Source of the DNA: an uncultured Actinomycetes bacterium
GTDB taxonomy: Bacteria; Actinomycetota; Acidimicrobiia; Acidimicrobiales; SZUA-35
Direction: 5' to 3'
Assembly (NCBI GenBank): GCA_902826025.1
Contig: CADEDH010000029.1
Span: 1 to 33,457, forward strand
DNA: 33,457 nt
Each line of letters starts with the position of its first letter. The first letter of the stretch is position 1. Positions 1 through 33,457 of this stretch are shown piece by piece. The translations under genes were made by a program, and so were the position numbers. The notes beneath the pieces were generated by a model. The model made no database searches. It was not told where the DNA came from and saw only the letters and a list, made by a program, of their open reading frames with translations.

Positions 1-2
1 AG

Positions 3-719
3 TACGTGAAGACGGCGACCAAGCCCAAGATCAACTTCGTGTTCGAGCGGATCGACCCCACCGCCGCCACCGTCACCAACCAGATGACCACCCTGGCGTC
101 GAAGAACCCCGACGTGTTCATCGCCATGACGGCTGGCACCTCGTGCACCCAGGCCGTGATCGAGGCGGCCAACAACGGGCTGAAGGCCTCGGCGGAGATG
201 CTGTTCATGCCGTCGGTGTGCAAGACCAAGAGCTTCGTGGGCGCCGAAGCGGTGGGGGGCGATGGCACTGCGTCCGACGGTTGGTGGATCGTGGGCGGCG
301 GGGCCAAGGATTTCACCGACCCGGCCTACGCCGAGGACCCCTTCGTCACCTTCGCCCTCGACCTGCTGGAGCAGGGGGGCAGCCCGATCTCGAAGTCGGC
401 CACGCTGGCCAGTGGGTTCAGCTTCGCCTGGGCCATCGAGCAGTCGCTCCGGTTGGCCGCCGAGCTTCCGGGTGGGGTCAGCCGGCCCAACTTCATGCTG
501 GCGGCCCGAGTACTCGACATGACCAGCCCGACCGCGCTCGACGGGGTGAAGTTCAACATGAGAGGCAGCGACGACCCCTACCCGGTCGAGGGCTCGGAGT
601 TCGGGGTCTACGACGCGTCGAAGCAGGGGTGGACCACGCAGGCCGATCTCGGGATCATCGAGTTGTCGGGTCAGTCGAAGCCGTGCGCCTGGGATCAGGC
701 GGTCAGCTCCTGCAAGTAG
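3..719 (+). CDS. ABC transporter substrate-binding protein, branched-chain amino acid type (5' truncated)
   Basis: This is the C-terminal part of an extracytoplasmic ligand-binding protein (Peripla_BP_6-like fold), which would deliver a small solute to a LivHMGF-type ABC importer. The reading frame is open through the left edge. The GTG at base 6 is an internal valine, because the full-length relative at 13177-14772 aligns straight through this point. The two proteins share long identical blocks, such as DPTAAT.TNQMTTLAS, ASDGWWIVGGG and AELPGGVSRPNF, and the same Cys-containing tail (CAWD...SSC); by eye about two thirds of residues match. The N-terminal lobe and signal peptide lie outside the window. 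No permease or ATPase gene of the Liv type is visible nearby, so the substrate is unknown. A strong hairpin follows the stop codon. Confidence 0.88.
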   Translation, partial: YVKTATKPKINFVFERIDPTAATVTNQMTTLASKNPDVFIAMTAGTSCTQAVIEAANNGLKASAEMLFMPSVCKTKSFVGAEAVGGDGTASDGWWIVGGGAKDFTDPAYAEDPFVTFALDLLEQGGSPISKSATLASGFSFAWAIEQSLRLAAELPGGVSRPNFMLAARVLDMTSPTALDGVKFNMRGSDDPYPVEGSEFGVYDASKQGWTTQADLGIIELSGQSKPCAWDQAVSSCK

Positions 720-736
720 GGGCTCTCTAGCGGGTA

Positions 737-769
737 CACACCGCCGCCGGCCCGGCCGGCGGCGGTGTG
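737..769. terminator. Strong GC-rich hairpin between convergent genes
   Basis: A perfect 14-bp stem (737-750 with 756-769) closes a 5-base loop. It lies 17 bases after the stop of the substrate-binding gene and before the 3' end of the minus-strand aquaporin gene. There is no T-run, as is common in high-GC actinobacteria. The position between two convergent 3' ends suggests a bidirectional terminator. Confidence 0.8.
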
Positions 770-825
770 GCTCGCTGCTCCGGCGCCAAGTTCGCCTGGT
801 CGGTTGCCGGCGGAGATGGTGAGGG

Positions 826-1644
826 TCAGGATCGGAGGGCGGTGTCGGGTTCCACCGTCTCACCAGCCGGCGTCGCCGCTGCCAGGAGCCGGTAGGCCCA
901 GGCACCGGCCACTCCGCCCACAGCCGGCGCCACCAGGTAGAGCCACCAGCCGGTGAAGTGGCCCGACACGAGCATCGGCGCCAGGGCCCGCACGGCGTTG
1001 AACGAACCGCCCGAGACGCCCGCCGTGGCGAACACCCCACCGGCGACCACCAGGCCCACGCTCACTCCGGCACTGCCCGGCACCGCCCGGGGATCGAGGG
1101 CGGTGGACGACACGACGACCATCAGCAGAAACCCGAGTACCAGCTCGGCCAGGAAGGCCTGGCCGGTGCCGCCGTTGGGCGCCGTGGCGCCGAGGGCGAG
1201 GGGCGCGGCCCGGGCTTCGCCCCCGAACAGCGCCCACACCGAGAGCGAGCCCAGCACCCCGCCGGCGAGCTGGGCCGTGAGGTACGGTGCCACGGCCCGC
1301 CACGGGAAGCGACCGATGGCGGCCAGCGCCACCGTGACCGTCGGGTTGATGTGGGCCCCCGACAGCGGCCCGAAGGCGTAGACCGCCACCACCACGGCCA
1401 CCCCGAAGGCGAGTGAGACCGTCGCCAGGTTGGCCGCCCCATCGGGGTCGGGCAGGGTGACCGCCACCACTGTCCCGGTGCCCACGAACAACAGCAGGAA
1501 GGTGCCGATGGCCTCGACCGCCAGCGCCCCGGCCAGCCGGGCCTGCCGGCTGGGCCCTGGCTCCCCCGGTGGGGGACTGCTCTCGGACCGGGCAGGGCCG
1601 GGCGGTGGCTGGAGCCCCGGCTCAGGCTGCCGGGATGAGGCCAT
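826..1644 (-). CDS. Aquaporin / MIP family channel with altered NPA motifs
   Basis: This is an integral membrane channel of the major intrinsic protein family, about 272 residues, expected to pass water or small uncharged solutes. A proline-rich N-terminal tail of about 35 residues precedes six hydrophobic segments. The two half-helix signatures are recognisable but degenerate. The first reads GAHINPTVTVA, so NPA has become NPT. The second reads GGSFNAVRALAP where NPARSLGP is usual, so NPA has become NAV while the filter arginine is kept. The ATG at 1644 is preferred over an in-frame TTG at 1653, because it is an ordinary start codon; neither has a clear Shine-Dalgarno site. The start lies inside the end of the upstream formaldehyde dehydrogenase gene (23-base overlap), so translation is probably coupled. 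Family assignment is secure; solute specificity is not. Confidence 0.88.
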   Translation of the reverse strand: MASSRQPEPGLQPPPGPARSESSPPPGEPGPSRQARLAGALAVEAIGTFLLLFVGTGTVVAVTLPDPDGAANLATVSLAFGVAVVVAVYAFGPLSGAHINPTVTVALAAIGRFPWRAVAPYLTAQLAGGVLGSLSVWALFGGEARAAPLALGATAPNGGTGQAFLAELVLGFLLMVVVSSTALDPRAVPGSAGVSVGLVVAGGVFATAGVSGGSFNAVRALAPMLVSGHFTGWWLYLVAPAVGGVAGAWAYRLLAAATPAGETVEPDTALRS

Positions 1645-2839
1645 GGGGATCAAGCACGTACTTCTTGGCCGCCCCGTGGTCGAACTCCTGGTAGGCCTCG
1701 GGCGCCTTGTCGAGCGGGAGCACGGTGGCGTTGACGGCGTCGGCGATGTGGGCCTTGTCGTGCAGGATGGCCATCATCAGCTGACGGTTGTAGCGCATCA
1801 CCGGGCATTGCCCCGTCACGAACACGTGGCTCTTGGCCCAGCCGAGCCCGAGGCGAACCTTGAGCGTTCCGTGCTGGGCGTCGGGGTCGTCGGCGCCGGG
1901 ATCGCCGGTGACGTAGAGGCCGGGGATGCCGAGGCTGGCCCCGGCCCGGGCGAGCCCCATGATCGTGTTCAGCACAGCGGCGGGCTGCTCGCCCGCGTCG
2001 TGGCCGTGGCCCGACGCCTCGAAGCCAACAGCGTCCACCGCACAGTCCACCTCATCGACGCCCAGGATGCCGGCCACCTGGTCGCCGACCGGGGTGTCGG
2101 AGGAGACATCGACCGTCTCGCAGCCGAACGTGCGGGCCTGGGCCAGGCGGTCCTCGTTGAGGTCCCCCACGATCACCACGGCGGCGCCCAGGATCTGGGC
2201 CGAGTAGGCGGCGGCCAGCCCCACCGGACCCGCTCCGGCCACGTAGACCGTCGAACCGGTGGTGACGCCGGCGCTGACCGCACCGTGGTAGCCGGTGGGG
2301 AAGATGTCGGACAGCATGGTGAGGTCGCGAATCTTCTCCAGGGCCTGGTCGCGGTCGGGGAAGCGGAGCAGGTTGAAGTCGGCGAAGGGGACCATCACGA
2401 ACTCGGCCTGGCCCCCTTCCCACCCGCCCATGTCCACATAGCCGTAGGCCGAGCCGGCCCGGCCGGGGTTCACGTTGAGGCAGATTCCCGTCTTCTGCTC
2501 CTTGCAGTTGCGGCAACGTCCGCAGGCGATGTTGAACGGCGCCGACACGATGTCGCCCACCTCCAGGAACTGGACGTCGTCACCCTTCTCGATGATCTCG
2601 CCCGTGATCTCGTGGCCCAGGGTCTGACCCGGAGGGGCAGAGGTACGGCCACGCACCATGTGCTGGTCGGAACCGCAGATGTTGGTGGCCAGCATGCGCA
2701 GGATCACCCCGTGGGGCGCCTTTCGGCTCATACCTATCGCTTGGGCCACATCGGCCGGTACCTCCAGGCGTGGCATGTCGTGGTCTTCCACGGTCACCTT
2801 GCCCGGTTCTTTGTAGACGACGATCCGGTTTCCACCCAT
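1622..2839 (-). CDS. fdhA: Glutathione-independent formaldehyde dehydrogenase (zinc-dependent MDR family)
   Basis: This cytoplasmic NAD-dependent enzyme should oxidise formaldehyde to formate without a thiol cofactor, like the Pseudomonas putida enzyme of about 399 residues; this one has 405. Visible features are the catalytic zinc region with C55 (NICGSDQH) and H76-E77 (LGHEITGE), four structural-zinc cysteines at 106, 109, 112 and 120, the DIFPTGYHG segment typical of this subfamily, and the dinucleotide-binding AGAGPVG loop. The C-terminal stretch GLGWAKSHVF.TGQCPVM.YNR is a hallmark of the family. The ATG is preceded at 5 bases by a full AAGGAGG site (2845-2851). It lies between the lipid kinase gene upstream and the aquaporin gene downstream on the same strand, probably one transcript, suggesting a detoxification or C1 context. 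Aldehyde dismutases of the same subfamily cannot be excluded. Confidence 0.92.
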   Translation of the reverse strand: MGGNRIVVYKEPGKVTVEDHDMPRLEVPADVAQAIGMSRKAPHGVILRMLATNICGSDQHMVRGRTSAPPGQTLGHEITGEIIEKGDDVQFLEVGDIVSAPFNIACGRCRNCKEQKTGICLNVNPGRAGSAYGYVDMGGWEGGQAEFVMVPFADFNLLRFPDRDQALEKIRDLTMLSDIFPTGYHGAVSAGVTTGSTVYVAGAGPVGLAAAYSAQILGAAVVIVGDLNEDRLAQARTFGCETVDVSSDTPVGDQVAGILGVDEVDCAVDAVGFEASGHGHDAGEQPAAVLNTIMGLARAGASLGIPGLYVTGDPGADDPDAQHGTLKVRLGLGWAKSHVFVTGQCPVMRYNRQLMMAILHDKAHIADAVNATVLPLDKAPEAYQEFDHGAAKKYVLDPHGLIPAA

Positions 2840-2896
2840 GGCGGCCTCCTTGCAGGTTGAACGGCGCCATACCCCCCGGGCCTGCCCCCGAATCCA

Positions 2897-3805
2897 CTAT
2901 CGCGAGGTCGGAAGCAAGGCCGGGGTACAGACCCGGATGGCGCCGGGAAGGATCCGGTACGAGAAGCCGGTGGTGGCGGGGCGATCACCGCCGTCGATCT
3001 GCCAGGGCAGGGGTCGGTCGAGCGTCACCTCGATGCGTCGGCCCGAGGTCACCTCGCCGAGACGGCTCCACCGGGTGCGTCCGGCGATCACGGCCAGCAG
3101 GACCCTCAGCCACTGGAGGCGGGTGTCGGCGCGCACCACGCCGAGCCGGAGCAGCCCGTCGTCGGGTCTGGCCTCGGGAAAGATCGTCAGGCCGCCGAGC
3201 GAGGTGCCCACGTTGGCCGCCAGCACCAGGGTGGCCGGCCCCCGGTACCAGGGCGTCCCGTCGACCTCGATGTCGGCCATGGCCGTCGGGGCCCGCAGGT
3301 TCCGCCAGGCCGCCGGCAGGTGGGCCCACCGCCCCCATCTGCGCTTGTGCCCCGAGCGCTCGACGTCGAGCATCAGGAGGCCGTCGAACCCGGCGCCGCC
3401 GCTGACGGCGAAGTGCTCGCCGTTCACCAGGCCCACGTCGATCTGCTTCGGGATGCCGTCCAGCGCCACCTCCAACGCGCCGTCGAGGGTGATCGGAATC
3501 CCGAGGTTGCGGGCCAGGAGATTCGCCGTCCCCGACGGGAGGACGGCAACCTCGACATGGTCGGCGGCCCCGGCGTCGAGCAGGGTGTGGATGCACCGCC
3601 GCACGGTCCCGTCGCCGCCCCAGACCAGGAGCCGATCGATCCCGTCGTCGACGAGGCTCCGGACCTCGTCGGGAGCGAGCCGGCTCTTGCCCACCGCTCG
3701 CCATGCTGCGTCGGGATGGCCCCGGTCGGCCAGCAGCCGCAGCAGCTGCCGCGGCCCCGCCTCCAACTCCTTACCCTCGTGGATGAGCACGCCGATCTTC
3801 GTCAT
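2897..3805 (-). CDS. Diacylglycerol/lipid kinase family protein (YegS/DAGK type)
   Basis: This is a cytosolic or membrane-associated lipid kinase of about 302 residues, in the usual range for the bacterial DagK/YegS family. It carries the ATP-binding signature LLVWGGDGTVRRC and the following LPSGTANLLARNLGIP stretch that defines the N-terminal catalytic domain, then a GGAGFDGL motif and a C-terminal beta-sandwich region ending in DG.LRLGVV and DGG..P. The ATG at 3805 is preferred over a GTG at 3814, because the purine-rich AAGGGG element sits at a suitable distance only for the ATG. It is first of three same-strand genes; the dehydrogenase begins 57 bases downstream. The substrate (diacylglycerol, ceramide-like or another lipid) cannot be told from the sequence. 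Confidence 0.88.
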   Translation of the reverse strand: MTKIGVLIHEGKELEAGPRQLLRLLADRGHPDAAWRAVGKSRLAPDEVRSLVDDGIDRLLVWGGDGTVRRCIHTLLDAGAADHVEVAVLPSGTANLLARNLGIPITLDGALEVALDGIPKQIDVGLVNGEHFAVSGGAGFDGLLMLDVERSGHKRRWGRWAHLPAAWRNLRAPTAMADIEVDGTPWYRGPATLVLAANVGTSLGGLTIFPEARPDDGLLRLGVVRADTRLQWLRVLLAVIAGRTRWSRLGEVTSGRRIEVTLDRPLPWQIDGGDRPATTGFSYRILPGAIRVCTPALLPTSR

Positions 3806-3928
3806 CAACCTCACCCCTTCGACACGTCTGCGCCGTTGAATGCAGGCGGTGCTACCCAGGTACCAGGCGGGATAGCCCTGGTGGGTCCCGGCGGTCAGTG
3901 CATCGCCGGACCGGCGCGGGCGGGGGTA

Positions 3929-4927
3929 TCAGCCGATCATCTCGACCGCTCCGGGCAGGTCCAACTCGGCGTGACGGCAACACCGGACCCAGCGACCCGG
4001 GGCTGCCTCGGTCAGTTCCTGGGCCTCGTCGCACCGCGGCTGGTGATGGTCGCAGCGAGGACCGAACCGGCAGCCGGGGGGCAGGTCGACCGGCGACGGG
4101 ACCCGGCCCGGGATCGACCTCAGATCCTCGGCCGCCACCCCGGGGCGGGGAATGGCGGCCAGCAGCCCCGAAGTGTACGGGTGACGGGGGAACTCCAGGG
4201 CGTCATCGGTGGAGCAGCGCTCCACGATCTGGCCGGCGTACATGGTGAGCACCCGATCGCACGTCTCGGCCACCACCCCCAGATCATGGGTGATGAGCAG
4301 CACGGCCGTGCCCCGGTCTCGGCTCAGTTGCGCGATCAGCTCCAGCACCTGGGCCTGAATGGTCACGTCGAGGGCGGTGGTGGGCTCGTCGGCCACCAGC
4401 AGCCGGGGCTCGCACACCAGCGCCATGGCGATCATGGCCCGTTGGCGCATACCACCCGACAGCTGGTGCGGGTACTCCCGGAAGCGCCGGGCCGGCTCCG
4501 GGATCCCCACTTCCCCCAGCAGGTCGATGGCCCGCCGCTTGGCCTCGGCCCGGCCCACACCCCGATGGGCCCGGAACGTGGCCGAGATCTGCTGGCCCAC
4601 CGTGAACACAGGATCCAGGGCCGTCATCGGTTCCTGGAAGATCATCGACACCTCGCGGCCCCGGACAGCCCGCAGCTCCCGTTCGGGCGTGGCGAGCAGG
4701 TTCCGGCCATCGAGCAGCACCTCGCCGCTCACCTCGGCCGCCGGAGGCAGCAGGCCCAGCAACGACAGCCCAGTGAGTGACTTGCCGCTTCCGCTTTCAC
4801 CCACCATGCCCACCCGTTCACCGGGGGCGATGGTGAAGCTCGACCCGGTGACGGCCTGGGCCACCCCGGCCGGGGTGCGGAACGTGATGCTGAGGTCGCG
4901 CACCTCGAGCAGCGGCTCGCCGATCAT
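3929..4927 (-). CDS. Dipeptide/oligopeptide ABC transporter ATP-binding protein, DppD/OppD type
   Basis: One of two nucleotide-binding subunits of the peptide-type importer encoded at 3929-9611. In order: Walker A GESGSGKS (residues 43-50), Q-loop in MIFQEPMTALDP, ABC signature LSGGMRQR, Walker B LLVADEPTTALD and switch histidine in LLITHDLG. The C-terminal oligopeptide-transporter extension follows (RHPYTSGLLAAIP, then PPGCRFGPRC). Four to five cysteines cluster there (CRFGPRC, QPRC, RCC); related ATPases are reported to hold an iron-sulfur cluster in this region. The start lies 10 bases after the stop of the permease gene, with GAGGGTG as ribosome site, so it is the last gene of the operon. 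Length (332 aa) is normal. Confidence 0.93.
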   Translation of the reverse strand: MIGEPLLEVRDLSITFRTPAGVAQAVTGSSFTIAPGERVGMVGESGSGKSLTGLSLLGLLPPAAEVSGEVLLDGRNLLATPERELRAVRGREVSMIFQEPMTALDPVFTVGQQISATFRAHRGVGRAEAKRRAIDLLGEVGIPEPARRFREYPHQLSGGMRQRAMIAMALVCEPRLLVADEPTTALDVTIQAQVLELIAQLSRDRGTAVLLITHDLGVVAETCDRVLTMYAGQIVERCSTDDALEFPRHPYTSGLLAAIPRPGVAAEDLRSIPGRVPSPVDLPPGCRFGPRCDHHQPRCDEAQELTEAAPGRWVRCCRHAELDLPGAVEMIG

Positions 4928-4937
4928 GATGTCACCC

Positions 4938-5816
4938 TCACTTCTCCGTCTTGGCCAGCCGGGCCAGAATCCGCCGGGTGCGCCGTTCGGTGCCGGCCAC
5001 CGGGTCGAGGCTGTCCCGCAGGGAGTCGCCCAGGGCGTTGATGGCGAGCACCGTCAGGGTGATGGCGAGGCCCGGAGCGTAGATCTGGACCGACGGTGAC
5101 ACCGTGAGGAACTGGGCCGAGCGGCTGAGCATCGCCCCCCAACTGGCGGTCGGAGGCTGCGCCCCCAGCCCGATGAACGACAGCGCCGCCTCGGCCAGGA
5201 ACGCCACGGCCAGCAGAAGGGCCGACTGCACGATGATGGGTTGGATGGCGTTGGGCAGGATATGTCGAACAATGGTGCGCCACCACGGGCTGCCGAACTG
5301 CTCGGCGGCGTCGACGTAGAGGTGGTTCTTCGTGGCCAGCACCTGGCCTCGCATGAGCCGGGCCACGCTGGGTGAGAACGTCACTCCGATCGACACCATG
5401 GCGTTGCGCAGGCCGGGGCCGAGCGCGGCCACGATCCCGATGGCCAGCACGATGGCGGGGAAGCCGAGGATGGAGTCGACCACCCGCATGGCCACGTTGT
5501 CGAACAGGCCGCCGAGATAGCCGGCCAGCAGACCCACCGGCACCCCCAGGGTGAGGGCCACGGTGACGGCCAGGAACGAGCCGAACAGCGACACCCGGGC
5601 CCCGTGGAGCAGGCGGCTGAAGAAGTCCCGGCCAACGTCGTCGGTGCCGAGCAGGTGCGAGCCCGAGGGCTCGGACAGCACGTCGGTGAGGTTCTGCTCG
5701 ATCGGGTCGTTGGGGGCGATGAGGGGGGCGGTGGCGGCCACGAACAGCACCAGGATCAGCCAGGCCAGGGCCACCTTGGCTCTGGTGTCGGCCCACAGCC
5801 ACTCGAAACGTGCCAT
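4938..5816 (-). CDS. Dipeptide/oligopeptide ABC transporter permease, DppC/OppC type
   Basis: Second membrane subunit of the peptide-type importer, about 292 residues. An N-terminal transmembrane helix (VALAWLILVLFVAATAPL) is followed by the characteristic extracytoplasmic HLLGTDDVGRDFFSRLLHGAR segment. Five further membrane helices and the EAA coupling loop follow, seen as DAAEQFGSPWWRTIVRHILPN. The open frame extends upstream to 6089 but without family similarity there. The real start is the ATG at 5816, which overlaps the stop of the DppB-type gene by one base (TGATG) and implies translational coupling. Substrate is unknown; peptides are the commonest for this family, but nickel, sugars or opines also occur. 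Confidence 0.93.
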   Translation of the reverse strand: MARFEWLWADTRAKVALAWLILVLFVAATAPLIAPNDPIEQNLTDVLSEPSGSHLLGTDDVGRDFFSRLLHGARVSLFGSFLAVTVALTLGVPVGLLAGYLGGLFDNVAMRVVDSILGFPAIVLAIGIVAALGPGLRNAMVSIGVTFSPSVARLMRGQVLATKNHLYVDAAEQFGSPWWRTIVRHILPNAIQPIIVQSALLLAVAFLAEAALSFIGLGAQPPTASWGAMLSRSAQFLTVSPSVQIYAPGLAITLTVLAINALGDSLRDSLDPVAGTERRTRRILARLAKTEK

Positions 5817-6754
5817 CACGAGATCCTCGGGTCGATGATGCGGTAGGCGATGTCGATGATCAGGTTGATGGCCAGCACGATCAGTACGTAGGTGAGTACG
5901 ACCCCCTGGATGACCGGGAAGTCGCGGGCGCTGGCGGCGCCGATCACCCTGGAGCCCATGCCCGGAATGGCAAAGACCGACTCCACGACCACCGTGGCCC
6001 CCAGGGTGGTGTTCACCAGTAGTCCCACCACGGTGACGATGGTGACGGCCGAGTTGCGCAGAGCGTGCTTCCACACGATAGTGCGCCACGGCAGCCCCTT
6101 GGCCCGGTGGGTGCGGACCGATGGTGCGTTCAAGGCCTCGATCATCGCCCCCCGCACCTGGCGGGTGACGATGGCGATGCCCGACATCGACACCACGAAG
6201 GCGGGCAGGATCGTGTGGCGGAAGGCCTCGCCCACACCGTCGCTGAGGGTGGCGAACCCCCGGGCCGGCACCAGCCCCCAGTTGATGGCGACCGCCGTGA
6301 TCAACACCAGGGCCAGCCAGAAGTTGGGGATCGACACCCCGATGGCCGAGCCGCTGGTGACGGCGACGTCGGTGGCCCGGTTGGCTCTGGTGGCGGCCAG
6401 GATCCCCAGCGGGATGCCGATCAGGACTGAGATGGTCACACCCGACAACACCAGCTGGGCGGTGGTGGGCAGCGCCCGGCCGATGATCGTGCTCACCTGC
6501 TCGGTGCGGATGATCGAGCCGCCGAGATCACCGGTGGCCACACGCCCCACCCACTTGCCGTACTGGACCACCAGCGGATCGTTGAGGCCGAGTTGCTCGC
6601 GCACCTCGGCGATGCGCTCCTCGGTGGCGTTCTCCCCCAGCACGAGGGTGGCCGGGTCGGCCGGCCCGATGTGCTGAAGGCCGAAGATGGTGAACGTGGC
6701 GAACAGCAGGGTCGGGATGACGGCCGCCAGCCGGGTTCCGAGGAGGCGCAGCAT
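5816..6754 (-). CDS. Dipeptide/oligopeptide ABC transporter permease, DppB/OppB type
   Basis: First membrane subunit of the importer, 312 residues. The N-terminal helix (LAAVIPTLLFATFTIFGL) leads into the conserved region ending in EQLGLNDPLVVQYGKWVGRVATGDLG, the DppB/OppB hallmark. Five more helices follow, with the EAA loop at RTHRAKGLPWRTIVWKHALRN, and the protein ends in the usual YRIIDPRI. The ATG at 6754 is 10 bases after the stop of the binding-protein gene. It forms a dimer with the DppC-type subunit in the known family architecture. Confidence 0.93.
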   Translation of the reverse strand: MLRLLGTRLAAVIPTLLFATFTIFGLQHIGPADPATLVLGENATEERIAEVREQLGLNDPLVVQYGKWVGRVATGDLGGSIIRTEQVSTIIGRALPTTAQLVLSGVTISVLIGIPLGILAATRANRATDVAVTSGSAIGVSIPNFWLALVLITAVAINWGLVPARGFATLSDGVGEAFRHTILPAFVVSMSGIAIVTRQVRGAMIEALNAPSVRTHRAKGLPWRTIVWKHALRNSAVTIVTVVGLLVNTTLGATVVVESVFAIPGMGSRVIGAASARDFPVIQGVVLTYVLIVLAINLIIDIAYRIIDPRIS

Positions 6755-6764
6755 GGGGTGCCCG

Positions 6765-8453
6765 CTACTCCTCGATCCAGGCGAACTGGGGCTGGCCCTT
6801 GCCCAGCAAGTTCAGGTTGTAGCCCCCGACCTTGTCGGAGGTGACGGTGACGCTCGAGTTGTGCCACAGCGGGATCCAGAGGGCCTCCTGGCCGATGGCC
6901 ACGTCCCACAGGTCGGCGTAGGCGGCGGCCCGTTGCTCCAGGTCGTCGGTGGCCACGGCGGCGGCGACGAGGGCGTCGATACCGGCCCGGTCGCCCTCCC
7001 GCAGAGAGTAGTAGCCGGTGGAGCCGAGCATGTTGGTCACCGTCTGGTGGGGATCGGGCCGCCCGGTCCAGGGAGCACAGAACATATCGTACTGAAAGTC
7101 GGTGAACATGGCCGGCACCGACGCCGCCAGCTCCAGCACCTCGAGCTCCATGTTGAACCCGGCCTTGGCCACCGCCTCCTGCAGCAGCTCCGCCTTCCGG
7201 ACCTGGAGCGGGTTCTGGTACGACATCATGGTGAAGGTCATGCCATCGTGGCCCGACTCGGCCAGCAGCGCCTTGGCCTGCTCCAGGTCGTAGCCGTTCA
7301 CGCCGACCATGTCGGGTGAGCTGCTCCAGTGCTGGGGCGGCACCGGCAGGTAGGCCTCCTCGGCCTGGCCGAAGGTGAGGACGTCGGCCAGGGTCTTGCG
7401 GTCGATGGCCATGCTGAAGGCCTTGCGCACCCGGACGTCGTCCCATGGTGGGCGCTCGTCGTTGATGTAGCAGCCATCGGTGTTGAGCGACGGGCTGGTG
7501 ATCACCTTGACCGCAGGATCCGACGACAGGGCCTGGATCTGGGCCCCATCCCGCACGGTGAGGGCGATGTCGATGTCGCCGGCCCGCAGACCGTTGAGGC
7601 CGGCCTGCTCGTCGCCGGTGAAGATCCACTCGATCCCGTCGGCGTAGGGCAGGCCTTCCTGCCAGTAGTCCTCGTTCTTCTCCAGCAGCAAGCGCTCGCC
7701 GGCGGCGTACTCCACCATCTTGAATGGTCCGGTTCCCACCGGGGTGGCGTCGAGTTGCACCTCGGCTGCTGCCTTGGCCGCCGTGGGCGAGACCATCATG
7801 CCGGCCCGGTCAGACAGGACCCCGACAAGGCCCGAGTCGGGCTTGTTCAGGTTGAGCTGGACCGTGAGGTCGTCGATCACCTCCACCGACTCCACCGACT
7901 CCAGGTCGGCCGGGATTTTGGTGTTGGGGTGGTTCTGCACCCGGTCCACGTTGAACGCCACCGCCTCGGCGTTGAACGGGGTGCCGTCGTGGAACACCAC
8001 ACCTTCCTGCAGGTTCAGCACCAGGGTCTGGGGATCGGGGAACTCCCACGATGTGGCCAGGCCGGGCACGAATTCCAGAGTCTCGTACTCGAAGTGCACC
8101 AGCCGGTCGTAGAGGGAGTACAGCACCTGGTGATCGGCGCCCGAGCTGCCGGTATGGGGATCGAGCGAAAGAGGCGGGAACCAGTGGGCGATCCGAAGGG
8201 TGCCGCCGTAGGTGCCGCCTGGCTGGGCCGCTCCTTCGGCGAAGGCCGGCAGATCGGCGGCCGGGCCGGCGGGGGCTTCGGCCCCGTCGGCGGTGGTGGC
8301 CTCGGTTGCGGAACCATTGCTGTCGGCTCCCACCTCGGTGCTGTCACCCGATGAGCCGCAGGCCGCGGCCACCACTGTCAACACGGCGAGGAGGGCCAGC
8401 AGACGCCGGAACCTCCGGCCGTGGTCGGGGTGGTTCCTACCGTGGTGTTGCAT
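6765..8453 (-). CDS. ABC transporter substrate-binding lipoprotein, SBP_bac_5 (peptide) family
   Basis: Extracytoplasmic solute receptor of the importer, 562 residues. A twin-basic N-terminus and hydrophobic stretch end in a lipobox (TVVAAAC, cysteine at residue 32), followed by a Ser/Thr/Gly/Ala-rich linker to about residue 75. The mature part shows family 5 features: LRIAHWFPPLSLDPHTG near the start, a FHDGTPFNAEAVAFNVDR segment, GTGPFKMVEY, and the late DVRVRKAFSMAIDRK block. The ATG is preceded at 5 bases by AGGAGGA (8459-8465). It sits 78 bases after the upstream ATPase gene and 10 bases before the first permease gene. The ligand cannot be inferred. Confidence 0.93.
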   Translation of the reverse strand: MQHHGRNHPDHGRRFRRLLALLAVLTVVAAACGSSGDSTEVGADSNGSATEATTADGAEAPAGPAADLPAFAEGAAQPGGTYGGTLRIAHWFPPLSLDPHTGSSGADHQVLYSLYDRLVHFEYETLEFVPGLATSWEFPDPQTLVLNLQEGVVFHDGTPFNAEAVAFNVDRVQNHPNTKIPADLESVESVEVIDDLTVQLNLNKPDSGLVGVLSDRAGMMVSPTAAKAAAEVQLDATPVGTGPFKMVEYAAGERLLLEKNEDYWQEGLPYADGIEWIFTGDEQAGLNGLRAGDIDIALTVRDGAQIQALSSDPAVKVITSPSLNTDGCYINDERPPWDDVRVRKAFSMAIDRKTLADVLTFGQAEEAYLPVPPQHWSSSPDMVGVNGYDLEQAKALLAESGHDGMTFTMMSYQNPLQVRKAELLQEAVAKAGFNMELEVLELAASVPAMFTDFQYDMFCAPWTGRPDPHQTVTNMLGSTGYYSLREGDRAGIDALVAAAVATDDLEQRAAAYADLWDVAIGQEALWIPLWHNSSVTVTSDKVGGYNLNLLGKGQPQFAWIEE

Positions 8454-8531
8454 GTGGATCCTCCTGGTACCGGACGACGGATGTGAATTGGACAGAGATG
8501 GGCAGGTGGGCCGGAAGCGTGCGGCCGGGGC

Positions 8532-9611
8532 TCAACGGCCTCCGGGGACGGCGCGTCCGCTGAGATGCAACTCGTCAGCAAAGTGGCAGGCCACGAGGTG
8601 GCCGTCGGGGCCGGGGGTCAGCGGCGGGACCTCGGCCTCGCACCGGTCCTGGGCGTAGCGACAGCGGGTGCGGAACCCGCAACCCGAAGGAGGATCGATA
8701 GGGCTCGGTATGTCGCCGTCGAGGATTATCCGGGTGCGGGCCCGGAGCCGGCTGGGAACGGCTTCGGGTTCGGCCGACAGGAGGGCCTCGGTGTAGGGAT
8801 GGCGGGGGGTGCGCACCACCTGTGACGTGGTGCCCACCTCCACCAGGCGGCCCAGGTACATCACACCGATCCGGTGGCTGACGCTGGCCACCACGCCGAG
8901 ATCGTGGGAGATGAACAGGTAAGCCACATGACGTTCACGTTGGAAGGCGGCTAGCAGGTTCAGGATGTCGGCCTGGATCGAGACGTCGAGGGCCGACACC
9001 ACCTCGTCGCACAGCACCAGTTGCGGCTCGAGGGCCATGGCCCGGGCGATGTTGACCCGCTGACGCTGGCCGCCTGATAGCTCGTGAGGGCGGCGGGCGG
9101 CCATGGCCGGGGCCAGACCCACGGTGTCCAGCGCCCGCTCCACCGTCGCTCCGAGCTGGTCGCCTCCGGTCCGGCCCAGGATCCGCAGCGGCTCCTCGAT
9201 GCTCTGGCCCACCGTCATCCGGGGATCCAGTGCGTCGTTGGGGTCCTGGAAGATCATCTGCATTCGGTGGCGCTGGGCCCGGAGCTCCCGTTTCGAGAGC
9301 TGGTCGAGCCGCACCCCGTCGAGGCTGATGGAGCCCGTTACCTGTACCCGCTGGCCCCGCAGCAGCTGGCTGACGGCCCGCGCCACGGTCGACTTGCCGG
9401 AACCGGACTCGCCGATCAGGCCCAGCGTTTCGCCTGGCGCGATCTCCACTGAGACGTCGGTGACGGCGTGGACAACGGCCCGGCTGGGGCCCCGGGTACG
9501 GAACCGCACCGAGAGGTCCTCGACCTGGAGCAGCGCTCTACGGGCGGCTGGGGGGTCGATCCGCGTTGCCTCGGCATCGGCGATGCTGACATCGATGGAC
9601 GACGATTCCAT
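8532..9611 (-). CDS. Dipeptide/oligopeptide ABC transporter ATP-binding protein, DppF/OppF type
   Basis: Second nucleotide-binding subunit, 359 residues, unusually placed first in the operon and separated from its DppD-type partner by the binding protein and permeases. Motifs: Walker A GESGSGKS, Q-loop MIFQDPNDALDP, signature LSGGQRQRVNIARA, Walker B LVLCDEVVSALD (cysteine and valine replace the common AD/EP residues, catalytic Asp-Glu kept) and FISHDLGV. The C-terminal extension contains RHPYTEALL and four cysteines (CGFRTRC, DRC, VAC). The ATG at 9611 has a GGGGGAGG-type ribosome site about 9 bases upstream. Promoter signals for the five-gene operon should lie in 9612-9760. Confidence 0.93.
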   Translation of the reverse strand: MESSSIDVSIADAEATRIDPPAARRALLQVEDLSVRFRTRGPSRAVVHAVTDVSVEIAPGETLGLIGESGSGKSTVARAVSQLLRGQRVQVTGSISLDGVRLDQLSKRELRAQRHRMQMIFQDPNDALDPRMTVGQSIEEPLRILGRTGGDQLGATVERALDTVGLAPAMAARRPHELSGGQRQRVNIARAMALEPQLVLCDEVVSALDVSIQADILNLLAAFQRERHVAYLFISHDLGVVASVSHRIGVMYLGRLVEVGTTSQVVRTPRHPYTEALLSAEPEAVPSRLRARTRIILDGDIPSPIDPPSGCGFRTRCRYAQDRCEAEVPPLTPGPDGHLVACHFADELHLSGRAVPGGR

Positions 9612-9702
9612 CCGGCGTTTCCTCCCCCCAGAGGCCGTGGAGTTCTGTCCTGCTGAGACGGTCCCCCGTTCAGCAGTTGCCGGTCAGGCTGGCAGTAACC
9701 CT

Positions 9703-9717
9703 GTTTGGCTGTCAAAC
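9703..9717 (-). promoter_or_regulatory. Possible operator/promoter of the peptide-transporter operon
   Basis: A 5-bp inverted repeat GTTTG-N5-CAAAC (9703-9717) contains a TTGACA hexamer read on the minus strand (9715-9710), about 100 bases upstream of the first importer gene. No convincing -10 hexamer was found at 16-18 bases, so this is only a candidate regulatory site. Confidence 0.25.
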
Positions 9718-9764
9718 GCGTGAACGAAGCAATCAGGGTCAAGTATGCGGGACAGGCCCATGGT

Positions 9765-9791
9765 CGGGGGCCACTGACGAACCGGCCCCCG
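9765..9791 (-). terminator. Hairpin downstream of the thiolase gene
   Basis: A perfect 8-bp GC-only stem (9765-9772 with 9784-9791) and 11-base loop, 18 bases beyond the thiolase stop on the minus strand. It would separate the thiolase transcript from the transporter operon. A second 9-bp inverted repeat (9771-9779 with 9807-9815) overlaps it. Confidence 0.6.
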
Positions 9792-9808
9792 GGCGCACGG
9801 CGCAGGCG

Positions 9809-10966
9809 TCAGTGGCGACGCTCGAGAACGGAGCAGTAGTTGGCGACGCCGGAGCCGCCCATGTTGAACACGCAGCCGAGTTCGGCGTCATCGGCCTGAA
9901 ACTCGCCAGCTGCGCCCGTGAGCTGCATGGCCGCCATCACGTGCATCGACACACCGGTTGCTCCGACGGGGTGGCCCTTCGACTTCAGGCCGCCCGAGAG
10001 GTTGATCGGCAGGGCGCCGTCGGGGAACACGGTGCCGGCTGCGATCACGTCGGACCCCTTGCCGGTCTCGGCCAGGCCCATCGCTTCGTAACACAGCAGC
10101 TCTGCGATCGTGAAGCAGTCGTGCACCTCGGCGAAGTCGAGGTCGGTCACGTCGATACCGGCGGCCGAGAAGGCGGCGTCGAAGGCCCGGGCCGGCCCCT
10201 CGAAGGCGAGGAGGTTGCGCCGCGACATCGGGAGCACGTCCTGTACGTGGGCCATGGAGCGGAAGGTCACGGCCCGGTCGAAGTCGGCTGCCAGTTCGTC
10301 GGCCACCAGGATGACGGCGGCGGCACCATCGGAGATCAGGGAGCAGTCGGTCACCCGCAACGGCTCGGCCACGATCGGGTTCTTGTCGCTCACCGTGTTG
10401 CAGAAGTCGAATCCGAAGTCCTTGCGCAGGTGGGCGAGGGGGTTCTTCGTGCCGTTGCGATGGTTCTTGGCGGCGATCATGGCGAGATCGCCGGAGTGGT
10501 CGCCGAACGCCTCGAAGTACGCCGCGGCGTACATGGCGAAGATCTGAGGGAACGTCTTGCCCGTCTCCTCTTTCTGGTACGACGCTCCGGCCAGGGCCAC
10601 GCCCACGTCGGCGGTCGAGTTGTTGGTCATCTTCTCGGCGCCGATGACCAGGGCGATCCTGGCCTCCCCGGCCTTGATCGCCTGGGCCGCCGAATACAGC
10701 GCGGCGGACCCTGATGCACAGGCGTTCTCCATCCGGGTGGCCGGCTTCCAGCGCAGCCCTTCGTCGGCCTGGATGGCGAGCGCAGCCGGGAATCCGTCGC
10801 TGACGAGGCCGGAGTTGAAATGGCCCAGCCAGACGCCGTCCACGTCAGCGGCAGTGATGCCGGCGTCAGCGATGGCCCCATTGGTCACCGTGACGATCAG
10901 GTCCTCGAGCGTCCCCTCGAGGCGACCAAAGGGGGTGTGAGCCCACCCAACGATGCTCGGATTCAT
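9809..10966 (-). CDS. Thiolase family protein (acetyl-CoA acetyltransferase / SCP-x type)
   Basis: A cytoplasmic thiolase of about 385 residues that would cleave or condense acyl-CoA thioesters, most like the lipid-transfer (SCP-x) thiolase group used in fatty-acid or steroid side-chain degradation. The nucleophile cysteine lies in MENACASGSAALYSA. The second catalytic site is seen as EVHDCFTIAE and GGLKSKGHPVGATG, and the C-terminal block is CVFNMGGSGV. The frame opens at 11005, but the ATG at 10966 (MNPSIVGW) is chosen because AAAGGAA lies about 8 bases upstream and family members begin there. It appears to be transcribed alone. SCP-x thiolases often pair with an OB-fold partner gene, and none is visible next to it. 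Confidence 0.9.
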   Translation of the reverse strand: MNPSIVGWAHTPFGRLEGTLEDLIVTVTNGAIADAGITAADVDGVWLGHFNSGLVSDGFPAALAIQADEGLRWKPATRMENACASGSAALYSAAQAIKAGEARIALVIGAEKMTNNSTADVGVALAGASYQKEETGKTFPQIFAMYAAAYFEAFGDHSGDLAMIAAKNHRNGTKNPLAHLRKDFGFDFCNTVSDKNPIVAEPLRVTDCSLISDGAAAVILVADELAADFDRAVTFRSMAHVQDVLPMSRRNLLAFEGPARAFDAAFSAAGIDVTDLDFAEVHDCFTIAELLCYEAMGLAETGKGSDVIAAGTVFPDGALPINLSGGLKSKGHPVGATGVSMHVMAAMQLTGAAGEFQADDAELGCVFNMGGSGVANYCSVLERRH

Positions 10967-11102
10967 GGCCAAATTCCTTTCCCGGCCGGCGACCCCCATG
11001 GGCACCCGTTCAACCTGACGACGATACCCGCCCCGTCGGCGGTGGGGGAAAGCGGTGGGCGGTCAGGGTCCGGGAACACCGAACTGACACCACAGCCGCA
11101 GC

Positions 11103-11945
11103 TCAGATGGCGATGGTGGCCCCGACGAACTCCACGCTGAACGCTTCGCACCACACGAGCGCCGTATACGCACCGGGAGGGAGCTCGGTGCCCGCCGGCA
11201 GTTCGTAGTTCTGGTCGCCGATGTTGCCTTTCAGGGGCCCGAGATGGATCGAGCCCTCGGGGAGGGAGGTCTGGTCGGGCCCAGGCACGAGGTACACCTC
11301 GAGGTCGGGACCGTTCTCGATGTCGAAGTTCTCGAAGCGGAGCACCAGTGACCCGTCGGGGTTCTGGAAGACCCCGGCGTCGCCCGATCCGGAGTGGCCG
11401 GCCAGGCCGACGAACTGACCTGCTCCCCGCAGCACCGGTCCGCTGGGCGACGGCGATTCTGCCTCGCTGGGCACCGAGGCTGCGGGTGGCTGCTGCTGCG
11501 CTGACCCGTCGACGGCGGGAGCCGGAGCGTCGGCGGCGGTGGCGCCCCGCTCGGAGATCGACGTCGAGAAGCTCTCCTCGACGACGTCGTCGCTGAAATA
11601 CGGTGAGATCAACCACCAGTTCACGATCACGAACGGCACCGCCAGCACGACCACTCGGACGACCGGTGGCACTCGGAACCCGAGCATCACGACGAATGCG
11701 AGGGCGGCGAGAACCGTCCCGCCGAAGGTGAACAGCAGGGTCCGCTCGTTCTGGAACGGTGCTTCGAGGATGTTCGGTTCGATCACGACCAACACGAGCA
11801 TGATCGCGGCGATCAATGCACCGATTGCGATCTCGAAGCGTGTGATACGACTGATCAGCGTTGGGGCCGGAGAGCCAGCCGGAGAGCCAGGGCCTGCGCC
11901 CCTGTCGTGGCCGGTCGTGGAAGGCGTTGAAGTCTCGGTGGTCAC
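11103..11945 (-). CDS. DM13 domain membrane protein
   Basis: About 280 residues. A low-complexity Ser/Pro/Gly N-terminus is followed by three hydrophobic helices (roughly 38-55, 69-89 and 95-113), a long Pro/Ala/Ser-rich linker and a C-terminal DM13 domain. The domain shows the G-x-F-x-G..HS-x-S-G-x-A start, the FEN-DIENGPDLEVYLVP core and the near-invariant cysteine in ALVWCEAFSVEF (about residue 266). DM13 is proposed in the literature to be a redox or electron-transfer domain; its substrate is unknown. The domain is expected outside the membrane. The GTG at 11945 is the only reasonable start just before the first helix; no good ribosome site is visible, so the start is uncertain. Confidence 0.78.
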   Translation of the reverse strand: MTTETSTPSTTGHDRGAGPGSPAGSPAPTLISRITRFEIAIGALIAAIMLVLVVIEPNILEAPFQNERTLLFTFGGTVLAALAFVVMLGFRVPPVVRVVVLAVPFVIVNWWLISPYFSDDVVEESFSTSISERGATAADAPAPAVDGSAQQQPPAASVPSEAESPSPSGPVLRGAGQFVGLAGHSGSGDAGVFQNPDGSLVLRFENFDIENGPDLEVYLVPGPDQTSLPEGSIHLGPLKGNIGDQNYELPAGTELPPGAYTALVWCEAFSVEFVGATIAI

Positions 11946-12019
11946 ATCGAGGGAAACAGGGCAACCCGGGCGATCGAATCCCGAATCTCCCTTACGAAAC
12001 GCGAAACAATCGCCAAGGG

Positions 12020-12048
12020 CGCCCGGCGGGGCAACCGCCCGCCGGGCG
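12020..12048 (-). terminator. Terminator of the first ArsR-SRPBCC operon
   Basis: A perfect 11-bp GC-rich stem (12020-12030 with 12038-12048) with a 7-base loop starts 8 bases after the SRPBCC stop on the minus strand. It is followed by a moderately T-rich stretch. Confidence 0.75.
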
Positions 12049-12055
12049 ATGACGA

Positions 12056-12544
12056 TCACGACATCAGGGAGACGAGCTGGTCGAGGGCAGCGCCCCAGCC
12101 TTCGGCGAATCCCATGTCGGCGTGCTGCTTGCAGGTGTCTTCGACGGCGTGCATGGCGATGGCCCGGTAGTGGGTGCCGCCGTCGGGCGCCGGTTCGATC
12201 TCGATACGGGCGGTGAAGGCCAGGTCGCCGGCGCCGTTGGCCGGGGCCACGGGCCGGAAATCTTCGGTCATCACGCTGGTGAACACGAGCAGGCGGTTCG
12301 GTTCCACCTGGAGGTAGCAGCCGGCGTTGGGGTACTGGTCGCCCTCGGGTGACTCCATCGTGGTGACGCAACGACCGCCGGGCCGCACGTCGAGATCGGC
12401 GGCGACCGTCTTCCATGGGGCCGGGGTGAACCACTGCATCACCAGCTCTGCCTCGGTCCAGGCCGCCCACACCCGATCGGGCGGCACCGGGATCGTGCGT
12501 TCCAGAACGAGGTCGAGGGCGGGGTCGGGGGTGTAGTGGCTCAT
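12056..12544 (-). CDS. SRPBCC (AHSA1-like) domain protein
   Basis: 162 residues, a single START/Bet v1-like domain of the AHSA1 subgroup. Visible marks are the opening LERTIPVPPDRVWAAWTEAELVMQWFTP, the RPGGRCVTTMESPEG turn, and a C-terminal helix (FAEGWGAALDQLVSLM). These proteins have a hydrophobic cavity, and their ligand is generally unknown. The ATG overlaps the stop of the ArsR gene (ATGA), and AAGGAG lies about 5 bases upstream, so the two are translationally coupled. It is one of three such ArsR-SRPBCC pairs in the window. Confidence 0.87.
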   Translation of the reverse strand: MSHYTPDPALDLVLERTIPVPPDRVWAAWTEAELVMQWFTPAPWKTVAADLDVRPGGRCVTTMESPEGDQYPNAGCYLQVEPNRLLVFTSVMTEDFRPVAPANGAGDLAFTARIEIEPAPDGGTHYRAIAMHAVEDTCKQHADMGFAEGWGAALDQLVSLMS

Positions 12545-12927
12545 GTGCGCTCCTTGCGGGGGGTTGGGTCGTCGGCCGATGGGCCGGGGGTCGGGTTGGT
12601 GGTGATGAGGAAGTGCTCGAGCTGATCGAGTGCCCGTTCCCAGTGGTTCCGGAACTCGGCCAGCCACGCTGCGGCCAGCCGAAGCGCGCCGGGCGCGAGC
12701 TGATAGGTGCGGGTGCGCCCGCTCTTGTGGGAGGTCACGATCCCGGCCCGCTCCAGCACGCCCATGTGTTGCATGAACGACGGGAGCGCCATGGCGAACG
12801 GTTTCGCCAGCTCACTGGCCGACGCCGGGGCGACGCTCAGCCGCTCGACGACGGCGAGCCGGGTCGGGTCGGCCAGCGCCTGGAAGATGCCGGGTAGGGC
12901 GGGGTCGGACCGGAATCCCTGAGGCAT
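12541..12927 (-). CDS. ArsR-family transcriptional regulator (first copy)
   Basis: A small winged-helix DNA-binding protein of about 128 residues. The core IFQALADPTRLAVVERLSVAPASASELAKPFAMALPSFMQHMGVLERAGIV matches the ArsR/SmtB fold, with the recognition helix around PSFMQHMGVLE, followed by the wing (SGRTRTYQLAP). The metal-binding CxC motif of classical ArsR proteins is absent, so the inducer is unlikely to be arsenic. The ATG at 12927 (MPQGF) is chosen because a strong promoter ends 7 bases upstream, suggesting a leaderless start; ATG 12939 would lie within the -10 element. It probably regulates itself and the coupled SRPBCC gene. Confidence 0.87.
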   Translation of the reverse strand: MPQGFRSDPALPGIFQALADPTRLAVVERLSVAPASASELAKPFAMALPSFMQHMGVLERAGIVTSHKSGRTRTYQLAPGALRLAAAWLAEFRNHWERALDQLEHFLITTNPTPGPSADDPTPRKERT

Positions 12928-12934
12928 GTGCCTA

Positions 12935-12963
12935 ACCATAGAGGCCGCCAACACTAAGGTCAA
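12935..12963 (-). promoter_or_regulatory. Promoter of the first ArsR-SRPBCC operon
   Basis: On the minus strand a TTGACC hexamer (12963-12958) and a TATGGT hexamer (12940-12935) are separated by exactly 17 bases. The predicted transcription start falls at or next to the ATG at 12927, which implies a leaderless mRNA. Confidence 0.7.
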
Positions 12964-13176
12964 CCCCTAACTGTCGGCCCTCCGCGTCCCGCCGTGTGTT
13001 CGGGGCGGCGGGTCCGTCCAACTCATTGTGATCTGTCTGTGCGATTGCTCTGGCCGGGCAACTGGCACTGGAGATTGTTTGCCCTTTTCCGTCGTGCCAA
13101 GCGTCACACTGGTGGTATCGCTGACGGTTTCGGGACAAGCCCGCGGTCGATAGCGGCACAAGGGGGACAGATCACC

Positions 13177-14772
13177 ATGAAGTTTGGCCGGCGCTTCGGC
13201 GCCCTTCTATTCGCCGCGTCTCTGGTCGCGTCAGGCTGCGCCAATGGCGATTCGGGCGCCGATGGCACGGTGCTCGCTCAGGGGCAACAACAGGCGGCAG
13301 CCACGGCAATAGGCGCCACGACCACGGTCGCCGAGGGATCCGTCGGGGGAAGCGGAGGGTCTACCGGGTCTATCGAGTCGATCGAGGACTGGGAGGCGCT
13401 GTGGGCGGCGGAGCGAGCCGACATCGTCAAAACCATCACCGACAACGGATGGGGGTGGGACCGGGCGGCCAACAAGGTGACGGGCCCGGGGGGCTTCGAG
13501 GTCGACCTCTCGTCATGCCCCGACGGCTGGGATCCGTATCAGGGCCTGGAGAACGGTGTCATCAAGATCGGCCAGAATCTGGCCAGCTCCGGACCCCTGG
13601 CCGACTACGGCAACATCGGCGTCGGGCAGCGGGCGTACTACGACTACGTCAACGCCCAGGGGGGCATCACCGACTCCGAGGGCAAGACGTATCAGATCAT
13701 CAACGATGTCCGGGACGACAGCTACGACCCGGCCAAGACGGTGCCGATCGTTGATGAGCTACTCGACTCCGAGGGGTCGTTCGCCATCCAGACCGGGGGC
13801 TCGCCTCACACGCTGAAGGTCTACGACAAGCTCAACAGTCGTTGCGTTCCCGATCCCTTCATCCTGAGCGGCCATCCGGCGTGGGGTGACCCGGCGAACC
13901 ATCCTTGGGCGTGGGGCTCGATCATGGCCTACACCACCGAAGCCATCCTGTGGGGTGGGGTGATGGAGAAGAAGTTCGCCGACCGCGACGAGATCACGGT
14001 CGGAGCCGCCATCATGCAGAACGACTTCGGAAAGGCCTATGAGCTCGGCTTCACCGAGTTCATCAAAACGTCCAAGCTCAAGATCAAGTTCGTGTTCGAG
14101 CGCTTCGACCCGACCGCCGCCACCATCACGAATCAGATGACCACGCTGGCTTCGAACGACCTCGATGCGTTCATCATCATGAGCGCCGGTGTGTCGTGCA
14201 CCCAAGCCATCACCGAAGCGGCGAACAACGGGATGAAGGGCACGGTGGAGCTGATGTTCCAGCCCTCGGTGTGCAAGGCCAAGAGCTGGGTCGGCAAGGA
14301 TGCGGTCGGGGGTGACGGCTCGGCCAGCGACGGCTGGTGGATCGTCGGCGGTGGCGTCAAGGACCATACCGATCCTGGCTACGCCGACGATCCCTGGATC
14401 TCCTTCGGGCTGGAGCTGCTGGCCGACGCCGGTCATCCGATCTCCGACTCCGCGTCCCTGGGAACCGGTTTCACCTACGCCTGGCCGGTCGTCGAGGCTC
14501 TGAGGATTGCGGCCGAGTTGCCGGGAGGTGTCAGTCGACCCAACTTCCTGATCGCCGCCCGGACCATGGACATGACGAACCCGAACCTCCTCGACGGTCT
14601 CTCCTACAAGATGTCGGGCAACGACGACGCCTACCCGACAGAAGGCTCTGAGTTCGCCGTGTACGACTCGGCCGCCCAGAGCTGGGTCATCCAGGAAGAC
14701 CTGGGCCTCATCGAGCTCGGGGGCAAGTCGTCCAACTGCGCCTGGGACTCGGCCAGCAGCTCGTGCCGCTAG
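13177..14772 (+). CDS. ABC transporter substrate-binding lipoprotein, branched-chain amino acid type
   Basis: 531 residues. A signal peptide (KFGRRFGALLFAASLVASGC) ends in a lipobox, cysteine at residue 21, so the protein is anchored on the outer face of the membrane. A Gly/Ser/Thr linker follows, then a Peripla_BP_6-type two-lobe fold (KIGQNLASSGPLADYGNIGVGQRAYYDYVNAQGG is typical of Leu/Ile/Val-family receptors). The ATG has AAGGGGG about 10 bases upstream. It is a close relative of the truncated gene at the left edge. No LivHMGF genes accompany it here. The frame is open back to 12994, but nothing upstream of the signal peptide looks coding. Ligand unknown. Confidence 0.92.
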   Translation: MKFGRRFGALLFAASLVASGCANGDSGADGTVLAQGQQQAAATAIGATTTVAEGSVGGSGGSTGSIESIEDWEALWAAERADIVKTITDNGWGWDRAANKVTGPGGFEVDLSSCPDGWDPYQGLENGVIKIGQNLASSGPLADYGNIGVGQRAYYDYVNAQGGITDSEGKTYQIINDVRDDSYDPAKTVPIVDELLDSEGSFAIQTGGSPHTLKVYDKLNSRCVPDPFILSGHPAWGDPANHPWAWGSIMAYTTEAILWGGVMEKKFADRDEITVGAAIMQNDFGKAYELGFTEFIKTSKLKIKFVFERFDPTAATITNQMTTLASNDLDAFIIMSAGVSCTQAITEAANNGMKGTVELMFQPSVCKAKSWVGKDAVGGDGSASDGWWIVGGGVKDHTDPGYADDPWISFGLELLADAGHPISDSASLGTGFTYAWPVVEALRIAAELPGGVSRPNFLIAARTMDMTNPNLLDGLSYKMSGNDDAYPTEGSEFAVYDSAAQSWVIQEDLGLIELGGKSSNCAWDSASSSCR

Positions 14773-16181
14773 CGCTCGGGCCACCGCAGCGTGTCGGGGT
14801 GGCGGGCTCGCCAGGCGAACCAGGCCTCTCGACCCGCGGCTAGCTCGACGGGGGGAGCGGTGTCGCTGAGGCGGTACAGGACCGGCCCCGCCCGGCCCTG
14901 CTCGACCCGCACCCGGGCCACCCCCAGGTCGATCTCGACCCGGGCCCCGGGTTCGAGGGCGTTGATGTCGACCGCCAGCGCCGCTCCGTCGATCTCGACG
15001 GTGGCCACGTCGGCCAACGGATCCGCTTCTCCGCTCACCCCGGCGACCGGGAACCAGAGCCGCCCCCCGGCCACGTAGTCGGGGAGCGGTTCGGTGTTGG
15101 TGTAGGGGTACGAGGTGAACGTTCCCGTCTCGGGATCGATGATGAACGGCTCGGGCAGGTCGACGACCGTGACGCCCGCACCGGGATCGATCTCGCCCAA
15201 GGCCACGGCCCGTACCGGCAGCAGATCGAGTCGGGAGCCCTGGAGGGGACCGCTCACCGCCTCGCCGGTGGCCTGGCGCCACAGGGAGCCGGTCTGGTCG
15301 TCGACCATCAGCTTGTTGGCGTCGAGCAGCAGGCCGGAGGTCTTGAAGGTCAGCTCCCGGCCGTCGACCCGACGGTCGAAGGCCACAGCCGTGCGGCACA
15401 GGGAGCAGTAGGAGACCCCGAAGGGCACCGGTCGGCCGGCATCGGCGGTGATGCTGTCGTTCGCCAGCTCGTGGGGCCCGATGACCCGGCGGGGATAGAC
15501 GACCGTGGCGTCCCCCACCTCGACCTCGAACACGATCTCGTCCGGAACGGGCCAACCGAGATCTCGCAGGGGGCGGCGGACAGGTTGGTTCAGCTCCCGG
15601 ATCCCACCCAGTCGGACTCCACCCCACTGGATGGCGATGAGCAGGGACGGGTCGTCGATGGCAGTCAACAGCGGGGTGAATCGCTCGTCGAGCTGGCCGT
15701 AGAGGGCGGCCTTGAAGGCCCGGTAGCGGGGGCCGGGGCGGGGCGACTGATCGAGCACCCAGCTCCCCAGCTCCACGTAGGCGCCGTTCACATCGGCCGG
15801 CGGCGGGTCTCCCGCCCGCAGCTGGCCCAGGGCCTCCACCGTCGCCCTCCATACCTCGCTCGACCCCGACATCCGGAGCAGGTCGACCAGGTAGGGGGCG
15901 TCGTCGACGGCGCCCGCCGCCACCACCTCGTCGACCATGGCCAGGGCAGCCGCCGTGGTCGGGTCGGCCAGCCAGGCATCGACCGCCGACGCCATCCCGG
16001 GCCGATCGATGCCCCACTCGGCCGGCTGGCTGTCGGGCTCGCCGGCCGATGCCCCGGGCGGGGCTCCGTCGGCCACCCGCTGGGAGTCGGAGCAGGCGGC
16101 CGCCGCCAATGCCAGCAGCAGCCCGAGCACCATCGGCGCCCACACCGTGTACGGGCGGCGGGGCTCCCGCCGGCCGGTCAC
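14769..16181 (-). CDS. DUF3179 domain lipoprotein
   Basis: About 470 residues. A basic n-region (RREPRRP), hydrophobic core and lipobox (LALAAAACS) predict export and lipid anchoring. An all-alpha helical region follows, and the second half carries DUF3179, recognised by PRRVIGPHELANDSI, PVPFGVSYCSLCRTAVAFDR and the later KTSGLLLDANKLMVDDQTGSLWRQATGEAVSGPLQG. The CSLC pair is a CxxC in a family of unknown function. The GTG at 16181 is chosen because it gives a compact signal peptide and lies 13 bases after the upstream stop; an in-frame ATG at 16238 would overlap the molybdoenzyme gene by 44 bases. It is last in the regulator-kinase-molybdoenzyme operon. Its TAG stop shares the palindrome CTAG with that of the convergent gene. 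Confidence 0.85.
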   Translation of the reverse strand: MTGRREPRRPYTVWAPMVLGLLLALAAAACSDSQRVADGAPPGASAGEPDSQPAEWGIDRPGMASAVDAWLADPTTAAALAMVDEVVAAGAVDDAPYLVDLLRMSGSSEVWRATVEALGQLRAGDPPPADVNGAYVELGSWVLDQSPRPGPRYRAFKAALYGQLDERFTPLLTAIDDPSLLIAIQWGGVRLGGIRELNQPVRRPLRDLGWPVPDEIVFEVEVGDATVVYPRRVIGPHELANDSITADAGRPVPFGVSYCSLCRTAVAFDRRVDGRELTFKTSGLLLDANKLMVDDQTGSLWRQATGEAVSGPLQGSRLDLLPVRAVALGEIDPGAGVTVVDLPEPFIIDPETGTFTSYPYTNTEPLPDYVAGGRLWFPVAGVSGEADPLADVATVEIDGAALAVDINALEPGARVEIDLGVARVRVEQGRAGPVLYRLSDTAPPVELAAGREAWFAWRARHPDTLRWPER

Positions 16182-16194
16182 GGTCGCTGGTCCA

Positions 16195-17799
16195 TCAACG
16201 GACCGTGACGTCGAGGGTGTGGTAGCCGGTGGCGCCATCGGGGGCGGGAGGGGCCTGGTCGGGGGTCTGGGTGGTCCCGGTGCGGTCGGTGGCGCGGACC
16301 TGGATGGTGTGGCGCCCGGGGGTCGCCTCCCAGTCGGTCACCCATTGCCGCCAGGCGTCATCGCTGACGGCATCGCCGAGGTCGGCGGGGCGCCATTCGC
16401 CGTCGTCGATCCGGACTTCGACCTTCGAGATGCCGCGCCGCTGGGCCCAGGCCACGCCGGCGATCCGCACCGGGCCGGCTGCCACCGGCTGGCCGGAGCG
16501 GGGTACGTCGATCCGCGACTGGGTCTTGATCGGAGCCTCCCGGGCCCAGCCGCGCGGTACCCAGTAGCCGGCGGCCCGGTCCCAGGTCGTGAGCTCGATC
16601 GTCTTGAGCCACTTGGTGGCGCTGACATAGCCGTAGAGACCGGGTACCACGAGCCGGGCCGGGAAGCCGTGCTCGAGCGGGAGCGCTTCGCCGTTCATGC
16701 CGAGGGCGATCATGGCATCGCGTCCGTCGAGGGCGGCGGCAACGGGGAAGCCGCATGTCCAGCCGTCGACGCTGGTGCTGAACACCTGCTCGGCATCCGG
16801 CTGGACGCCGGCGTCGGCCAGGAGGTCGGCCAGCAGCACACCCTGGAACACGGCGTTGGAGATGTAGGGTCCGCCCACCTCGTTTGAGACGCAGGCCAGC
16901 GTGATGACCCGTTCGATCTGGGGCCGCTCCCGCAGATCGTCGTAGGTGAGGCTCAGCGGGCGGTCGACCATGCCGGTGATGCCGACCTTCCACCGGTCGA
17001 GTCGGACCCGGGGGAGGGAGAGCGCGGTGTCGATGCGGTAGAACTCGCCGTTGGGGGTCACGAACGGCGTCGCCGGGTTGACGTCGGCGCCGGCGGGGAT
17101 CCCGATTCTCATCCCCTCAACCGGGCCGAGCGAAGTCGGGATGTCGTTGCGGATGGCGTCCAGCTGCTGCCCGTCGATCCGCCGGGCCACACCGCCGGCG
17201 ACCACGGCGGCCGCGGCGGCTGCCCCGCTGGTGGTGATGAACCGTCGGCGGTCCCAGCCCAGCGGGGCGAGCGACGGTCCCGGCGTCGGCACCGGCCGGC
17301 CCGGGCCGGGCACCAGCCGGACGAGGACGGCGATGCCGGCTGCGGCGCCGAGCAGCGAAGGGACGGCTGCGGCCCACCCCGCGCCGGGCCGATGCAGGGC
17401 GGCGGCCGCGCCGATCAGGCCGAAAGCGGCGATGCCGGCCGGGCCCGCCGCCCGGCGCCGGTTCGCTGCCAGCCCCACGAGCGGGGCGATCGCCGCCAGC
17501 ACGACCACGATCCCGACCCGCAACGCCAGCTTGTCGTTGGTGCCGAACCAGCGAATGGCCAGTTCCTTCAGCCACGGCGGGACCCGGTCTATGAACTCGC
17601 TGCCCACACTGTCGAGGGGAGACCCGGAGCCCCCTATCGACGCTGCCAGCATGCCGATCGCCACCGCTACCGCGGCGGCGATCAGGCCGGCGAGCGCGGC
17701 GAGCCGGGGTGGGGTCACGGGGTCATCGACCGGGCGTCTGGGCGGTTCCGGATCAGCGGTCGACGTGTGATCCGGCGCGCTCGGTGGCGATTCGATCAT
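16195..17799 (-). CDS. Membrane-anchored sulfite oxidase-family molybdenum enzyme
   Basis: 534 residues. The N-terminal third holds about four transmembrane helices (roughly 32-54, 92-112, 118-136 and 139-163). A DRRRFITTSGAAAA segment at 183-196 looks like a Tat twin-arginine motif placed internally. From about residue 225 comes the SUOX/MsrP-type molybdopterin domain, with the molybdenum-ligand cysteine C303 in TLACVSNEVGG and the GFPARLVVPGLYGYVSATKWLK block. The C-terminal quarter is the Mo-co dimerisation domain (APIKTQSRIDVP..G, VRIDDGEW). No cytochrome or haem-binding domain is visible, so the electron partner is unknown. The reaction could be sulfite oxidation or sulfoxide reduction. 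The ATG overlaps the kinase stop (ATGA). Confidence 0.88.
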   Translation of the reverse strand: MIESPPSAPDHTSTADPEPPRRPVDDPVTPPRLAALAGLIAAAVAVAIGMLAASIGGSGSPLDSVGSEFIDRVPPWLKELAIRWFGTNDKLALRVGIVVVLAAIAPLVGLAANRRRAAGPAGIAAFGLIGAAAALHRPGAGWAAAVPSLLGAAAGIAVLVRLVPGPGRPVPTPGPSLAPLGWDRRRFITTSGAAAAAAVVAGGVARRIDGQQLDAIRNDIPTSLGPVEGMRIGIPAGADVNPATPFVTPNGEFYRIDTALSLPRVRLDRWKVGITGMVDRPLSLTYDDLRERPQIERVITLACVSNEVGGPYISNAVFQGVLLADLLADAGVQPDAEQVFSTSVDGWTCGFPVAAALDGRDAMIALGMNGEALPLEHGFPARLVVPGLYGYVSATKWLKTIELTTWDRAAGYWVPRGWAREAPIKTQSRIDVPRSGQPVAAGPVRIAGVAWAQRRGISKVEVRIDDGEWRPADLGDAVSDDAWRQWVTDWEATPGRHTIQVRATDRTGTTQTPDQAPPAPDGATGYHTLDVTVR

Positions 17800-19028
17800 G
17801 CCGTTGCCTTTCGAGGGAGGGAGAAGCGGACGTCGGCCCCCCCGGCGCCGGGGCCGGCCCCCTCGGGGTCGGCGGGGGGAGCGATCCAGATCCGGCCGTG
17901 GTGCGCCTCGATCAGGGCGCGGGCGATGGCCAGGCCCAGACCGGTGTGGCCGGTGCGGATGTCGCGGGCGGGATCGGATCGGGTGAAGGGATCGAAGGCG
18001 TGAGGGGCGAACTCGGGGGCGAAGCCCGGCCCGTGGTCTCGCACCGCTACCACTACGTCGGTGGGGGTGGTCTGCACGTCTATCTCCACCGCGTCGCCCC
18101 GGTGGCTGTGCCGGATGGCGTTGTCGGCGAGGTTGCGCAACACACGGGCCAGGTCGGTGGCGCTGGCCATGACGAGCGCCGGGCCGTCGGTGGTCACGGT
18201 CAGGGTCACACCGGTTCGATGGGCCACGGGGCAGAGCGCCTCGACCGATTCGTCGGCCAGCTCCGCAACCGACACCGACGCCCGCTCGTGCGGGGAGTGG
18301 CCCGACTCGATCCGGGCGTACTCCACGAGCTGTTCGAGCAGGGCCTCGACGTTGTCGAGCTGCGTGCCGAGCACGCCGTAGTAGCGCGGTGGATCGGCGG
18401 CCATCCCGTCCTGCAGGCTCTCCACTGCGGCCCGCATGGCGGCCAGCGGGGTCCGCAGGTCATGGCCGATGCTGGAGAACAGGAGCTGCCGGGCGGCGGC
18501 GGCCCGGTTTCGCTCGTCGTCGGCTCGGGCCAGCGACGCAACGAGCGAGTCGACCGCCTGCGCCGTGAGCCCCACCTCGTCGTTGCGGCGCACGCCGGTC
18601 CTGGCGGTGAGGTCGCCGTTCGCCACCTGCTCGGCCACCCGGCCCACCTGGGCGATGTCTTCGGCCAGCGGTCTGGTCAGCTGTGATCCCACGGCCAGCG
18701 CGATCCCGCCCGACAACACCAGCACCACGAGGAACAAGCGGTAGTCGTGGGAGGAGACGAACATGGCGTTGCTGGCGGCCGAAGTGGTCACGGCGCCCAG
18801 GGTGAGCGAGCACAGGCCCACGAGCAGGGCGGTGCCGGCCACGCTGGAACGGTTCGAGACCCATCGGCCGAGCAGCGGCGTCAGGGCTGCCGTGATCACG
18901 GCCGGCGCGGCCAGGATCAGCATCAGGTGCCGCCGTTCGCCGGCGTCGGGCGGGCGCACCAGCAACTCGGCCAGCACCATAGAGGTGCCCACCACGGCGA
19001 CCAGCGACAGGAGTAGTCGGCGGCTCAT
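17796..19028 (-). CDS. Two-component sensor histidine kinase
   Basis: 410 residues. Several N-terminal membrane helices (about 5-23, 35-54, 62-82 and 96-115) have almost no large extracytoplasmic domain, so it probably senses within or at the membrane. A HAMP-like segment follows (LTRPLAEDIAQVGRVAEQVANGDL), then HisKA with phosphoacceptor H189 (SSIGHDLRTPLAAM) and HATPase_c with N-box NLADNAIRHS, G1 DHGPGFAPE and G2 GHTGLGLAIA. The ATG overlaps the regulator stop (ATGA), and its own stop overlaps the start of the molybdoenzyme in the same way. Signal unknown; the operon suggests envelope redox state. Confidence 0.92.
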   Translation of the reverse strand: MSRRLLLSLVAVVGTSMVLAELLVRPPDAGERRHLMLILAAPAVITAALTPLLGRWVSNRSSVAGTALLVGLCSLTLGAVTTSAASNAMFVSSHDYRLFLVVLVLSGGIALAVGSQLTRPLAEDIAQVGRVAEQVANGDLTARTGVRRNDEVGLTAQAVDSLVASLARADDERNRAAAARQLLFSSIGHDLRTPLAAMRAAVESLQDGMAADPPRYYGVLGTQLDNVEALLEQLVEYARIESGHSPHERASVSVAELADESVEALCPVAHRTGVTLTVTTDGPALVMASATDLARVLRNLADNAIRHSHRGDAVEIDVQTTPTDVVVAVRDHGPGFAPEFAPHAFDPFTRSDPARDIRTGHTGLGLAIARALIEAHHGRIWIAPPADPEGAGPGAGGADVRFSLPRKATA

Positions 19029-19732
19029 GGCTCGAAGCGGTAGCCGACGCCCCACACCGTGGTGATCCACCGCGGCCGGTCGGGATCGGGTTCCAGCTTC
19101 GTGCGCAATCGGCGCACATGAACGGTCACGGTGGCCGGATCCTGGAACTCCGGCGATGAATCCCACACCCGCTCCAGTAGTTGGCCCCGGGAGAAGACCT
19201 GCCGCGGGCTGCGGGCCAGGAACGACAGCACGTCGAACTCCTTGGCCGTGAGATGGACCGCGGTGCCGTCGACGAGCACCTCGCGGGACCGATGGTCGAT
19301 GCTCAGTCCGTCGAAGACCGAGATCCCGTCGCCGGCCTCGTCGGCGGCACCCTGGACCCGGCGGAGCACGGTTCGCACCCGGGCCACCAGCTCCCGGGGC
19401 GAGAACGGCTTGGTGACGTAATCGTCGGCGCCCAGCTCCAGACCCAGCACCCGGTCGGCCTCATCGACCCGGGCGGTGAGCATGATCACCGGAATGCGGC
19501 GGGCCTCCAGTGTCCGCAGGACCTCCAACCCCGACAGGCCCGGGAGCATGATGTCGAGCACCACCAACTCCGGGGAGAAGTCCTGCACCGCCGCTTCCAC
19601 TTGATCACCCCGATCGAGCTCGCGAACCAGGTACCCGTCGCGCTGCAGGTAGCGGGCCACGACCTCGCGGACGGTCGGTTCGTCGTCAACCACGAGGATC
19701 CGGACCGGGCTGGGGGTCATGGCATCCACCAT
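19025..19732 (-). CDS. OmpR/PhoB-family response regulator
   Basis: About 235 residues. The receiver domain has the acidic pair in ILVVDDEP, phosphoacceptor Asp in LVVLDIMLPGLSG, Thr in VIMLTAR and Lys in VTKPFSPREL. It is joined to a C-terminal winged helix (HLTAKEFDVLSFLARSPRQVFSRGQLLERVW, TVTVHVRRLRTKLE, TVWGVGYRF). The ATG at 19732 has a GAGG site 7 bases upstream. The alternative ATG at 19720 lies exactly 7 bases after a TATGGT hexamer and could be a leaderless start. It is first gene of the coupled regulator-kinase-molybdoenzyme-DUF3179 operon and divergent from the methionine-repeat lipoprotein operon, which it may also control. Confidence 0.92.
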   Translation of the reverse strand: MVDAMTPSPVRILVVDDEPTVREVVARYLQRDGYLVRELDRGDQVEAAVQDFSPELVVLDIMLPGLSGLEVLRTLEARRIPVIMLTARVDEADRVLGLELGADDYVTKPFSPRELVARVRTVLRRVQGAADEAGDGISVFDGLSIDHRSREVLVDGTAVHLTAKEFDVLSFLARSPRQVFSRGQLLERVWDSSPEFQDPATVTVHVRRLRTKLEPDPDRPRWITTVWGVGYRFEP

Positions 19733-19733
19733 A
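19728..19733 (-). promoter_or_regulatory. Candidate -10 hexamer for the response-regulator operon
   Basis: TATGGT on the minus strand ends 7 bases before the ATG at 19720, the same arrangement as in the ArsR promoter at 12935-12963. A TTGCCC lies only 15 bases upstream, a short spacer, so the -35 is unclear. Confidence 0.35.
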
Positions 19734-19873
19734 GAGAAGCCTCGACACGGGCAACGGGTCGCTGAACCTGAGTTTCGTGGATGTTTCGAATCACGCTCCC
19801 CCCTCGTCAGAAGTGCCCTCCACGCTTCCCGTGACGGCATCCGGCCGTCCTTCGATTGCCCGAGGAGTGCAAC

Positions 19874-20152
19874 GTGAATGGTGTCAGACGAGCAGTAGTG
19901 GTGGCGGCGATCAGCGCAGTGTGCCTGGGGGCGTGCGGTGACGACAGTCCCTCACCCGTCGACGCCGGCAACAGCGGGACCACCGAGGTCATGACGGACG
20001 AGACGGATGTCATGACCGATGGGACCGAGGTGATGACGGACGAGACGGATGTCATGACCGATGGGACCGAGGTGATGACGGACAAGACGGATGTCATGAC
20101 CGATGGGACCGAGGTGATGACCGACAAGTCGACATCGACCACGGGCGGCTGA
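19874..20152 (+). CDS. Small lipoprotein with seven methionine-containing heptad repeats
   Basis: 92 residues, family not recognised. The GTG start is supported by GAGGAG 6 bases upstream. A signal peptide (NGVRRAVVVAAISAVCLGAC) ends in a lipobox with C21, followed by a short Ser/Pro/Asp linker. Then come seven back-to-back heptads of the form T-[ED]-V-M-T-D-[EGK] and a KSTSTTGG tail. One methionine recurs every seven residues (7 in 49), and the repeats are strongly acidic and Thr-rich, so the mature chain is probably extended or disordered outside the membrane. Possible roles are a sacrificial oxidant scavenger or a metal-binding peptide. It is one base ahead of a DipZ-like thioredoxin gene and divergent from a SUOX-family molybdoenzyme operon. 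Repeat number may vary between strains. Confidence 0.8.
   Translation: MNGVRRAVVVAAISAVCLGACGDDSPSPVDAGNSGTTEVMTDETDVMTDGTEVMTDETDVMTDGTEVMTDKTDVMTDGTEVMTDKSTSTTGG
19985..20131 (+). repeat. 42-bp in-frame tandem repeat (3.5 copies)
   Basis: Three full 42-bp units (19985-20026, 20027-20068, 20069-20110) and a half unit from 20111. The differences are few (gtc/gtg valine codon, gag/aag, acg/acc). Each unit is itself two diverged 21-bp halves, each encoding one heptad. The halves contain the palindromic octamer GTCATGAC or close variants. The near-identity at DNA level suggests recent slippage expansion. There are no spacers, so it is not a CRISPR array. Confidence 0.93.
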
Positions 20153-20153
20153 G

Positions 20154-20783
20154 ATGGCCGCCCTCCGGTGGCTCGTGGCGGCGGTTGTCGCCGGGAGCGC
20201 GACGGCTGCGATCATCGTCAGCCGGCAGGCCACCACCGCCACGATCGAGGCCGCAGCGGTGGGCGAGCGTGGTGGTGTGGCCGAGCGTGGTGGTGTGGCC
20301 GAGCCCCCGGTGCTCGAACCCGGCCCGGCCCCCTCGGTCGCCGCGGCCGAGGGATGGCTCAACACCCCCGGGCTGGGCAATGCCGACCTGGCCGGGCGCG
20401 TCGTCCTCTACGACTTCTGGACCTTCGGTTGCGTCAACTGCCAGCACACCCTGCCCCATGTGAAGGCATGGCACGAGCGCTACGCCGACGACGGCTTGAT
20501 CGTCCTTTCGATCCACACCCCTGAGTTCGACTACGAAGCCGACCCGGCCAATGTCGCCGAGTTCGTCGAGGCCAACGCGATCGGCTATCCGGTCGCCCTC
20601 GACTCGGACCGAGAGATCTGGCGCACCTGGGACAACCATTACTGGCCGGCGTTCTACCTCTACGACCAGCAGGGCCGGTTCCGGCTGCGCCATGTGGGCG
20701 AGGGGGCCTACGACACCACCGAGGAGGCCATCCGCACTCTGCTCGGGGTCGACCCCGACAGCCCGCGTGCTGTGGTGCGGTGA
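20154..20783 (+). CDS. Membrane-anchored DipZ-like thioredoxin-fold protein
   Basis: 209 residues. An N-terminal membrane anchor (about 5-23) and a variable linker containing two copies of GERGGVA-like sequence lead to an extracytoplasmic thioredoxin/AhpC-TSA-type domain. The domain begins WLNTPGLGNADLAGRVVLYDFWTF and carries the redox pair C93-C96 (GCVNC). The stretches QHTLPHVKAWHERY, IHTPEFDYE and NHYWPAFYLYDQQGRFR..HVGEG closely recall the C-terminal domain of mycobacterial DipZ. The cysteines should exchange disulfides with exported proteins, powered by the CcdA-like partner encoded next. The ATG lies one base after the lipoprotein stop and the stop overlaps the next start, so the three genes are one coupled operon. 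Confidence 0.88.
   Translation: MAALRWLVAAVVAGSATAAIIVSRQATTATIEAAAVGERGGVAERGGVAEPPVLEPGPAPSVAAAEGWLNTPGLGNADLAGRVVLYDFWTFGCVNCQHTLPHVKAWHERYADDGLIVLSIHTPEFDYEADPANVAEFVEANAIGYPVALDSDREIWRTWDNHYWPAFYLYDQQGRFRLRHVGEGAYDTTEEAIRTLLGVDPDSPRAVVR
20265..20300 (+). repeat. 18-bp direct tandem repeat in the linker of the thioredoxin-like protein
   Basis: Two perfect adjacent 18-bp units (20265-20282 and 20283-20300) encode two copies of ERGGVA between the membrane anchor and the redox domain. They change only linker length and are a second in-frame repeat within 300 bases of the 42-bp array. Confidence 0.85.
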
Positions 20784-21445
20784 TGGTGCTGGCCCTGGCC
20801 TGCCTGGCGCTGTACGGGGCGGGGCTCACCTCGACCCTCAGCCCCTGCGTGCTGCCGCTGGTGCCGGGCTACCTCGGCGTGTTGAGCGACAGCGACGGCC
20901 GCGCTGGTCGCTGGCCTCGCATCATGCTGTTCGTCCTGGGGGCGGGGGCGACGTTCGTCGCCCTGGGTGGCGTCGCCTCGGCCGTAGGGGCCGGGGTCTC
21001 CGCCACCGTGCAGTGGTCGCAGCGGATCGCCGGGGTCGGCCTGGTGGTCCTCGGCGCTCTCATGATCCTCGGGCGCCGAGGGCGAGTGACGGCCGAGCTT
21101 CGCCTGGTGCGGCGCCTTCCGGCCCAACCTCATCTCCGGGCCCTGTTGCTGGGCGTCGGCTGCGGCGCCGCCTGGAGTCCGTGCGTCGGCCCACTGCTCG
21201 GGGTGGCCCTCACCGCCGCCGGGGGAACCGGCTCGATCGGCCGGGGCTCGCTCCTGCTGGCGTGGTTCGCCCTCGGCGTGTTGACGCCGTTCATGGCCCT
21301 CGGCCTGCTCTCCCTCCGCCCGCCGGGCTGGCTGGCGGCGGCAGGGCGTCGCCTGGCCTCCATCACCTGGGCGGTCACGGTGCTCATCGGTGTCGTCCTC
21401 GCTGCCGGCTGGTACGACCTCGCTGTTCGCCAACTGGCGCGCTGA
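20783..21445 (+). CDS. ccdA: CcdA-like thiol-disulfide transmembrane transporter
   Basis: 220 residues, six predicted membrane helices, no soluble domain. The two pseudo-symmetric halves each carry the redox cysteine of the DsbD/CcdA family: C22 in LSPCVLPLVPGYL and C134 in AWSPCVGPLLG. Family function is to carry reducing equivalents from cytoplasmic thioredoxin across the membrane, here most likely to the thioredoxin-like protein encoded just upstream. In mycobacteria both modules are fused as DipZ; here they are split. The ATG shares one base with the upstream stop (TGATG); a GTG three bases earlier is an alternative. No cytochrome c biogenesis genes (ResB, ResC) accompany it, arguing for a role other than haem attachment. 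Confidence 0.9.
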   Translation: MVLALACLALYGAGLTSTLSPCVLPLVPGYLGVLSDSDGRAGRWPRIMLFVLGAGATFVALGGVASAVGAGVSATVQWSQRIAGVGLVVLGALMILGRRGRVTAELRLVRRLPAQPHLRALLLGVGCGAAWSPCVGPLLGVALTAAGGTGSIGRGSLLLAWFALGVLTPFMALGLLSLRPPGWLAAAGRRLASITWAVTVLIGVVLAAGWYDLAVRQLAR

Positions 21446-21459
21446 TCGGCGACCGAACG

Positions 21460-21488
21460 TTGACTCCGGGCCCCGGGTGGCGTATGTT
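21460..21488 (+). promoter_or_regulatory. Strong sigma-70-type promoter of the DinB-ArsR-SRPBCC operon
   Basis: TTGACT (21460-21465) and TATGTT (21483-21488) are separated by exactly 17 bases. The predicted start of transcription is about 21495, inside the palindrome at 21487-21518. Confidence 0.75.
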
Positions 21489-21518
21489 CAGGCTTCTCTC
21501 AATTGAGAGATACCTGAA
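21487..21518 (+). promoter_or_regulatory. Palindromic operator overlapping the start of transcription
   Basis: A perfect 16-bp palindrome TCTCTCAATTGAGAGA (21495-21510) is flanked symmetrically by TTCAGG (21487-21492) and CCTGAA (21513-21518), with only the two intervening dinucleotides unmatched. A further AATTGAG occurs at 21517-21523, 16 bases after the first AATTGAG at 21501. It overlaps the -10 and start site, the usual place for a repressor, and the ArsR-type protein encoded in the operon is the likely ligand. Confidence 0.72.
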
Positions 21519-21531
21519 TTGAGGAGGGTTC

Positions 21532-22068
21532 GTGGATCCAGTCGAGATGTTCGAGCGGGCGGCCGGTGTCGCCGGCGGCCGGGCCCGGGCCGTGTCGTCG
21601 GAGCAGATGGCTTTGGCCACGCCGTGCTCGGAGTGGGACGTGGCGGCGCTGTTGGAGCATATGGCGGGCGGCCCGAACTACTTGCTGGGCGCCCTGGGGG
21701 CTGAGCCGTTGGGGGGTCTGAGCTGGCCGGACCCGGCGGTGGTCGATGCCTGCGTGTCGCTTCTGCGGGAGCCGGGGGCGTTGGAGCGGCGCTGCATGTC
21801 GCCGGCCGGTTTCGAGTGGTCGGTGGGGGAGGCGGCGGCCGGTACGGCGATGGATCAGTTGGTGCACACCTGGGATTTGGCGGTGGCGGTTGGTGATGAC
21901 CGCAGTCTCGATCCGGCGGTGACGGCGGCCGTGGTTGAGATGTTCCTGCCGGACATGCCCGAGGTTGGTCGCCGGGCGGGGTTCGTCGGCCCGGCGGTGG
22001 TGGTTGGTGAGGGCGCATCGGCGCAGGATGTGCTGCTCGGAGCGATGGGCCGGGACCCTGGACGCTGA
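21532..22068 (+). CDS. TIGR03086-family DinB-like metal-binding protein
   Basis: 178 residues, a four-helix-bundle protein of the DinB/mycothiol-dependent maleylpyruvate isomerase superfamily. Marks of the TIGR03086 group are TPCSEWDVAALLEHM near residue 31-45 and AMDQLVHTWDLAVAVG near residue 105. The histidines there are probable metal ligands. The reaction is unknown; relatives include thiol-dependent transferases. The GTG start has a full GAGGAGG site (21521-21527) 4 bases upstream and follows a strong promoter-operator. It is first of three genes with the ArsR regulator and SRPBCC protein, an association that suggests a small-molecule response. Confidence 0.85.
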   Translation: MDPVEMFERAAGVAGGRARAVSSEQMALATPCSEWDVAALLEHMAGGPNYLLGALGAEPLGGLSWPDPAVVDACVSLLREPGALERRCMSPAGFEWSVGEAAAGTAMDQLVHTWDLAVAVGDDRSLDPAVTAAVVEMFLPDMPEVGRRAGFVGPAVVVGEGASAQDVLLGAMGRDPGR

Positions 22069-22084
22069 GGATCTCGACGATGCC

Positions 22085-22399
22085 GTGAAGGCGATGGGTC
22101 ACCCGGGGCGGCGGGCGATGCTGCGGTTGGCCCGCGATGGTGAGCGTACGGCGTCCGAGTTGGCGGAGGCCGCCGGGCTGTCGCCGTCGGCCGCCAGCCA
22201 GCACCTCAAGCTGCTGAAGGACGTGGGGTTGATGCACGTCCGGGTCGATGCCAAGCGCCGGCTGTACCGGGTCGACTTCGAGCGGCTGGCCCAGGTCCGG
22301 GCGGTGTTCGACGAGCTGTGGTCCGATCAGCTCGATGCGTTGAAGCGTCGGGCCGAAGCCGGGGCCCGGCGCCCGGGGCGACAGGGTCGGTCGGCGTGA
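22085..22399 (+). CDS. ArsR-family transcriptional regulator (second copy)
   Basis: About 104 residues. The winged-helix core is unmistakable: KAMGHPGRRAMLRLARDGERTASELAEAAGLSPSAASQHLKLLKDVGLMHVRVDAKRRLYRVD, with the recognition helix at SPSAASQHLKLLK. There is no metal-binding cysteine motif. The start is uncertain: the GTG at 22085 has only a distant GAGG, while an in-frame ATG at 22028 would overlap the DinB-like gene by about 40 bases. The stop overlaps the next start (GTGA). It is the likely repressor acting at 21487-21518. Confidence 0.82.
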   Translation: MKAMGHPGRRAMLRLARDGERTASELAEAAGLSPSAASQHLKLLKDVGLMHVRVDAKRRLYRVDFERLAQVRAVFDELWSDQLDALKRRAEAGARRPGRQGRSA

Positions 22400-22863
22400 A
22401 GCTGGTGGACAAGACGATCGTGATCGCTGCGCCCCCCGGCGACGTGTACGCATTGCTGACCGACGCCGAGCTGCTCGTCGAGTGGATGGCTCCGATCGCC
22501 CGGATCGACGCCCGGCCCGGTGGTGAGGTGGCGTGGACCCATCACAACGGCGACACCGTGCAGGGTGAGTTCATCGAGCTGGTCCCCGATCGCCGGGTCG
22601 TGTTCACCTACGGCTGGGACCGGGCCGACGTCGGCGTGCCACCGGGGTCGACCGTGGTCGAGATCACACTGAAACCGGTGGTAGCGGGTACCGAGCTGCG
22701 TCTCGTGCACCGGGGTCTGGAGGGTCCGATGGCCGATGCCCACGCCGGTGGCTGGGCCAATTACCTGGCCCGGCTCACCGCTCGGGCCGAGGGGCGGGAC
22801 CCGGGCATCGATCCGCTGGCCGGTGAGCGTGTCCCCACCCGTCGCCAGCTCGGGCTCACGTGA
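22396..22863 (+). CDS. SRPBCC (AHSA1-like) domain protein
   Basis: 155 residues, single START/Bet v1-type domain. Typical elements are VDKTIVIAAPPGDVYALLTDAELLVEWMAPIARIDARPGGEVAW, a VVFTYGWDR strand and a C-terminal helix (GGWANYLARLTARAEG). The GTG start overlaps the ArsR stop by four bases (GTGA), so the pair is coupled. A ligand-binding or lipid-handling role is possible; function is unknown. Confidence 0.86.
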   Translation: MKLVDKTIVIAAPPGDVYALLTDAELLVEWMAPIARIDARPGGEVAWTHHNGDTVQGEFIELVPDRRVVFTYGWDRADVGVPPGSTVVEITLKPVVAGTELRLVHRGLEGPMADAHAGGWANYLARLTARAEGRDPGIDPLAGERVPTRRQLGLT

Positions 22864-22932
22864 CGGCAGGGGACAGGCAGGAGACGGTGGAACAGGGCGA
22901 CTCGGGAGAGGGACTTGTGAGAGGGATGAACG

Positions 22933-23292
22933 TTGACTGACGTCGTTGACGGTGAAGCGCGATTCTGGCGCCTCGCCGAGCCGCTCCTCGATGATGCGGG
23001 TGTGGTCCGCTCGACGATGATGGGCTTGCCCTGCCTACGGGTCGGCGGGGCGTTCTTCGCCTCGTGGGACCGCTCGAATGCGGCCCTCCTGGTGAAGCTC
23101 CCCGAAGTCGAGGTGGATCGGCTCGTCGCCGCCGGCGCCGCCCAGTCGTTCTCCCCGGCCGGTCGCCGATTCCGCCAGTGGGCGTCCATCCCGCTGGACC
23201 AGGAGGGCGAATGGGCGGCGCTGCTCGATCGGGCGCTGCGGTACGTGTCCGAGCTCCCGATCGAGCCGAAGCCACGACGACGTCGTTCGTGA
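22933..23292 (+). CDS. YjbR/TfoX-like small protein
   Basis: 119 residues. The pattern STMMGLPCLRVGGAFFASWDRSNAALLVKLPEVEVDRLVAAG..QSFSPAGRRFRQWASIP recalls the MmcQ/YjbR and TfoX N-terminal alpha/beta fold; the exact subfamily is unsure. The start is TTG at 22933, supported by GAGGG 7 bases upstream; the ATG at 22926 is in another frame and stops at once. It is cytoplasmic with no signal peptide, and its basic tail (KPRRRRS) may bind nucleic acid. It lies 69 bases after the SRPBCC gene and may be read from the same promoter. Confidence 0.78.
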   Translation: MTDVVDGEARFWRLAEPLLDDAGVVRSTMMGLPCLRVGGAFFASWDRSNAALLVKLPEVEVDRLVAAGAAQSFSPAGRRFRQWASIPLDQEGEWAALLDRALRYVSELPIEPKPRRRRS

Positions 23293-23305
23293 CCAGCGGG
23301 CCGTT

Positions 23306-23331
23306 CGCCTCAGCTGCTCCCCGATGAGGCG
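23306..23331. terminator. Hairpin between convergent genes
   Basis: A perfect 7-bp inverted repeat CGCCTCA/TGAGGCG (23306-23312, 23325-23331) with a 12-base loop covers the stop codon of the minus-strand SRPBCC gene and lies just after the plus-strand YjbR-like gene. It is only a moderate terminator candidate. Confidence 0.4.
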
Positions 23332-23816
23332 GCGGCGAGTGCGGCCTGCAGCTTGCCGAAGGCGGCGTTCCAGCCGTGCTCGCCGGGGGAGCCGGAAGGA
23401 ATGCCGGCATGGGTCATGGTCATGCGGGTCTGGTCGCCGAGGTCTTCGAGTTCGACGGTGACCTCGGTGGTGTCGGGGTGGTCCGGAGGCATGCCCATCT
23501 GGCTTGCGGGCACCACGTTGCCGGCGTCGTCGCTCATCGATTCGGTGTAGACCAACCGGGTCGGGACATCGACGTGGCGGTAGTCCCCGGTGAACCACAT
23601 CTGCATCGGTCCGTTCGGTGTGTCCATCTCCATGCAGAGGTGCCGCTTGCCCCCCGCCCGCACGTCCATCCGGGTCACCGAGATCCGTGCGCCGGGCGGC
23701 CCGTACCACTGGGCGAAGGCATCGGGGTCGGTCCACATCTTCCAGATCAGCCCCACTGGGGCGTCGAAGATGCGCTCGATGCGCACCGAGGCGGTCGGGC
23801 TGGCTGTGTTGTTCAT
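23310..23816 (-). CDS. SRPBCC (AHSA1-like) domain protein
   Basis: 168 residues. The opening SVRIERIFDAPVGLIWKMWTDPDAFAQWYGPPG and the VDVPTRLVYTESM and TRMTMTHAGIP strands place it in the AHSA1 subgroup. The C-terminal helix reads GEHGWNAAFGKLQAALAAA. The ATG overlaps the ArsR stop (ATGA), with GGAAGGA about 7 bases upstream. It is more similar in layout to the pair at 12056-12927 than to the one at 22085-22863. Ligand unknown. Confidence 0.87.
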   Translation of the reverse strand: MNNTASPTASVRIERIFDAPVGLIWKMWTDPDAFAQWYGPPGARISVTRMDVRAGGKRHLCMEMDTPNGPMQMWFTGDYRHVDVPTRLVYTESMSDDAGNVVPASQMGMPPDHPDTTEVTVELEDLGDQTRMTMTHAGIPSGSPGEHGWNAAFGKLQAALAAASSGSS

Positions 23817-24181
23817 GTCGTGTCCTTCCGGGGGCGACGGCTCGTGACCGTCTGGAGTTGGTGGACGTAGGTGTCCATGCGGTCGAAGCGGGCTTCCCAG
23901 ATCGGGCGGTACTGCTCGGTCCATGACGACACCTCGGCGAGGGGTGCGGGGTTGAGGGCGCACGGCCGGTACTGGGCATTGCGGGTGCGTTCGACCAGCC
24001 CGGCCCGCTCCAGCACCTTGATGTGCTTCGAGATCGCCGGGAGTTGCATGTCGAACGGGGCCGCCAGGTCGTTGACGCTGGCGGGGCCCTGGGCGAGTCG
24101 GGTCAGGATCGCCCGCCGCGTCGAGTTGGCCAGCGCGGCGAACGTCAGGTCGAGCCGCTGCTCGTCCGTGGCGGTCGGCAT
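23813..24181 (-). CDS. ArsR-family transcriptional regulator (third copy)
   Basis: 122 residues. Core LTFAALANSTRRAILTRLAQGPASVNDLAAPFDMQLPAISKHIKVLERAGLVERTRNAQYRPCALN is typical of the ArsR subgroup paired with AHSA1 proteins, with the recognition helix at LPAISKHIKVLE. The C-terminal helix (SSWTEQYRPIWEARFDRMDTYV) would form the dimer interface. The ATG is preceded by the best ribosome site in the window, AAGGAGGTGA (24185-24194), 3 bases away. A 26-bp inverted repeat 26 bases upstream of the ATG is its probable operator. Confidence 0.9.
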   Translation of the reverse strand: MPTATDEQRLDLTFAALANSTRRAILTRLAQGPASVNDLAAPFDMQLPAISKHIKVLERAGLVERTRNAQYRPCALNPAPLAEVSSWTEQYRPIWEARFDRMDTYVHQLQTVTSRRPRKDTT

Positions 24182-24206
24182 ACTCACCTCCTTGGTTTCC
24201 GGGATA

Positions 24207-24232
24207 GTTAATTTCCGTGTGTGGAAAGTAAC
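24207..24232 (-). promoter_or_regulatory. Inverted-repeat operator of the third ArsR-SRPBCC operon
   Basis: Two 10-base arms (24207-24216 and 24223-24232) match at 9 of 10 positions around a 6-base centre, GTTAATTTCC-GTGTGT-GGAAAGTAAC. They sit in the AT-richest stretch between the ArsR gene and the divergent gene at 24281. It probably overlaps the ArsR promoter and is unlike the operator at 21487-21518. Confidence 0.65.
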
Positions 24233-24268
24233 AGACGGGGTGAGGCGAGTCAACGCTTCGGTGCCCAC

Positions 24269-24274
24269 TACTCT
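24269..24274 (+). promoter_or_regulatory. Candidate -10 hexamer (TACTCT) for a leaderless start
   Basis: TACTCT is followed by 6 bases and then the ATG at 24281; there is no good Shine-Dalgarno site. No clear -35 was seen. Confidence 0.35.
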
Positions 24275-24280
24275 TCGGGG

Positions 24281-24937
24281 ATGGGCATCTTCCATCGTGC
24301 GGTGATCGTCCCGACCAAGGAGGAGGTGCTGGCGCGTTGGGTTCCCACGCAACCGTGGGGGGTTGCGGCCGGGCTTCTCGAGGTGATCGGGTCGTACCGT
24401 TTGGACGATCCCGACGGTCGCGTCGGCATGGAGGCCTTCCTCTTGGCGGCCGGCGGTGCCGTTCTGCACGTGCCCCTCACCTACCGTGACGAGCCCTTGA
24501 AGGGGGCGGAGGCGGCGCTGCTGGCCGAGATGCAGCACTCGGTTCTCGGCCTGCGCTGGGTGTATGACGGCCTCGGTGATCCGCTGTTTCTCACCGTGTT
24601 GGCCGCCGTGGCGATGACGGGCCAAGGTGAGGCGCTCGGGATGGCTGTCTATGACGGCCGGTGGCACATCGCTCCCACCAGCGTGCGGATCCACGGTGGC
24701 GGGTGGACCCTGGAGCGGGTGCCGGTCGACGGGTTCGAGCTCGTGACGACGGGTACGACCGAGGCGGTGTTTCGCAACGACCGCTTCGAGCTGACGGTCC
24801 ACCGCCGCCCCGTCCCCGCCCATCGCCCTGAGCTCGGCCTCTCCGCTACATGGTCGGGGCAACTGGATCCCGTCCTGCTCGCCCGGGTTGCCGAGGCGAC
24901 CGGAGACCGACGCGATCGGATGTCCACCTCGACCTAG
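24281..24937 (+). CDS. Maltokinase N-terminal cap-like domain protein
   Basis: 218 residues. The pattern IFHRAVIVPTKEEVLARWVPTQPWG, IGSYRLDDPDGRVGMEAFLL, LHVPLTYRDEPLKGAEAALLAEMQHSVLGLRWVYDGLGDPLFLTVLAAVAMTG matches the cap domain found at the N-terminus of actinobacterial maltokinases. The kinase domain itself is absent, so this is a standalone cap protein of unknown function. The frame is open back to 24221, but the ATG at 24281 is where the conserved domain begins. Its immediate neighbours have no trehalose or glycogen genes. It is divergent from the third ArsR operon. Confidence 0.8.
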   Translation: MGIFHRAVIVPTKEEVLARWVPTQPWGVAAGLLEVIGSYRLDDPDGRVGMEAFLLAAGGAVLHVPLTYRDEPLKGAEAALLAEMQHSVLGLRWVYDGLGDPLFLTVLAAVAMTGQGEALGMAVYDGRWHIAPTSVRIHGGGWTLERVPVDGFELVTTGTTEAVFRNDRFELTVHRRPVPAHRPELGLSATWSGQLDPVLLARVAEATGDRRDRMSTST

Positions 24938-24973
24938 GAGCGACTCGAGTTCGGTCGGGTGTGTGCTGTCGCC

Positions 24974-25005
24974 TAGCGTGGAGGCGGTTCGACCAAGGGG
25001 ATCTG
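24974..25005 (+). promoter_or_regulatory. TAGCGT hexamer plus AAGGGGATCT leader of the amidohydrolase gene
   Basis: TAGCGT (24974-24979) resembles a TANNNT -10 element. Fifteen bases later comes AAGGGGATCT (24995-25004), the ribosome site, one base before the ATG. The same hexamer type, spacing and leader occur before the LLM oxidoreductase gene at 30385-30416. Confidence 0.5.
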
Positions 25006-26667
25006 ATGACGCACGACCTGATCATTCGAGGTGGCACTGTCCACGACGGCCGCGGCTCGGCGCCGGTCCGGGCCGACATCGCCATCGACGGCGACACCAT
25101 CGTCCAGGTCGGCCAGGTGAGCGGGCAGGCAACCCGGACGATCGACGCCTCCGGACTGATCGTGACGCCGGGATTCGTCGATCTGCACACCCACATGGAT
25201 GCTCAGGCGGCGTGGGACCCGTCGATCTCGCCGTGCTCGAACCACGGCATCACCTCGGCGCTGATCGGCAACTGCAGCGTCACGTTCGCGCCGTGCAAGC
25301 CGCAGGACCGCAGCTTTCTGGCGAACATGATGGAGACCGTCGAGGACATCCCGGCCGACATCATTCTCGAAGGGATGCGGTGGGATTGGGAGAGCTTCGG
25401 GGAGTACCTCGATTCGATGCACTCGTGTGGTCCGGCGATCAACCTGGTCGGCCTCGTGGGTCACGCCGCCATCCGGTTCCACGTGCTGGGGGAGCGGGCC
25501 ATCGCCGCCACCAGGGGCGACGAGCCCGACGTCACCGAGGCGGAGCTGGCCGAGATGGTGGCGCTGGTGGACGCGTCGGTCCGTGGCGGTGCGATCGGCA
25601 TCTCGTTCAACCGGCTGGCGGCCCACGTGCTGCCGGACGGTCGCCCGATTCCGGGCACGTTCGCCAGCCACCGGGAGATCACGGCGTTGGCCGAGGCTGC
25701 GCATCGGGCCGGCGGTATCGCCCAGGTGGTGCCCTGCATCGAGGACGTCGACGACGATCGCGAGCTGATGCGGGCGATCACCCAGGACGCGGGCGCCCGG
25801 TTGCTGTTCAGCAGCGTGGCCGAGCACGCCAAGCGCGTCGGCGGCGACGTCGACGCGTTGCGGGCCGGGGGTAGTGACATCACGGGCATCACGCTGCCGC
25901 GCCGGTTCGGGGTCCTCGCCAGCCTCCGCACCTTCCTGCCGTACCGCGCCGCACCATGGCGGGCGTTCCGCCGTCTCGATCTCGACGCCAAGCTGGCGTT
26001 CCTGGCCGACCGGGCGAGCCGGGACGAGTTCGCAGCGGCCGTCGACGCCGACCCGGAGTTCAACAAGAGCGCCCGGCGCACCCGGTGGTTGGGTGACGGC
26101 GAGCATCCGACGTTCCTCCGTGAGCAGACGCTCGCCGACGAGGCGGCGGCGGCCGGGTGCCGGCCCATCGACCTGTTCATCGACCGATCGCTGGCGTCGA
26201 ACGGCCTGGCGATGTTCCACTCGTCGTTCGCCAACCACGATCTGGGCGACGTGGCCGAGCACCTCGAGCGCGACTGGATCCTGCCCGGGCTCGGCGACGC
26301 CGGTGCTCACGCCCGTCAGATCTGTGATGCCGGGTACCCGACGTTCTACCTCTCCCACTGGGTGCGTGACCGTGGCACGGTGGAGCTGGCCGAGGCGGTC
26401 CGGCTGCTGTCGTCGGCTCCGGCGGCGGTGATCGGCCTGACCGATCGGGGGGTGGTGGCCCCGGGCATGCGGGCCGACCTGAACGTGATCGACCTGGAGC
26501 GGCTGGCCGAACGACACCCGCACATCGTGGGAGACATGCCCAAGGGCGGCGAACGGCTCACCCAGGGCGCCGACGGCTACATCGCCACGGTGTGCAACGG
26601 GGTGGTCATCGCCGAGAACGACCGACCCACCGGCGATCGTGGTGGTCGCGTGCTGCGATCGCACTGA
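25006..26667 (+). CDS. N-acyl-D-amino-acid deacylase family amidohydrolase
   Basis: 553 residues, metal-dependent hydrolase of the amidohydrolase superfamily, D-aminoacylase subgroup. It opens with the small beta-domain (DLIIRGGTVHDGRGSAPVRADIAIDGDTI). The metal motif H61-T-H63-M-D65 is followed by AQAAWDP, as in D-aminoacylases, and GNCSVTFAP is another group mark. The late LPGLGDAGAHARQICDAGYPTFYLSHWVRD region carries the conserved Asp and His residues. The C-terminus ends with the usual beta-domain return (VVAPGMRADLNVIDLERL). The start has AAGGGG 7 bases upstream. In situ substrates may differ (N-acyl amino acids, hydantoin-like or dihydropyrimidine-like amides). It is a single gene. Confidence 0.88.
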   Translation: MTHDLIIRGGTVHDGRGSAPVRADIAIDGDTIVQVGQVSGQATRTIDASGLIVTPGFVDLHTHMDAQAAWDPSISPCSNHGITSALIGNCSVTFAPCKPQDRSFLANMMETVEDIPADIILEGMRWDWESFGEYLDSMHSCGPAINLVGLVGHAAIRFHVLGERAIAATRGDEPDVTEAELAEMVALVDASVRGGAIGISFNRLAAHVLPDGRPIPGTFASHREITALAEAAHRAGGIAQVVPCIEDVDDDRELMRAITQDAGARLLFSSVAEHAKRVGGDVDALRAGGSDITGITLPRRFGVLASLRTFLPYRAAPWRAFRRLDLDAKLAFLADRASRDEFAAAVDADPEFNKSARRTRWLGDGEHPTFLREQTLADEAAAAGCRPIDLFIDRSLASNGLAMFHSSFANHDLGDVAEHLERDWILPGLGDAGAHARQICDAGYPTFYLSHWVRDRGTVELAEAVRLLSSAPAAVIGLTDRGVVAPGMRADLNVIDLERLAERHPHIVGDMPKGGERLTQGADGYIATVCNGVVIAENDRPTGDRGGRVLRSH

Positions 26668-26775
26668 TCGGCAAACCCCGAGCGGCGCTCCACGGAGTCT
26701 GCACCTCCACGCGCTCGAACGCGAGACGATTGCACGCCGGCCCGGAAGTACGGGACCGTCGTGCGATCGGTCCAT

Positions 26776-26789
26776 CCGGCTCTCGCCGG
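26776..26789. terminator. Weak hairpin in the 219-base convergent gap
   Basis: CCGGC-TCTC-GCCGG is the only compact stem-loop noticed between the amidohydrolase and the MFS gene (26668-26886). No gene, remnant or repeat was recognised in the rest of this gap. Confidence 0.25.
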
Positions 26790-26886
26790 TCATGCTGCCT
26801 GGGAAACGTTCTCCGTGCTGACCCGCATGCCTGGCCAGCTCGCAGTCGATGCGCCCACCATCGGGGGAGCGGTCCCACAACCGCGT

Positions 26887-28209
26887 TCAGCGCATTTCGC
26901 GCAGGGTCGGCTGGGTGAGGAAGGTCGAGACGACCGCTACGAGGCCGATCGCGCCCGCACCGGCGAACGTCCATCGGACATCGGTCGCCTGGGCGATGAA
27001 GCCGGCGGCCAGGGCACCGATAGGCATGAAGCCCTGCTGGGCGAGGGTGTACAGGCTCATCACCCGGCCCATCAGCGGAGCCGGCGTGTGGGCCTGGATG
27101 AGCGACTGGTTCATGTTGATGTAGAAGCCGCCGCACAGGCCCATGACCAACAGCAGCGCCATCGCCTGGAAGTAGCCGGGGCTCAACCCGACCAGGGCGA
27201 TGATCGTGGTACCGCCCATCATGGCCTGCATGAACCGGGCGCCCTTCCGTGGCAGGTCGCCCCGGCGCATGATGTAGACCGACGAGATCGACATGCCGAT
27301 GCCCATCGTGGCCATCAGCGCGCCAGCGTCGCCGCCGTCTCGGCCGAAGGACTCCTTCACCAGTGAGGGCAGGAGTGTCATGGCCACGGAGCCGAGGCAC
27401 ATGTTCCCGATGATCAACAGGCCGAACAACGGTCGCAGGCCGCGGTCGGCCCAGACGTGGCGGGCGGCCTCACCGACACCGCTACGCATCGAAGCGGGTG
27501 GTGCCGGGCCGCTGTCGGCGTCTGTGGGGGGAAGCGGCAGGCGGGCGAGGAAGCCGAGCCCGACGACGAGCAGGCCGGCCATGAAGAAGAATGCGGCTTC
27601 GATGCCGAACAGGCCGCCGACCACCTGGGCCAGCACCGGCCCGAGGATCATCGAGCCCGTCATGGCCAGCGCGTTCAACGCGATGGCGTTGAGTAGTTGC
27701 TCGCTGCGGACCAGGACCGGCACCAGTGCCAGCCGGACCGGCTGGCCGAGGGCATTGAAGCCGCCGGCCGCCAGCGTCAGGGCGATGGTGGACACCATGG
27801 TGATCGTTCCCGCCGCCAGCAGCATGCCCGTGACCGACACGATGGCCAGGCTGCCCAACTGGCTGACGACGAGCAGCGTCTTGCGATCGACCCGGTCGGC
27901 GAGGGCACCGGCCTGGAGCACCAGGAGCAGCACGGGAAGGCCGATGGTGAAGCCGACGAGCCCGGCTGATCCCTCGTCTCGGCCGAGCACGTCCACGACG
28001 AGCCAGATGTAGGCGAACCGCTGAGCGTTCTGGACCAGCGCAAAGGTGGCCAGATTGCCCCACAGCAGCCGGAACGGTCGCTCCCGGAACGCGTTTTGCC
28101 GTTCGGCCTCCGGTGCCTCCACCGTCGGGTCCGACGCTGGCGACGAACCGGGCAGAACGCCGGCTTCGGACGCTGTCGACCCCGCCCCTGTCGTCTCGTC
28201 CATGCTCAT
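26887..28209 (-). CDS. MFS transporter, EntS/macrolide-efflux-like (DHA3) type
   Basis: About 440 residues. A hydrophilic N-terminal tail of about 40 residues precedes FRLLWGNLATFALVQNAQRFAYIWLV, the first helix region of MFS_3-type exporters, then the loop GALADRVDRKTLLVVSQLGS (a variant of the GxxxDRxxRK signature). About 12 helices follow, with a long central loop (LPLPPTDADSGPAPPASMRSGV). Such proteins usually export drugs, siderophores or other small molecules by proton exchange. The ATG at 28209 is chosen because a GAGGGGGA site lies about 5 bases upstream; 28203 and 28242 are alternatives. It is divergent from the secreted Cys-rich protein gene. Confidence 0.88.
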   Translation of the reverse strand: MSMDETTGAGSTASEAGVLPGSSPASDPTVEAPEAERQNAFRERPFRLLWGNLATFALVQNAQRFAYIWLVVDVLGRDEGSAGLVGFTIGLPVLLLVLQAGALADRVDRKTLLVVSQLGSLAIVSVTGMLLAAGTITMVSTIALTLAAGGFNALGQPVRLALVPVLVRSEQLLNAIALNALAMTGSMILGPVLAQVVGGLFGIEAAFFFMAGLLVVGLGFLARLPLPPTDADSGPAPPASMRSGVGEAARHVWADRGLRPLFGLLIIGNMCLGSVAMTLLPSLVKESFGRDGGDAGALMATMGIGMSISSVYIMRRGDLPRKGARFMQAMMGGTTIIALVGLSPGYFQAMALLLVMGLCGGFYINMNQSLIQAHTPAPLMGRVMSLYTLAQQGFMPIGALAAGFIAQATDVRWTFAGAGAIGLVAVVSTFLTQPTLREMR

Positions 28210-28303
28210 CCTGTCCCCCTCACCGAGAGTCCACGATGCCACGGCAAACCGTGGTGGGCGCGATCCGTGGATGCATCGACACCGAGCTGGCGGCAGGAGA
28301 TGT

Positions 28304-28309
28304 TAGCGT
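28304..28309 (+). promoter_or_regulatory. Candidate -10 hexamer (TAGCGT) for a leaderless start
   Basis: TAGCGT is followed by 6 bases and the GTG at 28316. The only purine-rich stretch (AGGAGA) is too far upstream for a ribosome site. No clear -35 was seen. Confidence 0.35.
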
Positions 28310-28315
28310 GCCGCT

Positions 28316-29062
28316 GTGCAGTGGTTGAACGTCAAGTCTCCTCGCTTGGCCTGGACGGCGGCGATGGCGGTTCTGGCCACGTCGGTGATTGTCCTGGTCG
28401 CAGCAGGGAACACGTCGCTACGGTCCAATCAGCCACAGACGGCGGCCGCGAACGTCGGTGGCCCGGCCAGCGACGAGGCCGGCGGGATCGACGACGGGGG
28501 AGCGGCCTCGGCCGACGAGGCGACGAGCACTGCCGGTCCCGAGACCAGCGCGACGCACGCTGGTGGTAGCGAACCAGGGGCCACGAGCGCAGCCAGCAGT
28601 AGCCAACCCGAGGCGACGAGCACTGCGGGCCAAGAACGTCTCCAGCTCGAGACCACCAGTACCGGTCTTGATCGGGAGCGTCCCGAGACGACCATTACCG
28701 GTAGTGTCCGCGCTCATCCTGATCTGTGCGACACCACCCCGCCGTTGACCGCCGACCCGTCCTGCCCCGGCCATCGGACGACGACCTCGACCCGCTCGAC
28801 GCCGATAGTCTCCGGCACCGTGATGATCACAGGCCCCAGTGGTGGGTGCGGCCAGTATCCGGGTGGGGTTACCACAACCACCGGTCCGCCCCACTGCACC
28901 GGCACCGTGGTCCCGACCATCGCCCCGCCACCGCCTGTCACGATCGACATCTGCAGTCCGAGCGCGGCATCGACCACTCACCCCTCGTGCGTCGGCGATC
29001 CCCACTTCTGCGGGGCTGTCACCACTATTCCAACCTGTCCCCCTCGCGGGTCTGGCGGCTGA
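28316..29062 (+). CDS. Membrane-anchored or secreted Ser/Thr-rich protein with eight cysteines
   Basis: 248 residues, no family recognised. A single N-terminal hydrophobic helix (AWTAAMAVLATSVIVLVAAG) should act as a signal anchor. Residues about 35-130 are low complexity (Ala, Ser, Thr, Gly, Glu). The C-terminal half holds eight cysteines with partly repeated spacing: C-x11-C-x-G occurs twice (LCD...PSCPG and ICS...PSCVG), with related GC...HCTG and FC...TCPP pairs, amid Thr/Pro-rich stretches. This suggests an extracellular, disulfide-bonded, possibly glycosylated stalk or wall protein. The GTG start is supported only by the leaderless pattern. GC content and third-position bias look like those of its neighbours, but a non-coding origin is not fully excluded. 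Confidence 0.62.
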   Translation: MQWLNVKSPRLAWTAAMAVLATSVIVLVAAGNTSLRSNQPQTAAANVGGPASDEAGGIDDGGAASADEATSTAGPETSATHAGGSEPGATSAASSSQPEATSTAGQERLQLETTSTGLDRERPETTITGSVRAHPDLCDTTPPLTADPSCPGHRTTTSTRSTPIVSGTVMITGPSGGCGQYPGGVTTTTGPPHCTGTVVPTIAPPPPVTIDICSPSAASTTHPSCVGDPHFCGAVTTIPTCPPRGSGG

Positions 29063-29125
29063 GATCTCCGACGTGGAGCGTGCCTGGGCCGAGGCCGGGC
29101 TGGGACTTGTGGCCGTCAGCCTCCC

Positions 29126-29131
29126 TACTAT
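29126..29131 (+). promoter_or_regulatory. Candidate -10 hexamer (TACTAT) for the P450 gene
   Basis: TACTAT is followed by 8 bases and the ATG at 29140, with no Shine-Dalgarno site, suggesting a leaderless mRNA. Confidence 0.4.
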
Positions 29132-29139
29132 GGCGGACG

Positions 29140-30387
29140 ATGGACCTTGCGGAAGCTGCCGACCTGACGAGCCCCTCAGCGACGCGAGACCCGGCCGGGG
29201 CGTTCGCCGCTCTCCGGGCGGAGGACCCGGTATGGTGGAGCGACCGGCACCGGGCCTGGATTCTCACCAACCACGCCGACGTGGTTGACGCGCTCACGTC
29301 GCCTCTGCTGAGCGCCGAGCGGATCAGCCCCATGTCGAGCCGCATCGGAGAGGGGCGTCGCGACGCATCGGTGGCCACTCGGGAGCATCTCCGAACCTGG
29401 ATGTTGTTCAACGACGGCGAGGTGCACCGCCGGCTGAGGGCGCCGGTCGGTCGAGCCTTCACCCCTCGTCGCATCGAGCATCTCAGGGCTCGCTGTACCG
29501 ATCTGGTCGACGAGCTGCTGGCGCCACGCGGCGACGACGACGGCGATGGTCTGGATCTTCACAGCCGGCTCTTCTCGCCCCTTCCGGCCTTGATGATCGG
29601 CGAATTGCTGGGGGTGGACCGCGCCGATGCGATTGCCCTGCAGGCATGGTCCGACCAGCTCGGCCTGTTCGTCCTGGGAGCAGCCCGTGACGACCAGGCT
29701 GACCTGGCGGCCAACGCCACCGCCGAGCTGATCAGCTACTTCGAGTCCCTTGTCGCCCGCCGTCGACGCCAGCCGGGCGAGGATCTCATCTCGGCCCTGG
29801 TCGATGCGGAACGTCGGGGCGAGCTGGCGCCGGCCGAGGTGGTCGGATCGGCCACCCTGTTGTTGTTCGCCGGCCATGAGACGACCACGAACGCGCTCAG
29901 CAACTCGCTCATCGCCTTGCTCGACCATCCAGCGGAGATGCAGCGGCTGCGCCACGGTGAGGTCACGCCGGCGGATGCGGTGGAGGAACTCCTACGGTTC
30001 GAGCCCCCGGCCAAACTGCAGGTTCGCTACGTCGTCACCGCGCACGAACGGGGCGGTCACACCCTCGAACCGGGCCAGGCGGTGTTCGCTGCGATCACGG
30101 CCGCCAACCGCGATCCCGCCGTGTTCGAGGACCCGGACCGATTGGATCTGGATCGGCGACCTGTGGCCCACGTGGCGTTCGGTCACGGCGCGCACTTCTG
30201 TGTCGGCGCCGCGCTCGCCCGCTTGGAGATGAACGTGGCGATGGTGCACCTGGCCCACCGCTACCCCTCGTTGGTCGCGGCCTGGGACGACAGAGGCCTT
30301 CTGTACCAGCCTGCCGTCGTCATGAAAGCGGTGAAGCGGATCCCGGTCAGGTTGGGCAGGCATGCAGGCGACTCGGGGGAGGGCTAA
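29140..30387 (+). CDS. Cytochrome P450
   Basis: 415 residues, soluble bacterial class P450, a haem-thiolate monooxygenase. Signatures: I-helix LLLFAGHETTTNAL with the oxygen-activating Gly-His-Glu-Thr, K-helix ExxR in VEELLRFEPP, and haem-binding loop FGHGAHFCVGAALARLE with the axial cysteine at about residue 354. The C-helix histidine/arginine region HRRLRAPVGRAFTP is present. The frame is open far upstream, but similarity begins at the ATG 29140. No ferredoxin or reductase gene lies nearby, so redox partners must be encoded elsewhere. The substrate is unknown. Its TAA stop overlaps the likely -10 element of the LLM gene that follows 29 bases later. Confidence 0.92.
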   Translation: MDLAEAADLTSPSATRDPAGAFAALRAEDPVWWSDRHRAWILTNHADVVDALTSPLLSAERISPMSSRIGEGRRDASVATREHLRTWMLFNDGEVHRRLRAPVGRAFTPRRIEHLRARCTDLVDELLAPRGDDDGDGLDLHSRLFSPLPALMIGELLGVDRADAIALQAWSDQLGLFVLGAARDDQADLAANATAELISYFESLVARRRRQPGEDLISALVDAERRGELAPAEVVGSATLLLFAGHETTTNALSNSLIALLDHPAEMQRLRHGEVTPADAVEELLRFEPPAKLQVRYVVTAHERGGHTLEPGQAVFAAITAANRDPAVFEDPDRLDLDRRPVAHVAFGHGAHFCVGAALARLEMNVAMVHLAHRYPSLVAAWDDRGLLYQPAVVMKAVKRIPVRLGRHAGDSGEG

Positions 30388-30416
30388 CGTCCGGGGTTGA
30401 TCGCAAAGGGGATCTC
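30385..30416 (+). promoter_or_regulatory. TAACGT hexamer plus AAGGGGATCT leader of the LLM oxidoreductase gene
   Basis: TAACGT (30385-30390), 15 bases, then AAGGGGATCT (30406-30415), one base, then ATG. The element spacing is identical to that of the amidohydrolase leader at 24974-25005. The hexamer overlaps the P450 stop codon. Confidence 0.5.
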
Positions 30417-31283
30417 ATGCGCGTCGGTGTCGTCTATCCGCAGATCGAGCTCGGGGGCGACCCTGGTGCGGTGAGGGCCTATGCCCAGGCCGCCGAGGAT
30501 CTCGGCTACGACCATCTCCTGCTGTACGACCACGTGCTGGGGGCCGAGCACGCCGGTCGCGACCCGAAGCTGTGGGGTCCGTACACGGAACGGGACCCGT
30601 TCCACGAGCCGTTCATCACCCTGGCCTACCTGGCGGGGATCACGACGAAGCTGGAACTGGTCACGGGCGTGATCATCCTGCCTCAGCGTCAAACAGCGCT
30701 GGTGGCGAAGCAGGTGGCCGACCTCGACCTGTTCTCGGGCGAGCGGGTCCGGCTCGGGGTGGGCAGCGGCTGGAACTGGGTGGAGTTCGATGCGCTCGAG
30801 ATGCCGCAACACTTCAAGCGGCGAGGCAAGCGCGAAGAGGAGCAGATCGCGCTGCTCCGCAAGCTGTGGGCAGACTCGGTGGTCAGCCACGACGACACCG
30901 ATCACCACATCGACCGGGCCGGGATCCTGCCCCTCCCGAAGCGCCAGATCCCCATCTGGCTCGGCGGCTTCTCCGAGCCGGCATGGCGGCGCGCCGCCCG
31001 CATGGGCGACGGGTTCATCTTCGCCGGGCGCACCACCGACGCCGCCGTGCAGGTCAAGGAGCAGATCGACGGCTGGCGGGCCGAGGCCGGCCGGGCAGAG
31101 CAACCGTTCGGCTACGAGTCGATCCTGAGCTTCCAGAAGATACCGGACGCTCAGGCCGCCGACGTGGAACGGTGGCGATCAGCGGGGGGCAGCCACGTCT
31201 CGGTCGTGACCATGGGGTGCGGGCTCACCACCGTCGACGAGCACATCGACGCGATCAGGACGTGGCGCGAGCTCACCCGCTGA
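30417..31283 (+). CDS. LLM-class (luciferase-like) F420-type oxidoreductase
   Basis: 288 residues, TIM-barrel protein of the luciferase-like monooxygenase family, most like the TIGR03619 group annotated as F420-dependent. Typical stretches are AEDLGYDHLLLYDHVLG, ELVTGVIILPQRQTALVAKQVADLDLFSGERVRLGVGSGWNWVEFDAL, RGKREEEQIALLRKLW and IPIWLGGFSEPAWRRAARMGDGF. The cofactor could be F420 or FMN; the group favours F420. The ATG has AAGGGG 6 bases upstream. It follows the P450 gene on the same strand, though the shared leader suggests its own promoter. Substrate unknown. Confidence 0.9.
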   Translation: MRVGVVYPQIELGGDPGAVRAYAQAAEDLGYDHLLLYDHVLGAEHAGRDPKLWGPYTERDPFHEPFITLAYLAGITTKLELVTGVIILPQRQTALVAKQVADLDLFSGERVRLGVGSGWNWVEFDALEMPQHFKRRGKREEEQIALLRKLWADSVVSHDDTDHHIDRAGILPLPKRQIPIWLGGFSEPAWRRAARMGDGFIFAGRTTDAAVQVKEQIDGWRAEAGRAEQPFGYESILSFQKIPDAQAADVERWRSAGGSHVSVVTMGCGLTTVDEHIDAIRTWRELTR

Positions 31284-31312
31284 GTGACGAGGGCCATCGG
31301 ATCGCCCGCCAG

Positions 31313-31354
31313 GACATCGGCTCCGATGTCGACGATCCTGCTGAGCGCGCTCAG
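31313..31354. terminator. Two palindromes between convergent genes
   Basis: GACATCGG-CT-CCGATGTC (31313-31330) and the perfect 14-bp palindrome CTGAGCGCGCTCAG (31341-31354) lie between the 3' ends of the LLM and cupin genes. The second covers the cupin stop codon. It is a probable bidirectional terminator. Confidence 0.6.
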
Positions 31355-31821
31355 TCGGTGAGCACGGGTGGGTTGGTCACGCCTGCCTTGGCGCACAGGT
31401 GTCGGTACCGCCCCAGAACGCTGGCGGCGTCGGTGACCGATTCGACCGAGCCGTCGGGCGCCAGGTTCAGGTTCGCCCCGTAGATCTGAAACCACACGTC
31501 GGTGGTCTCGGCGTTTTCGGCGGGAACGTTGAGCGTGTGGATCGACCCGGCCGGCTCGAACAGGAACGACCCGGCCCGGTTCACGTACTCGCTCTCCAGG
31601 TAGTTCCACGCACCTGAGAGGGTGTAGGCGAACACCTGGCCCGTGTGCTTGTGCGTCTGCACCAGAGTTCCGGGCGCGAACCGGGTCCGCACGATCCACA
31701 GGCCTTCCCGCTCCTTGGCCACGAGCAGCTTGAACTCGCCGCCGTACTGGTCGGGGATCCAGGGCAGGTCCTCCTCGCCGATGTGGATGGCCGAGGGGGC
31801 TGTGTCGAACGCGATCGCCAT
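31351..31821 (-). CDS. Cupin-domain protein, 2,4'-dihydroxyacetophenone dioxygenase-like
   Basis: 156 residues, single beta-barrel. Probable metal ligands are H57 and H59 (THKHTGQVFAYTLSG) and H95 (PAGSIHTL), with an acidic residue in NYLESEY. The stretches LPWIPDQYGGEFKLL and LESEYVNRAGSFLFEPAGSIHTL recall the family of 2,4'-dihydroxyacetophenone dioxygenase and ChrR-type cupins. The reaction is therefore likely oxygen-dependent cleavage of an aromatic or keto compound, but this is unproven. The ATG at 31821 has no ribosome site; a TAGGTT hexamer ends 6 bases upstream, suggesting a leaderless start. Confidence 0.82.
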   Translation of the reverse strand: MAIAFDTAPSAIHIGEEDLPWIPDQYGGEFKLLVAKEREGLWIVRTRFAPGTLVQTHKHTGQVFAYTLSGAWNYLESEYVNRAGSFLFEPAGSIHTLNVPAENAETTDVWFQIYGANLNLAPDGSVESVTDAASVLGRYRHLCAKAGVTNPPVLTD

Positions 31822-31827
31822 GGCCAG

Positions 31828-31833
31828 AACCTA
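31828..31833 (-). promoter_or_regulatory. Candidate -10 hexamer (TAGGTT) for the cupin gene
   Basis: On the minus strand TAGGTT is followed by 6 bases and the ATG at 31821. No convincing -35 hexamer was seen at 16-18 bases. Confidence 0.4.
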
Positions 31834-31993
31834 GCTCACGGTGCAATCCGGCACCCCGCCGCCTCTACGATGCCCGGCCGCTGCGACGCGGCCAGAGCGG
31901 CGTCGTTGCGCTCACGGCCCGCTTCGTGTGAACATCGGCGCCATCGAACGCGCCGGCGTCTACCGGCGGAAACGAGCTGGAAGGCCGAAGCAG

Positions 31994-32674
31994 GTGGATT
32001 TCGAGTCACTCGTGGCGTCGCGTCGCAGTGTTCGTGGGTTTCGCAAGGACCCGGTGCCCAGAGAGGTCCTGGTGGAGGTCATCGAGCTGGCGAAGCGGGC
32101 GCCGTCGTCCATGAACACCCAACCGTGGCACTTCCACGCCATCACCGGCGCGCCGCTCGAGCTCATCCGGGAGGGCAACACCGAGCGGATGCTGGCCGGG
32201 GCCGCAGTGGATCGCGAGATCACGATGAGCCGGCACGGCTACCAGGGCGTTCACCGGGAGCGGCAGAAGGAGATCGCCGTTCAACTGTTCGACGCGATGG
32301 GGATCGCCTGGGACGACAAGGAACGCCGGCAGGACTGGGTGATGCGGGGCTTCCGCCAGTTCGACGCCCCCGTGTCGGTGGTGGTCACTGTCGACCGTGC
32401 TCTCGCCGAGGACACCGTGGCCCACTTCGACTGCGGCGCTGCGACCTACGGCCTGGTGCTCGCCGCCACGTCGAAGGGCCTGGGGTGTGTGATCAACGGG
32501 CAGGGGATCATGCAGTCCTCGGTGGTACGCGAGCATGCCAACATCCCCGACGACGAGGTCATCATGACCTGCGTGGCCATGGGCTGGCCCAACGAGGAGT
32601 TCGTGGCCAACGACGTGGTTTCCCGCCGGGTCGACACCGGCGAGGTGGCCAACTTCGTCGGCTTCGACGAGTAG
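31994..32674 (+). CDS. Nitroreductase family protein
   Basis: About 226 residues, FMN-dependent oxidoreductase of the nitroreductase superfamily. Visible are the FMN-phosphate motif in VASRRSVRGFRKDPVP, AKRAPSSMNTQPWHFHAITG, and the late DCGAATYGLVLAATSKGLGCVINGQGI with CVAMGWPNEEF near the end. The GTG at 31994 (VDFESLV) is chosen, as family members begin at this point and GGAAGG lies 9 bases upstream. An in-frame GTG at 31928 would add 22 residues of unclear merit. The substrate may be a nitroaromatic, quinone or flavin-related compound. A stem-loop begins right at its stop codon. Confidence 0.88.
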   Translation: MDFESLVASRRSVRGFRKDPVPREVLVEVIELAKRAPSSMNTQPWHFHAITGAPLELIREGNTERMLAGAAVDREITMSRHGYQGVHRERQKEIAVQLFDAMGIAWDDKERRQDWVMRGFRQFDAPVSVVVTVDRALAEDTVAHFDCGAATYGLVLAATSKGLGCVINGQGIMQSSVVREHANIPDDEVIMTCVAMGWPNEEFVANDVVSRRVDTGEVANFVGFDE

Positions 32675-32695
32675 GGCCCCGCCTTTGGCGAGGCC
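32675..32695 (+). terminator. Hairpin directly after the nitroreductase gene
   Basis: GGCCCCGCC (32675-32683) pairs with GGCGAGGCC (32687-32695) around a TTT loop, 8 of 9 positions matching. It begins at the base after the stop codon. Confidence 0.6.
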
Positions 32696-32830
32696 GTCGT
32701 TGGTGGGCACGCAGGATTGTGGCTGGGCGGCCACCAGCCGTCAGGGGAGTCGAGTTGGCTGCCCGCCTCCGGCCCGATCGCCCGGGTCACGGGTCGGTTA
32801 CCTGTTCCCCGGCAACGGCGACAGGCGGAG

Positions 32831-33454
32831 TCAGGGGACGATGCCGTAGATGGCCAATTGCTCGAGGAGCTGGGGATAGCCGCTGAACACCTTTGCGTTC
32901 AGGCCTGCTCGCCGGGCACCGTCCACATACTGGCGATCGTCATCGATGAAGAGCATCTCGTGCGGTGTTGTGCCAAGTCGTTGTGCCAGGAGACGGAAGG
33001 CGCTGGGGTCGGGTTTGCGTCGGCCGAGCTCCGCCGAGAAGACCGCTCGCTCGGAGAAGAGCGCAGCCGCTTCGGGGAAGACATTCTCGAAGTGCTGCTT
33101 CAGCATCAAGGGGTTGTTCGTGAACATCCCCACGCGCCAACGATTCGAAAGCGATCGGGCAAGGCCCAGCACATCGGGGTCGGGCTCCGTTGTCGCCCTC
33201 CTGGACGTGGTCCACTCATCGACGGTCAATGCATACCCGAGCCGCCTGCCGATCTCGAGGAGGTAGTCCTCCGGTGACCACAGCCCCTGCTCAGCCTCCT
33301 CTTCGAACCGGGAGCTGAAAAGGGCATGGTCCACCTCCGCTGCCTCACGCCCACTCCAGTGGGCAAGCATGGCGAGGCGGCGCTCCCGATGCGGTCGAGC
33401 TAGAACTCCGTCCATATCGAACACCACGGTGTCTATGGCAGACGCTGGATCCAC
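32831..33454 (-). CDS. HAD-superfamily hydrolase (start near or beyond right edge)
   Basis: At least 207 residues. All four HAD motifs are present: the nucleophile pair in VVFDMDGVLA, the Ser/Thr position in GMFTNNPLML, the lysine in RRKPDPSAFRLL and the acidic FIDDD. The inserted helical cap lies between motifs I and II, as in subfamily I hydrolases such as phosphoglycolate phosphatase-like enzymes and haloacid dehalogenases. A GTG at 33454 gives a normal-looking N-terminus, but with only three bases left in the window a further upstream start cannot be excluded. It is convergent with the nitroreductase gene. Probable phosphatase; substrate unknown. Confidence 0.87.
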   Translation of the reverse strand: MDPASAIDTVVFDMDGVLARPHRERRLAMLAHWSGREAAEVDHALFSSRFEEEAEQGLWSPEDYLLEIGRRLGYALTVDEWTTSRRATTEPDPDVLGLARSLSNRWRVGMFTNNPLMLKQHFENVFPEAAALFSERAVFSAELGRRKPDPSAFRLLAQRLGTTPHEMLFIDDDRQYVDGARRAGLNAKVFSGYPQLLEQLAIYGIVP

Positions 33455-33457
33455 TCG

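Follow-up and report, generated by a model that had tools for sequence, protein, structure and literature searches.

What reads the symmetric element at the head of a small actinobacterial operon, and is it one site or two? In the window, that is, the whole 33,457-nucleotide stretch of DNA analysed, a sigma-70-type promoter lies directly downstream of a DsbD-like membrane protein gene that ends at 21445; a 32-bp site follows (21487-21518, centred on 21502.5), in which 14 of 16 mirrored pairs are complementary. A sequence-only reading had described a near-ideal promoter and a palindromic operator, through which an ArsR-type protein encoded by the second gene would regulate its own operon. The two hexamers and their 17-bp spacing are present, and they make up the sole sigma-70-type match in 21300-23700, where 0.1 is expected from shuffles; "near-ideal" is nevertheless generous for hexamers that share 9/12 bases with the consensus (5/6 for TTGACT, 4/6 for TATGTT). 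Further upstream, a small plus-strand frame (19856-20152) carries tandem repeats MTDETDVMTDGTEV after a lipoprotein-like start and precedes thioredoxin-like and DsbD-like genes.

The second gene does encode a member of the ArsR/SmtB family (family profile NF033788, 67.3 bits against a cut-off of 55; PF01022, 44.8 against 22); its start is approximate, with a frame open from 21935 and a possible GTG at 22085. More specialised models do not claim the protein: the SdpR-type autorepressor model NF033789 yields 40.9 bits against a cut-off of 100, and the BigR, CmtR and Rv2640c models score far under theirs. Classical ArsR/SmtB metal sensors use a cysteine-based metal site with a CxC-type motif. The window ArsR (P0001) has no cysteine and has histidine only at positions 16, 50 and 61; the cysteine-based site of the classical sensors (ArsR, SmtB, CmtR, NmtR) is thus absent, which makes thiolate metal sensing unlikely. 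Any signal that releases this protein would likely be something other than a metal. Gene 4 probably belongs to the same operon as genes 1-3 and follows gene 3 in two orthologous operons, too (L031 and L032).

Table 1. Promoter, putative operator parts and genes of the operon, in window coordinates
Feature	Position	Strand	Basis
Sigma-70-type promoter TTGACT-17-TATGTT	21460..21488	+	TTGACT 21460-21465, 17-bp spacer, TATGTT 21483-21488
Dyad 1 TTCAG-GCTTCT-CTCAA, proposed ArsR dimer site	21487..21502	+	TTCAG invariant in 4/4 operons; CTCAA varies to CTTAA/ATGAA
Dyad 2 TTGAG-AGATAC-CTGAA, proposed ArsR dimer site	21503..21518	+	CTGAA and TTGA each invariant in 4/4 operons
Fifth half-site TTGAG	21519..21523	+	In phase, 16 bp past the previous TTGAG; overlaps ribosome-binding site; weakly conserved
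Gene 1, TIGR03086 / mycothiol-dependent maleylpyruvate isomerase-like protein	21532..22068	+	TIGR03086 91.3 bits (cut-off 83); PF11716 27.8 bits (cut-off 24.2)
Gene 2, ArsR/SmtB-family wHTH regulator	about 22055..22399	+	HTH_5, HTH_20 and NF033788 matches
Gene 3, AHSA1/SRPBCC ligand-binding-type protein	22396..22863	+	PF08327 87.8 bits
Gene 4, YjbR-like protein	22933..23292	+	PF04237 E 7.6e-05, below Pfam cut-off

Everything that the sequence-only reading had picked out in the operator can be found in the DNA: a perfect 16-bp palindrome (TCTCTCAATTGAGAGA, 21495-21510), the arms TTCAGG (21487-21492) and CCTGAA (21513-21518), and AATTGAG at the downstream end of the element (21517-21523). Is any of this unusual? 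The window holds four perfect 16-bp palindromes in its 33 kb, so length alone is not rare. TTSAG-N6-CTSAA, in turn, occurs twice in the window, both times in the operator; 0.02 copies are expected for the window, and none of 100 shuffles has two; this combination of features is therefore not due to chance. Dyad 2 and the reverse complement of dyad 1 agree at 14 of 16 bases, which is why the whole resembles a single 32-bp palindrome. The arms and centre together (TTCAG-N9-AATT-N9-CTGAA, at most one mismatch) match the 6.87-Mb genome once, at the window site; the 14-bp core with two mismatches has one further genomic match, located where an apparent coding region ends on contig 4, which we take as chance.

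What evolution keeps is not the palindrome. Close orthologues of the ArsR protein were found by a scan of genome contigs (L031, 89% identity; L032, 85%) and among 397 genomes of the window's order (L046, in genome G209, 76-80%; a fourth, L049, at about 72%, has its promoter cut off by the contig edge). The order gene 1-ArsR-gene 3-gene 4 is kept in L031 and L032; L046 keeps the first three genes and its sequence stops soon after. All three readable orthologues (L031, L032, L046) have TTCAG-N22-CTGAA directly 5' of gene 1, with AATTGA in an unchanged central position; this comparison rests on three promoters, of which two resemble one another. When the four operons are aligned on the operator, 17/20 half-site columns are invariant against 2/12 in the spacers (Fisher 0.0002) and 2/33 in the 33 bp upstream. 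The perfect 16-bp palindrome, by contrast, is confined to the window, being present in none of the three orthologous promoters, and the core CTCAATTGAG, which the sequence-only reading offered as a signature to look for upstream of orthologous operons, is exact in none of them (CTTAATTGAG, ATGAATTGAG, ATGAATTGAC). That search thus recovers the element in 3/3 cases but not the palindrome or core by which it had been defined: the conserved parts are four 5-bp half-sites arranged as two abutting N6 dyads. The extra downstream half-site is in exact phase in the window, but the orthologous positions, which also overlap a ribosome-binding site, read TCGAG, TGGAG and ATGGG. The dyad rule itself is inexact even among orthologues, since L031 has TTGAC for TTGAG in dyad 2, and both L031 and L032 have ATGAA in dyad 1. 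In the recognition-helix region, the ArsR frames of L031, L032 and L049 read SAASPHLKLL as against SAASQHLKLL; in L031 and L032 this change may have accompanied that of the inner half-site of dyad 1 to ATGAA (rather than CTCAA or CTTAA). The recognition helix has SPSAASQHL in the window protein and LPSAASPHL in L031 and L032.

Might the element act as RNA? The palindrome starts near the predicted transcription start and could fold, so a hairpin in the 5' mRNA controlling stability or translation might be imagined. Yet folding is no better than in shuffled sequences (z of -0.64 for the window and of 0.05 to 1.17 for the three orthologues), and the orthologues show no paired changes that preserve the palindrome. 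We reject this reading on the folding scores and regard it as highly improbable.

If the element acts as DNA, which protein binds it? The genome contains 11 further ArsR-like matches, and one might suppose that a DNA-binding protein other than the operon's own ArsR uses the site. The distribution of the site argues against this. TTCAG-N9-AATTGA-N7-CTGAA occurs three times among the 397 genomes: in the window, in the orthologous promoter of G209, and within a dnaJ-like frame (L058). A relaxed operator pattern matches in 10 of these genomes, and tblastn finds no relative of ArsR, gene 1, gene 3 or gene 4 at the eight loci other than the window and G209. Because the full site goes with this ArsR in all but one of its occurrences among these genomes, and since the same class of dyad recurs at ArsR genes across the phylum, a different regulator appears quite improbable, if somewhat less so than an RNA hairpin.

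How general is the dyad? General palindrome scoring of regions upstream of ArsR genes was swamped by GC-rich repeats, and tests of offset and spacer were used instead; the four orthologous operons entered them with the stretch before gene 1 (set by hand), all other loci with the stretch before ArsR. The discovery set comprised 42 loci after exclusion of duplicates (L044, L051, L055), eleven distant loci (L033-L043), L049, whose promoter lies past the contig end, and L022, L028 and L030 (short upstream region or E >1e-8). Shifted against themselves, these regions show similarity at 16 bp (z 9.9; all other offsets from 10 to 30 at z <=1.5). Strict TNAG-N6-CTNA is present in 15/42 loci, whereas no other spacer in the range 0-14 exceeds four; with the four orthologous operons set aside, the count is 12/38 (shuffle mean 0.66, maximum 4; other spacers <=3). 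A first held-out set, for which the prediction was fixed beforehand, was drawn from relatives of a genome outside the window's class (27 loci, of which 26 were used, L096 not being located; L095 comes from the window's own order) and has the dyad in 15/26 (shuffle mean 0.43, maximum 4). A second, of 20 regions chosen unread from match lists (19 located, L102 not; five from the window's genome), has it in 6/19 (shuffle mean 0.27, maximum 3); other spacers from 0 to 14 reach at most two in either held-out set. Spacer 6 thus stands far above the others in every set, for a pooled 36/87 loci, which take in three of the four orthologous operons, or 33/83 non-orthologous ones; these counts ignore kinship among loci, some of which share a genome. 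The strict dyad is absent from all five readable paralogues of the window's own genome (L097-L101) in the second held-out set and from 26/38 non-orthologous discovery loci, among which the relaxed T.[AC]G-N6-CT.A is once more commonest with a 6-bp spacer (11/26, about 1 expected). A link between the dyad and a neighbouring SRPBCC gene is not relied on, as it is significant in the held-out set (12/14 against 3/12, p 0.004), while the discovery set shows no significant link (9/26 against 3/12, p 0.71).

Where strict dyads come in pairs, the distance between their starts is always either 16 bp (12 pairs) or 17 bp (4 pairs). The offset prediction itself was weakly met in the first held-out set: 16 bp is at the top (z 3.7), but offset 29 comes close (z 3.2), and the four best offset-16 loci are not dyad repeats; many loci there have a single dyad. 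Nine regions upstream of ArsR (L061, L063, L069, L050, L062, L064, L065, L067, L068) carry direct repeats such as CTTATATGCG or CTTAATTGCG at 16-bp steps, a variant class of half-site (T.CG) in the same layout. In five others (L081, L084, L089, L104, L114), a GTAAG dyad is followed by a second GTAAG one base further, at a 17-bp step, a possible sister class of spacing. The window has a second ArsR-AHSA1 pair on the minus strand (23313-24227; ArsR start at 24181), with TTTCC-N6-GGAAA at 24212-24227, about 30 bp before that start; this is the sole match in the window (0.00 expected), with the 16-bp dyad geometry of the main operator in different letters.

Could the unit nonetheless be the long palindrome, with a functional centre at AATT (21502/21503) read by a single ArsR dimer or tetramer, or, in a variant, a decamer CTSAATTSAG repeated at 16 bp? 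The symmetry about 21502.5 and the invariance of the central AATTGA in the four operons are what such a site would lead one to expect, and several homologues have 16-bp direct repeats that would suit the decamer, for example CTCAATTGAG/CTGAATTGAG in the window and TCATATGCGA/TTATATGCGA in L063. The centre is, however, degenerate in 3/3 orthologues, and of the 33 strict-dyad loci that are not orthologous, 19 show one N6 dyad alone in the stretch scanned (e.g., L016, L020, L026, L077, L082, L087, L108), so that the unit appears to be the N6 dyad; the footprint of Rv2034 (see below) is likewise centred on an N6 dyad. The long palindrome is thus unlikely, though the strongest of the three alternatives.

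We infer that the element is probably the operator of an autorepressing ArsR/SmtB-family regulator, with two ArsR dimers side by side on abutting dyads. The autoregulated ArsR operon proposed from the sequence gains support, both from the element upstream of every readable orthologous operon and from the dyads before many ArsR homologues. One dimer would sit on TTCAG-N6-CTCAA and one on TTGAG-N6-CTGAA. In each dyad, 11 bp or about one turn separate the half-site centres, and a single winged-helix dimer could thus grip both; from one dyad to the next the step is 16 bp, roughly one and a half turns, so that neighbouring dimers would sit on almost opposite sides of the helix. In that position they would overlie the last part of the -10 hexamer together with the predicted start site and the leader, thereby blocking RNA polymerase, until a signal, probably not a metal, frees ArsR and switches on the operon for the TIGR03086, ArsR, SRPBCC and YjbR-like proteins. 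The promoter does not sit in one fixed place: the -35 element is 27 bp from the operator in the window, as against 16, 16 and 17 bp for the TTGAC. hexamer of L031, L032 and L046, in which hexamers with A at position 2 and T at 6 (AAATAT, AATTAT, GACTCT) lie 17-18 bp past TTGAC., within the operator. This shift of 10-11 bp, about one helical turn, is suggestive only, seen as it is with four promoters, two of them mutually similar. Whichever the geometry, the -10 and/or start region lies under the operator, in keeping with repression by blocking of RNA polymerase.

A broader proposal, which we put forward tentatively and at slightly under even confidence, is that a large actinobacterial group of non-metal ArsR proteins, many beside SRPBCC genes, shares one operator grammar: 16-bp TNAG-N6-CTNA (or T.CG) dyads would be set head to tail at 16-17 bp, with dimers on alternating faces and cooperative switching. 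The window would be one instance, in which the promoter has slipped by one turn with the register kept. The dyad turns one palindrome into a rule for binding that experiments can test, and it makes the targets of many uncharacterised ArsR proteins in this group predictable from their sequence; stacking at 16/17 bp, in turn, poses a concrete question about cooperative binding by non-metal ArsR proteins. The operon alone would be an ordinary autorepression switch; the grammar shared across the family is the part worth following.

How does the element compare with known systems? Metal sensors of the SmtB/CzrA/CmtR type belong with the window protein to the common ArsR/SmtB family (the NF033788 profile) but differ from it in that the window protein is without cysteine. 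Their operators have half-sites in the opposite order (TGAA...TTCA). Rv2034 of Mycobacterium tuberculosis, reported as an autorepressor of the ArsR family whose operon includes a Polyketide_cyc2 gene, protects from DNase I a site containing CCGTAAGTCTAAACTTACGG, binds two-half DNA more strongly than one-half DNA and is not released by the seven metals tested (PMC3338718). Its footprint, CCGTAAG-TCTAAA-CTTACGG, fits TNAG-N6-CTNA as the window dyads do, and in both cases an ArsR-family regulator shares a small operon with an SRPBCC-type gene. The two systems differ in that one palindromic dyad is reported for Rv2034 and two abut in the window, that the half-site is GTAAG rather than TTCAG/TTGAG, and in gene order, since ArsR is named first in the Rv2034 operon but comes second in the window. 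For NolR of rhizobia, the published consensus is (A/T)TTAG-N9-A(T/A), and a DNA-bound structure is mentioned (PMC12445080, PMC8960804). The spacing is that of the window (TTAG-N9-A equals TNAG-N6-NNN-A), the ArsR fold is shared (PDB 4omy, E 0.00013), and NolR, too, is described as being without cysteine (PMC8960804); the third base of the half-site differs, and the same sources present NolR as a regulator of symbiosis genes rather than a member of an SRPBCC operon. Cooperative binding of multiple sites by ArsR proteins is as such already known, since CmtR is named as a cooperative binder of multiple operator sites in the reference list of the Rv2034 paper (PMC3338718). Among the titles and abstract openings searched, a coverage that leaves out most subscription journals, no description of 16-bp-phased tandem dyads was found for these regulators. 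Apart from that tandem layout, both window dyads conform to the NolR/Rv2034 type (TNAG...CTNA with a 6-bp spacer), and the element would appear to be an ordinary autorepressor operator of a known kind.
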